NCBI GenBank assembly: GCA_009739215.1
Contig: VSJF01000003.1
Coordinates: forward strand, 2,046,001-2,110,000
Direction of reading: 5' to 3'
DNA from: Floccularia luteovirens
Lineage: Eukaryota > Basidiomycota > Agaricomycetes > Agaricales > Squamanitaceae
Length of the DNA: 64,000 nucleotides
Made by a program: the position numbers and the translations under genes. Below the pieces are notes generated by a model. The model was not told the origin of the DNA. It ran no database searches and was given only the letters and a program-made list of their open reading frames with translations. The stretch's first letter is position 1; every line of letters starts with the position of its first letter. Positions 1 to 64,000 of the stretch are shown here, in pieces.

Positions 1-2
1 AC

Positions 3-2842
3 CAACGTTTTCAATCACTAGTTTGGTCATGCTTAGACTCAGATCTCACCAAGACGGCAGTATTTTATGCTGAAAGATACTTTGCCATGGATCCTCAGAA
101 TCACGAGTCGAGACACCTTTATGCAACGGCGCTACTCCGAGAAGGTCAAACATACTCAGCACTTTGTCTCGTTAATATTGCTTCAGACGTTCAATGTACT
201 GGATGCTTGGAGATTAAGGCAAAGTGTTGTACTGCGTTAGGTCGCCACCGACAGGCACGTGAAGCATTGGAAATGACATTGCAAGACGCGAATTATTTGT
301 CCTCAGGTTTGTTCATTTTTTATTGTGTCAAAATTGCTTATGATCTAATTCATTACCAGCTTCCTCAAGCACCAGAGTGGCACGACCGTTCCCGGAAGAA
401 GCTGCTTTACGATGTAAATCTGGAAATACAGCATTGAAGGGAAATCTCCCGGAAAAGGCATCACGAAGCTTTCGGGATGCTCTTGCATTGAATCCTTATT
501 TGTGGGAGGCTTTTGAGGGACTGTGTGCTCTTGGTGCGTGCTTTAATACTTCTACATGTTTACATATTATTAATCCCTTGGTTTTAGGTTCTGTACCGGA
601 GATTGATGTGCTATTTCCCCCTCGTCCACCACCAGTTAAGAGGACACCCCCAGAAGATAATCCAACTAAGAACGTGCCTATTGCAACAGGTGCAGGCTTC
701 TTCACCCCCGATACTGGAAATGCAGGCAATCTATTTCGTGGTTGGAAACCAGAGATACCACAGACGCAACCTTTCAGAATGGCCCTACCAATAATTAATC
801 GCGACATACCGTGAGTCGTTTGGCATTCATTTCTTTCAACTCTGCGCTACGCCTTAACGCTCTGGATTTTGCAGAGTGCCCAACGATTTGTTATCAATTC
901 CACCGGAAAACACAACAAATCAGACCCTACGTACCAGTCGGCCACAGCCTGAGAACTCTGGTCCTATGCAGGCACATGTCTCTAGGCCCCTTTCTTCGGC
1001 TGATGAAGCAGGCCCTATGCCCAAAAGACTGCGCTCAACGACACGACAACCTGAAGTAGTCAAACAGATCAAACCTAGTAAGACGAGTGTGGACGACCCC
1101 TTGAAAAAGGCACGCGCACGCCCGGTCTTGTCATTTGCTAACATCTTCTCATCTTCCGGTCGTCGTTCTCAGACCACCACGTCTAGTAGGATAACAACCG
1201 GTCCCGGGAAGAATAATACTCAACCGACTGCAGGTATTATTCCAACCCGAAGGAGTACCCGTTTGCTTAGCGGCACAGGGGCCAAAACATCGCATCCACC
1301 CAAGGTATGCAACTCTCCTAATGGAAGTACTGCTGTTGATAAGACCTCAAATTTAATTGTGACTTTATAGCATCTTCCTTCACGCGATCGGAGAAGGCCA
1401 CCCGCGCAGTCTAGAAATCGATCCGCCGAGTCAGATAAAGACGATGAAGCCTTTATCGCCGGAGAAGTGGCATATTCGACGTCGCCACCACCTTCTGCTC
1501 TGTCGCCAAGATCTGAAGTTTCACCTTCGCCCAGCAATTGGACCTCAGCGCATGAACAGCTTGCCCAGGAAGAATATGACGGAGAGCTTGCTGATCAATA
1601 TATTTATGACCTTATGCGGAAGTTTGCAAGCGCTACGAGGGCTTTGGCAGTGTTTGATTGTCAGAAGTGTTTGGATGAGCTTGAACAGCTGCCTCATGCC
1701 CACCAGAACTCTCCGTGGGTACTTGCCATGGTTGGTAGGGCACACTATGAAAAGCAAGATTATGCTTCCGTGAGTTGATTGCCACTTTACCTCCGCCCAT
1801 TCATTGAAGCTGTTGTTTGTATTTTATTTTAAGGCTGAGCGTGCCTTCAAGGCCGTTAGAACCCTAGAACCACATAGACTGTGGGATATGGAAGTTTATT
1901 CAACCCTTTTATGGCATTTGCAACGCAATGTGGAATTATCATATCTCGCCCAAGAACTACTCAATATCAACCCTCGTTCTCCTCAGGCTTGGATTGCAAT
2001 AGGGAATTTATTTTCCCTGCAAAAAGAGCGATTGCAGGCCTTGACGTGTTTTCGACGCGCTGCCCAACTTGATCCTACTTGTGCATATGCGTATACATTA
2101 AGCGGTCATGAGTCCATAGACGAAGACCTTGACAAGGCCATCAACTTCTTCCAGTCAGCCTTGCGTGCTGACCCGCGCCATTATAATGCATGGTATGGTA
2201 GTTTTCATAAGCGGACAATCAAATGCTTATCATTTGATACCGATCGCCAGGTACGGTTTGGGGACCTGCTATCTCAGGATGAGCAAGATACGCCTTGCGG
2301 AATATCACTATCGGAAAGCTGTAGAGATTCATCCCAATAACGCCGTCTTACTTGGATGCGTCGGAATGGTACGTACAATTCGGAAACAATAATCTAAATT
2401 ATGGAAATCTCACGGTTCCGACTTTTTCTGACAGGCTGTGGAAAGGCGTGGCGAACGCGATGCTGCACTTTTATTATTCGATGATGCTGTTCGCTTGGAT
2501 CCAGATAATGCTCTTGTTCGTTATCGGCGAGCCAAAATATTGGTGTCTATGCGGAAATACCGTGTAAGTCACCCCACGTAGTTCCCTCTCTAATGACTAG
2601 AACTTATTTAATTGCCCCATTAGCGCGCGCTTGAAGATCTACTACATCTGAGAAATAATACCCCTGAGGAGTCAAATGTCGTCTTCCAGTTGGCTAAAGT
2701 TTATCGGTTGCTTGGGGATCAAGTGAACGCCGCTCATACCCTAGCGGTTGCACGTGACATATCACCAAAGAGCATGAACAAAATTATGAAACTTTTGGAG
2801 ACAGTGAAAGACGAAGATGATGATAATATGGATGAAGGATGA
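3..2842 (+). CDS. CDC27: Anaphase-promoting complex subunit 3 (Cdc27/Nuc2), 5'-partial
   Basis: TPR scaffold subunit of the anaphase-promoting complex, the ubiquitin ligase that drives sister separation and mitotic exit. The frame is open from base 3 and reads WSCLDSDLTKTAVFYAERYF, the family's N-terminal TPR region, so the true start lies upstream of the window. Short introns with GT/AG borders sit at about 307-359, 534-588, 811-873, 1305-1370, 1769-1833 and further down, all joining in frame. A low-complexity Ser/Pro/Arg linker (about 870-1560) separates the N-terminal TPRs from a C-terminal TPR array (about 1560-2800) with repeats such as NPRSPQAWIAIGNLFSLQ and DPRHYNAWYGLGTCYLR. The protein ends in an acidic tail (DEDDDNMDEG) and a TGA at 2840-2842. 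No frame damage seen. The identification is strong because both TPR blocks and their order match Cdc27. Confidence 0.93.
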
Positions 2843-3553
2843 CGTGACCGATAAAGGGGGTTGTGAGATAATTCTTGTAGACACTTAGATGGATGAATGG
2901 GTGCTGGTACACTAGCTAGCTAACTGCCGTGTAATGCGCATGTTGATATATTATTGGATAGTTAGAGGCGAGGAAGGCGCAAGACTGGGATATGCGGGGG
3001 TGAGGATGACGGTACTACTGATGAACTGGTGCGGTGTTGCGAGGATAATGGGATCGGAATCCGGAGAGTAATTCCGGTTGGAGTTTGGATTGGTTCAGGG
3101 CCATCAAATTCGGGGGAATGGGTGGTTTGTACTGGTTTGTTTGGTACTACCGAGTCATTGGCGGATGAGCTGTAGCATTATATAAGCAAATATATATATT
3201 CTTGCTCCTTTGTCTCTGCCCTCCCCTTCATCGCTTTGCCCCACTCGTAATAGCCTCCCATGTCTACCTAAGACCCTTCGTCGTCGTTCCCCTCCTCTTC
3301 TTTATCGCCGAGTCCTATAGTCGACTTTCTGGCGGCTCTCTCATATCGAGAATGGTTAATAAACTCATCCGTATCTCCAAGAACGGCTCCCTACTATTCG
3401 AACCCGAAATCGTTGACCGTATACACTTCTCCTGACCCCCACACCTTGACATCTAGTGAGTTCTTTCGCTCCTTTATACCCCTATCATATCTTATACCAC
3501 TTCCAGGCCTCTCTCTATCAAAACACACTGATACACAGACTCGAACCATATCT
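2843..3553. other. Intergenic region and pyrimidine-rich leader of the next gene
   Basis: No gene recognised. After a G-rich, A/T-mixed stretch (about 2940-3170) there is a TATA-like run around 3179-3200 (tataagcaaatatatatatt), then about 350 bases of C/T-rich sequence leading to the ATG at 3554. CT-rich tracts just after a TATA-like box are typical of strongly expressed fungal promoters and 5' leaders. Assigning it to the downstream gene is inference. Confidence 0.45.
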
Positions 3554-4453
3554 ATGTCATCCGAAAATTTATTTTCCCTCGCCCGTTCCAAATTGCATTT
3601 GTCCGTGGGTAGTAAGGACAACTGCAGTTTGCATCGTTGGGTGCTCCTCAAAAACTCGATTATCCACTCGCCTACTCAGACTCACAGCAATACCTCGACT
3701 AACTCCTCTGACTCTTCTCTCTCAAATCCTTTAAATGACGTCGAAGTCGATGACGACGTACAAGAGGTATCAAGTTCTGTCGAAGTTGATTCTTTCATGT
3801 TCCCAGACGCTGGAAAACTTGTTAGCAGTCAGAATGCAGATGTAAATGCCTCGGAAGCGCAATGGCTCGACTCTCTTCTCGAAACTTTGGGTGACGACGA
3901 TGAGAGCTATGAATTCAATGTGGATTCTGAAAACTCCGATTCAGTTATACAAGCCGACGACGACGAGGACCATTTTTTAAGTCCAATAGGGTCGCCAATG
4001 TCCTCTTCGGATGATCTTGTGAATCAACCTGCTTATTATCCTTCTCCAACTACTGTACAATATACTCCATGCCCAACATTTATTCATCCGTACAATTTTG
4101 ACTCTGCTTTCGATTCTGCAATCACTTCTCTCCCTGCACCATATGAAGACCCTCTTCCCTACCATGATATTTCTTCTGACCTGGAGGACCTCTCCGTTCC
4201 CGACGCCATAGAAGATAATTCGGACGATGAGTCTGACTCCCCACCTACTCCTTCATTTGGTCGTTCAAGTTCGTCTCTCTCTTTGCTTGACCCTGCTATG
4301 GTACCTCTCCCTTCTGAGCGCAGTAGATTGCGCCATTCCGTTCCACATGTTTATATTGACTTGGACGAGCCCTATTTTCTCCCCTTTGACCCCCTTCCCT
4401 TCCCAGAAGACCATCACCAAGTTTCTTATAATCCTTATCATCAAGAGTGCTAG
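3554..4453 (+). CDS. Acidic, serine-rich protein of unknown function
   Basis: Single-exon frame of 299 residues. The chosen start begins MSSENLFSLARSKLHLS. An in-frame ATG exists at 3413, but it lies inside the CT-rich leader and would add an unconserved-looking tail. The first ~35 residues (LARSKLHLSVG, CSLHRWVLLKNSI) look like a folded or binding segment. The rest is strongly acidic and rich in Ser, Asp and Pro, with runs such as VDDDVQE, GDDDESYEF and DDDEDHF, and has no membrane segment or signal peptide. I do not recognise a family. The composition resembles disordered regulatory or transcription-associated proteins, but that is only an impression. The coding case rests on the long uninterrupted frame, the well-placed promoter-like region and the biased but consistent composition. 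Confidence 0.7.
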   Translation: MSSENLFSLARSKLHLSVGSKDNCSLHRWVLLKNSIIHSPTQTHSNTSTNSSDSSLSNPLNDVEVDDDVQEVSSSVEVDSFMFPDAGKLVSSQNADVNASEAQWLDSLLETLGDDDESYEFNVDSENSDSVIQADDDEDHFLSPIGSPMSSSDDLVNQPAYYPSPTTVQYTPCPTFIHPYNFDSAFDSAITSLPAPYEDPLPYHDISSDLEDLSVPDAIEDNSDDESDSPPTPSFGRSSSSLSLLDPAMVPLPSERSRLRHSVPHVYIDLDEPYFLPFDPLPFPEDHHQVSYNPYHQEC

Positions 4454-4794
4454 TCGCTACATTACCGGTATATTTGCTTATGTCACTCTAGTATGGTCGC
4501 GTGTCCACTCATGTCTTACCACACCTTGTTTGCAATTTTTTGGGGTTTACTCATTTGTCGATAAGGGTTTCAATAGTATGTTATCATTGACCTGACACCC
4601 TTGTAAGGGAAAGGATCTGACTTGAGCCTAAATTGCTGCCTCCCTTGTTCCCTTAAACCATGCTTCCGATTTCTTCCTTTGGTTACTTGCCACGGAAGCT
4701 CGCCGTCAGCCGAGGAATTCTTGTAACCTTTTAGATACGGCTGCCGCGGCATATCAAGGAGATCAATCTCAGCAGTCAGCTATCTTCCGAAGAC

Positions 4795-5856
4795 TCAGGT
4801 GGCTTTAATAACCCCGCGAAGACTATCTCCGACTCTTGGGACAGTACATACTGGACAGACGTGTTGTTGAAAGCAGTCGGGCATACGGCACATTCTGGAA
4901 GGAGCTGAGACTGAAGATTCGGTGCTAAGAGTCCCGTGAGAGTACATCAGCAGGGTTATAGCGCGGTGTATCCGCAGTTTCTCACCCAATCGTAGGAGAA
5001 ATGGAACTCTATCTTCCAATTTGTGACTTGGGTTACTTGAGAAAACAAAAATTTTTCGTCTGGTATCGCAGACTACCAAGAAAGGAGACGCATACCTATC
5101 TATGTAATCGGATAGGCTATTCGCTACCAATAGAAGCTTTAAGATCTGCTTCGGTGTCCAATTGGAACGAATTAGGTTTTCATACAGTTCCATATCGCAA
5201 TGTGGCATGAAACATATTGTGGCATTGTTCAAGCAGTGTTCTCCATTCTACAAATAGGCAATAGCCGTAATAGAAACGGTCAGTTCCTTGTGTAAAGACA
5301 AATAGAGCTCAAGGACATGCCCTATTTTCTGTCAACACATTGATTTTGAGATCATCGAATAGTGATGTATCTTCCGCCGTGAAGACAGGATCATATACGG
5401 ATATTCTAGCAGGATTCTGCGACAGGTGATTTTACGTAAAGTAACCTTTTGTTAGGAGTGTGTTCCACATATATCAAAAGATGATACACACGATACTCAG
5501 GCGTTCACATATCTCAATCAGGAATGCAAGTTGAACACGGGAGATATGTGATGAAGTAGGACTACCAAGCCCCAAACACAACACGCCTGGATTTTCAAAG
5601 GACAGGGAGGTACATGCATTTTCTATAATTTCTATTTTACAACTTAGATCAAGAGTGGACAAATAATTTACGTGGGTTTGATTTACCAACTTTTGCATTG
5701 TTGAACCCAATCGTTGATCTCAAGGTCGCCCCTGATTCGATTGAGCAAGTCCGAGGGAGGGGCTGGTTGTTTAACAGAGTTGTTCCTTCGTTTTCTCCGT
5801 GGTTTGACAACTGTGAATTGAGAATACGAAAATGGAATTGTATGTGTCCCACTCAT
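4795..5856 (-). CDS. SRR1-like domain protein
   Basis: Member of the SRR1-like family, named for plant Sensitivity to Red light Reduced 1; in fungi its members are mostly uncharacterised. The start codon at 5854-5856 opens MSGTHTIPFSYSQFTVVKPR. Then come QPAPPSDLLNRIRGDLEIND, the core LCLGLGSPTSSHISRVQLAF, ISVYDPVFTAEDTSLFDDL, VLTENR, and the hallmark CFMPHCDMELYENLIRSNWT followed by LLLVANSLSDYID. All are joined by short introns (for example GTAAAT..CTAAG near 5650-5700). One intron starts with GC instead of GT at 5319-5320 (GCATGT..GTAG), and splicing there gives NR-NGEHCLNNATICFMPHC in frame. After the SRR1 core the C-terminal ~75 residues (HKLEDRVPFLL.., CRMPDCFQQHVCPVC) are unusual and carry several Cys. 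The frame is intact if the splicing is right. Confidence 0.7.
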
Positions 5857-6448
5857 TGTGGTGGAGTCCAAGTTGAGGCGAACCTGGTGGCATTTAAAAA
5901 AAAAAAAGTGGATTATGATTATCAATAGCCTGGAAAGCAAGCATGAACAATCAATACAGTAATGTGGGGATTGATGTCAGTCAACCTGAACCGGTTCATA
6001 ATCATCAAGGGAGTCATGTTACCGTCATGCATGATTTTTTCTGCTGAGACCTTACATCCTGGCGCTTTTCCACCACGTTCCAGGGTTGAGAAAACAAATG
6101 CACGGAATTCCCGAGCCATTCCTAAATGACTCCTAAATACGAGTCTGTGTGACCAAAATGTCGGTCGGACCAACGATGAGCATACATAAAAGTCCAGACC
6201 TATTTGAGTTGTTCGGCGAACTTGAGAAGCGAAAGAGCTCCCGAGTCATTTTCAACGTCACGACAGGTCATATATATTTGTTGACTTGTTGTCATAAATA
6301 AAGTATCCACGACTTCTCATGAGAAGGTGTTGGAGTCGTGCCTTAACGAGACATGTCAGTCAGATGCTTTCGTATCAATTCTTCCCCGGACGTCAGGAGA
6401 TTGTGTATTACTCTGAATCCTGATCTTTGTTAAGCGGCATTACCGAGG
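5857..6448. other. Intergenic, no gene seen
   Basis: Spacer between the SRR1-like start and the end of the Tma20-like gene. It contains an A-run at about 5897-5908. I see no conserved protein motif on either strand and no RNA gene. Confidence 0.4.
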
Positions 6449-7169
6449 TCATACGGTCTTCAAACCCCAAAGATCATCTCCCAAGTACGTTGCAGTTTCT
6501 ACCCCAATACCCTTATTGATCTTTTTCATCTCTTCTGTCCCAAGTTTCGTGATCCCGACCCCAACGGCGTGCTCTTTCCCTTCAGCATGAATGGCAACTA
6601 GAGCGCCAGGCCGGTAGGGCTGCATCCTCCAGGTGGGAGGTACCCGCCAGCGGACGTCAGGCCCGGACACATCATGTGCGCCCCCGCCAGCAGAAAGCGA
6701 ATTGCGCCACGATCGACTTTAACCATAGGAAGAATGTACGGGTCTACAAAGGAACAGAACTTTTAACACACAGAGCGGTAGGCTAGACAGTTTAAGGAGT
6801 CACATTTGTGTAACAAGCGCAATGTGGGATAAAATGGCCCATCAAAATGCTGGAAAAACAAAGGTTCTCCCTGTAAAGCGTAAATTGAAATGTGTTCTCT
6901 GCTATGGATCATAAAACCAGGTGACATATCGGCATGAAACGAAGACAGACCATTTGACAAGTACAAGGCCCTCCTTCTTTGGCCAGAACGCCTCTAATGT
7001 TTCGGGTTCAATCTTCCATTGCGAGAGAACAGCAGTTCGAATTGATCTCTGAATCGATGTCTTAATGGGCGTGTGTCCTGTAATATCAGTGGAAGGTGAA
7101 AATCTGCAAGGGATCTAAGTTCAGGGATGTGTTAGGGTGAATGTTATATTTGACATACTTCTTAAACAT
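6449..7169 (-). pseudogene. TMA20: Tma20/MCTS1 (PUA-domain translation factor), two frameshifts
   Basis: Tma20/MCT-1 works with Tma22/DENR in ribosome recycling and re-initiation. The spliced minus-strand reading is MFKKFSPSTDITGHTPIKTS, then QRSIRTAVLSQWKIEPETLE, EAFWPKKEGLVLVKCREHIS, GEPLFFQHFDGPFYPTLRLL, then [20 protein letters not shown] and [15 protein letters not shown]. The PUA end is VAIHAEGKEHAVGVG..INKGIGVETATYLGDDLW. Three introns join cleanly. Between YLPP and VAIHAEG the reading must change frame twice, near 6629-6632 and near 6608: the expected linker LEDAALPA lies in a third frame. The rest of the gene shows no decay, so this is either a very recent pseudogene or a sequence error. 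I could not repair it with an intron. Confidence 0.8.
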
Positions 7170-7547
7170 GCTTTTCGATACCCCACAAGTCGTTGAACGG
7201 AAGTAGAGCAAGTGAGCTTGATGATCAAACTTCAATAGATAACGATTATGAAAAAGGTGTTGTTTATTACATTCTTTACACACAACGTGACGACCCAATA
7301 TAGCTGCAACCAAGATTTTTAGTAACTTACAACGTCTTCAAAGAAGGAAAAGATCCGGGGTGGAAATGAGGTATGTCGTTATGGTTCAACGCAAATTAAA
7401 CATATACTAGGGTAGCTGAGACAGGAATGGTTGCACTACAGTAAAATCCGTGGTTTTGCGCCTGCACACAGCAGTTGTCGATTCGGTTATGAAAAGAAGC
7501 AATAATATAAGGATCTCCCATCATTCACATGGAAATACCCTGACGTT
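7170..7547. other. Intergenic between Tma20 and the exportin remnant
   Basis: No gene recognised. It is the upstream region of the minus-strand Tma20-like gene and the 3' flank of the decayed exportin copy. Confidence 0.35.
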
Positions 7548-9660
7548 GTATGTCCTCATCCCTATTCTTTAACTGGTCGGGCTTAAGCACTCCTAGCGTG
7601 ATTCCGCTCTGTGGCCGCTTCCAGTCGTTTTCCTCCAGGTAAAGTTCAGCGCTATCTCCTGCCGAGAACTCCTCAAATTGTATCAGCAGGAAATTGCGAA
7701 GGGTAAATCAGAAACGGCTAATGACATTGTGATGTCCTATCAGTGTTACAACAAATGGCATAATTTTAGAACTGGAGTAGAGGAAAAAATTAGTTACGCG
7801 ATATCTTATGCAAAACACAGATAACGGTCACCTTTGCACGAGGGGGAAAGCTGTTTTCGATAAGTTGGCGGTGTATAGGCACGCATTTGGCGTTTGACAT
7901 GTGTGAACTAGGAATTTGCATGGAATCGAACAACTCGTCATTAACTACGCTAGGTGTGACAAGCTGGACCACCCGCGCCAACAAGCACGTTTAAGCCACT
8001 CTCGTAAACTGTATCGGGGAGCACCGAAGATACATCCCGAATGATGTTGAGGTGTCATTATTTGACAAATTCCAGTATTACAGATAGATCCGTGGCGAGG
8101 TCAAAAATTAATTACAAACCCCAGACATGCTGCACGTTAAATGAACTCTAGAGCTATTAACGGAGCAGATAATGAACACATACAAGTTAATCAGATATCG
8201 GCAATATCCCGCGTCGTGTGCTTGAAACTCCAGATGATACTATCTATGAAGTTGGGATGTTTGTTTTTCTATCAGGGCTCTCCGGTAATGAATATAAGAA
8301 TGGAGGGGAAACCTCACCTTGACAGCAGTGTATAATAATTACACGTAATATTCTGAAGAGTTGTTGAGGAGTCTTATGCAATGCTCCGGATAATCGGAAA
8401 GGTCTTCATTGATCATATCCAAAGCTGATTCGAATACATCACCCAGGATAGCAGGCACTTTCGACATTAAGGAGATCTATAATCCGGAACTTACCTGAGG
8501 TGTTATGAAGGCAATAGAGACGAACATACGCTTACACAGGTGATAAATGTAGCGGAAACATTTATCATTTCCACATCGCTGACCACAGGGGCATTTTGTT
8601 GATAGTTCGCTCAACATAACATTCAGCAATGGATGCAAGAAATTGGTTTTGGAATATTCCAGATCTCCTGCGCTTGACATAGATTTCTTCCATTTTGACA
8701 TCTCCTGTGTTTCACTAAAAAAGGCTACATAAATGTGTTATACTCACAAAGATAGCATTACTCGCCTTCGCAAACGATACTTTCTTTCATAGTACTACGG
8801 ATAATCTTGTGCAGAGCTAGTACAGTAGTTGTCGAATCTGTAGCACGTAATTGTTTCCTATAATCCTATTGACCTACATGCAAATACATTAATCTTCAAA
8901 GAATTTTAAGGGCTTTGGATATTTTCGGCACTTGACAGTACGTCTGCGCCCTGTGAGGATTGTGATGTGAGAGGGCCCCAATACAAGTAGGGACTTGCAA
9001 GATATCCTGGGCAGTAGCTATGTGCTTTGTTAGGAGTTCTGTGAGGTTCGGAATAAGCCAGAAATCATATACTCTATTGAGTTGTTAACGTTGAGTCTAT
9101 CCATTTCAAAATTGAAAACTTTCTGAAAAGGGTATTTTAAAACACACCTACTGTGGTGATTGCAAGTTGTTAGCCAACTGTAATGACGTGGAATAGACGC
9201 AAAATCTTACCCCATAAATGGTTCATGTTCGTTTGGCTGCTGCGTGATAAAACTCTAGTGACATTTCTTGGGTATTTGATAATAGTATCGCATGCCATGT
9301 CCCGAACACCTAAATCAAACTAAACGTTACCAGTGTACAGAAGGTCAGATGCAACAAACGCTTCGTTCTTGTTCTCCTCGCGTTCTGACCATACCAACTC
9401 TTTGATGACACGGGACCAAAAGCCGTTTATCACATACAGTTTTAGGTTGGTTGTTTTAAGCTATTTACTCTGAGCAATTGCATTATTTTATTTCACGAAT
9501 TCTGCAACACTCGTTCTCTACAATGAATAACTTGTGTGTGGATAAGCAAAGAGCATCGAAATAGAGAATTTAAGAGAATAACTTACTTCCTCAGGTATGA
9601 CCACCTGTTCAAAGACAACGGGACAAACTTTTAACGACATAGATCCTTTCTCAAGCAGAG
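7548..9660 (-). pseudogene. Decayed exportin-1 (Crm1/Xpo1) copy
   Basis: Remnant of a third exportin-1 gene, in the same orientation as the two complete copies upstream of it. Recognisable pieces, in exportin order from 9650 down: VVIPEEV; VIKELVWSEREENKNEAFVA (complete copies: [20 protein letters not shown]); VRDMACDTIIK; GADVLSSAENI; AGDLEYSKTNFLHPLLNVML; ALDMINEDLSDYPEH; LARVVQLVTPSVVNDELFDS; FEEFSAGDSAELYLEEN; and LKPDQLKNRDEDIQR, where the normal stop after DEDI is lost. Between these the frames are broken by stops and indels, and the N-terminal third is absent. The 5' truncation falls a few hundred bases from a retrotransposon gag remnant. Too damaged to encode a working karyopherin. 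Confidence 0.85.
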
Positions 9661-10128
9661 ATATGTATGTACGCCGTAAGCATCAACTAATAACTTTCCA
9701 AATCTCGTCCTAGCCTACTTGTGATTTGGATGAGGAATAAGTGTACCGGGAGGATCTCATTTTGATTCTCTTCTTTTTCAAAGCAATGAGATGGTCTTTA
9801 AAAATTAGCAAGGAACAAACGCGATTCCATATAAGCTCATTCAGATTTCCCCGCATGCCCCTCGACAATGAAAACATCGATCACGTGCACAGGCTCAATA
9901 ATGCTTCGGAATTGTGGCACTCAGAGTTACTTAATACTCTATAGTACAGTACAAACAGAACTCAAGCTAAACTATGCCGCCATTTCACTAAATAACCTTT
10001 TAGTCGGACAGTTCCTACTCAAATGGCCACATGTGGCCAAAATTGAAACATAAAACCTTTTCTTTTTGCTTCATGATCCTGAACCATTGTGCTTCCTTTC
10101 CCCAAAAGTACTCTTAGTTACGACACTT
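9661..10128. other. Unassigned spacer between exportin remnant and gag remnant
   Basis: No conserved protein piece seen on either strand. It may hold unrecognisable remains of the missing exportin N-terminal third or of the retroelement. Confidence 0.3.
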
Positions 10129-10760
10129 CTAATCTAAGATGGTGAAGTGCTTAGTATAAAGAGTAGGCATGGTACGTCGTAGAATTTTCATTCTCTGAAT
10201 CCTACTATCGGCACGGATTGCAGCATCCTTGTAGTCTTGATAAGTATAAGGGACGACTAGCATCTCATAGGTCATGTGAATGATTTCGTTGTTGAGTGCA
10301 TCGTCGAGTAGGGAGACAAGATAACTGACATGGTTTTGCAGTGGCAGATAGCCAGCATCTGCGGCATAGGATTCAAACTTCACGAAGAAGTTGGTGACCG
10401 TTTCTTCCCCTTGTTTCAGGGCATTCATTTCTCTAGTTGCATTCTGCTCCTTGAATGGGTCTCCAAATGCTTTTTCAAGCTCTGTCCAAAGTTGGGGAAA
10501 TGTTCCCCAATCCGGGTTTTCAACTTCTAATTTTGATCATATAAAGTTATCACACCATAGGGCGGGTATGTCGTATCGTAGCAGGTATGACAAAACAAAT
10601 AGTATCTTTGTTTTATCATCGGGGAAATCTTCGCTATTACCAATTATAAATAATTGGCATTGTCTCTTGAACTGGTCAAGGTTTTTACCATCAAATGGAG
10701 GAGGAGTGCACTCGGAGGATTGGGTAGAGCTTGAAGTAGAGGGTATTGTGTGCCAGTTTG
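10129..10760 (-). mobile_element. LTR-retrotransposon gag remnant
   Basis: Minus-strand reading gives a retrotransposon gag (capsid-like) domain: PPPFDGKNLDQFKRQCQLFI, then FPDDKTKILFVLSYL, WGTFPQLWTELEKAFGDPF and GEETVTNFFVKFESYAADAG. PFDG..F..F with DDKTKI and W...F...FGDP is the pattern of Ty3/gypsy-type gag proteins in basidiomycetes. There is an in-frame TGA at 10537-10539. No zinc knuckle, protease, reverse transcriptase or integrase follows, and I see no terminal repeats, so only a fragment remains. It sits inside the exportin array, next to the truncated end of the decayed copy. Confidence 0.75.
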
Positions 10761-10768
10761 AGGAATGA

Positions 10769-11222
10769 TTAATGATTAATGAAGGTGAACTGAGGTTTAT
10801 ATACTGAAAGATCGATATCTGTGTTTATATATGTAAATACATGAATAGTCCACAAGTCCTACTTGAGCTGTCTGGGTGACTGAGTGTGAATTAAGCACAA
10901 GCACTTTGGTAAAATGTGTTTGCTATGAGTACTCGAGTTCTTCTCACGTCAAGGATTCTGTGATTATTGTGATGTTTGAGTAAAAATGGATTGTATGGGT
11001 TATCTGCAGCTACGAGATTAGTTCGAAGGACCCGACTGTAGATATGATCCTACATAATCCGGCGTCACCAGTAGGTTTGATGATGCATTGAGACACAATA
11101 CACTCCCCAGTACTGCTACTCATGTGCAAAAACACGTAAAAATGTAATGCCCAAATAAATTATAATCCGCGAGTAGTCTTACACAAAAAAAAAACCCAAC
11201 ACAAGGGTTGTGCACCTCCACG
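10769..11222. other. Spacer downstream of the second exportin gene
   Basis: A/T-rich sequence with an A-run near 11184-11194 just downstream (minus strand) of the exportin stop at 11223. No gene seen. It probably holds the 3' UTR of the exportin gene. Confidence 0.35.
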
Positions 11223-14200
11223 TCATATGTCCTCATCCTTATCCTCCATCTGGTCAGGTTTGAGCATTCCGGGAATGCGCATGGCAAGTTCTCGTTCTGC
11301 GTCTGCTTTATTCTTGATTTCTAATTCTTTTTCCTCCAGATAAAGTTCAGTGTTATCTCCAGCAGAAAACTCCTTAAGTTGAATAAGGAAGTCGCGCAAT
11401 GCAAGTCTGAAACCATTGGGATCATTGTGGTTCATCCTTATTGCTTCAACAAAGGCTTGTATTTGGGAGCTAGGGTAAGAAAAAGAGTTAATTATGCGAT
11501 ATCATATAGCAAATGCGCGAAACAATAATCACTTTTGAACATGGGGGAAAGCTGTCTTTAGCAGTTTGGCAGTGAATTCGTGTACGAACATGGCATTCGA
11601 TATATTAGGATTGGGGACCTGGGCTGGATCGAACAACCGGGCACTGATTATATTAAGTTCGACGAGCTGACATAGCCGCGCCAACAACACGCCTTGCATT
11701 TTGAAACCACTTTTGTGATCAGCATCTGTAAGCACGAAAAATACATCTTGAATGATGCTCAAATAGTACTGCTGGAAAAACGCGTCTGTCACGGCTGGAT
11801 CCGCAGCAGCTGCAAAATTGTTTACGACCTCCAGGCATACTACGCATCAAGTGAGCTATATATTATAATAGAAGCAAGTCGCGAGTACATACAACTCAAA
11901 CCGATATCGGCAATGTCACGCATTGTGTGCTTTATAGCCCAGATGATACTATCCATGAATAACTTGAATTGAGGAGGTGGTATCCCTAACAAGGCTATGT
12001 ATTGATTGCTATTAGAACGGATATATTTATTGTGACAGAGAGCTCACCGGGGAAACAATGCATGTTGATGGCACGTAATAGTCTGAAGAATCCAAGCCGA
12101 TGCTCCGGAAATTCGGAAAAGTCTTGATTTATCATATTTAAGGTTGGTTCGAATATGGCATTTAAGATAGCAGGCACTTGAGGTGTAAGTAAACTCTATT
12201 CCAAGGTTAGTAAATCCATGGAGAGAATAAGGAAGTACATACGCCTAGACTGGTGATAAACGTAGCAGAAATATTTAGCACCTCTGCATCCCTTGCTGCA
12301 GGGACGTTTTGTTGATAGTCCCCAAGGACGGCATCCAACAATGGAGGCATGAAGTTGGTATTAACAGAATCCAGGTCTTCAGCGTGTTGGATGTAGGTTT
12401 CCATCAGTTTTAATATCTCCTTTTTCACTGTTCGCAGTTGTTTTATCTTGGATGTCTTCGTTGCAATTTCACCTAACGAAAAAAGCTAAATCTCATTTAT
12501 ATTGTACCCAACACGTTATAACTCACCCTCCCTAGCAACAGTTTCGCTGATAATACCGCTGACAGCCTTGTAGAGACCCAGCATGTCAAGAAATATTCGC
12601 CCAATTTGAGGAAGGTAGAAGCTTCCTATGGAAGTACAGGCGGACACGTTGGTCTTTAACACGTTTGCAAGGATTTTGATATTGTCAGCACTTGACAATA
12701 CATCCATGCTTTGTGCAGCTTGTGACATGAGGGAATCCCACTAACATGAGTGAGCATAGAGGGGCATCAAAGGGAACAGGTGTCATACGTACAGCATTGT
12801 TAGGAAGTTCCATGAGTTTTGAGATTAGCTTTTCCTGCTGAGGCTTATTTGGCTGAGCGGAAATCATATAACCAACCGCTTCGTAGAAGGTGTGGACCTA
12901 TATATTTCATTAGCTGCAAAGAATGCTGCAAAGGAGTGTGGAATGGACCTGTTGTGGTGATAGGTCAACGGTAATCCTATGTAGTAGACGCAAAATCTCG
13001 TCCACAAATGGTTCATGTTCGTTAGACTGTTGCATGACAAAATGCCGACGACATCTTTGTGCTATTTTGATAAAAGTATCACATGCCATGTCCTGTACAC
13101 CTGAGCTTTGAGTTAGAAATTTAACCTTGGAATGGAATAAAATAAAGTATACCTTCATGAGTCTCATGCATAAACTCGAACAACTTGTTGACTACGGTCT
13201 TCAAGAATTTCCAGTGCGCTTTGAGGAAACGAGGATATTGGCCAACAATGTACATAATATCAGATGCAATCACTGCTTTGTTATCCTTCCCGCGTTTGAC
13301 TTCGACCAGCCCAAGGAGTTCTTTGATAACAGTGACCAAAAATCTTTTCTCTGTTTCTTCATCTGCATAGTCGATTCGTTGTCAAAACACGTTCATGGAA
13401 CATAAAAATCAAATTTCGCTTACTCATTGCACCAGATATCGAACCAATAGCCCAGCACAATGTATTCAAGTTGTTCCATGACCATTCAGAACCATCTACT
13501 TGCTTTGATAATTTCTCTGTCAGGATTGCCTCGGTATCCACTACATCAAGATGAGTGAGGTAAACGAGTAACTCTCGCATTGACTTGTATAACACGATTG
13601 TATCGCTCTCCTTCATGAATTCTCGTACAATTTCCCCTTCATCATTCTCCACAATCAAAACCTGCACACAATGTAAGCAAAGAATGCACAGAATATGCGG
13701 AGAAATACTGACTTCTTCAGGTTTGACCATTCGCTCAACGACAACGAGGCGCAGATTCGATAACACATCACTGTAGATATTTTTTCTCAAGTTCATTCCA
13801 TTCAGAAGATTTTGAGCACCACTATTGCCCCCCAAGCTCAGCCCCATGATCATTCCGGATTCTCCACTAGCTGTGCTTTGCACCTCTCCATATAGTTCGG
13901 CCACGAGTTTCAACCAATACTCCAAGCAAATTTTGAAGATTTCTCGTTCTTCTACTTGGGATACTTTGACCATGTACAGATGGGCATTGAGGAGTAAGTC
14001 ATGGTGTTCTTCTGTTTCCAGAGTGCGTAGGTGATTAGATAGGAAGTTGACAAGAAACAGTGAGAGATTGAGGATAAGTTCTTGTCCAGAATCGCTTGTA
14101 TTCTTATAAGCTTGGGCGATATCTGTACTGGGGGGAATCATCTTGTTGATTGAAGTCATAACCATGATGAATAGGGTAACGAATTTGGGATCGTATTCAG

Positions 14201-15346
14201 GTCCAACACTGAGCCCAGAAACCTCTGCAAGGCATTGTATAGTGATATTTCGAAACTGCGGTGCTTCCAGGAACTATAGTAGAGATAGTGTGTTATTATT
14301 AGAGGAGAAACGGGCTATACAATATAGGACTCACGCGTGTCAAAAGAAGATCTATGATATTAGTTTCGAAAATATAACCAAGAGGAATCCAGTTCAAGAA
14401 ACGGAGCAATGTTTCCATGGTTGCTTTGATAAGCGAAGCCTTCTGAGCCTCCGCAAGAACTTCGTAGCACAGCTTGAATATTTCAGAAAACTCGCCACAC
14501 ATCTGGTTCTTAAGGTCCTTGATTCTCGTTTGCGTCATTTGTTCCGCGGAGTAGTCGAAGATCTCTTCTGAAAGTAGTTTCAAAATAACCATATTGTTCT
14601 CGCATATTGATAGATTGTCTTTCGAGGCTTCCACTAGTTCTGTTATGAAAGTAGGCCAATTATGAGGCCATTCTTGTTTCAAGATCTAAATAATAAACGT
14701 CACACAAGCAGCTCTGTAAACACATGTCTCACGTACTTGAACAAGGGCAAGATTCAGTTTGTTAAGATAGGCCCTTTCTTGCCGTATCGCGACCTCATCA
14801 GAAGAAATCTTAATGTTCAGCGTGACAATGAAATTTCGAATGCCTTCCAACATGTTTCAGTAATAAATGAATTTGAATTATTAATGGACGTGCCTTGGCG
14901 CTGACCCTCAGGTAACGTCTTCCATCGCGTCAAAATGAGCTTTTCGAGGATTTGCAAACCGATATACTGATGAAAGCACCCACGTCAAGGTCGTATCAAA
15001 GACACTGAACGCGAAAATACCTTTGTTTGCGGGAACGTCGATTTTTCAAGGATATCAGGAACTCTCATCCATGAATCCGGATGTTCTTGAAATTGAGTGA
15101 GGACTTGCTGAGCCATATTTTGCTGCGAGGCGAAAGGGGTAGACACGACATATTATTGGTTAATTCGAGTTGTGCAAAAAGGGAGAACGAATATAATGTC
15201 TAACCTCAGAACCACCACCAGTATAGAACGCCATCACCACCTTATCCATGAGATCAACATCAAACTCTTTCGAAACATCGAGGAGACCCTTTTCAATATT
15301 TTTGAGAGAATTAAATCAAAGAGGAATAGAAATCGCTGACCTCCAT
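11223..15346 (-). CDS. Exportin-1 paralog (Crm1/Xpo1) with Val at the leptomycin site
   Basis: Karyopherin that carries leucine-rich-NES cargo out of the nucleus with Ran-GTP. The start at 15344-15346 gives ME, an intron, then [20 protein letters not shown] and FYTGGGSE. The full family order follows: [171 protein letters not shown] and the acidic end [12 protein letters not shown]. All introns join in frame, and their positions match the neighbouring copy. At the leptomycin-reactive position this copy reads [13 protein letters not shown] (Val codon 13304-13306). One intron uses a GC donor (14892-14893). Roughly 80% identical by eye to the 15865-19987 copy where compared. Confidence 0.93.
14840..14893 (-). 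other. GC-AG intron in the exportin paralog
   Basis: The exon ending GQRQ is followed by GCACGT rather than GTACGT (donor GC at 14892-14893), and the acceptor ends TTGGAAG. Joining gives [13 protein letters not shown] in frame. The equivalent intron in the 15865-19987 copy starts GTGAGT. A T-to-C change at donor position 2 is the simplest explanation. Confidence 0.7.
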
Positions 15347-15864
15347 TTCCTTAGACGCGAGGATTATGCGTAGGCTTTAGGAGTATGTAGAGGTTTGTAG
15401 CGATTGGACTGAACGACGCGTTTTACAAGGCAAGAACACAGTGATTGTTAGATGAAAAGTACCTGCCAACGATGAAAACTCAGTCGTTCGTTTGATGGCC
15501 ACAAACAGTCACAGGAAACAGCAGTTGTTATCATGAATCCAACAGTTTATCCCATTGTAGGTTAACAATGTACGCTAACTGTCAGCTTACATGACCCAAC
15601 AATTCTAAATTTGGCTGGCTGTTTTAGCGAACAACACCCAACTCGATTTAAAAAATTTTTCTCTTATTCTCCAAAACTTTGCGTTGGTAAGTACGTAAGG
15701 TTACAAGGTTCAGACGGACATGCGTTGCGTAATTTAGCTACAATGTTTCTTGGGGATAGTGATAGTAGTACATAAATTTATCAAGAAGCGAGCTTGGAAG
15801 ATGCGGTGCTAGACAAAAAGCTTGACAGCAGTCGAAATCAGTGTGTGAGTGGTTGTAGTATACA
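15347..15864. other. Spacer between the two complete exportin genes
   Basis: About 0.5 kb that must hold the promoter of the 11223-15346 gene and the 3' UTR of the 15865-19987 gene. No other gene seen and no clear regulatory motif. Confidence 0.4.
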
Positions 15865-18800
15865 TCATATATCTTCATCCTTGTCCTCTATCTGGTCGGG
15901 TTTGAGCATTCCAGGAATCCGCATAGCCTGTTGACGCTCTGCCTCTGCCTTGCGTTGTGACTCCAGCTCTCTTTCTTCTCGGAACAGCTCTGTGTTATCA
16001 CCGGCGGAGAACTCTTTCAACTGGATCAGGAAATCTCGCAACGCTAATTTAAATCGGTTGATATCATTGTGGCTCTCGCTTAGTGCAACGACAAATGTCT
16101 GAATTTGCCCTCTGTTCCACTTCGTGAGGATTCTTATACATAGAAAAAGATAACAACGCGACTCACGGTTGTACATGAGGGAATGCATTCTTCAACAGAT
16201 TGGCGGTATACTCTCGCAAGAAAACTGAGTTGGTGACATTCGGTTCGGTGATCTGAGAGGGGTCATATATCGGTGATTGGATTACATTCAATTCGACTAG
16301 CTGGAACATCCTCGACAAGAGTAAGCTTTGAAGCTTGAAGCCACTCTTATGATCCGCATCGGTGAGAACGAAGAATATGTCTTGCACAATACTCAAGAAG
16401 TATTGTTGGAAGAAGGCATTTGTTACTGCGGGATCAGCAGCACCCGCAAAGTTGTTGACAACTTCTAGACACACTGTAAACCAAATGTCAAACCAAGCTG
16501 ATATTTTAAAAACGACATCCGGCTTACAATTCAAACCAGTGTCGGCTATATCACGCATAGTATGTTTGATGGCCCAGATAATGCTGTCCATAAATAGCTT
16601 GAATTGGTTCGGTGGTATACTCAGCAATGCTAGAGATTTGAAAGTCAGTAAAGATATAAGAGACATGTAAAATATATTACCAGGGAAGCAATTCAGGTTT
16701 ATGGCACGCAAGAGTTTGAAGAACCCAACACGATGTTCTGGGTACTCTGCAAAGTCTTGATTTATCATATTCAAAGTTGGTTCGAAAACGGCATCCAGAA
16801 TGGGAGGGACTTGAGGAGTTATGATGCTCTACAATGATAAAAATTATTTCAAAAATATCCCAAAACCAATGGGAAGGAATAAGTATTACACTTAACCTAG
16901 TGATGATTGCCGCCATTACATTCAATACCTCAGCGTCTCTCGACGCTGGCACGTTGCGACTATAATCACCAAGAATGGCATCTAGCAAAGGTGGCATGAA
17001 GTTGTTGTTCACAGCTTCGAGATCTTCTGCCTTCCTGACATATGTTTCCATGAACTTTAAAATTTCCTTTTTCACTGTCCGGAGTTGTCGAACTTTGGGC
17101 GTCTTCGTAGCGATCAATCCTATATATAAGAGGATTTTGAGTATCACCAAAAATAACGTGCCTATAATGGCATACCTTCTTTGGCGATAGTCTCGCTGAT
17201 GATCCCACTAACAGCCTTGTACAACCCTAGCATATCCAAAAAAATGCGCCCTATTTGAGGAAGATAGAAGCTCCCTATTGAGTTGCATGCAGAAACATTC
17301 GTCTTCAGAACATTTGACAGAATTTTAATATTGTCTGTGCTGGATAAAACGTCCATGTTCTGGGCAGCTTGTGACATAAGGGAGTCCCACTGCATATTTG
17401 AAATGGTTTAATAAGCTGGACACTTTGAACCGGTAACAATACGTACAGCACTATTTGGCAGTTCCATAAGTTTAGTAATGAGTTTCTCTTGTTGTAGTTT
17501 ATTAGGTTGCGCGGATATCATATAGCCAATCGCTTCGTAGAATGTATGAACCTGAATGAATATCAAAAACAGTCCTCAGAAAAGTCAATATTTAGTATAC
17601 CTGTTGAGGTGCAAGATCCACTGTTATCCTGTGGAGAGAACGTAGAATTTCGTCTACGAAAGGTTCTTGTTCACCCGACTGTTGCATAACGAAGTGCCGG
17701 CGGCATTTTTGGGCAATCTTGATAAATGTATCACAGGCCATATCTTGAACACCTACAAGCGTAATTTATTAATGATATCATTCGTGCTGTTATCCCAAAT
17801 TTTGACACCGACCTTCATGAGTTTCATGCATGAATTCAAAAAGTTTGTTGACTACAGTTTTCAAGAACTTCCAATGTGCCTTGAGGAACCGTGGATACTG
17901 CCCAACGATGTACATGATATCAGATGCCACGACTGCTTTGTTATCTTTCCCTCGTTTGATTTCGCACAATCCCAAAAGATCTTTGATAACTGTCACCAAA
18001 AATCGTTTCTCTGTCTCTTCGTCTGTTCGCCAATAATTTTAGTGTTACCGGTACAGGTCCTTCAATCGAAAAGGCGCTTACTCATTGCACCCGAGATTGA
18101 ACCTATTGCCCAACACAATGTATTCAGGTTGTTCCACGACCATTCCGAGCCATCTACTTGCTTTGCGAGTTTCTCTGTTAGTATGGTCTCCGTATCTGCA
18201 ACGTCGAGATGTGTGAGGTAAACAAGGAGTTCGCGCATTGACTTGTAAAGGACGATAGTGTCGCTTTCTTTCATAAATTCGCGGACAATTTCTCCTTCAT
18301 CATTCTCCACAATCAAAACCTGGTGCAAAACTTTAAAACAATAAACTTTAATTGTAATCATTGACGCACCTCCTCAGGTTTAACCATTCGTTCGATAACG
18401 ACCAGTCGTAGGTTCGATAGGACGTCGCTATATATGTTCTTCCGTAATGACATTCCATTTAACATGTTTTGCGCTCCTGGACCACCTCCAAGGCTCAATC
18501 CCATCAACAATCCTGACTCTCCTATTGGCAAATTTTGTATTTCTTCATAGAGTTCAGCTACCAGTTTGAGCCAATATTCCAGACAGATTTTGAAAATTTC
18601 CCGTTCATCGACTTGAGATATCTTAACCATATACAAATGTGCGTTGAGAAGGACGTCGCGATTTTGGTCTGTCTCCACTGCGCGCAGATGGCTTGATAAA
18701 AAGTTGGCGAGGAAGAGAGCGAGGTTGAGAACAAGTTCTTGCCCTGCATCACCTGCATTCGCGTATGCTTGGGCTATGTTGGTACTTGGTGGGATCATAC

Positions 18801-19987
18801 GATTGACCGAAGTCATAACCATGGCGAACACAATGACGAATTTGGGGTCGTATTCGGGTCCCACATTGAGCGCAGCAATTTCTGCAAGACATTTTAGAGT
18901 GACATTGCGAAATTCCGGAACTTCCAAGAACTACCAGACGACTTGAGTAAATATTGTAACAGAAAACTAATATCACTTACACGATTCAACAGAAGGTCGA
19001 TTACAGTTGTCTCAAATATGTAGCCTAAGGGTATCCAGTTCAAGAAGCGGAGGAGGGTTTCTAGTGTCGCTTTGATAAGGGATGACTTCTGAGCTTCTTC
19101 TAGAACTTCCGAACAAAGTTTAAATATTTCAGAAAACTCTCCGCACATTTGATTCTTGAGATTTTTTATTTTAGTTTGAGTCATTTGTTCTGCGGAGAAA
19201 TCAAAGATTTCCTCTGAGAGGAGTTTAAGGATGACCATGTTGTTTTCGCATAGCGAGAGATTGGTTTTTGACGATTCCACGAGTTCCGTTATGAATGTAG
19301 GCCAGTTATGTGGCCATTCCTGCTTCAAAATCTGATGCGAAGATCAACGACTAATATTCATTGGCGCTGGAATTGTTGTTACCTGTACTAACGCAAGGTT
19401 TAATTTGTTTATGTATGTCTTCTCTTTCCGGAGGGTGACCTCATCTGACGCAACTTTGACAGTCACTCCAACAATAAAGTTTCTGATTCCTGTATGATTG
19501 GGGTCATACTTGTCCCACCGACAGTTTACAAATTACAAATGACTCACCTTGCCGCTGGCTGTCTGGCAACGTCTTCCACCGCGTTAATATCAGTTTTTCT
19601 AGTATTTGGAGGCCTATATACTATAGATTAGGAGTAATATATCTAAATAATGTGTAAATTGGATATCGCGATCATATACGAACTTTTGACTGTGGGAACG
19701 ACGACCGCTCAAGGATATCAGGAACCCTAGTCCAAGAATCTGGATGGTCTTGGAACTGTGTGAGAATCTGTTGTGCCATTTGTTGCTAAGATTCAATCCA
19801 TTAGCCCTGTCATCTTTGCAACAAAGTGATTCTGGGATGATGGATACCTCAGCACCTCCCCCTGTGTAAAAGGTAATAACGACCTTATCCAGGAGAACTA
19901 TGTCGAAATCGCGCGAAAAGTCGAGCAGACCCTGTTGAAGCGATGAGATAATATCACGGGATAAGATGAACGCGAACCGACCTCCAT
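15865..19987 (-). CDS. CRM1: Exportin-1 (Crm1/Xpo1), conventional copy with reactive Cys
   Basis: Nuclear export receptor for NES proteins. The start at 19985-19987 gives ME, an intron, then [20 protein letters not shown] and FYTGGGAE; the next exon begins [12 protein letters not shown]. All conserved blocks are present: [171 protein letters not shown] and the tail [12 protein letters not shown] with stop at 15865-15867. The region equivalent to human Cys528 reads [13 protein letters not shown] (Cys codon 17964-17966), so this copy should be leptomycin-B sensitive. Every intron examined has GT/AG borders and joins in frame. Probably the housekeeping copy. Its upstream neighbour is a divergent oxidoreductase gene. 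Confidence 0.95.
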
Positions 19988-20356
19988 GGTAGCGAAATAA
20001 TGAGATTGACAACAAGTAACGGGGTATGTGTGAGACAGGCACAGCAAGGTTGGCGTGTATGCTAAGCGAGGCGATGCGAAGCTAGATATAGGAGGTGAAG
20101 GAGAGAATGTTGTCGGGCGTTGGGCACAGGGTGACTTTGGTATCTGTTATGAATAAACTTGGTAGCAGTGTAATCGCGGATCACGAGATTAGTCTTGTGA
20201 CATTCACGTGACTTGTACTTATTAATATCGTCAATATTTCAACGTCTACTTACTCAGGCGGCTCATCCCTCACACGGTTGAAATCACACGCCAGCACGTC
20301 TCTTATAAGAAGCACGATGAGCTGGTATGCAATGTCAAGTATTTTTGTCCGTAGCA
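19988..20356. promoter_or_regulatory. Divergent promoter region, exportin and oxidoreductase
   Basis: The 369 bases separate the starts of the minus-strand exportin gene and the plus-strand oxidoreductase gene, so both promoters must lie here. Two CACGTGAC-type elements (near 20204 and again near 21772 beside the next gene) are visible, but their role is unknown. Confidence 0.45.
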
Positions 20357-21689
20357 ATGTCAACTCAACAAATCCCAGACGTTCAAAAAGCTTGGGTGAT
20401 TCTCCGCCAGGGTATTCCGTCAAAAGCTCTTGAATTTAAAAAAGACTGGCCCGTATCAAAGCAGCTTCAGAGCGGTGAAGTTCTGGTCAGAGTCCAAGCA
20501 GCAGCTTTCAACCCTGTGTAACCTTCTTTTTCTGATTCACAAACTACATGGGATATTAACATGAACTCTTAGCGGTTGGAAACTCATGAAATGGGTGCCA
20601 AACATCTTTGCCAAAGTTCCTAGAATTGCAGAACATGATCTTGCAGGGGAAATTGTCGATGCGAACGATACCGAATTTTCAAAAGGAGACCAAGTATTCG
20701 GCTTTATTTCCGCTGGTAAGTGGTAAAGGTTATAATAATAAGGGACATCTCATCCCTGTCACTCGTAGATTTGAACCAGGCAACCCGGCAAGGTGCGCTA
20801 GCTGAATATGCCCGCATTCCAGCCGATCATCTTGCTATTCGACCCCCAAATGTCTCGCCAGTTGGAGCAGCTGGTATCACCCTTGCCGGACAGACAGCTT
20901 ATTAAGCCCTACATGACAGGGCTAAAATAGAATCAGGCCAGAGTGTCTTTGTCAATGGTGGAAGCCAGCCGTAGGCGCGTTCGCGATACAGATAGCAAAA
21001 GCAGCTGGTGCCAGAGTCGTAGCTACTGCTTCAGCTAAGAATGAGGAGTCTGTACGCAAGATGGGTGCAGACGAGGTTTGTTAGATCTCCTCATGTATCA
21101 GTATATACTACTGACAAAATTTCACTTCCTAGTTCATTGATTACACTAAAGTGGTTTTGCCCCAGCATCTCTCACAAAATGCTCCTTCACCCAAATGTCA
21201 TTTCATTTTCGACGCAGTTGGTCTGGTCAACCCATCCATATATATACGCAGTGAAGCTTACCTTGTTCCAAATGGCGTGTTCATTTCATCGGGTCCTTTG
21301 CCTCAAAGTCCTGCGGATATCTGGAACTTATTTAGGACGTTTGGAGCCATTGTAACACCCAGATGGCTTGGCGGAACCAAGCGTGATTACCAGTTAGTCG
21401 CTTTATTGTTGCACAAAAACGAGGATTTGTTAACTGTCCGATGATAGTGCTGTTCTGGTCAAGCACAAAAAGTCTAATCTACAGGAATTGAGACGCTTGA
21501 TGGCAGCCGGTCAGTAGTCTTAGAATTCTATTTTCGCTGTGATATAATTGATCAATTGTCATAGGTTCTTTGAAGCCAATTGTTGATTCTGTATATGGAT
21601 TTGAAGATGTCCTCAAAGCGTATGACCATGTGATGTCCAGAAGAGCTGTTGGGAAGGTTGTGGTCAAAGTTGATCCCACAGTAGATTGA
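20357..21689 (+). pseudogene. Quinone-oxidoreductase-like (zinc-type ADH superfamily) pseudogene
   Basis: Medium-chain dehydrogenase/reductase without obvious zinc ligands. It starts MSTQQIPDVQKAWVILRQG, continues GEVLVRVQAAAFNPV-GWKLM and IAEHDLAGEIVDANDTEFSK, then GALAEYARIPADHLAIRP and VGAAGITLAGQTAY. Here a TAA (20903-20905) replaces what is usually a sense codon before ALHDRAKIESGQSVFVNGGS. Near 20967 one base is missing from the NADPH-binding loop, expected GS-SAVGAFAIQIAKAAGA. Beyond it the frame is clean: ATASAKNEESVRKMGADE, HFIFDAVGL, GVFISSGPLP, LVKHKKSNLQELRRLMAAGS and the end GKVVVKVDPTVD. Introns before and after are normal. One stop and one deletion suggest recent inactivation. 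Confidence 0.85.
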
Positions 21690-21812
21690 AAAAATTGATT
21701 TTTTTGTTCTCGTATCATGGTTTAAGGTTATTTAATCATCAAAATAATCAGGCGAGTAAAGTCACGTGCTCACGTGATAGGAAACCTCAGGGATCACGAG
21801 ACGGTAACAAGG

Positions 21813-22452
21813 ATGCTTGCTTTCATCACTGTTGGATCCACAAAATTTGACTCGCTCGTTCAGTCTGTTTTCACTCAACCAGTGCTATCAGCATTCCGCA
21901 GTAGGGGTTATGTTAATGTTGTCTTACAATGTGGCAACTCCACTTTTGATCAAGCCAACTTGATAAAGCATGACGAAATCCAACATACAGAGAGAGATGG
22001 CGTCAATATTGAATTCTGGAGATTCAAACCGTCCCTCGAAGATGATTTCAAGAAGGCGGACCTGGTGATTGGCCATGCTGGTCTGTAATTTAACCATACC
22101 AGATGTGTATAGGAGATTTACTGGGATTGTGACTATGAAGGGTCTGGTACGATACTGGACGTACTGCGTCTTCCTAAGCCTCTTATAGTTGTCCCGAACC
22201 CCACTTTACTGGGCAACCATCAAGAGGACTTGGCTGAAGCCCTCGCAGGCCTGGGACATATAATCACTACAAACGTCGCGTACGTGTTCTTTTATCGGAT
22301 CATGGTATTGTTACTTATACGATAATCTACACAGTGGCTTGCCGAAAGCGATTGAAACATTTGATGCGTCAAAGTTGGAACCCTTCCCGCCGATGGATAG
22401 AACTAGGATCACGAAGATCTTTGATGAAGAGATAGAGTCTTTGCGAAACTGA
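21813..22452 (+). CDS. ALG13: UDP-GlcNAc transferase catalytic subunit Alg13
   Basis: Alg13 with membrane-bound Alg14 adds the second GlcNAc to dolichol-PP-GlcNAc on the cytosolic face of the ER. The reading is [20 protein letters not shown], then [54 protein letters not shown] and [23 protein letters not shown]. The TVGST...D.LV start and the GHAGSG..LD / N..LLGNHQ.ELA signature define the family. Two introns (about 22080-22140 and 22279-22333) join in frame and the stop is TGA 22450-22452. About 174 residues after splicing, normal for fungal Alg13. ALG3, acting later in the same pathway, lies 25 kb downstream; this is probably coincidence. Confidence 0.92.
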
Positions 22453-22689
22453 GGAACTCACTGTCGAATTCCGTTATGAATTAAGGCGATAAGTGTGTTC
22501 ATTCATATATATGTATAAGTAATCACCGGCACCTCTAAGTACTTCAATATTGTTTGGATAGACTCTAACCAAATATAGGCATGCAATAACCTTAAATGAA
22601 AAGAACGACGATAACAAGACAGACAGACCACTGGGTATACTGAATCACAAGATTCATTAACCAAAATCAAGTTTAGTACCTACAGTTCG

Positions 22690-23695
22690 TTAAAGACCAG
22701 TTAAAGCGACGAGGATTGCACCCATTGACAAGATGGCTTCATTTGCCGAATTAAAGTTCGAGAGCTGGGTAGGAACACTTATAGGTACTGATGTCGAGCT
22801 TGGTATCCCACCAGAAGAACTCGCTTCGCTGCTCGAGTGACTCAGAGTACTGGTACTGTTACTAACTGTGGAAGTGGTAGACGGAGCGGAAGAAGAGGAC
22901 GCAGAAGTCGTTGTTACTTGGGAAGTCGTACTTTGGAATGTTGATGTCGTAGAAGGCGGTGGAGGAGGTGGAGGAGTACTGCTCGAGTGAGGTGGAGGTG
23001 AGGATGAGGACGAAGGTGGCGGAGGTGGTGGGACATCATCCGTGAACACCCAGTCACCGGATATGAGGTCTGCTCCCGGTGAGAAGAAGTCCATCAACCC
23101 TCTGGTGAGGTCAAGCCCCCCGAATGGACAACCAAGGCACTGAATTTTGTTCCTTGAGAAACTCAATACATCCGATATAATCATGACTTACCCTGTCCAT
23201 GATGACGGCCTGAGTTGTCTTGCCGTTGTATGTCATGGTTATTGATTTAAAACAAAGAGCAGATGGGAATGTATTTCCGTATTGCTAATATAATTCGTCG
23301 TAAGCGTGTTAAAAAGCTGACAGATGAGCTGCCTACCTCCGCGTTCAGAGCAACGGTCTATGAGATCAAAATCAATATAAATATATATGTATGAAAAGAA
23401 AAAAACAAGGCATACAAAGCTGCTACCACTGTTAAACTGACCACAAGATCCTCTTCAAGGTGATGAGTAAGAGTATGGTCCGGCATTGAATAATCATGGA
23501 TACGTACGGGCCAGTCTCCGAATCGTAATATGACCATCTGACTCCTTGGAAACGCTTGAAGATATTGACTTCCCCCGGAACACGTCTTGATAGGTCTTGA
23601 TGCTTTGCACCTCGTATTTGGCCGTGAGTGCTAGCCAAAGCAGTCAAAGAAGAGGCAGCGACGTAAAACGCTGCATTAAGAAACTTGAAGAGCAT
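22690..23695 (-). CDS. Secreted RlpA-like double-psi beta-barrel protein, likely GPI-anchored
   Basis: An N-terminal signal peptide (MLFKFLNAAFYVAASSLTAL) is followed by FKRFQGVRWSYYDSETGP, then TVALNAEQYGNTFPSALCF, TMTYNGKTTQAVIMD and RCLGCPFGGLDLTRGLMDFF. The YG..FPSALC...V.V.D.C.GC..GGLDLS/T pattern marks the barwin/expansin-like RlpA fold common in secreted fungal proteins. After it comes a long Pro/Ser/Thr-rich tail and a hydrophobic C-terminus (ILSMGAILVALTGL), which suggests a GPI anchor and cell-wall location. Introns join in frame; one needs a 10-nt exon (23427-23436). In this reading the usual first Cys block before VALN is absent, so the exon structure there is uncertain. Confidence 0.75.
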
Positions 23696-24212
23696 GGTAG
23701 TATCGTAGTTTTAGGCGAGGTATTTTGTGTCGATGTACGGACTTGAAAAGAATGTTCAATCAAGAGAATGTGAAGAGACTAGGACAGCCTAAATTATGCG
23801 GAGAGAACAAGGAACAGTGAGAAGAGACAGAAAAAAGTAGGAACAACAACATCCACACGCGCATTTAACGGCATCGGTTCTATTTTTGTCTATCTACATT
23901 TGTTGATCCTCAAATATCTTACAATGTACCTCCTCTCTCACAGTTTTCGAAGCTACATATGTTGTCTACCTAGATATCACATAGCATACATACAACTCCC
24001 AATGTTAAAAAAGTTGACCGTTTCTTTATGGCATGTTCAGGGACAGTTATATGATACATGGGAAAATTTTCTGTTTCCATACATCAAATCAAATGAGGTC
24101 AAATGCTGGGGTGATTGATCACCTTATCACAGCGGTGCAATCTCCTTGAACACTCGTCTCATTTCACAAAAACCAGTGGATCAGTTTTGCTGCCCCCGGT
24201 TGAATCCATCCC
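23696..24212. other. Divergent intergenic region
   Basis: It lies between the start of the RlpA-like gene (minus) and the 2OG-oxygenase gene (plus), so it should hold both promoters. No gene or distinct motif seen. Confidence 0.4.
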
Positions 24213-25211
24213 ATGGCGAAGAAGAAATCACAATCCAAGATCAGCTCTCCCCCCAATGTTCAGTCCAATGCTGTAAAAACTGCAGTCAATTTCCCAGAAC
24301 TTGCTTCCAAGTCTGATCTCGAATGTCACACTGTTCTGGAAGACCAGATTCTCATAATTGATGTACGTCTTTTTGATGTACCTCAAATCAGTCTCCTTCA
24401 ACAGATGGTTTTTTAGGACTTTCTATCGCCAGCAGAGTGCAAGTCTTATGTCAAATTCATCGATAGTTTGCCGCTTGAGCTTACTCCTCCAAAGAAGAGA
24501 GGGGAGGCAGATCGAGTAAATCGTGAGCTTGTCTAAAAGCTGAACATATGATATCTCCGTGCTGACTCTCACACATATTTCTTCAGATCGATTTTCCATA
24601 ACCTCCGCCGACTTCGCACAAAAGTTGCATGCTATTTTGACACCCCATTTACCCTCATTCCCTTACCCAGCTTCGCAGAGGCAGCACAGAATAGATGGTC
24701 CTCGAATACCACACTCTTTTAACTCCAATATTCGAGTGTATAAGTATACTCCAGCGCAACATTTTGGGTGCGTGTTATGTATTTCATTATTACCGACAAA
24801 TTTAACCTAACAATCGGGGTCGTATTCCAGGCCACATTACGACGACTCAGTTGTGGATCCACTAACAGGTGCAAAATCGGAATGGACACTTTTGATCTAC
24901 CTCACTGGAATAGAAGATGGTGTGGAGGGCGGAGAGGTGAGGCAATTCTGAGATACCATTGTAATCGACACCAACACAACACATAGACCTTGTTCTATAA
25001 AGAAGAAAAAGGAAAACCCCGAGAAACTATTACTGCTCCATTAAAGAGAGGTTCTGCCCTGCTGCACCGGTATGTCAGTGTCTTGGCAGTTTTTTATGCA
25101 AAGTTTTGAAAGTATTGTAGCCACGGGAATGAATGCATGTTGCACGAGGGATCGGTAGTTAAGAAGGGAACAAAATATGTTCTTCGCTCTGATCTGATGT
25201 TCATGCGGTGA
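24213..25211 (+). CDS. 2-oxoglutarate/Fe(II) oxygenase (prolyl-4-hydroxylase type)
   Basis: The reading is MAKKKSQSKISSPPNVQ, then LEDQILIID-DFLSPAECKSY and VKFIDSLPLELTPPKK, then RIPHSFNSNIRVYKYTPAQH, FGPHYDDSVVDPLTGAKSEW, TLLIYLTGIEDGVEGGETLF, YKEEKGKPRETITAPLKRGS, ALLHRHGNECMLHEGSVVKK and GTKYVLRSDLMFMR, stop 25209-25211. The iron ligands (HYD and the H of HGNECMLHEG) and the 2-oxoglutarate-binding Arg (YVLRSD) are present. The five introns I placed all join in frame, so the gene looks functional. The family includes protein hydroxylases and small-molecule oxygenases; the substrate cannot be told. Its 3' end abuts the minus-strand RRP3-derived fragment, so transcription into that fragment is likely. 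Confidence 0.88.
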
Positions 25212-25223
25212 CGGAATTTGGGC

Positions 25224-25720
25224 GGTGGAAAACTCACAGGATCTGCGTGGATACAAAGAAGAACCACGGAGTACATTACCGCCGCGATACAGACCTTTTC
25301 TTGTGCTGTATTGACATGCCTGCCTCAACTTCATCGTCATCCCTATCCTTGTCTTCCTTCCCTCTACCCCCTTCTCGTCGCCGCTTACGTCCCCCGTCAC
25401 CCTTCCCATCTTGGTCCCTCAATTCATTTACAGCAATTTTCCCGGTATCTGCCAAATTCATATTTTGCCCAATAACCATTCTTTGTATGAGCTCAACATC
25501 ATATCGAATGAGATGGATATATCCGTACTCGGTCAACACGAGCTATCTCCAGTCCACGATAAAAAGAATCAAAGGCCTTTTTTGATCTTGACTTGCTACA
25601 TCTGTTGCTGGAAGCATGTCCCACCACTTTTGGCTTTAGATAGTAATCCTGGTCGCTGGCTTTGACTGAGTTACCCTGCAAAGGGATCGCAGGGAAACCA
25701 AGGATTCGTAGCATTATGAA
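25224..25720 (-). pseudogene. Fragment of RRP3 helicase 3' end (tandem duplicate)
   Basis: Minus-strand pieces repeat the C-terminal part of the complete helicase at 27073-28678: [19 protein letters not shown] ([18 protein letters not shown] in the gene), then [32 protein letters not shown] and [20 protein letters not shown]. The frame is broken, and the conserved [11 protein letters not shown] motif and the following ~20 residues are missing. DNA similarity is obvious by eye between 25255-25340 and about 27055-27140. The upstream helicase core is absent, so this is a decayed partial duplication of the neighbouring gene. Confidence 0.85.
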
Positions 25721-27072
25721 AAGTCTCCAAATTAAGCCAAAAATAATTCGAGGGGAAGGAAAAACGACTTATCTGGCCGCATTTATCTAAAGATGTTCCC
25801 AGATTCTCCGAACAGGCTTTTTTGTTTGCTGAAAATCCAGTTGTCGTTTTTTTGACATCTACGTGAAGGTGTTTTTGTCAACAGTTTCAACACACGATCC
25901 GAAACGCTCTGATCTTAGTGGTGATATGCTAATGGTTTAAGCTCAAGGGTCAGGCTCTTTGCATTGTTGCATGCTCATCTGGACTGAGGTTGCTTGAACC
26001 CTCCAGGAGCCTGAAACAAGGGGTAGCCTCTCCCCAATCGACTTCACCTTGGATGACCACAAAGGCGTTCAAGATCGGTCTACAAAGATACCCCGGTGAT
26101 CATTACCTAGCAATATATCACCTCTCATAATGAATTCAGTTTCGTGGGCCGATTCCTCACAAGCACCTCCACAACGGCAATCAACCAACGTTGAACGAAA
26201 ATCTAGGAAGACTATTCGCGAAGCTTTCAAACGGGAGCTTATTATCCGGTTACTTCGTGTCTATAGAAATGCAAAAGCTTACTGAGAAGCTACGAACCAT
26301 TCTGCAGTCACACCTGGTCATGATTGCGTTATGGTTTCAGCACACATCTGCGATCTAAGTGAGGTAACATGACATGTGCTGGCGCGGTGAAAGTAAGGCA
26401 GAGGGTGGAGAGGTAGATCATGTCGTAGATAGTTTCCTTAGAGCTGGTAGGTATTGTCAAGAATTTAAGAAATTGTAAACTTTGTTTAGTCCTTGAAACT
26501 TGTACATACAGTGTTCTCCCGTTTAGGGTAGCTCTTTTATTAAGAAATTTTGACACTTCCCTTCTAAAATCTGACTTTACAGAGTTAGGCCTACCACCTC
26601 AAGCACTCATTCAAATATTCTGGGACTTTTCATAATCATGATCATTGCATGTACGAATAATATTGTCCACTATGACTACATGATCAGATGTAGGTGTTGC
26701 GTCAAGGAGTGGTGAAAGGTACAATAATAGGTTTCATAAATTCAAATTTGAAAGACTTGATCGGCACAACTCGTAAGATCTGGTTGAACGCGTTGGTTAT
26801 TAAACGTAAGAAAACTTAAAAACATGAAAGTTGAGTTTTGGCCATTGGGAGTAACGCGCACGAGCGTGTCAAAAAATGTGCCGTTACCAAATGCGTAAGT
26901 CGCACTAATTGTGCAACATAACCAGATCATCAGTTATGATAACTAAAGGATAAAGGTGACTCTGTACTGACTATACATAATACTTGCAATTTACTTACTA
27001 GTTGACTGCAGTAAGAGTAATTGCTGTCTGGAAAGCAACGGCACTTGATACAGAGAAGAACCACAGAGTACA
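25721..27072. other. 1.35 kb without recognisable genes
   Basis: It lies between the RRP3 fragment and the end of the RRP3 gene. A few short open frames occur (for example 26742-26930 minus), but none has a motif or splice context I can support. The first ~150 bases may be further degraded RRP3 duplicate. Confidence 0.35.
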
Positions 27073-28678
27073 TTACCGCCGCGGTCTAGACCTTTTCTTG
27101 TGTTGTGTCGGCATACCTGCCTCAACTTCATCGTCATCCCTATCCTTATCATCCCTTCTAGTACCTTCTTCTCGTCGCCGCTTACGTCCCCCACCCCCCT
27201 TCCCACCTTGGTCCCTCAATTCATTTGCAGCAATTCTCCCAGCCTCGTCGACACGCTCTTTCAAAAGAGCGATTTCCTCGGCATCTGTAGGCCACAAATC
27301 CATCTTTTTCCCAATGACCTTTTCAATTCTTTGTATGAGCTCGACATCATATTGGGTGACTAATGTGATGGATTTCCCTGCCCGGCCTGCACGAGCTGTT
27401 CTTCCCACTCGATGGATGTAATCTTTTGAATGAGTTGGTATATCGAAATTGATCACTATGTCCACGGATGGTATATCTAGCCCACTGTGTAAAGAAAGGA
27501 AAATCTCCAGTTAATTTTTTGATCACATTTAAGTTTTGTTCGAATGGTCTCACCGACTTGCTACATCTGTTGCTACAAGAATTTTTCGTCCACCGCTTTT
27601 GAATTTAGATAATGAACCCAACCGCTGACTCTGACTGAGTTGGCCGTGCAATGGAATCGCAGGGAAACCAAGTGTACGTAAAATTATGGAAAGTCTTTTT
27701 CGAATAAGCAAAAAAATTTTCGGGGGAAAGACAAACTGACTTACCTGGCCGCGTCGTGCACAGTCCTTGTAAAAAGTATCATGGAATTTTGGGCGAGTGT
27801 ATTGGCCAAATATACCAAATATGTATCTTTATCTTTTAGTGGCATAAGGAGATAGTATTGTAGCAAGGTTGAAACAGTTTGATACCTAGAATCAGTACAT
27901 TGATCAGTGGAAATCACACTTTACAAGAAAATCATACATACTTTGATGAAACTTCCACTCGCACAGGGTTTGACAGACTTGCACGTTGAAGCTTGGCAAC
28001 TTTAGTTGTCATAGTCGCAGAAAATAGATAGGTTGTCCTTTCTTTAGGAATTACTTTTAAGATTTTGTCGATTATAGGACCGAAATCCATATCTAATAGC
28101 CGATCAGCCTCATCCAGAACCTAACAGAAAATCATATCGTCAGAATGGTTTCAAAGCGTCATGTCAACCTCAGTTGTCCTTACCAAAAACTTGATGCTTC
28201 GCAAACTAAACCCTTTCGTATTTTCCAAATGATCGTTAAGTCGTCCCGGTGTCGCAACAACGATATGAGGTCGTTTAGCAAGAGCAATAGCCTGGGCAGG
28301 CATATCCATACCTCCCACAATCACGGCACAACGAACACCCATGGCTGAACCCAGTGCTTCGAACTGTTGCGAGATCTGGTACGCCAATTCACGGGTAGGT
28401 GCAAGTACACACCCAAAGAGCCCTTTTGGTTCCTCCCATAGCTTCTGCAGTATAGGAAGTGCAAAAGCGGCGGTCTTTCCTGATCCAGTAGATGCTACTC
28501 CAATCACGTCTCTTCCCTCTAGAGCATGCGGTAAAACATCCAACTGGATTTCTGTAGGTTTTTTGTAGCCGACTTGCTCGATTGCTTCTAGTAAAGGTGG
28601 TATTAATCCTAACGACTTGAAATCCCCAGCTTTGGGCTCTGGTGTACTTGATGTCGAAGCCTCCTCTGGTCCAGGCAT
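27073..28678 (-). CDS. RRP3: DEAD-box RNA helicase Rrp3 (DDX47)
   Basis: Nucleolar ATP-dependent RNA helicase for early 18S pre-rRNA processing. The start at 28676-28678 ([20 protein letters not shown]) is preferred over an upstream in-frame ATG because it sits just before the conserved [13 protein letters not shown]. Then come the Q-motif (YKKPTEIQ), motif I (ASTGSGKT), Ia (PTRELAYQ), GG, Ib (TPGR), II (VLDEADRLL), III (SAT) and the second RecA domain with [31 protein letters not shown] and [15 protein letters not shown]. The C-terminal tail is basic and acidic ([28 protein letters not shown]). Introns join in frame. The N-terminal extension is short compared with yeast Rrp3. A decayed copy of its 3' end lies about 1.4 kb downstream. 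Confidence 0.93.
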
Positions 28679-28900
28679 GGCCAGTTGTACTGGTACAATG
28701 ATAACAAATTTTTGTGTGCTGTTTCCCACGATAACTACATAATATTATGATATCTTTAGTTGAAATTATCGAGAGGATTGATTAACACTACATTAGCAAA
28801 ATACCGTAAGTACAGTCCTTGAATAAGTAAAAACAAAGGTATGAATCTAAATAAGTGCCTAAGAAGTGTTATATTTAAATGAAACTACAGATGGCAACTA

Positions 28901-31900
28901 TTATGTCGAGCCCATGTTAACCACAAATGTACTACGACCTCCACGAGGGCGTATAAGAATCCTCTCCGCACCATGTACCTGGTGTGTCTCTGTACTTGGC
29001 AGTGCCATCGTGCTCATGGTTACGTCACCGTCGATAGGCAGAGGGGCCACTGTAACACTGGGCAGTGCTAGTTCTCCATGATGTAAGGCAATTAAAGTCA
29101 CAGAGACAGTGTGTGTAGTATCATCCTATTTCGAAGTTCTCAACAGAATAAGTTAGTCTATACTTGCTGAAACTCACCATAGCCACGAAGTTTCCCCTCT
29201 TCGGACCGCTGATCAACCAATCCCTAACTGTTTCCTCTACACTATACCTCATCATGTAACGCACCTCCTTCGTCTTACTGATCGAGCTCCAGTGGAACGA
29301 CGTATGTATAGTCAATGTAGTGAAGATAGGTTGTCCGGCATAGAAAGTAGGGTCATCGATCGTTGATGGGTTAACTTGCATACAAGCAGCTGCGACAATC
29401 TGTTGTGTTTGGTTCAGTAAAACCACCCCATGAGTTGAAGGAGTTACAGCTGACATTCATATGGGGAACATCAACCGGTATTCGGATTTCTCTCCATTGA
29501 CTTTCTTCTGGATCTGTATGTTTATGTTCACGCAGAAACTATAAATAATTAGAATTTTAAAAGGATGAACGTTCCAAAAGAGATACAACCGTACCTTTCG
29601 CACATCGTTTAGTAGTTCCACTATTTCGACATTGGGGTCTTGAACCTCTGGAACGACTAGTTCTCCTGTGATACCGTATAGCTCCACCCATGTTGCGTCT
29701 CGTTCCAGAGCCTCTATTAGTTTCGAGACAATGGTAAATTTATGTTGTTGGGACGCAGGTGAATCTGACAGCACCCTCCTCACTTGATCTTCGATCAAAG
29801 TCTCTACCTCTGGGTTACATTCTCAGTATGTCCCTGCCAAGATTGGTGGTGCATGAGCTTACCTTCGCGTAGCATGCGGTATTTGATTCGTAGCGTTAAT
29901 GATTCTCGGACTAAGGAGAAGCAAGTCACATGTGAGTGAAAAAGTATGAAACGATGATTATGAGCTAACCAGGATGTGGAGGGGAATCAAGAGAGAAAAG
30001 AAAGTTTGCGGGTTGTGCAGGTGTCACAGTCTGGGGAACCCATTAAAAATCCATCTACTGACCGGGCAGATAAAAAAACTCACGACAACCCTACGGCTGG
30101 AGGGTGAAGTTATCTTCAACGCGTCCATACCTTCTTCAGACGCCTCCAGATATGCACCAGATATTCGCACATGCTGATGACTTGTAGTAGAAACAGTAAA
30201 TTTCGAGATGACTCTGCAAAAGGATCAAATCAACCTCCAGCAATCCACAACACAACTCCTGGTTAATCCCTCACCTAGATCCCCGGAAGAAATCTTCCAC
30301 ATTAACAGCCAGTGGAAGCGTAGTCAACAACACTCTTGATATCGAGCAACTTCGCTGTATTGATGGCTCCGACGAGGTTACATACTCTACATCGAAATTA
30401 ATCCTCTGATATAATTAGCCTTTGGCGTTTAACACTTTTATAGATGCAGTAAACCTTACCATGGCCTGCATTGACGATGCATCTGAATGAGGTACCAAGA
30501 CTTTTACTTCGTGATCGGCAGAGATATTTGTTAGGATGATTGCGTCATCGGAACCCTCTAGTTCACAAGACCCGGTAGTTCTCTGGCCTTGATGTATAAT
30601 CTATCAGCAGTTGCCGCATCGTAATAGATGGGCTAACTTACCTTCCACCAATACTGCGTCCTCGAATTTAAAAGTCACTCCCGTCGTAGACATTTTGAGC
30701 ACCAGTCTGGAAATCTCATTCCTTCCTGATTTAACAACCACCATAAGATGAGGTGCCTTGCCGAGTTCAACTGATCCTAATGTTAATGTTATGAGTTCTA
30801 TATATAAGATCAAAAACACACACTTCGGTTCGACTGAGTAACATTTAAATTGAATGCTTCTGGATCATATGGAATCGTAACCAAGTTATCAAATGCCTTC
30901 TTATACATCATCGCCACTTTATTTCCAGAGTGGTTTCTTTTCGCTCTTGCACATTGAAATAAAAGGTGAGATACGCGGACTTCCGTCCAGTCCACTGCAT
31001 AAGTACCAGAAGAAGGACTCTGATTCAAAAAATTGAGTCAGTCAGAAAAAGGAATTGACAACCTTGGCTTACAGGGCAGAACAAAGCAGAATGTGTCGGA
31101 CCAGGTGGTAGCCCTTCAAGGTCTCCCATAAAACGTAGCTTATCTGATTCTTTAGCGCCAAGCGTAACCACAACGCTTTCAGCTGGAATCGTCTATAAAC
31201 CACGCGATTGAGACACAACTTGACAAAAGATATAAAAAGAGGAAAACACAACATACACAAGGAAGGTGATTCCAGATTGTAACATCCAAAGTTGACCCAT
31301 CTCTAGTTCCTGCCAGAACTGCGGAGCTAGAGACTTGAACTGACATCGCTGGGTGGTTTGGGTGTGCGAGATCTGATGCAATGGCATATCAGCGTTAGAA
31401 GTATTCTGTACGATATATATCTCCATACCAGTTTCTAAATTTGACGCTGCTTGTAGCATCGCGTCTACAAGCTCACTTACATATTCCGTTTTATCATTAT
31501 CATGAAGTAACAGCTCCTTCCCCCCACTCTCTACATATGTTTTGAGATACGATAGAAGAATGTGTATCCATTCTACATCTCTTGGTTTTCCCAGTGTTGT
31601 ATGAATGTCGAGGGCATTGGATAACATGAACGATTCCAATGAGGTCCACATATGAGGTGCATAGTGCCCTGGCAAGGAATTGTATGTCGTCAGAGCCGAT
31701 TCCAAACGGCCGCGATGTCTGAACCGCAAAATGACATCAATAAACGTTGCATCCCAGAGAGATAAATCTCGAAACGTACAGATCTAATGCTGCCAAGCTA
31801 CCATGTAACTTGAGAGAAAACTTCCTCCTCCCAGCTTTGACATACATCTCGATAGCTCGATTTGTCGTACTAACATACAAATCATAAAACTTTTCCGTGT

Positions 31901-33564
31901 CTTGAATAGCTTCTAACAAACTAGGATTACTGATATTCCCCTTCGAACTTGCCCTCTTTTGACTCTGATTTGAAGAACGACGTTTGTGATTGAGGATAGC
32001 AGATGTAAATGGCACTTTAGTTGGTAAATGGCCGACTTGAAGTCCAATAATATCAAGCTAATGATGATTGAGGAGAAAAAATTATCAGGGTTTAGATTCA
32101 GTGACGAGAATGTCGACACGGAACATACTTGACTTCGTGCGAGATTTAATAGTTCTCCCTTCCCCGCACTGAACGTAGGTGCATTGTGAGCTTCTTGACT
32201 ATATTTGGATACCCAAGTATTACATTGATCGACAACGCTCAACGCAGATGAATATATCCAGGATTCGACAAAAAAAGCAGGGATGGCGTTCTTTCAAACA
32301 TACCACATTAGCCAGAACATTGCAAAGCATATGGAAAGTGATTAATTACCTCCACATCTCGTATTCGTCTCCCAAATGCTCCTAAAAAGGTACACACTCT
32401 CCTTGTGATTTCGTCAAAACGACACATCTTGGCAAGCAATTCACATTGGCGAGCTAGAATGTAGATACGAATGTCAAACACGGAGATTGTGTTCGCCAGT
32501 ATAAGGTCGCGATATGGTTTTTTGTTGATAGATAGTAGAGGTGACGAGTCATCCGTAGGACTACGATTGATGAACGAACCAAACCAGGACATGTTCTTTT
32601 CTTGCCAGACTTTGTAGAACATAGCTTCCAGTTCCTCGTATTGCAAAAGAGCCTCCTCGAACAAATTTAAACCCTCATGGGAGGTTGCTAAGCTTTCCTA
32701 TTACATGTCAGTAATCAAACTGCATTCCCGCAAATTACTCATACCTTTAGTATGAAAAACGTACAAAAGTTCCATCCAGGCATCTGTTGTTGACCCTCTG
32801 ATCGCTTAACTTCCTCATGTCGATGAGAAACCGCCGAATCAAACGCAAAGAGTAATCCATCCTTCATTTTGTTCGCAAACTCTGCCCATGCAAGTGCATT
32901 GTTGTCATTTCCCGAGGTCCAATTGACCCGTAAACAACTTTTGTGAGATTAGACGGGTCAAGAATTGGAAGGACATAGATTCATAACAAGGACTTACCGA
33001 TCACGTTTGTCAGAATTGAAATCCGTCTTTATCTTATCCTGAACAGACCCCTTCAACTGAAAAAAATTCGGTGTCGGCGTCCGCGAAGCATCCGGTCGTA
33101 TAATTTGGACGATCAGCCAGTCTTGATATTTTCTCCCTGAAACTGATGTATGCCATTCTTTTATCTGTTTCTTCACAAAGTTCCGATAGCCTTCCAAATC
33201 GTTGTCCTAATCACCTCTCATTCATAAGAAATGACAATGACGCGTCACATAACATTAGAGGAGCCAAAAAACATACCTCACAAGGTACCACGTATATGTG
33301 AAGCAATGGTTTCTCCAGCAACGATGTAGGTATTTGAGACGTGTGCTCGTCTTTCACACTATCCAACGGCACTAATGTAACATCTAACTCTTGGATCGTC
33401 CTAACAGATGTCCTCGAAGCAGATTTCCAGTGTATATTACGTAGAGGTAGCTGCGTCGCCAAGGATTCTAAAACTTTACTCCAATTGGGTGAAGCCAAAA
33501 AATGCGCTGGGGCAGAATAGGATACGAGGGCGCGCTGTGTACCAGCCGACCGATGTCCGACCAT
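28901..33564 (-). CDS. TRS130: TRAPPII complex subunit Trs130 (TRAPPC10)
   Basis: Large subunit specific to TRAPPII, a Golgi-localised Rab GEF (Ypt31/32). It starts MVGHRSAGTQRALVSYSAPA; the early region holds PLRNIHWKSASRTSVRTIQE and LLHIYVVPCE-DNDLEGYRNF followed by VKKQIKEWH. The typical middle follows: WLIVQIIRP, DRVNWTSGN-like CLRVNWTSG, WAEFANKMKDGLLFAFD, LFEEALLQYEELEAMFYKVW, FDIRIYILARQCELL and GHYAPHMWTSLESFMLSNAL. The C-terminal half has Ig-like beta segments (HPAMSVQVSSSAVLAGTRDG, FTTLTIHTSF-like pieces), ending SETHQVHGAERILIRPRGGR-like sequence and stop 28901-28903. An apparent frame change near 31370-31430 is resolved by an intron (GTATGG..CATCAG). Other junctions also work, so the gene appears intact. 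Confidence 0.87.
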
Positions 33565-33673
33565 GGACGTTCAACGAACAGCGCAAAAATGACAAAGTTT
33601 TGAGCTCTGAGTTTGATGACGGAATATGATCAGTTTGCGAGAATAAAAGTATTACATTATCAATTCAAATATG

Positions 33674-33758
33674 TGCCCCATGGCTGAGTTGGTTACAGCG
33701 TCCGACTGTTACCATAGTTGCAATCGGAAGGTCGTGAGTTCGAGCCTCACTGGGGCAG
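33674..33758 (+). tRNA. tRNA-Asn (GTT) with 11-nt intron
   Basis: Acceptor TGCCCCA pairs with TGGGGCA at the 3' end, with discriminator G at 33758. T-stem GTGAG/CTCAC with loop TTCGAGC. Anticodon stem TCCGA/TCGGA and loop C-T-GTT-A, with the anticodon at 33708-33710. An 11-nt intron (ccatagttgca, 33712-33722) lies at the canonical place after position 37. A run of T about 30 bases downstream (33786-33795) can serve as Pol III terminator. Confidence 0.9.
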
Positions 33759-33856
33759 ATTACCTTTTGTCAAACACAAGGGAACGTTTTTTTTACCTTC
33801 TTAATTCTTTTTATGATTATAATAAACTATAATTTACCAAGACAAAAACTTTGTTT

Positions 33857-33956
33857 CGTCACCTGAGCGATTCGAACACTCGCGGGCAAAGCCCAACCGC
33901 TTTAGTAACTACAAATATGTAGCAGGCGATCCCGTTAACCACTCCGGCAAAGTGAC
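33857..33956 (-). tRNA. tRNA-Ser (GCT) with about 18-nt intron
   Basis: Acceptor GTCACTT pairs with AGGTGAC and is followed by discriminator G (33857). T-stem GAGTG/CGCTC with loop TTCGAAT. There is a long variable arm (GGGC..GCCC), typical of serine tRNAs. Anticodon stem ATCGC/GCGGT (one wobble pair) and loop C-T-GCT-A; the anticodon on the plus strand is agc at 33921-33923. The intron after position 37 is about 18 nt. It is tail-to-tail with the tRNA-Asn gene. Confidence 0.88.
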
Positions 33957-34123
33957 CTCTGAAAAATACTTCCGTTATGGCATTATAACTCTACACCAAT
34001 ATTCTAGCGGAGACAGTATACGGCATGTATGCACAAGAAATGTATTGAAGCGTTCCAAAGTATCATGGTAAGGCTATTTATTCCAGGAATTACCGATTTA
34101 CATACACGTCCCTTTCCAACCTC

Positions 34124-35455
34124 TTAGTTCGCTTGCTTCTCTTGGGCTATGAATTCTCGCATATAAGCGACGAGTTTATCTGTCTGTTCTTCCGTTATTG
34201 CGTTATAAAGTGATATGCGAATACCTAAAAAAGTTCAATGTCTCTTTGCAACAAAAAGGCAGGATGGATTTACCTCCCATGGATCTATTAAGCAGATGAA
34301 TTTCAATATAGGAAACGAAGTAACAATTAATGAAATCACCAACCGATGTCCCTTGACCCCTTTCATTCCATTTACCTCCGCACCATCCAAAAATCGTGAT
34401 TCTGCGCCTTCCTTAGTGATTTCAAATACAACATTCATCCAACTTTCCGAACCCCTCTTAACATATCCTCTAAACAAACCCTCCTCTTCCCCCTCTCTCA
34501 GCACCGTATATATCTTATCCTTCTTCCTCTTATTCACAGCCTCATAATACGGCATCCCGCCAAGTTCCTTGTTCCTCTGTAAGACAAGCCCAGAGATGTA
34601 TACAGATAGTACAGGTGGGGTATTCGGCAGACTCTTCTGATCCGCGAGCCATTTGTACGTTAAGCATAGCGGAACGGCTGACGCACCGAGCTTCGCTGCC
34701 GCGTTAACGTCGACAATACAATCTTGACGTACAATGAGGATCGTCAGTCCAGCCGGGCCGATATTCTTCTGCACACCCGCGTAAATCACTGCATGGTCTG
34801 CAAGACGCGGGATTGGGCGCGACATGAACGAGGAAGAATAATCCGCAACAAGTGGGAGAAGTTTATCTTTGGGAAGTAGGTGGAACGGAAACGAAGCTGG
34901 GTTTCCTGCTTCATGCGAGAACTGAACGCCAGTGACTGTTTCATTCTCGCAATAATAAATAAGCGCAGGATCGCTCGAGAATTTGTATGCTTCGTGTGGC
35001 GGGATGTTATTAAATGACTTGCCATCTGCAGAACTCTGACGTCCATCGACCGCAATATTAACCTGTGCACCTCCATTAAGCCGCTGGGCCTCCTGAAAAG
35101 CGGCTTTGCTCCAAGATCCAGTAAGAACATAATCCATAGTCCTCTCTTCATCAGTAAGATCCGGATAAAGCAAATGATGTCTCGCAAGGAGATTCAACAC
35201 TACCGCAGAAAACTGAGCAGTAGCACCCCCTTGCGCAAACAAAATATGGTGTGTCGGTGGCACATCAAGTTGCTCACGAATAAGTGACTCGACGTTTGAA
35301 ATATAGGCTGTGAACTCTTTCGATCGGTGAGAGAGTTCTGCAATCCCAATCCCAGTTCCGTTGAAGTTAAGTAGGCCGTTTGTAGCTTCTTGAAGAACTG
35401 AATCAGGCAGAGCTGATGGGCCCGCACCGAAATTGATTACTCGGGAGTGTGCCAT
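34124..35455 (-). CDS. SER1: Phosphoserine aminotransferase
   Basis: PLP enzyme of serine synthesis: 3-phosphohydroxypyruvate plus glutamate gives O-phosphoserine. It starts MAHSRVINFGAGPSALP and continues NGTGIGIAELSHRSKEFTAY, HHILFAQGGATAQFSAVVLN, DYVLTGSWSKAAFQEAQRLN, NETVTGVQFSHE, LVADYSSSFMSRPIPRLADH and the PLP lysine in VIYAGVQKNIGPAGLTILIV. Two 3' introns surround an 11-nt exon (A TCC ATG GGA G); joining gives GHR-SMGGIRISLYNAITEEQ and the end MREFIAQEKQAN with stop 34124-34126. Most of the protein is in one large exon. All catalytic features seem present. The nearest neighbours are two tRNA genes, with no obvious functional link. Confidence 0.95.
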
Positions 35456-36159
35456 ATGTCTTGATAAAGTTTACAGGACAACTGTGCACAGTAGTAGTGA
35501 ACAGGTAGAAGTAATCGTGTGGGATATACGGGTCGGGCCATTTGGAACCAATTTGGAGCGGTGCTCCTTGTTGTATTGCATCATATATGTAAAAAAAATC
35601 ATAATACTACACAAAAAAAAGATATGTAACCTGCATATAAGATACGTACAATCCAAACGAGTGGCATAATTTAAGCAGCAATAAGGAAGCATGAGTCGAG
35701 ATAACATAAGGAGTACATTTTATCGATGCTGCCCACGTAAAATAATGTCCATGCAGTAACAAAATAAGGCAAGTCTAATAATCGATGATGGTCCAGCTAA
35801 TGAAATGCGATGAGCTAGAGCTAGGGAACAGATGACTGCGAAGCTATAAATGACAGAGCAAATATATATATACGTTTGAAATACGGAATCGATATAGTGA
35901 GCAATTAGATCCGAGAAGATCAGATAAGTCGGATGCTTTACGATATGGAGGGATGATGAACGATAAGGGATATGATAGATAATGCACAAACAATTGCAGA
36001 GTTGGCAGGTGTGTTGAGGTGTTCAATATTAATATGCAAAGAGCGATGAAGCATGGACGGCATAGGTCCTTGTGGCATGTTGGGTGTTCATCTGAATGGA
36101 ATGATGGTGCCGAGTTCGTATGGCGTCGTCAGAACTTAGAGGTGGTGATACATTTGCAT
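35456..36159. other. 0.7 kb without a recognised gene
   Basis: A/T-rich region upstream of the aminotransferase start, with several tatata-like runs near 35860-35875. It contains that gene's promoter and the 3' flank of the next minus-strand gene. No other coding signal seen. Confidence 0.4.
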
Positions 36160-36861
36160 TCAAGATCCGTCGATGGAAAAAGGCATGAGATGATGAAATC
36201 GAACTGTGGAAGGATCAAATCGATGAAAAGGTGTTTGAAAAGCAGGCTGAGAAGAGATCGCGGCGTTGAGACTTGGCGGAGTACAGCATAGATCCCGCGA
36301 CGGGTTATCATCCGAAGTAAATGGAGTAGACCGTAAAGAGGTCTTCCTACGCCGCACTGGTCCAGGACCAGTTGGGGAAGGATCCGAAGGCTGGGGTTCC
36401 GTAGTCAAAGAGAGGTCAGCAATGTTCCACGGATCGGTATGCATTGGGGCAGAGTCCAAGGCGGCTATCCAGGGGAGTTGGTCAAAAGTATGTGGCAGAG
36501 GGTCCATCCGACATTCAATCCGTGATGCATTACGGCGACGGCGGATGGTGTGAGATGTTGGCTTCGGACGCCGTCTGGACGACCTCGGAGGCTGTGACTG
36601 AAGAAATGAGTCAGCGCAAAGATAAGATAGGGAAGTGGGGAAGGTCTTACCAAGGCTTGAGAGCGCATACACGAGTCGGGGAGAGATATGGGAGAGAGTA
36701 AGCGCTTGAGTGGCTATATGGGAATGATGAGTAAATAGAAAAGAGAAGAGGAGGTTACTGACGTGAACGAATATAGGCGAAGGCGACACGAGGAGATCTG
36801 TCGCAGACTCTCGACCTGAGAGAGGAGCCATTCGAGGCTTTGGAGATATGATGGTGGACAT
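36160..36861 (-). CDS. Hypothetical Arg/Ser/Pro-rich protein
   Basis: I do not recognise a family. The frame is open across the whole span (233 codons), but two well-formed introns (36714-36762, GTCAGT..ATATAG; 36598-36650, GTAAGA..TTCAG) also splice in frame. Spliced, the protein begins MSTIISPKPRMAPLSGRESA, continues LLVSPSPIFVH-PLKRLLSP and then PDSCMRSQAL-SQPPRSSRRR. It ends RFDPSTVRFHHLMPFSIDGS, about 199 residues. No signal peptide or membrane segment remains after splicing; the hydrophobic stretch VSNLLFSFLFTHHSH seen without splicing is the first intron. The basic motif RSSRRRPK and the Ser/Pro content fit a disordered nuclear or regulatory protein, but this is a guess. Coding support is moderate. 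Confidence 0.5.
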   Translation of the reverse strand: MSTIISPKPRMAPLSGRESATDLLVSPSPIFVHVSNLLFSFLFTHHSHIATQALTLSHISPRLVYALSSLGKTFPTSLSYLCADSFLQSQPPRSSRRRPKPTSHTIRRRRNASRIECRMDPLPHTFDQLPWIAALDSAPMHTDPWNIADLSLTTEPQPSDPSPTGPGPVRRRKTSLRSTPFTSDDNPSRDLCCTPPSLNAAISSQPAFQTPFHRFDPSTVRFHHLMPFSIDGS

Positions 36862-37276
36862 GGGTGATGAAGGGGAGAAACAATGGTGGTACAGAGACTT
36901 AAGAGAGAGCGGTCATAATAGCAAGAACAATGGGAGTCGACTCAGGAGCCACTCTGACTCTGTCTGTGTGACACCTAAGATATCCCCTCCCACATCACAC
37001 CAGTCCATATCAGGTAATCAGTCACTCCCACTCCTGTGAGACTCCATTGTTCAAGTCATCTTCCTAGGAGTCAGGTCATCCACTTGGAGATATCGATCCG
37101 CAATTCAATTGAAAAGCCATACTAGTAAATTTTATTCTGGAAGCCGAACTACTAGTTTTGTAAATTGTGATATAACAAAAAAAAAATGCAACGGAAACCA
37201 ATGTGATAAAAAAAAAAGTCAACAATGCAGTGATAATACATGCTAAGAATGAAGCAATGATTAAGTTCTAGACCAT
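36862..37276. other. Intergenic, 3' flank of Hsp90
   Basis: It contains poly-A runs near 37180 and 37210 and no coding signal. It probably carries the promoter of the minus-strand gene ending at 36160 and the 3' UTR of Hsp90. Confidence 0.4.
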
Positions 37277-39777
37277 CTAGTCGATCTCTTCCATTGCAGA
37301 AGACGAGACCCCCTCTGTTGTTGCCGATTCCTGCACTTCAGCGGGCTGTGATGGCTCATCCTCATCAACATCAAGACCGAGTCTATGGCACAATCAGTAA
37401 AAGTGCGCCTCCTCCAAAGAACAAAGCAAAAACTTACGCAATCATCCGGAATATACGTTTCGCGAACGAGGTAGGCTCATCAAGTGCAAATCCAGATGTG
37501 AGAAGAGCAGTCTCGAAGAGGAGATATGTCAAGTCGCGGACAGACTTATCAGCCTTGTCCTCCTTAACCTTTCGCTTAAGCTCCTTCACGATCGCATTTG
37601 TTGGGTTAAGCTCCAAAGTCTTCTTCGACGCCATGTAAGATGACATCGACGAATCACGCAGAGCTTGTGCCTTCATGATACGTTCCTACGGATACCAACT
37701 CATCAGAAAAAAATCTTTTTCTTTTGCAGGAAACGAAAAGCTTACCATATTGGAAGACCAACCAAACTGTCCAGTTACCAAGACGCAAGGCGAGTCGGTG
37801 ATACGGTTGGAAACCACAACCTTCTCCACCTTATCACCTAGGGCGTCCTTAACAGTAGAGCAGAGGTCAGCAAATTCAGTTGCCTCAGCTTCGCGCGCCT
37901 TCTTCTCGTCCTCAGTCTCTTCAAGCTCAAGGCCTTCCTTGGAAACGCAGATGAGTTTCTTGCCATCGAATTCCTTAAGTTGAGTGATAGCATATTCGTC
38001 GATGGGGTCGACAAGGAGAAGAACTTCGAAGCCTTTCCTCTTCAAGACCTCGAGGAATGGAGAGTCACGGACAGCAGCAAGTGATTCACCAGTGAGGTAG
38101 TAGATCGACTTCTGGATCTCGGGCATACGTGTGATGTAATCTATTCGAAAACGAGAGTTAGGAGGGAAAGCATAATAATGATTTATAGAACTCACCCTTG
38201 AGGGAAATCTGTTCCTCAGTCGACTTGGTAGAATAGAAGCGGAGGAACTCAGCAAGCTTGCTGCGGTTCTGAGCGTCTTCGTGGATACCAAGCTTAATGT
38301 TCTTTCCGAAAGCTTCGTAGAACTTCTTGAAGTTGTCAGCATCCTCGGAGATCTCAGTGATGAGGTCCATTGTCTTCTTTACAATGTTCTTGCGAATAAC
38401 TTTGAGGATCTTATTTTGCTGCAGGGTCTCACGGGAGATGTTCAATGGAAGATCCTCAGAGTCGACGATACCCTTGACGAAGTTGAGATATTCAGGGATA
38501 AGGTCTTCGCAGTCGTCCATGATAAAGACACGACGGACGTAGAGCTTGATGTTGTTGCGCTTCTTCTTGGACTCGAAGAGGTCGAACGGAGCACTGTAAT
38601 ACACACCAAGATCAGAATCACGAGGAAAAAGAAAATAGGGAGGAACCTCACCGTTTGGGAATATAAAGGATAGCCTTGAACTCGAGTTGACCCTCAACGG
38701 AGAAGTGCTTGACAGCAAGATGATCCTCCCAGTCGTTGGTCAAGCTCTTGTAGAAGGAACCGTATTCTTCGGGTTTGATATCCTGAGGATTACGAGTCCA
38801 AATTGGTTTTGTCTTGTTCAACTCCTCGTTAGTGGTCTCTTGGACCTTTTCCTTCTTTGTCTTCTTTTCCTTGGGCTTGTCTTCCTCATCTTCGACCTCC
38901 TCGATCTTGGGCTTTGACTCGTCATCCTCCTTTTCTTCTTCTGCTTCATCATCTTCTACATCCTATAAACCAAACGTTTTCAGAAACCAATCACTCATAA
39001 AGGAGAAACAGTACCGCTCACCTTCTCAACCTCCTTTGTAACGGCAAGTTGAATGGGGTATGAAATGAATTCAGAGTGCTTTTTCACAATATCTTTGATC
39101 TTTTTCTCCTCAAGGTATTCGAGTTGATCCTCCTTGATGAAGAGACGGATCTCGGTTCCACGACCAAGAGAAGGGTTGACTGTGTCTGGTGTAATTGTGA
39201 AAGTGCCACCAGCAGCAGATTCCCAGATATATTGCTCGTCATCATTGTGTTTTGAGATAACTTGGACACGCTCCGCGACGAGGTATGCAGAGTAGAAACC
39301 AACACCGAACTGACCGATCATAGAGATATCGGCACCGGAGCTCAAGGCCTCCATGAATCCCTGGAAACCGTATAAGCTATATAATACGTGATTAAACCAA
39401 ATGTACCAACCTTTGTACCAGACTTGGCAATTGTACCAAGGTTGTTAACCATATCTGCTTTCGTCATACCAACACCCGTATCGCGGATGGACAGGACCTT
39501 ATTTTCCTTGTCGGGGATGATTCGAATATACAGCTCTTTCTCTGTATCCAACTGGGATGGATCCGTGAGGGAGGCATAACGAATCTTATCAAGAGCATCT
39601 GATCCGTTAGAGATCAGCTCTCGAAGAAAAATCTCCTTATTGGAGTAAAAAGTATCTTGAAAGATAACACGATGTTAGTTCATCCAGCTTTGCGATTGAG
39701 AACGAAAAGTACATACTAATGATCAAGTCAAGCAATTGACTGATCTCGGCTTGAAATCCAAAGCTTTCAGTTGCCAT
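37277..39777 (-). CDS. HSP90: Cytosolic Hsp90 chaperone, C-terminus MEEID
   Basis: ATP-dependent chaperone of kinases, receptors and other clients. It starts [20 protein letters not shown], then [26 protein letters not shown], the ATP-lid elements [20 protein letters not shown] and SGTKGFMEAL, and [18 protein letters not shown] highly charged linker follows ([20 protein letters not shown]), then the middle domain ([47 protein letters not shown]) and the C-terminal domain ([40 protein letters not shown]). The last residues are MEEID (codons just before the stop at 37277-37279) instead of the usual MEEVD that docks TPR co-chaperones. Seven or so introns, all in frame. Heat-shock elements lie upstream. 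Confidence 0.97.
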
Positions 39778-39938
39778 TTTTATCTAAACGAGACTATGAT
39801 AAATGATTAATTTACGATTTCAATCACAAGAAACACAGAGAACTAACCTTTCTTTTGGAGAGAACTGGAAGAGAGAGAGATTAACTGGGTTAAAATGCGA
39901 AGGGAGATGGCAGTCCTTTAAGTATCACCAAAATTTTG

Positions 39939-39949
39939 TTCTCGAAGAA
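39939..39949. promoter_or_regulatory. Second heat-shock-like element
   Basis: TTCtcGAAGAA gives two inverted units plus an overlapping direct GAA. It lies between the perfect HSE and the Hsp90 start. Confidence 0.6.
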
Positions 39950-39991
39950 TCCTAAAGTTTCCTTTTACGGCATTTGAAAAGAACACCTATG

Positions 39992-40004
39992 GAATCTTCT
40001 GGAA
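39992..40004. promoter_or_regulatory. Heat-shock element upstream of Hsp90
   Basis: GAAtcTTCtgGAA is a perfect three-unit HSE (alternating nGAAn blocks), 215 bases upstream of the Hsp90 start codon. It is the expected binding site for heat-shock factor. Confidence 0.8.
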
Positions 40005-40092
40005 TGTACTGCCAAACAAAAGAATATTTGAACGTCAACAGGTTGTCATGTTATAATGCTATACTATGTGTATTTACACTATTCGTTGTAAT

Positions 40093-43054
40093 TTATGATG
40101 ATGTCGGTTGAAATAATGATATTGGACTTGACTTTGGCTCAGAGACCAGTCCCTGCCCACTGATCTGACCTCTCAAAAGCTCAACCATAGCCCTCATCTC
40201 TTCGATCTCGTCCTTCAACTCCAGATTCTCCTCCTCCAGTGTTTTCTTGGCTTCTTTCCAAGCTGCTTTTTCCGATGAAAATGCTGCGATTTCTTGTTCA
40301 GGCAGCCGTTTCTTTTTTTCTGCTATCTTTTTTACTTGGATGAGCTCTGTCTCCAATGCTTTTATTTGACTCCGATAAGCGCTGTTGCGATAGGTGAATA
40401 AATGAAACCAGGGACTGCTGTAGACACCACTCACTTTACAGCTTCGTTCACTCTTTCTTGTCCATGTTGTTCCAAGCTGTGCAAACGTAACTGCATTTGT
40501 TTAAATTGGCTGCGTATCTCCTTGATTTCCTCTGCTCTGGCATTGAATCTCGCAAAATCTTCATCCCTACGTACACCATGAAAAGCTGTTATGCAGTTTA
40601 GAATATATGTTTCACTCACCATAGACGCTGAATCTTCATATGTTGCGCTATCTGCGCTTCATAATCCTTCAACCGGTCGATCTTGTGCTGATACTCTTTT
40701 TTTTCAGTTTGCAGTTGAAAAACCTGGTTAGAAGCTTCTCCCAGTAGCTTAGCTTGGGCAGCTGCCAAAGCCTTGCATCGTTTTGATCAATTTTAATTGA
40801 CCAACATAATGGTAATAACCATACCTGTGACTCCTTCTCCGCACTTCGCAAGGCAGCGGCTTCGGATATCCAACTCTTCTTTTCTTCCCTCAACTCTTTA
40901 AGTTTCTTCTGCAACTCCGTATTCCAATCTGCATATTTGTTCTTTGCAGAATAAGCTTGCTGTTTGTGTTCACGAAGCTCGTTTTCCAAGCTGAGCACTT
41001 GAGCGCGGTATTTTCGAAGTTTGTTATACTAAAATGTATTCGTTTTAGATCCATTGTGAACTGACGTTGGATAGGAAGAGCTCCCCACCAAGCCTTGCCG
41101 TTCAGCTTCTGCAGTTTTCATTAAAATCCGATCTTGATATAAACGTCCTATATGTTTCACATTTTCCCGTGACAACCATAGTTCGAAATTCAATTCGTTC
41201 CTGAGGAGCAGTACTTCTCGCTGTAATCCTGAAATGGCCTGGGTTACGTGCATAGCGTTCATGCCTTCGTCAAGGTCAAGCGTTATGGACTCTGAAATAG
41301 AAAGATTGCTTTTTTGTGGGGAAGTTGACCTTGATAATAACTCCTGTGGCCATTGCGACTCAGGTTTTGTGACTTCGACATCTAAATTCGATTTCAACGC
41401 GACGGATGTATTGATCATTTCCTGCAGCGAAATTATGGTCTTCTGCGAAGTCAACTCGATAGAGTGGATCGTGTGACCCGAAACATCGCCGTTTTCTTCT
41501 TTTCCTGGTTCGATAGACTTGATGTCTGCACTTGGAGCTTGTTTTGAGGCACCATAACGCGCTCGCAATCCGATCGCATTGTTTCGAACGTCAAGCAAAA
41601 CCATCTCACTGACTATCCGAGATATACCGTATCGACTCCAGAATTCTGGGTCCGACAACTCATGGACGGCATCACGCCAAACTAAGAGCGGGTGGCATAC
41701 ATGCTCCCTAAGAAGATTCTATGAGAAAAGAATTTGAATTAACTTTTGGGTGACTAGATGATACACTCGCGGGAGAACATTTCACACCTCACTCTTTCGC
41801 CGAATTTCATCCTCGTCCAATGCTTGTTCCCAGCTTTCGGCGTATGGGCTCTCTAAAGAGCAATCGGCCAGGTATTGAATGGGACCTCGAAAAAATTTGA
41901 TTACGTTAGAAGGATAAAGGTAATATAAAGCAGTAAAATATGGCCGCGAGGAAGGTGGTAAAGATTTCATTCCACTGAAAGTCCTGTCCAGCCTTGGCCA
42001 ATCGAGATCAGGTCGAACATGTAAAACAGGATTGGTTTCGAATTCAAGTTCCCGCTCGAATTCTATGTCAATCTGAGTCTCTGCTGCATCCGGAGGTATC
42101 GAGGGGGGCGGTCCTTTCCAGCACAGTAGTCTTGCCATTATTGCTAGCAATTTTGGCAACATTACCCTTAGTTCATTCCTAGCATGCACGGCGAAGAAGG
42201 GTAAAAGTTTGACTACTAGTGTGAGAGTTGTTGTACATAACGTTGAGGATTTGTCCAGAAATAGCGAATACATTAGGCTCAGCATAAGTTGATGTTTAGC
42301 CAAGATAAGGGCTGCCGAGGGAAAAGATTCAGTAGATGTATAGAGATTGAGCAAGCTTAAAAGTTGCAATCGTGCCGTGGGTATAGCGAAGTGTGTGTGG
42401 ATTTCCGTGAATAGAGCCTATTCATTGCATTCCGTTCCATTGAGTTATCGTCGGAATTTAACGTCCCCACTCTATTTAAAGACTTACCTCTGGCTGTTCA
42501 TTCCCGTATCTAACTAGAATGTCTTCAAGATTCAATTTCCAAAAGGTACGCTTATCTCTCTGGTCTTCATCCAGTTCCGCCCATTCCAATATATCATTAC
42601 CCGAACTTTCGTTAAAAGCATCCAATAGGTAGAGTTCCATAAGTCGTCGTCTGAAGCCGCCCACTAGTTCCGCGTGATTATTCTGCTTTTTTTGTAATGC
42701 TGATACGACGAGATCCCTGGCGTAGTTCACAGACTGGGTGGGTAGTTTGGGTTCACGCAGGGCGGGGCGCAATATGAGATCAAACCAGGAGATAATGGAT
42801 GTTGGAGGAAGGATAGGATCTAGACGATGTAGGATTGCTAGGAATACCTCGGTTTGGTGAAGCAAAGAATAATCAATAACTTCATGGTAGATAGACTGGA
42901 GTTCATCTTCGAATTTAGGTAAGGAGCTTTGTGATTTTGAGGTAGAAGAGCATTCCAAAACAAATGCATCGATGAGACCAAGAACTTCTGGTAAAGTCAG
43001 AGCATCTGGAGAGTTTTCTAAGACGGAACGAACTTCATGACTTAAGTTTGGCAT
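40093..43054 (-). CDS. TSC1: Tsc1 (hamartin) homolog
   Basis: Tsc1 stabilises Tsc2, the GAP that restrains Rheb and so TORC1. It starts MPNLSHEVRSVLENSPDAL. The N-terminal part is alpha-helical (LEVFLAILHRLDP-like, WFDLILRPALREP, LHQTEVFLAILHRLDPILPP) and contains the hamartin signature region LYYLYPSNVIKFFRGPIQYL, then LLREHVCHPLLVWRDAVHEL and DPEFWSRYGISRIVSEMVLL. The C-terminal third is a long coiled coil (NELREHKQQAYSAKNKYADW, LETELIQVKKIAEKKKR, TLEEENLELKDEIEEMRAMV). The stop is at 40093-40095. Five or six introns. The order of helical domain, YP.N...F(L)RGP motif and terminal coiled coil fits hamartin; identification rests on that motif and architecture. Head-to-head with the NAC-alpha gene (310 bases between starts). 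Confidence 0.82.
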
Positions 43055-43364
43055 GAGATCTTGAATTCGAAAGGGGTGATTGAGAATTCGAGGAACGAAA
43101 TCATCATTGTGTTTGCAAATCAGGGCGATGACAATTCCATATCAATATGTACAAGCAAAAATTTCCCCGTTTCCGCCCCAACGTCGTCTGACACGTCGAG
43201 CTCGCTAAGCAGATTCGTCTCCTTCATTAAACAATGTAAGATTTGCTCTCTCATGTTACATTTATCTACCATATCAACCAAATTTCGTCGTGACAAGTCC
43301 CTCCTGGGATGGATGATTTATGGCTACTTCTGGGTGCCGTCCGCTGACGCTCTCTCTTCGTCAG
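43055..43364. promoter_or_regulatory. Shared promoter of TSC1 and NAC-alpha
   Basis: 310 bases between the divergent start codons. No distinct motif recognised. An in-frame ATG at 43320 could extend the NAC-alpha protein, but the stretch between looks like leader sequence and ends in a CAG just before the ATG chosen. Confidence 0.45.
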
Positions 43365-44125
43365 ATGTCAGCCCATATCGAGGAAGTTGCTTCTGACCAC
43401 TCTGATCACGAAGGTCACGACCATCATGACCATGACCACGAGCACGATCACGCCCACGAGGAGGATCCCACTTCTGCTGCAGCTTTGGACAAGATTCAGT
43501 CTCGTTCGGAACGGAAGGCGCGAAAAGCCCTACTCGGTTTGGGCTTGAAAAAGGTTCCAGGCATTACCCGTGTCACCCTACGAAGGCCTAAAAATGTATG
43601 TCTATATAAGTGTTAGCTGCGTACTCCTAAATATTTATGAGGGAATAGGTGCTCTTTGTCCTCGCATCACCCGATGTCTATAAATCCCAAAGCAGCGATT
43701 GTTACATTGTATTTGGTGAGGCCAAGGTATGTCCCCACGTATCCTCTTGTATTTCTCGACTTTTTGACCATTCCACCAGATTGAGGACATGAACTCCCAA
43801 GCACAGCTCTCTGCCGCACAACAACTTGCATCAAGTGGTGGTGGCGGTCCACAGACTCTAGAAGAAGCAGGAGTTGGCGGGAAAGAAGATGAAAATGACA
43901 TTCCAGAACTTGAGGCCGTTGAAGATGATGGACCTCTGGATGAGACAGGGATTGATCCGAAAGACATTGAGCTCGTCATGACCCAAGTGAATTGCTCTCG
44001 TGCGAAAGCTGTGAGAGTATTAAAAGAGAGCGGAGGCGACTTAATCAATGCTAGTAAGTGTATGATTTTGAGTGGTGATCACCTAGTGGCTCATTTTCTG
44101 TATAGTCATGGCGGCGAGCGAGTAG
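43365..44125 (+). CDS. EGD2: Nascent polypeptide-associated complex subunit alpha, His-rich N-terminus
   Basis: NAC-alpha pairs with NAC-beta (Egd1/Btt1) at the ribosome exit to guard nascent chains. The chosen start is [18 protein letters not shown]. Residues 11-34 form an Asp/Glu/His stretch with ten histidines. The NAC domain follows: [67 protein letters not shown]. The C-terminal UBA domain reads [34 protein letters not shown], ending IMAASE with stop 44123-44125. Introns (GTATGT../TAG at about 43595-43647, then near 43727 and at about 44053-44106) join in frame. Intact and of normal length; the acidic-His N-terminus is unusual. Confidence 0.92.
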
Positions 44126-44248
44126 TCTGTCTTCATTTATTGATTTGCACATTTGCCTTTGCGCACACACTTATATCATCACTTTGGCTACCACCTGGGG
44201 GTTTCTGAACGCTCATATGAGAGTCTGAGTGAAGCTACGATTCTGAGT

Positions 44249-45246
44249 TCAATCATAATGTGTATTCCAAAGATGGAGTTCGACGTAATAGTTCGATCTC
44301 TCCCAACCATCCTTAACAATCTCTACGCCATGCAACTGTTGAACTGTGCTCTCTGGTTTGGGTCCGATGCGAAGTTTTATTTCTTCCGCTGCTTCTGTAA
44401 CTAATGCAACCAATTCTCCCTGTGCGAACATGTGGTAGTATCTATCTAACACCCGTGTTTGCGCATCTGCACCAAGGTCTACTGTGGCATGATTTGAAGA
44501 CAAGACCCACGGCACCATTACATCCTTTCCGAGCTGTCCTGCGGCTTCGTCGTCCATCGGAATCTGTCTCTTTGATAATTCGTCTTGTTCCACCGCCCAG
44601 ACGTAAATAAGAACACGACCATGTGACGGAGACACTGATTGCAACAGCCGCTATAAAATTCATTTGATAAAGAACACGAATATAATATCTACTATAAACA
44701 TACCTGCACAGCCCGTCTGCGGCGTTCATGTGACGCAAGATGATGTATAGTTGCAATAGATATTGCGTAGTCCTACTAACGATCAAACTACTTTTATCTG
44801 GAAATATCAAGTACACACTTACGAATATACCAATTCTCCATACCTGGTCAAGAACATCTCCTAATATAACTTCTCTACAGCCACCGGCATTCTTCGCGAT
44901 TCGTAACAAGTTATAACTTCTATCGAGCCCAATAGTCATGATATCCCCAGGCCGATCCAACGGTAAAGGCAAATATTTCCCGTTGCCTGTTCCGGAGTCC
45001 AGTCCCACCCACCCTGTAGGTAATGTATTAAGGAATTTTGCTATGATTGGCCAAGGCTTAGGGAATAATGAGACGTTGTGTGCACGCATAAAATGTAACA
45101 ATAGATCATACTTTGTATCTTGTTGAAGAGAAATGGCCTGCGATTTCATCGTAAATCAAGTGGACGTGATTAGATTCAAAAGTTGGGGAATCGTCTTCAA
45201 TGACCACTGTTTTTACGTGCCGTGATGCTGGTGTCTTGTTAGCCAT
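44249..45246 (-). CDS. TRM9: tRNA wobble-uridine methyltransferase Trm9
   Basis: Trm9 (with Trm112) methylates carboxymethyl-uridine at tRNA position 34 to mcm5U. It starts MANKTPASRHVKTVVIEDD. Then IYDEIAGHFSSTRYK-PWPII (intron in between) and WVGLDSGTGNGKYLPL, the SAM-binding motif I. Next come IMTIGLDRSYNLLRIAKNAG, GDVLDQ, AISIATIHHLASHERRRRAV and RLLQSVSPSHGRVLIYVWAV. The rest carries a long insert of the family and ends WERSNYYVELHLWNTHYD. The STRYKPWP and HHLA.. ERR motifs are diagnostic. Introns join in frame; no damage seen. Convergent with NAC-alpha. Confidence 0.93.
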
Positions 45247-45814
45247 TTATCTACCTGAACTTGAAGATATATGTTGCCTGGATAGGTAGTTTGGTGGAGT
45301 TGAATCTATTATTCGAAACTGACTCGAAGTCCTGTCAGATGATGCTCGGCAAATGGCTGCAAAACCTGAAATTTGAAAGATTACGCAATACCGTATTTCA
45401 CAATCTCTTCCACATACAATAGCCACACCGTGGTGCTCCCTCGAGCTCCCCTAAGTCCACACAAAGAGTGACACATACCCCACATACCCCCATGTTTCCG
45501 CAAGGCAATTATAAACGATTTTGAGCTCAGCGTTGAAGAAATTCGCAAATCATACGAGTAGATCCATTTTAGCCTCACCGACACAACATTCGTCTTAGAT
45601 CTCGTAACGCTTGAATATACACGGCCGAGGCGCGCAATGCTAACTATGTGGCTGACATCTACCTAGGCCAATTTAAAATCTTCCCAAAGTATTGTCTCAA
45701 GTCAGCCCTAGGCTGGAACGATTTAACACAGTTCATGCTAGCATAACCTGACTACACTTTTCACTCCACATAACTGTTGATCAGTAGAGCGAAACATTAT
45801 CTTCTTAAACATAC
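45247..45814. other. Divergent intergenic region, TRM9 and GH5
   Basis: About 570 bases holding the promoters of TRM9 (minus) and the GH5 gene (plus). No coding signal with supporting motifs. Confidence 0.4.
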
Positions 45815-47669
45815 ATGCGCAGGTCTAATTCGCACATAGCGTTTGTGGTCTTTTCCATTTTGCTTCCGATAACCAATGTATCTTCGAAACCTACGCCTGT
45901 GGAAGCCTCATTACGTCGCAATAGATACCCGCAACTCGAGGATGGACAGGATCCCTGTTCTGTTGACCCTTATGAAAGTCCCGAGCTTACCTTATCAAAG
46001 TTTTCCACCATTCGACGAGGCCCAAGCGGAGGTGTACCGCTACAGGCAACAATCCTCGGTGAACCTGGGTTCATGGTTAGGACCATGGCGTTATCTATAA
46101 AACTTACTAACCTGATCGATAGGTTTGTGCATGAAGCCTGGATGACCCCATCTGTGTTCAGATGCGCAGCAGGAATAGGGGAAGTCGATATTGCAAACGG
46201 TTGGAACTCCACCTCGTCGGCCCGTAGCGTGCTGGAACGACATTGGGATACTTTCATCACAGAATCTGACTTTGCATATCTTGCAAGCATCGGGATAAAC
46301 ACAGTCCGTTTGCCAATAGGTTATTGGAGTCTGGGCCCAGATTTTCTTGCAGATACCCCATTTGCCGAGGTAGCTGAAGTATATCAAGGCTCATATCCGA
46401 GAATCATCGAGAACTATCAATTGGGCTAGCAAGTACGGTATAGGCGTCCTTGTTGACTTACATGGCGCAGTTGGAAGCCAGAATGGACAGCAACACTCAG
46501 GCGTATCAGATCACTCAGTAAATCTTTTCAACAACGAGGTGAACATCGAAAAAACTATCAACGTGCTGACCTTTCTGGCCCGCCGATTATCTCCCGTCAC
46601 GAACGTTGTTGGAGTACAGATTCTGAATGAACCAGCTCAAGATCCAGGCTTACCAGATTTTTGTGCGTTGAAGTGAATGACCTCTCAACTAAACTTGACA
46701 TGATATCCTAGATTCTCGCGCAATCGCTGAAATGAGAGCAATAGATACAAAACTACCATTATATATCCACGACGCTTTCAATATTTCGCAGTTCATGCAA
46801 TTTATATTCCAAAGGAATGACTTTATAGTTGAAGATCATCACTCCTACTTTGTGTTTTCCGATGCGGAGAAGGTCGAACCTGCGTCCAGCCACACTAACG
46901 ACGTGAAAAATGGCATTGCTCAAATGCTTGCAGATGCTTCTGCCGCAGGGCGTGGTAATCTGGTGGTGGATGAGTACTCATGTGCTTTAACAAATGTCAG
47001 CCTTTCCAGTGAACAGGATCAAGAAGAGGCTCGGAGAGACTTTTGTTTAACCCAAATGGAGGTGTATTCGAAAAATACCGCTGGCTGGAGCTTTTGGTGT
47101 ACGTTGAGTTGTAATCGTATGCTCCACGAAAAATCTGACTTAATGCATTTAACACAGCATACAACAAAGAATCGTGCGACGATGACCCAGGCTGGTGTTT
47201 TCGAAGTGCGGTTGGCAGAAGTTTACCTTCTAATTTTTACAGCTACAACCATGGATCATGGTTGGATCCCGACAAAAAACTTACAAGCACGATTGAAAAC
47301 GTCGTTGCTCCTCTGATGGCTGAATATTTTGTACGGTTCTTCAAGGCGAAGGCAGGCTCATCCAAACATGATAGTGACGCTGTAAAACCAACTTCCAAAT
47401 CACATTTGAGTTCCACTTCCAGACACATCTCGCGGGAGGACGCTGGCAATGGGGACGCATCACATTCACAAGGTTATAATGACGGTTACACCACTGCAAA
47501 GTATTTCGCCAGCATGAATTGGTCAAAACTGGGATTCGTTGACCAGTACATCAGTGATAGAATCGCAAAGAGTGGACCTGGGACAATACAATCAGTAGAG
47601 GAGTACAGGGCAGGTTTCAAAGAGGGGTTACAACAAGGAGAAAATGATGTTATGGCGGGAAATTCTTAA
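45815..47669 (+). pseudogene. Secreted GH5 exo-beta-1,3-glucanase-like, two one-base frameshifts
   Basis: Fungal GH5 glucanase. The signal peptide MRRSNSHIAFVVFSILLPIT opens the frame, which reads on to DPYESPEL. From there the expected continuation (YQSFPPFDEAQAEVYRYRQQ, SSVNLGSW-FVHEAWMTPSVF) lies one base out of frame: an extra base near 45989. A second extra base (about 46409) separates GSYPRII from RTINWASKYGIGVLVDLHGA. Otherwise the enzyme is well conserved: LGINTVRLPIGYWSLGP-like block, VVGVQILNEPAQDP with acid/base Glu, HDAFNISQFMQF, DDHHSYFVF-like VEDHHSYFVFSD, nucleophile in NLVVDEYSCALT, GWSFWSYNKESCDDDPGW. The C-terminal extension ends SVEEYRAGFKEGLQQG. A start at 45973 would avoid the first shift but lose the signal peptide. 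Confidence 0.75.
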
Positions 47670-47841
47670 ATTCTGACCGTGTCGTTAAGCATTCCAGCTG
47701 AACATACCTGCTTAATTCTTCGTAAATACCTGTGTTTCCTGTTACTAATGAGTTACAATATACCCCTCCCTTTTGTTCTGGGGTAATTTCTTACGTAATT
47801 ACAATTTTGATCCTAGAGCAAACGATGACGAGACTACGAAG

Positions 47842-49375
47842 ATGCCCTCACTGTCCTCAGCCACGACGCGCCTTTGGAGGGCAGGAAAGCCAATACTCCA
47901 AAATTCGCGATATTTCTGGCTCGTAGCAGGTCTGGCGGTCGCTGTCGACTTTGTCCTCACACAATGCATCATCAGATATATATCCTGTCTGCCTATTCAG
48001 TCAACACGTCCGAATCTATGCTCAATTCTATTTTCAGACACAGAAATTGACTGGGAGACGTATATGATTCAGACGAAAGTGTACCTCCAAGGTCAACACA
48101 ACTACAGCATGATCGAGGGACCAACAGGGCCAGTTGTGTGAGTACATCTGCTTTTGTAGACACGTATTACTTGACAGTTGCCATCACAAGGTATCCTGCC
48201 GGCCACGTTCATATCCATCGTTTCCTATACGACATCACTGACAAAGGTCGTGATATTCGATTAGCGCAACAAATCTACGCCGCGTTATATTTATTGACCC
48301 AAGTCATATCATGCACAATTTATTATCGAGCTGGAAACATCCCAAATTGGATTGTCGTTTTCTTGGCTTCGAGCAAACGGCTTCATTCCATCTTTGTCCT
48401 GCGGTTGTTCAATGACTGCTGGGCAACTTTTATAACTCAAGCTGCAATTCTAGCATATCAATATGGATTGGACGATACAGGAACATTGTTGCTCAGGTAT
48501 GTGGGAGCTACAAGGCAGAAATACGATCCCAACTAACAACTTGCTAAGTGCTGCGCTGTCGGTAAAAATGTCGGTGTTACTATATCTTCCGGGGTTACTC
48601 GTGATTCTTTTCAAACGTCGAGGACTTGTGCAAACTTTCTTGCATGTCATAACTATCGGCATCATACAAGTCATGATCGGCTTACCTTTTATACAAGAAG
48701 ATTGGAGGTCTTATGCTGTCTCCGCGTTCAATTTTGGCCGGGTGTTTCTTTATAAATGGACCGTGAATTGGCGTATGTTCGACGAAGAGCTTTTCTTAAG
48801 CTCGTGGTTGTCGAATGTGCTATTGATTAGTCATTTGTCGGCATTGATCGCATTTGGTCTTTTTAAATGGTGCAAACCCGACGGAAATGTCTGGAAGGTG
48901 CTAAGTCGTGGACTCCGACGGCCCTCACGTCCAGCGGGACTGTCCCCAATTTCTCCAGATTGTGAGGATTTAATTGCTTTTAATGCCATGGGACAAAGTT
49001 AACCACAAGTTATAGATGTTGCAACAGTTTTATTCACGTCCAACTTGATAGGGATCATATTCGCGCGTTCTCTGCACTATCAGTTTTACTCGTGGTATGC
49101 ACATCAAATACCGTTCTTAGCTTGGAGAACACATTATCCGACTTTCGTAAAGTACGTTTATATTATCTTCTTGAGGTGTTATTGGCATCAAACTTCTTAA
49201 TTTCTTTAGAGTTCTCTTGTTTGTCGGGATAGAATATTCGTGGAATGTCTTTCCTTCTACGTTCTTGTCGTCAAGCGTTTTATTGGGTGCAAATACGGTG
49301 TTACTTTTGGGGATTTGGTTTGGGGATGCCAATGGTATCAGTATAAAAGCCAAGAAAAGAACGAAAACTACATAA
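47842..49375 (+). CDS. ALG3: Dol-P-Man:Man5GlcNAc2-PP-Dol alpha-1,3-mannosyltransferase Alg3
   Basis: Polytopic ER enzyme adding the first lumenal mannose of the N-glycan precursor. It starts [20 protein letters not shown]. The diagnostic blocks are [120 protein letters not shown] and [20 protein letters not shown]. Most hydrophobic segments fit transmembrane helices. Introns, including 48962-49014 (GTGAGG..TATAG), join in frame. It ends KKRTKTT with stop 49373-49375. The catalytic-region motif TEIDW is intact. No damage seen. Confidence 0.93.
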
Positions 49376-49830
49376 ATCCCTGTACATTACTCGCAAGCAA
49401 AATTCCCAAAAATTCATTGGATCTCCTGAAAAGGGTATATGCCATTTGCCTATCTACTTTAACAAGATCTACACAACCGCAGAAAGAAAATGAAGTGGTG
49501 CCGTATGCGTATTTATCTGACGTCCATAATTGCAAATATATGTATTGAGTTATGTGAAAATACTCTAGGACGAAGGAATTTGGTGTTATAATATATTTTG
49601 AATCTCCTAGCCTCGGAATTGAGGAAAAGGGACGTGCGCTACGTTCCAAAACAGTTCCCCAACTTGCCATTGCAAATAATTTTTTTATGCCTCGCCTCTG
49701 TCCTGATGCAAAACTATAGTTGGCCAACCGTGCAATAAAATGGCAGCAGGACCATGTAGGATTTGCGACGGAATGGGAGGATGTATGAGGCGCTTGTAAA
49801 GAAAGTGGAGCGAAACCATAGATTGCCACA
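49376..49830. other. Convergent 3' region of ALG3 and TBP
   Basis: No gene recognised. It should contain both 3' UTRs. Confidence 0.4.
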
Positions 49831-51012
49831 TTATGGTTTTCGGAACTCGCATAACACCGTGTAGATGGTGTTGAAAGCCGTATAGATCTCCTCCCTAACC
49901 TATATGCCGTGACAACAAATATAGTGTCAGCGGCCGGCTTAAAATTGTTACCACCACAGCCATAAAGTGTCAATACGTCAAATGTCACCCCATAGGTAAC
50001 ATAAAGCGCACGACGAAGAATCTCATAAATAAGATAGAGTTGTAAAATGTTCACCTTTGCACCAGTCAAGACAATCTTGCCTGAAACGAATATCAGGAGT
50101 ACAACTTTGGGCTTGATCATACGGTAGATAAGACCAGGGAAGAGCTATATTAGTGTTAGTGTGTGTATGATGTCATTATGAACTGTTGACGTACCTCAGG
50201 TTCATAACTGCTGAACTGTCCGTGGCTGTAAGCAAGCCCTTCCAAACGGATGGGGAACTTGACATCACAACTACCGACAATGTTCTGAATTTTAAATTCA
50301 GAAAACTTCGCGTCGAAACCCAACTTCTGCACAATTCGGGCATATTTACGCGACGCAAGGCGAGAGTCATCTTCAGACTTCGCTCCAGTCACGACCATCT
50401 TGCCCGATGCGAAGATGAGTGCTGTTGTCTTCGGATCACGAATTCGCATTATGACGGCTGCGAAACGCTATAACATGCGAACAGAGCAGTTCTACATGTC
50501 ATTTAGCAGAAAAATAGGTGTTTACCAACCTTAGGATTGTACTCTGCGTTCCGTGCATGCAAAGCGATTGTCTTCAGGTCAAGGCGGCAGTCAAGATTGA
50601 CGGTTGCTACTATGTTTTGCAAAGTAGGCACGATTCCTTCAACGGCAGTTATGTGTTGTTGTTCGAGTGTAAGAGGCGCTGGCGTTGATGGCACTGGTGT
50701 CGCTGATGGCGTTGACGGACCTGCCGCCGCATTGGTGGAAGCTGGTGGTGGTGAGGGTTGGGATGGCGCTTTGTCGGGTTGAGACTGAGGTTGTGTAAAC
50801 GAATTGGACAACGGCGATGGTCCAGGCAGAGCGAGACCATTCGCTTGTTGAGGTAGGTATGGGATACCACCAGGGAGTGCAAGACTGTGCGCTTGCTGCT
50901 GTTGGGGTTGCTGGTACTGAGGTCTTTGTTGATGCTGGTAAGGCTGCTGTTGTTGAGTGGATACATTTGAGCGACCAAAGGTGATTTGACGAGCGGGCAA
51001 CGCAAAAGACAT
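49831..51012 (-). CDS. SPT15: TATA-binding protein (TBP)
   Basis: General transcription factor for Pol I, II and III. The start at 51010-51012 gives [16 protein letters not shown]. The ~110-residue N-terminus is rich in Gln, Pro and Ser. The conserved saddle begins [80 protein letters not shown]. The second repeat is [55 protein letters not shown], and the last exon is [22 protein letters not shown], stop 49831-49833. The introns I checked have GT/AG borders. The core is nearly invariant and complete. Confidence 0.97.
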
Positions 51013-51363
51013 CAGCAAATTTTTTATGCAAGCGTGGGAAAGTAAATGTGGGGGAAAGAAAACGGAATTCAGACAGCGAAACGCGGTCTTATATATGTTT
51101 CGAGGTTCAAACTCCGACATTTGAGTCACAATTGCCTTACGTAACTACTCTTCTTTTGTTCTCCTTCAGACGCCAGCAAAGCCGGGTTGCCTCCTCATCC
51201 TTCCGCACTGTCAAAGCCTTTCTCCATGTAAGTATCTTGTATCCTACGAATCTTTAAAGCAAGACGGGTCGAGTAATGAAACAGAGGTGGTTACCTGTCA
51301 AATCTTGCGGTTTGAAGAGCCGCGGGCTGTGTCTGCATAATAACCCTCGTTAAGGCTGTATTA
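51013..51363. other. Intergenic upstream of TBP
   Basis: It carries the TBP promoter on the minus strand. No other gene seen. Confidence 0.4.
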
Positions 51364-51627
51364 CTATTGTTTGTACATACCCGAACCCGTACCACTTTTA
51401 CTTTTCGTACCCATCAATGATAGAGTGGTGTATGGCTCCATATTCGTCTCGAGGTTTCCAAGATGGCCATCCTCTCCGATGTCATCCCAAGCCTTATATA
51501 AGGAAGGATCCGGAACATGATTGATTCCTGGGAAAACGTGTATCAGAACAGCCCAAACGACAATATATATAGCTGCACAGCAAGCGCTCTTAGGCGCCGA
51601 ATCTCTATTATCACACATGTGGTCCAC
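51364..51627 (-). CDS. Possible small membrane protein, C-terminal exon
   Basis: A minus-strand frame contains CCAAIYIVVWAVLIHVFPGI, a likely membrane span, followed by NHVPDPSLYKAWDDIGEDGH and a polar tail ending SGTGSGMYKQ. Upstream on the same strand (about 51770-51830) a hydrophobic piece, YIFNAVVGLVLANTT, could be another membrane segment of the same protein, but I could not define its exon borders or start. No family recognised. Confidence 0.35.
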   Translation of the reverse strand: MDHMCDNRDSAPKSACCAAIYIVVWAVLIHVFPGINHVPDPSLYKAWDDIGEDGHLGNLETNMEPYTTLSLMGTKSKSGTGSGMYKQ

Positions 51628-51893
51628 GTAGTATAGTGTAAGAAAGTATCATCAAAGAATCCATATCCTGACTGTCAGAGTGTCAAACTCATACACTATC
51701 ACTATCAAGTCGAGGGTATTAAACTATTAACAATTGGTAAAAAATATCAGCTTAGGGGGGCTCTACAAAAAACTAACGTAGTATTAGCCAGCACAAGTCC
51801 CACAACAGCATTGAAAATGTATTAGACACCAGCAACAATCCTGTTAAAAATCATTATTAGTTCGTTATCAGGCTTGAAAATACTTCGCTGAAC

Positions 51894-54494
51894 TCACTCT
51901 TCCGCCTTATTGAGTGCCTGTACCATACTGACAACTTCCTTCCTGCGGTTTACAACGAACTCGCTTTCCTTCAATAGCTCATCTAATACATCGGGTTTGT
52001 ACAACTCTTGTAACAGTTCTCTCTGCAGATTGTCCTTGGAATGTGAGACCAAAGTGAGAGAGATAGCCTTTGGGACCATATCAATCATCTCCCGTTTCAC
52101 AATGTTGAAATACGAATGAATGAGTAGTTCTGTCAAAATATGTCAAAACTAACGGAGGCAAGATAAGTTAATAACACTGACTGATAACTTCTGTTTCCAT
52201 CGTCTCCCTCTCATTCAACGCGTTCTGAGGCTTGATCACTGGAGGGGGAGCCTCCATTGCTGCCGCTCCCTTCTTTTTGGCAGCAGCAGTTTTGTTTGCA
52301 GCAAAAAACGATCCGAAGAATCCTGCCTCATCTCTCTTCAAGTCAACGTCTAAATCCTTGTTGTTGTTGATCTGGGACTTCTTCGGGTCAGGAGGTGGTT
52401 TTGCAGCGTTAAGACGTTCCGTAACAAGAGCTGTGGCCTAATGCATTTGTGAGACAAATGATACAAGTGCAATGGATCATTGACGAACGGCGTGTCCACC
52501 TATGAAATCTGGATGGGTAGTATTCACGTAGCAAGCTTGCATACTAATCGTGCATCGGTATCAGGATGAAAACGAGTTTAACATATGCTTACGAGACAAG
52601 GTCGCTGACGAGTTTGGTAGTAGGGTTCATAGACTTCTTGAAGAAGTTAATCACCACGGCATTGAAGCGTTCACGGAGGGCTGGATATCTCCGGAATGCT
52701 GACTATCACATGAAGCAGGAAATCAATACACTAGTATGTCCATTCCATATGCAACTAATACGAACCACTTTAGAAAGCAGATGGGTAAGAATCCTGATCA
52801 GTTCATCATACACCAGTTGGCAACATTTGAGACTGGGGTCTTCCAAGCGTTTTATCTGTTGTTTGACAATAACCTCGAATGCTGCTGTCCCCACAAACAA
52901 GGCAGGCGTTGAACCCTAAAGCTCACACAGTGTCAGAAACTACCTACTCAACATCAGATACACGACTCACCGAGGAGTTGTACAATATAGTTCTAATATC
53001 ACCATCTTTGACTTGATCGAAGGGATCAATGCTTTTGATTCCATTGTTAAACAACTCATGGAAAACAAAACTAATACGTGCTCCTCCCGAAAGTTCGTTT
53101 AGAGACAAATCATTCGTGTTTCCGTCAATGGTCGTTCGGAACTCATTAGTGAACTCTGTGATGACTGAGAGAACGATGTTTCCAGAATTGCCATCACCCA
53201 TTGGCCCACCAAGAGACTGTAGTTCTGTGTTATACTTTTGAAGGTTTTGGGATATGCGGGCCTTGATTTCTGGGAGGGTGGATCGGATATGGTGCATAAG
53301 GATCTAAAAAAATATGGGTTTGTATTCAACATGGTATGGATCAGTTGAGATATGTGAAAGGTACCATGTTGAGCTTTCGTGCCAGGAAGGGAGTACCACA
53401 AAACTGGGCCTTTCCTTTGTAAGAAGGGTGGTTCTCAAAGAATTCTCGTTCGTGCTCGAGAGCAATGCTGATGGGCTTGTTACTCTCAATATCGCGTTGT
53501 CCACGATTGACGACCGGAACGTATCCAAGTCGAAGAGGAATGATACGACCGGCCAGAATGTCTACCACATCCGTGCCCTTGTCCCTAAATTCACCATGTC
53601 ATCAGGCCGCTGTATTATAATGAAAGTATGAGCACTCACATAAGATCCACCTTTGTCAAGACACCAATCGTCCTCGTTCCCTCTGGATCCACCTCTCGCG
53701 CCATCTTCAAACCGTCTGAGTTCGCCAAATCCGTATTGGCACCAGTTACAGCCAGAATGATACAAGCCGACTTGGAGATGTACTTCATCAACATCTCTCT
53801 GATTTGCTTCTCAATATCTCGCGGTTGGTCTCCGACAGGCACTTTCGTGAGACCAGGAAGATCGACCAGGGTCAATGTCAAGACATTAGGAGAGAAAATG
53901 CGAAGGTTAATAGGTTGAGGTGATATTCCTGCATTTTTTCCGGTCTTCGCTTCCGTGTCACGAACAATTTCATCTCGAATTTTGTTGAAATCATAAAACT
54001 TTTCGCCGGGAAGGTGGAGGAATTCGCCCCATTCGTCTGGGTTTGCTGCTTTATCTCCTACTTTATCTGTACCATTGATTTGAGCTATAGGGTCGTTAGT
54101 GACGATAAGATCTTAGAAATCAAGATAACATACGTCCTCCATTAATATGAGGTCCCGCCGGTCGGTTTATCAATTGTAGAACCTGTTTTTTCATGTCAGT
54201 GGCAAGTGGTAAAACTCTCATAAAATAACATACTAGCGGACGCCGGGTCACGATGCCAGTACCGCGAGGTAAGAAGTCCCTTCCGACGATGTTCTACTCA
54301 TATTTGTCAAGCAAGCTAGGAATTAACAAGAGTGAACATACCTCTAAGACACTACTCTTTCCACTACTCTGACTCCCAAGTACACATATTTGGGGTAAAT
54401 CTATCTGAGATGTTGACTGACCAACAGCGCTAAACACGTCTTGCAATTTGTTGACGATATTAACAATTTCAGTACCAAGAGTTCCTGTAGCCAT
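51894..54494 (-). CDS. VPS1: Dynamin-like GTPase, Vps1 type
   Basis: Large GTPase for membrane scission at Golgi, endosome, vacuole and peroxisome. It starts [20 protein letters not shown], then the P-loop [40 protein letters not shown], the switch [20 protein letters not shown], and the G4 motif TKVDLM. The stalk holds [20 protein letters not shown] and [16 protein letters not shown] sequence, [19 protein letters not shown], then [17 protein letters not shown], a short acidic/Lys-Pro insert, and the GED with [20 protein letters not shown]. It ends NKAEE with stop 51894-51896. The short insert and the N-terminus favour Vps1 over Dnm1, but not decisively. Many small introns, all joining in frame where checked. 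Confidence 0.9.
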
Positions 54495-55555
54495 ATTCTA
54501 GGATTATGTCGTGAAAGAAATAGAGCCAGTAAGAAACGTTGAGAGAGGGAGACGTAAGGCTCACGTAGGTGACCTGTGCGGTGTGGTATGCACGCTGAAG
54601 CCAAACTCGACCAAACTGTTTACTTCAAGTCCTTTAAGCTTGTTCTCTATATAAAAGTCTTTATATACAACAGCTATCCATATTGCTGCGGATTTCCGTA
54701 CTGCTGCGCCTTTTTCAATTGATAAACGTCAACGAACGCAGTCTTTTTCGGTCTCACTACCAAAATGACTGTAGCAGGAAATGCCACCAGTAGCATCGGA
54801 AATTATGGACAAGTCCGCGTTCTCCTTGGCCATTATACCCAGGTTCAGGTTTAAGGGATTTGTGGGTTGGATATGGTGCGTTGTATGGCAGTGACCATGT
54901 TGACATTAGCTGTCTAGAAGCTTGGAAATCGTGTTGATTGGCTGATACAACGCTCCATCCGTATGTCCAAATAGAGAGGAATCGAACATTGTTGTCCCCA
55001 TTTATCTCATCATACATTGCCTCAAGTTTTTTTTTTGTCTTCTCAGAAGCGCATAACAATAGACTAATCGGTTCATTCTACCGGTTTTCCTTCCTTGTAA
55101 ACACTCGATAAAACAAGGAAGCTACAATGAACGATTCCAGCACATTTCACTGTCCTCCATGTGTCCTTTCATAATCACCTCATCCTGGACCATCGAAAAA
55201 TAACCTACACAATCATTAAGATCAGCTGTGTAGACTCCTGGTCATGCGCACAAACCATATTGCCAGCTCACGAAGCTGATACACGAGGATGATTAACGGT
55301 CCGGAAATATACAATCATCTCATCTTCAAACCCAAAACTAAGGGAAGCAATGTGTTTATCGCACATTGCAGCGTCATCTGCAATCAATATTCTACATCAG
55401 CAGCTCTGCAAACACTTCTTGGCGCTCCTCATGTTAAGGTTTCACTGTAATTCTGTGCATCTGGTCTAAAATTAAATTTTCTCCCTCTATTTAAGCAATG
55501 GTGGAGAACCCTCCTAAAAAACCCCATTATCCCCGCTTACTTTTTCACCGTCGAA
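54495..55555. other. 1 kb intergenic region
   Basis: Divergent spacer between the dynamin and GH88 starts. An open frame on the minus strand (54757-55059) has no supporting motif or splice context. I see no RNA gene or repeat. Confidence 0.4.
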
Positions 55556-57184
55556 ATGCTCCCCAGTATCCTACTTAGTCTTTGCTTCTCCTCTCTTGTA
55601 TCTGCTATTCCTCCAGCAGAACTTTTTTCTCCTCTCATCCCTTCAAAGGTACAAGCAACATTTGAACAACTCCCTGCACCAATCAGGTATCCACAATGGA
55701 CTGACAGTAGTGCTGGTAATTGGCAATTTTTCTCTCCAAACACTTGGACGTCAGGTTTCTTCCCTGTCACTGGCTATGCCTTAAACACTAGGAAGACACT
55801 CTGCGGCGCTACTCCTGCAAATGGACTAGGAAGTGCTGATTGGCTTTCATTGGGTCGTTCTGCGAGTTCCGGATTGATACCCTTAGAAATATCCAATGGT
55901 GTCGGCCATGATGTCGGCTTCCTGAGCTTTCCTTTCATTGAAGAATTGGTTGTGTACGTCAATTTAGTGTTGTAGACTTCCAGAGACCTGATACATCTTG
56001 CTTCCTAGTAACCCAAAGAACCAGACCGCAATTACAGCCGTAAACAAGTTTGCAACTCTGTTGGCCAACCGCTTCAACGCTAAAGTTGGATGCACACGCA
56101 GCTGGGACGCAAGTGATCCCACAGACTTTATGGTAACTCTAATTCCGACCTGTTTTTACAAAGAACTCTAACGCCTCGATGCAGGTCATCATTGATAACA
56201 TGATGAACCTAGAAGTCTTATTCCAATCAGCAGCACTAACTGGAAACGCCACTTTGCGGCAAATCGCCATTGCCCATGCTGACACCACCATGAAGAATCA
56301 CATCCGTACAGATGGTAGGTATATCTTAACGTCGAGTACATGTCTCCTCATATTCATGAAAAAATATCCCAGGCTCTACATGGCATCTTGTCGAATATAA
56401 TTCTACAACAGGTGGTGTAATTAGGAAATCAACTGTGCAGGGATTCTCCGACAGTAGGTAAATCGATGAGAGAATCATCGTCTATAACCAGCAAGCTCAC
56501 ACCTAAATAAATAGCACATGGGCTCGTGGACAAGCGTGGGGTTTATACGGCTTTGCAAACAGTATGTTCTACACCGCATGCTATCTTTGGTTCCATCGGC
56601 GTCTTATTGACCTTCCCTGTCATCAGTGTTCTTCCACACTGGTAACGTAAACTATTTGGATACGGCTCGCAAAATAGCAACGTATTTCTTGAATAACATG
56701 CCGACCAATAACGTTGTTCCTTGGTAAGAATGGGAATCTGGAATGACCCGTCCCGACTAACGGTATACCAGGGATTTCAACGCGCCTCAACCACGACCTG
56801 CAGATTCCTCAGCTGCCACCATCGCGGCCAATGGATTATTATTACTTGCGCAAGTCGAAACTTCAGATACATCACGTACACAATGGACTAATGCAGCTAT
56901 CAATGTAAGGGATGTTTCTTTTTGATGCGATAAATAATCAAAATGATTCACTAGATTCTCAACGGCATTACAACTCTTGCTTGGAATCCCGCATGGCAAA
57001 GTCTTCTATCCAACGGAACTGTTAATAAACCCGCAAATAACTTTGATACTGGCATTGTCTATGGTTTGTCTTCCTCATTTTTGATATAATCACCAATCAA
57101 AACCACATTCTTCATACAGGTGATTATTATTACATTCGAGCTGGAAGTGAACTCGTCAAAATGGGTCTTGCTCAATGCTCCTGA
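55556..57184 (+). CDS. Secreted GH88-like unsaturated glucuronyl hydrolase
   Basis: It starts with signal peptide MLPSILLSLCFSSLVSAIP. The (alpha/alpha)6-barrel follows: QLPAPIRYPQWTDSSAGNWQ, FFSPNTWTSGFFPVTGYALN, GVGHDVGFLSFPFIEELVV, CTRSWDASDPTDFM, VIIDNMMNLEVLFQSAALTG, the catalytic-type block STWARGQAWGLYGFAN, FHTGNVNYLDTARKIATYFL, and DFNAPQPRPADSSAATIAAN. It ends DTGIVYGDYYYIRAGSELVK, stop 57182-57184. The SWD and DNMMNLE motifs carry the catalytic Asp residues of the family. All introns join in frame. The family removes unsaturated uronic residues left by polysaccharide lyases, so a role in plant or bacterial polysaccharide use is likely; the exact substrate is unknown. Confidence 0.87.
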
Positions 57185-57397
57185 TTTTGAGCTGTAAATG
57201 AGCGGCATATACGCAGTTGGTTTATTGAAAAGCAGCATGCATTGAAAAATTATTGGGAAATGCGGAACAAAAATTGACTTTGATGTAACAACGAGAGACA
57301 GAACTCGAATTATAAAAGTCCTAAGAAGGGACACATTGCTATCTAATATACCGCTGCTTCCTGCTTCAGTGAATGGCGTTCACGTGCTACTATTAAT

Positions 57398-58002
57398 CTA
57401 CGAGTAATTGAGACGGAATATATCGTTGAATCTGATTTCGCCAGGGGTTCGACATTAGATAAATTTGCAATTGAAAAACAGCCACCTACACATAGTAACT
57501 ACCACCATCAGGAATAAGATGGAAGACTTGGCTGAACTGAAGGGGGTTCTGACCATCATCAACCTTTGTCACAATGTTTGATCATGTATAAGAATCAATA
57601 CTGTGGCAAGGCACTCACCAGTAGCAGCCCCGTGACGCTGACGATCAAACTGGCCAAGGTCGGTGAAGATGGCTGCGCATCCATAGTCGTGACTTTATGC
57701 ACGACTTTCTGGAATGGCAGCGTCTAAAAATCGAATTTATTGGGATCGAACTGATGAGAGACAATAGAAAAAGGCATTACGGTTAGTTTTTCAGTAATAT
57801 CAACGGCGCCCTGTATTTGGGCGCCTTCGAAGCTGAGCATAGATGTCGCGCGCTGTCATTGAGATTGAGGTTAGATCAGGGAAAGATCTAGACGTTGAGA
57901 AAGGACGCAGACATAGAGACTTTGCAATGCATTGCGATCTGAATCAAAAGTGGTATAGTAGAAGTCGGTGAACTGCTTGGCGATGGTGTTGATGTCCGCC
58001 AT
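57398..58002 (-). CDS. NTF2: Nuclear transport factor 2 (NTF2)
   Basis: Carries Ran-GDP into the nucleus. It starts [20 protein letters not shown], then [90 protein letters not shown] and the end RLNYS, stop 57398-57400. The acidic residues facing Ran (DDGQ region) and the hydrophobic pocket residues are conserved. Introns are short, all joining in frame. About 125 residues, normal. It supports the same Ran system that drives the exportins earlier in the window, though the linkage is likely chance. Confidence 0.95.
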
Positions 58003-58231
58003 TTGTCTAGTTATATGGTGGTGGTTGAGAGAACAACAAAGATCACGGAGCTGTTGAAAAAGAAATGGTATCAAGATTGGTCACGTGGCCATAACGACCA
58101 GTGTAATTGAAATGTGGAATTGGTCGTGTAAATTCTTCATGTTCCAGTCTGACGGTTATACCCCTTGGTGCGTCTTTTCATCTTCTTTCTTTCTAAAATC
58201 TAACTGCATCCCCACAGATGACCCCAAAGTC
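58003..58231. promoter_or_regulatory. Divergent promoter region, NTF2 and next gene
   Basis: 229 bases between divergent starts. A CAG at 58215-58217 may be the end of an intron in the 5' leader of the plus-strand gene. Confidence 0.35.
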
Positions 58232-59817
58232 ATGTCTCAATTTACAGGAGAATCACAGCGCCCAGGTATGCGTCGTAAGTCATCGGCGCAGAACTTGTTG
58301 TCATCCTTCAAACCTTCCAACACACCGTCTGGTTCTACTACACCCGTAGTACCCATGAATTTGCCACCATCAACTACACCTTCGTCATCATCACTTACTT
58401 TTAACTCTATTGCTGGAAGCACCGGGACTCAACCCTCAATCACGCCACTTGTCAGGGATTGGGATGCACAATCCTTACATTCTGATACAGTAGGCTCGTC
58501 TCTCGGTGGGGCAGGAAGTCCACCGCTGGGGTCAGGAACCTCCGTTGATCACTTAAGAGATCTCGTTCAAAAACGAATTATCACTCTCACTTACATTAGG
58601 AATATTCATGAAGGGTAGGCCTGTGGTTATTACCCTTTCTCTGACAATTCCTGAATATACTCTAGACGGAGCCATTGGTTTCACACGATTTTTATATCAC
58701 GAACGGAATTAGTACGAATATTCAGTAACAACGATATTGCTATCAAGAAAAGGTAAATGGTTCAAAATATACATCATCGGATTACTTGCTTAGATCTCAA
58801 TAACCAAGAACATACCGGTTTGCTATCCTCGGCATGTCACTATCCAACCTCCTCGACATTAATCAACCACAAGACCTGCTGCGAGGTCTTTTAAATACCA
58901 TCTCTGAGTATGATCAAGCAAAAGAAGATAATGATAAATCAAAGATGGTATGTCTCCTATGAATGGTTCTAGTTCTCGCCAAATAATTCACTAGCCTTCA
59001 AAAAAGCGTATCTTCAAACCGAAGGGTGCAAAGAGAGGAACCAGTGGAGTGACAGAATACACAGGCTCCTATACAGAGACGTCAACAGATGCATCATATC
59101 TCGTAATGCCACATACAGTATGTATCTAATCATAATTAGTTGATCCATAAGCACTACTCAACAAGTGTCATCTAGCCGTTCTCTCTAGACTACCACCAAA
59201 CCCTACTTTCTCTTCTCGATGTGCTTTCGGAAGTCTACAACAAGATATCGAAGCTCCTTGGACCGTCACTTTTTCCGCATACTTCACAGCATATGGCAGG
59301 CCCTCTTGGCTTACTGTCTCCTCATCCAGGTGTCTCTTACCTATTTCCTGGGGATGCTGGGTCAATTTCTGATCAATCAGCAGCAAATTCGGGCCATCCA
59401 ACAAACCCAAGTCTACATCAGACATTATCAAACAATTCCTCAGGTTTATTTGATAGTGACATGAGCGGAAGTCTTTGGAGTATTGCGAACCCTTCGGGAG
59501 TAAATGTAAACGGTGGCCATGGAGTACTTAACAGTCCTCCAGGAGCGATGTGGTCGGCGAGTATGGGGGAGACAGTCCAAAAGATTGATGGAAAGCTCAA
59601 AGTATGTGATTCCAGTGCTCTATTGTGTTTTAATGTACTTATGCAGTTTGAGTAGAAGATTACCACAACACTACTGAAAGATCTTGATGCGCTAGCAAGA
59701 AATGGCATACAAGATGAACTGGCCTCGCTTGATCCCCTTTTGAGAAATATGAATATTTCAGAAGGGGGAATAGCTTCTACAGGGGGCAAGATCTTGTACG
59801 ACTTTGACGCAATGTGA
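58232..59817 (+). CDS. Conserved fungal-type protein of unknown function, Ser-rich
   Basis: It starts MSQFTGESQRPGMRRKSSAQ; an in-frame ATG at 58085 would add an unlikely hydrophobic leader. After a Ser/Thr/Pro-rich region (residues ~20-110) comes a compact core: HLRDLVQKRIITLTYIRNIH, EGRSHWFHTIFISRTELVRI, FAILGMSLSNLLDINQPQDL, LRGLLNTISEYDQAKEDNDK. Later SLDYHQTLLSLLDVLSEVYN and KISKLLGPSLFPHTSQH suggest a helical domain. The end is KKITTTLLKDLDALARNGIQ .. GGKILYDFDAM. Introns join in frame. I do not recognise the family with confidence. The core reads like a conserved domain, so the gene is surely real. Confidence 0.75.
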
Positions 59818-60066
59818 GGGGTTTGCGTTGGTTGGTGACAACACCAATAACTGGAACCACTGGGAGGATGAATTTTACCACAATACGTTCTCAAGCCATC
59901 GTGATAGGCGACTGATAATAGGTTGCAGCACGTAGATGTATATTATGTATAATGACTATTGATATTGGATGATTGTCTGTATAACAAGCAGTGATCGGAA
60001 AAAGTAAATTTGGCACGAGTTTCAATGCGAACCTTGTTCTGAAAAACTGTGCAGCTCTCCGGAACG

Positions 60067-61771
60067 ATGCAGGCAGCAACCACCTCTCTCCATCCTCCAC
60101 CACCACACCTTGCTTACCAAAATGTTTACCATACTCCACCTGGTTTGTATAATGTTTTGTAACTCTAGTTTCAAATTTTATTGACCGGTAATCATCAGGA
60201 CCTCAAGATCACGACCTTAAACGACAATACTTGCAACTCTTGCCTCCTCAACAAATCATCGAAATATGCCTAGCTTTCGAGATCCACGCACCTCATTTTG
60301 TAAAAGGTTCAATATGGCCTCCGAATATCAATGCTGCTATCGAAGGTTTACGAAAACCACCAGCTACAAATGATACACAAAATGGTGCCGCTCAAGAGCC
60401 CGCTGTAATGGATTCATTAGCGGAAACTGCTCAGACCTCAACACCATCACAAACGCCTACTGAACCACGACCGCCAGACAAGAAAGGTGATGTACCGCGA
60501 GTGTCTGAAGAACCGAATGGATCAAGTGCACCTACAAGTGCGACTGCAAGCACAAGCACACATCCTAGTTTTCCACCTCATGCTTTTTCATATCCATACT
60601 TCCCTTCTGCGTACCCGCATACTCCTTACTACCCCCCGCCTCCAGGATATCCGCCCTACCCACACTCTCCGTATCCACACTATCCACCTCTATCAAATGG
60701 CTACCATCCAACAACCCCATCTCATCCCCCTGCTCAGAGTTCGCCTGTCCTCAATCAGGCTAATCATAATCATCCAATACAAGAAGCAATGTCGTCCTTA
60801 GGGGATGACCTGCCAAGCTATGAAGAAGATGATTGTTGAAGCTCTCACTGACTGTGCAGATCCAGATGGTTGTGCACCGAAAGATCTTTTTGCTTGGATG
60901 GCATCGCGATATCCTCTCCAGTCCAATTTCCGACCATCGGCAAGTCAAGCCCTACAGAAGGCGTTCAAACGTGGTAGGTTTGAAAAGAGCAATGGAGGGA
61001 AGTATCGGTTGAGCGCAACTTGGGAAGGTGGAAATGTGAGATTATTGTAATTGTCATTCTAGTATTTTACGAATGCTGATCGATTCATAGACATCACGTC
61101 GTACAACTCGGCGTCCTCAAACGCAGTCACAAAATTCAGCAGCGAGTCAAACGCCTTCTAATCCTTTTACACATGCACCTCTAGTACATCACCAGCACCA
61201 GCACCCTCATCCTCCTCATCCTTTCCAGCCACCGGGTTATGGTTATCCTTACCCAACGCCTCCAGGCTTTCCTCCATTTCCTGCACAAAATCAAAATTTC
61301 GCAATGTCTACGACATCCAATGAAAAAACCCTATCCCCATCAGAAAAAGAAGCTGCAGATGCATACGAAGCTGCTAAAACAATCCTCACAGCTATCAATT
61401 TCTCGAACCTACTTCCTTTATCCGTCGCAGATGATACATCAAGGCGGTCAAATACTGCTGAAGCTTCTGATTCCCAACATACACAAACAACATCACCGAC
61501 AGGGATAGAACAACCTGTCCTTCCTTTTGTGAACATTCCACATAGTGACGGTGAGGGTATAGGGAGTAGCCAAGGCTTGTCGAATGCTAGAGCGGAGTTA
61601 CAAGCACATCTGGCGCTGTTGGCAGCTCAACTTGCTGAACTAGCCCATGAAGATGAACCGCCATCAGTGCAAACCGTCACTACACCTGCTACTAATAATC
61701 AAACTCCAACAGCCACAGTTCAGGAAGGTGGAGAGAATAGCGAGGAAGATGATATGGAGGAAGTAATCTAA
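60067..61771 (+). pseudogene. Linker-histone-like (H1/H5 winged-helix) protein, one-base frame break
   Basis: The 5' part reads MQAATTSLHPPPPHLAYQNV, an intron, then GPQDHDLKRQYLQLLPPQQI, IEICLAFEIHAPHFVKGSIW and a Pro/Tyr/His-rich stretch, then SSLGDDLPSYEE. Here the natural continuation MIVEALTDCADPDGCAPKDL, FAWMASRYPLQSNFRPSASQ, ALQKAFKRGRFEKSNGGKYR (an H1/H5 winged helix) lies one base out of frame. An extra G at about 60828 in GAAGAAGATG ends the first frame at once (EEDDC, stop). Downstream there is an intron, then a Gln/Pro/His-rich region and EKEAADAYEAAKTILTAINF, ending EEDDMEEVI. Only one indel, in a GAA repeat, so a sequence error is a real alternative to a pseudogene. Confidence 0.7.
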
Positions 61772-61929
61772 TATATGTACTGTGTATTTCCCTAGTTAGA
61801 TCACGACTTCAATTGCATGCTGCACCAAGTCAGGTTGACATCCACGCTCAATGGGAAAGGAAAAATGTATTCTTTGTATTTGACATAATTTCTAGCAACA
61901 ATCTAGTCCCTGACATTCTCAATATATAT
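61772..61929. other. Convergent 3' region
   Basis: Short spacer between the H1-like gene (plus) and the xylanase remnant (minus); no gene. Confidence 0.4.
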
Positions 61930-64000
61930 TTAAGAAAGAGCAGCGATGAGAGCGTTGTAAGCAGCCTTGGGCCTGTAGTTTGTGTCGAAGAGCAAGGGTT
62001 TTGAGCTTGCACGCCAGGAATTCTAAAACAGGTCGCCAAACTAAGCCTGTCAAATAAAAGGTAGCAATAGCTATGATACGTACCACATCGCTAACTCCTG
62101 AGCTAGTGATAGTAACACAGTTAGGTACTTTCATGCATGCCATGACAACGGTGAGGTAGTCGTCGACTCCTGCACCACCAATGTCGAGGTCGGTAATACC
62201 GACTTGGAGGCCAGTGCTAGCCAGTGCAGTAAGAGCTGCTTGAACACCTCCAGTACCTCCAGCCTAAGCCCGTATTGTTGGTTCTAAATCCAACAGACTA
62301 TGTAGATAGTAGGGATAACTTACATCAAGATGCATTTGCGTGCCAATACCATCGATGATTTTACCGGAAGCATTAATGCGCTTGACGAGTGCAACCATTC
62401 CTTGATTAGAGTTTCAGACCATGGGGCATTTGGTATAGCAATTACAATCGTTACCTCTTGTTTTAAGGTTATCGAAGTCAAGGTTATAAGTCGTTGATGT
62501 AGAGCCTAGGCGGCATATCAAAAACTGCTCTTCTGTGACACAGAAGAACGTACTTGGCAGTGCCGTCAGCAGCACGGGCAGCTTGGAATGCAATAGGTGA
62601 TGAATGACTAAATCCGTTGTTAGAATCCTTCTGAATCTGAATCTGTGAGCATGGTTATTTACCTCGCCAAGAACGTTAGAGAAGACACTTGAGCGTAAGG
62701 AACCATATTCATCAAGGACTTCACTGTTTGGAGATATTGGATGATAAGTGAAAAATTTGGTAATGTAAAGCTGAAGGAACACATACTTGCAGACGTCCCA
62801 CTATCAGCGCCAAAGTTCAATGTTAGTCGTTGTAGTTTTATTTTTGGTGGGGTGAACTTACAGCTGGAAGAAGAGTCAGATCCGATTCATATAAAGCGGG
62901 GGTCTGTATAAGACATACCGTAAAGCTTTCCTTTGTACCTTCCAGCAACGTTGGAAATATGGTCCTGGATGACTGAAGTCTGAAATACGGTGAGTGTCTA
63001 GATGTCAGTTGACAAAGCACTGTTGCTGACCAGGGTTTCCGCGTCGCTAATTGAGGCAGACCCAATCTGGTAGTTGAGAGTGCCAAACTGGGCAGAAATA
63101 AAACGAGTTTTTCTTGGAATGCTCCAATTCAGCAAGTATATGGCTCACCAAGACTACGGCCACGGATCATCTTGCCGTTGGAGACAGCCCAGTTGACGAG
63201 CGCATCAGAATTACCGAAAGTGAATTGGCCGCGACTTGCTGTAAAAAGTTTTACTAATTTGAGGACTCGGTTTATCGGAGACTTACGTTCTGTGGCATCC
63301 CACTGTGTTATTAACATTAATATCAATCAATTATTGAAACTGTATTGAAGATCTTACCATCATCGAGTTTTCCTAAAATATGCGGTGTAAGAAGGTGAGA
63401 GATCTAAAAGCAAGTACTGCTTACAGCTGTTACTTGGCCGAAATCTGACTTCAAAATGGCAGCGTTCACTGAAGCACACATGAGATTGGTTTTTTTTTTC
63501 GTTGATGCCGCTCTGCTACTCACTAGCAATATTGAGGTTTTGAGGATCTGCGGCAGAACCCTATGAGAAGTATCTGAGTATATAGCACAAGTGTAAATTG
63601 TAAAATACGTATACCCAGAAGAGCTTTCCCTTGGCTGTGAATTTCGCGTTCAATCCTGAACCGCCTCCATCGGTAGGTGGGTTTGTTGGGGGGTTGGTGG
63701 GTGCAGGTTCTGGCAAACACCTGAAAGTTCCCATGTCAAGTAGGTCAAATTGAATGAACATTATTAGACATACTGAGAGAACCAGTCGTTGGTGTAAACA
63801 CAAGTACTGCCAGAGATACCTGGAACGAAATTAAGCTTAATGAACATCTCTTCGGTAGTAAGAAACTTACATGTAGTCTATGAACATCAAGGACGACAGA
63901 TTCTGTCGTTAGTAACCATTTACATGAATATTAAAACAAAAGTGGTTTACAGGGCCAGTCCAGCCGTTGCCACCACCTACAGTACTATATCAGGACGACG
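61930..64000 (-). pseudogene. CBM1-GH10 endo-1,4-beta-xylanase, decayed, 5'-partial
   Basis: Minus strand, entering from beyond 64000. CBM1: GGGNGWTGP, TTC, ISGSTCVYTNDWFSQCLPEP, then a Pro/Thr linker. GH10: [186 protein letters not shown], stop 61930-61932. One-base indels break the frame near 63055 (deletion), 62600 and 62493 (insertions). Key residues have changed: the nucleophile Glu of ITELD is Asp (62189-62191), and the conserved RGH is RGR (63156-63158). The gene is rich in microexons (2, 7, 14, 15 and 16 nt). Such damage makes secreted xylanase activity unlikely. Confidence 0.85.

What the first reader, a model, noticed from the sequence alone, without database searches (positions are those of the whole stretch)
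11223..19987. Tandem exportin-1 pair with Cys in one copy and Val in the other at the leptomycin-reactive site
Seen: at the conserved LLGL-x-E position the 15865-19987 gene reads [13 protein letters not shown] (Cys codon 17964-17966) and the 11223-15346 gene reads [13 protein letters not shown] (Val codon 13304-13306). Known: leptomycin B alkylates this Cys (human Crm1 Cys528), and S. cerevisiae Crm1, with Thr there, is naturally insensitive. Inference: the fungus carries a sensitive and an insensitive exportin side by side. The second copy may protect against leptomycin-like polyketides from soil Streptomyces, or may have a specialised cargo set. The frames of both are intact, so both are likely expressed.
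Basis: partly seen in the sequence, partly recalled or inferred. Interest (0 to 1): 0.88.

Follow-up and report, generated by a model that had tools for sequence, protein, structure and literature searches.

The report
Mushroom's spare, possibly leptomycin-proof exportin
A mushroom genome carries two neighbouring genes for the main nuclear-export receptor, an ordinary one with the cysteine that leptomycin-type drugs attack and a faster-evolving but intact one with valine there; some other mushrooms show the same swap in a second copy, which hints at a drug-proof backup that has yet to be tested.

Summary
Two complete exportin-1 (CRM1) genes lie head to tail on the minus strand: B (19987-15865, Cys527) and A (15346-11223, Val527). 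Each has 17 exons, 1078 codons, identical intron positions and the six exportin-1 Pfam domains. B is the ordinary agaric orthologue, 92-93% identical to Laccaria and Crucibulum. A is a fast-evolving duplicate (82% to B), yet its NES cleft differs from B at 4 of 68 residues and its acidic loop at none. A third, decayed copy lies downstream.

New here: Val recurs. Phellopilus and a Mycena each have a Cys and a Val copy; Desarmillaria has a divergent Val copy. Of 786 columns at least as conserved as this site, only this one is altered in all four divergent Val copies, always to Val; but these were picked as Val carriers, and two may share an origin.

A's insensitivity to Cys-reactive inhibitors is likely from chemistry, untested. 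A drug-proof backup is my best single explanation (0.45), closely rivalled by an incidental swap (0.38). Expression and exposure are unknown. New variant of a known kind.

The parts
15865..19987 (-). Gene B: ordinary exportin-1 (CRM1), Cys at residue 527, 17 exons, 1078 aa
   Evidence: spliced model; six Pfam domains; 92-93% to Laccaria and Crucibulum
17964..17966 (-). Cys527 codon (TGC) of B, the leptomycin-reactive position
17813..18022 (-). Exon 9 of B, holding nearly all of the NES cleft
   Evidence: intron coordinates; cleft limits from PMC7938638
11223..15346 (-). Gene A: duplicate exportin-1, Val at residue 527, 17 exons, 1078 aa
   Evidence: spliced model; six Pfam domains; longer branch
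13304..13306 (-). Val527 codon (GTC) of A
13153..13362 (-). Exon 9 of A, holding nearly all of the NES cleft; over the cleft A and B differ by D522E, C527V, I529V, V539I
14844..14893 (-). Intron 4 of A with GC-AG ends
7549..9620 (-). Third exportin-1 copy, degraded, closer to A than to B

Best explanation
Shown from sequence: exportin-1 was duplicated head to tail in an agaric fungus. One copy (B) stayed the ordinary Cys-bearing exportin. The other (A) has an end branch three to four times longer, has Val instead of the inhibitor-reactive Cys (at least two base changes from a Cys codon), and kept its NES cleft and acidic loop almost unaltered under purifying selection. A further copy, closer to A, decayed. 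Inferred: A exports NES cargo with RanGTP much as B does and cannot be alkylated at this position by leptomycin or similar compounds, because Val has no thiol. Inferred, less certain: since a Cys-less copy can keep export going when the Cys copy is blocked, A was kept at least partly as an inhibitor-proof backup (target-duplication resistance). The same Cys-to-Val change in second copies of other mushrooms points the same way.
For: Intact A with six exportin-1 domains. Constraint: dN 0.110 with saturated dS; A departs at 24 of 559 near-invariant columns, 15 of the 24 being V/I/L/M or K/R swaps, B at 4. Cleft least changed. A looks separate from the P0148/P0151 lineage: 4 and 1 shared derived states against 52 between those two. 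Of 786 columns at least as conserved as the site, only this one is changed in all four divergent Val copies, each time to Val; 0.026 columns expected if departures were independent. One Cys528-less allele gives dominant selinexor resistance in human cells (PMC5356594, passages). Leptomycin attaches to this Cys, and yeast CRM1 had to be given T539C for inhibitor crystals (PMC7938638, passages). Leptomycin B comes from soil Streptomyces and was found as an antifungal (PMC7902601, PMC4752587, passages).
Against: No expression, drug or exposure data. Val and Thr also occur in fungi for which I saw only that copy, so Cys is dispensable and its loss can be incidental. The four-copy test is not blind: all four were picked as Val carriers, A was given for its Val, and P0148 surfaced in a search aimed at this stretch. 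Without A, four columns are changed in the other three (0.39 expected), so this site is then not alone. P0155 shares 15 and 14 derived states with P0148 and P0151, more than the 8 with Serendipita P0150, so these may be one old lineage. A joint origin of A, P0155, P0148 and P0151 is not rejected (p-AU 0.231). The Val of P0099 is shared with Fomitiporia P0104 and P0109 and may not belong to the Phellopilus duplication. P0148 has no known Cys partner. In Hymenopellis P0151 the site is missing from the predicted protein.
Confidence: 0.45

Rival explanations
1. Incidental replacement: A was kept for dosage, regulation or partly changed partners, and Val is simply one of the residues this site tolerates. 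Insensitivity would be a side effect, not the reason for keeping the copy.
For: Only Cys, Val and Thr were seen at the site, and Val or Thr also occur in sequences with no known Cys partner, for example Serendipita, Fomitiporia and Tremellales-type yeasts (order name recalled). A departs from consensus at 168 of 1078 residues against 88 for B, so some change is expected anywhere. No exposure data.
Against: The cleft is otherwise almost frozen (4/68), and the same residue is changed to Val in other divergent copies (with its sampling caveats).
Confidence: 0.38
2. A is silent or on its way to decay, like the third copy.
For: Longer branch than B; one GC-AG intron; a sister copy already decayed; expression unknown.
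Against: Frame intact over 1078 codons with 16 usable introns; dN 0.110 with saturated dS; 535 of 559 near-invariant columns kept.
Confidence: 0.08
3. A is a self-resistance gene against an export inhibitor that the fungus itself makes.
For: Duplicated, drug-proof targets are a known device of fungal producers (recalled).
Against: No ketosynthase or terpene synthase match lies in the window. No P450 match lies there among 100 listed, though only 92 of 236 first-look candidates were scored. Nine of 20 scanned neighbouring frames hit Pfam: housekeeping-type families plus one retrotransposon gag. NRPS genes were not searched, and a distant cluster is not excluded.
Confidence: 0.03
4. On origin, and not exclusive of the others: the divergent Val copies of Agaricales descend from one old duplication lost in most species, so Val arose there once or twice and not by repeated convergence.
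For: Joint clade of A, P0155, P0148 and P0151 not rejected (p-AU 0.231); P0155 shares 15 and 14 derived states with P0148 and P0151; V539I is shared by A, P0155 and P0148.
Against: Holding A and B together raised the likelihood of the 46-row quick tree by 9.3; A shares 4 and 1 derived states with P0148 and P0151, and its 7 with P0155 do not exceed its 8 with Serendipita P0150; A falls in a starred group with Laccaria and Crucibulum. Hymenochaetales Val copies lie elsewhere in the tree.
Confidence: 0.2

Closest known systems
Exportin-1 (CRM1/XPO1) of agaric fungi such as Laccaria bicolor and Crucibulum laeve
   Same: Length, domain set and cleft; B is 92-93% identical and has the Cys
   Different: A is 85% identical and has Val at the Cys, plus D522E, I529V and V539I in the cleft
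Naturally Cys-less CRM1: S. cerevisiae Thr539, and the solved CRM1 4fgv with Thr (species Chaetomium recalled)
   Same: No thiol at the leptomycin position in an exportin; yeast was engineered to T539C for inhibitor structures (PMC7938638)
   Different: There the Cys-less protein is the exportin of the species; here a Cys copy and a Cys-less copy stand side by side
Engineered heterozygous XPO1 C528S human cell lines (PMC5356594)
   Same: A sensitive and an insensitive exportin in one cell; selinexor resistance is dominant
   Different: Laboratory-made Ser allele and a synthetic inhibitor; here a natural Val paralogue in tandem
Two-copy species Phellopilus nigrolimitatus and Mycena sp. CBHHK59/15
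   Same: One Cys copy and one Val copy
   Different: Mycena copies are listed with different contig lengths; adjacency in Phellopilus could not be checked; whether the duplications are independent of this one is likely but not proven

Membership tests
Exportin-1 (CRM1/XPO1) | Domain set IBN_N, Xpo1, CRM1 repeats and CRM1_C in order | tested here: met
   Six families over cut-off in both A and B
Exportin-1 (CRM1/XPO1) | Conserved NES-binding cleft (human 509-576) | tested here: met
   A and B differ at 4 of 68 residues; B equals the consensus at all 68
Exportin-1 (CRM1/XPO1) | Acidic loop that clamps Ran | tested here: met
   0 of 23 residues differ among A, B and consensus, taking residues 425-447 as the loop (delimitation recalled)
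Exportin-1 (CRM1/XPO1) | Exports NES cargo with RanGTP | not testable with these tools
   needs binding or complementation assays
Leptomycin-sensitive CRM1 (gene B) | Cys at the human 528 position | tested here: met
   Cys527, TGC
Leptomycin-sensitive CRM1 (gene A) | Cys at the human 528 position | tested here: not met
   Val527, GTC
Target-duplication resistance gene (gene A) | Intact second copy of a drug target lacking the drug-reactive residue, beside a sensitive copy | tested here: met
Target-duplication resistance gene (gene A) | Second copy is expressed and gives measurable resistance | not testable with these tools
   no transcript or drug data
Self-resistance gene of a biosynthetic cluster (gene A) | Lies beside core biosynthetic genes | tested here: not met
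   No ketosynthase or terpene synthase match in the window and no P450 among those scored (92 of 236 candidates); NRPS not searched
Pseudogene (gene A) | Broken frame or lost constraint | tested here: not met
   Frame intact and constrained; the copy at 9620-7549 does meet it

The most novel reading that the evidence does not exclude
Mushroom-forming fungi have more than once evolved a second exportin-1 in which the single inhibitor-reactive cysteine is replaced by valine while the cargo cleft stays otherwise nearly frozen: a convergent, standing backup against natural Cys-reactive export inhibitors such as leptomycins, implying that such compounds are a recurring selective force on these fungi.
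Probability: 0.35. Interest if true: 0.8.

Novelty: new variant of a known kind. Interest (0 to 1): 0.6.

Why it matters
Exportin-1 is essential and is a drug target in people. A natural pair of predicted sensitive and insensitive copies side by side would give a clean test of whether Cys-reactive inhibitors shape fungal genomes, and of what Val at this site costs cargo export. If the recurrence holds under blind sampling it would point to defence by target duplication in mushrooms, which I did not find in the listings of my ten open-library searches. It also marks Val as a residue that nature tolerates at the leptomycin and selinexor site.

Tried and rejected
Plus-strand translation gave stops throughout and the first genome query failed for that reason; the genes are spliced and on the minus strand. 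Haplotype artefact: rejected on fourfold sites and introns. Gene conversion around the cleft: not supported; fourfold identity in segment 491-588 is 16/33 against 92/297 in the other ten segments, a little higher, but dS there is still about 2.1. Biosynthetic-cluster context: no support, with the P450 search incomplete. Link between Glu522 and loss of Cys: Glu is in 6 of 9 Val, 2 of 8 Thr and 2 of 123 Cys sequences, but there are only 5-6 independent pairs and the sign test is not significant. A Cys partner in Desarmillaria: none among the 120 listed, which proves little because the listing ended near the score expected for one. Structure prediction: not run, because the spliced proteins do not read letter for letter from the window and the fold is hardly in doubt.

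Sampling and dropped rows. The three protein searches listed 120 of 3470, 120 of 1178 and 120 of 3744 hits, 155 different proteins in all. By a fixed pattern 132 read Cys, 9 Val, 9 Thr and 5 did not match; of those 5, three eukprot sequences (algal, name recalled) read Cys by eye, and P0118 and P0151 could not be read. The alignment kept 142 of 157 sequences (the 155 plus A and B): those of 1030-1110 aa without the three algal ones, so Val-bearing P0142 was dropped. Trees used hand-picked subsets of 63, 46, 23 and 65 rows. Pfam was run on 20 of the 54 stop-to-stop frames of 130 aa or more; 9 of the 20 had a match. The species was not identified.

Literature. None of the ten search listings of an open-licence library showed a paper on paired Cys/Val exportins or on duplicated exportin-1 in mushrooms; several listings were cut at 5-12 papers, and subscription papers are mostly not held. 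Papers of which I saw passages: PMC4752587, PMC7902601, PMC7938638, PMC5356594, PMC3083441, PMC5612171. PMC3083441 reports species-specific karyopherin duplications, with fifteen XPO1 members in T. vaginalis as the extreme.
Full report
What is there. The two coordinate ranges hold two complete exportin-1 (CRM1) genes, both on the minus strand, head to tail, with 518 bp between them. I call the Cys gene B (19987 to 15865) and the Val gene A (15346 to 11223). Plus-strand translation is full of stops. Spliced models on the minus strand give 1078 residues each, with 16 introns at the same CDS positions. All introns are GT-AG except A intron 4 (14893-14844), which is GC-AG. I chose the junctions by hand from frames, splice signals and homology. 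Residue 527 is Cys in B (TGC, 17966-17964) and Val in A (GTC, 13306-13304). It aligns with human Cys528 (human numbering in PMC7938638, passages). Both proteins carry IBN_N, Xpo1, three CRM1 repeat families and CRM1_C over cut-off.

Not allelic. A and B are identical at 882/1078 residues. Only 108 of 330 fourfold-degenerate sites agree, dN is 0.110, dS is undefined by NG86 because it is saturated, and the introns are unalike. The window lies on contig C16 of a 27.0-Mb, 22-contig genome. Searches of that genome with residues 1-428 and 429-1078 of B gave 9 and 20 matches, all at this locus; the tool scores only the best candidates.

Which copy is ordinary. B is 92.4% identical to Laccaria bicolor and 92.7% to Crucibulum laeve exportin-1; A is 84.6% to both. 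End branches are 0.24 for A and 0.08 for B in a 63-row tree, 0.23 and 0.055 in a 46-row tree, 0.30 and 0.07 in a careful 23-row tree. So the Cys copy is the conserved orthologue and the Val copy the derived, faster one. Both fall in a starred group with Laccaria, Crucibulum and Cyathus in the first two trees. A and B being sisters is not rejected (p-AU 0.628, where holding them together raised the likelihood by 9.3; p-AU 0.403), but branching inside the group is weakly supported. The species was not identified.

A third copy. Pieces of another exportin-1 gene lie at about 9620-7549 on the same strand, with stops, shifts of frame and lost segments. The best piece scores 198 bits to gene A; the best to gene B scores 55. 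Around the site it has a Glu codon, as A has, where B has Asp, and a TGGTC string like A's, but the alignment there is ambiguous. A retrotransposon gag fragment (Pfam Retrotrans_gag) lies between A and this copy.

Is A a working exportin? In an alignment of 142 sequences, 559 columns are at least 98% conserved among 122 Cys orthologues. A departs at 24 of them, 15 being V/I/L/M or K/R swaps, and B at 4. The Cys column is conserved by construction in this set. In the NES cleft (human 509-576 in PMC7938638) A and B differ at 4 of 68 residues: D522E, C527V, I529V, V539I. Elsewhere they differ at 192 of 1010 (Fisher p 0.005). The acidic loop, as I delimit it (residues 425-447), does not differ; the last 49 residues differ at 10. 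This is the pattern of a constrained gene. It speaks against a wholesale change of cargo recognition, though changes elsewhere (168 departures from consensus in A, 88 in B) could alter partners or regulation.

How common is Val? Three searches listed 155 different proteins (120 listed of 3470, 1178 and 3744). By a fixed pattern 132 read Cys, 9 Val, 9 Thr and 5 did not match; three of the five read Cys by eye. One search was aimed at this stretch, so these are not population figures. The fewest changes among Cys, Val and Thr are 10 on the 63-row tree and 9 on a 65-row tree, with 5 between Cys and Val when Thr rows are set aside.

Other species with two exportins. Mycena sp. CBHHK59/15 has a Cys copy (P0106) and a Val copy (P0155), 77% identical and listed with different contig lengths. 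Hymenopellis radicata has a Cys copy (P0117) and a divergent copy (P0151) whose predicted protein lacks the site, so its residue is unknown. Desarmillaria ectypa has a long-branch Val protein (P0148) with no partner seen. Two Mycena citricolor entries (P0116, P0140, 93%) both read Cys, as do two Psilocybe cubensis entries (P0014, P0063, 99%); these may be one gene annotated twice.

One origin or several? P0148 and P0151 share 52 derived states at well-conserved columns. A shares 4 with P0148, 1 with P0151 and 7 with P0155, the last no more than the 8 it shares with Serendipita P0150; so A looks separate. P0155 shares 15 with P0148 and 14 with P0151, so those three may descend from one older duplication. 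A joint origin of A, P0155, P0148 and P0151 is not rejected (p-AU 0.231), nor of A with P0155 (p-AU 0.098). The Val of P0099 is shared with Fomitiporia P0104 and with P0109 and may not be tied to the Phellopilus duplication. I count two to four origins of divergent Val copies, not a firm number.

Is the repeated Val more than chance? Of 786 columns at least as conserved as this site in 136 reference sequences, one is altered in all four divergent Val copies (A, P0155, P0148, P0099): this site, Val each time. About 0.026 such columns are expected if departures were independent. Leaving out A, four columns are altered in the other three (0.39 expected), this site among them. The test is suggestive, not clean: all four were picked as Val carriers, P0148 surfaced in a search aimed at this stretch, P0155 and P0148 may share an origin, and the site is replaceable elsewhere in fungi.

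Mechanism. Leptomycin B attaches covalently to this Cys, and S. cerevisiae CRM1 was given T539C for inhibitor structures (PMC7938638, passages); the solved CRM1 4fgv has Thr there. Val has no thiol, so A should not be alkylated; this is chemistry, not a test. One Cys-less allele beside a sensitive one gives dominant resistance to selinexor in human cells, with slightly slower growth in most mutant lines (PMC5356594, passages). Whether the same holds for leptomycin in this fungus is inference. Leptomycin B comes from soil Streptomyces and was found as an antifungal (PMC7902601, PMC4752587, passages; an actinomycete screen also recovered it, PMC5612171). Best single reading: A is a functional exportin with an inhibitor-proof cleft, kept at least partly as a backup (0.45). 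The closest rival is an incidental, tolerated replacement in a copy kept for other reasons (0.38).

Self-resistance is not supported. No ketosynthase or terpene synthase match falls in the window, and no P450 match among the 100 listed, though only 92 of 236 first-look candidates were scored. Of 20 neighbouring frames scanned, 9 matched Pfam: TPR, helicase, aminotransferase V, HSP90, HYPK UBA, ALG3, dynamin, SRR1 and the retrotransposon gag. NRPS genes were not searched.

Novelty. Cys-less CRM1 as such is known (yeast Thr539). A tandem Cys/Val pair and its recurrence in other mushrooms did not appear in the listings of ten searches of an open-licence library. I rate it a new variant of a known kind, interest 0.6.

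Noticed in passing
window 7549-9620 (-): Third exportin-1 copy, degraded, closer to the Val gene than to the Cys gene.
   Followed up: partly
window 10129-10536 (-): Retrotransposon gag fragment (Pfam Retrotrans_gag) between the Val gene and the degraded copy; it may mark the rearrangement that built the array.
   Followed up: no
window 14844-14893 (-): GC-AG intron 4 in the Val gene where the Cys gene has GT-AG; a possible point of weak or regulated splicing.
   Followed up: no
residues 522 and 539 of A and relatives: Asp-to-Glu five residues before the site is in 6 of 9 Val but 2 of 123 Cys sequences, too few independent pairs to test. V539I is shared by A, P0155 and P0148.
   Followed up: partly
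P0148 (Desarmillaria ectypa) and P0151 (Hymenopellis radicata): A very divergent exportin-1 lineage, 71% identical to each other with 52 shared derived states; Mycena P0155 may belong near it.
   Followed up: partly
P0075, P0102, P0137, P0141, P0143, P0146, P0147, P0149, P0152: Nine sequences, basidiomycete or unnamed, with Thr at the leptomycin site as in yeast.
   Followed up: no
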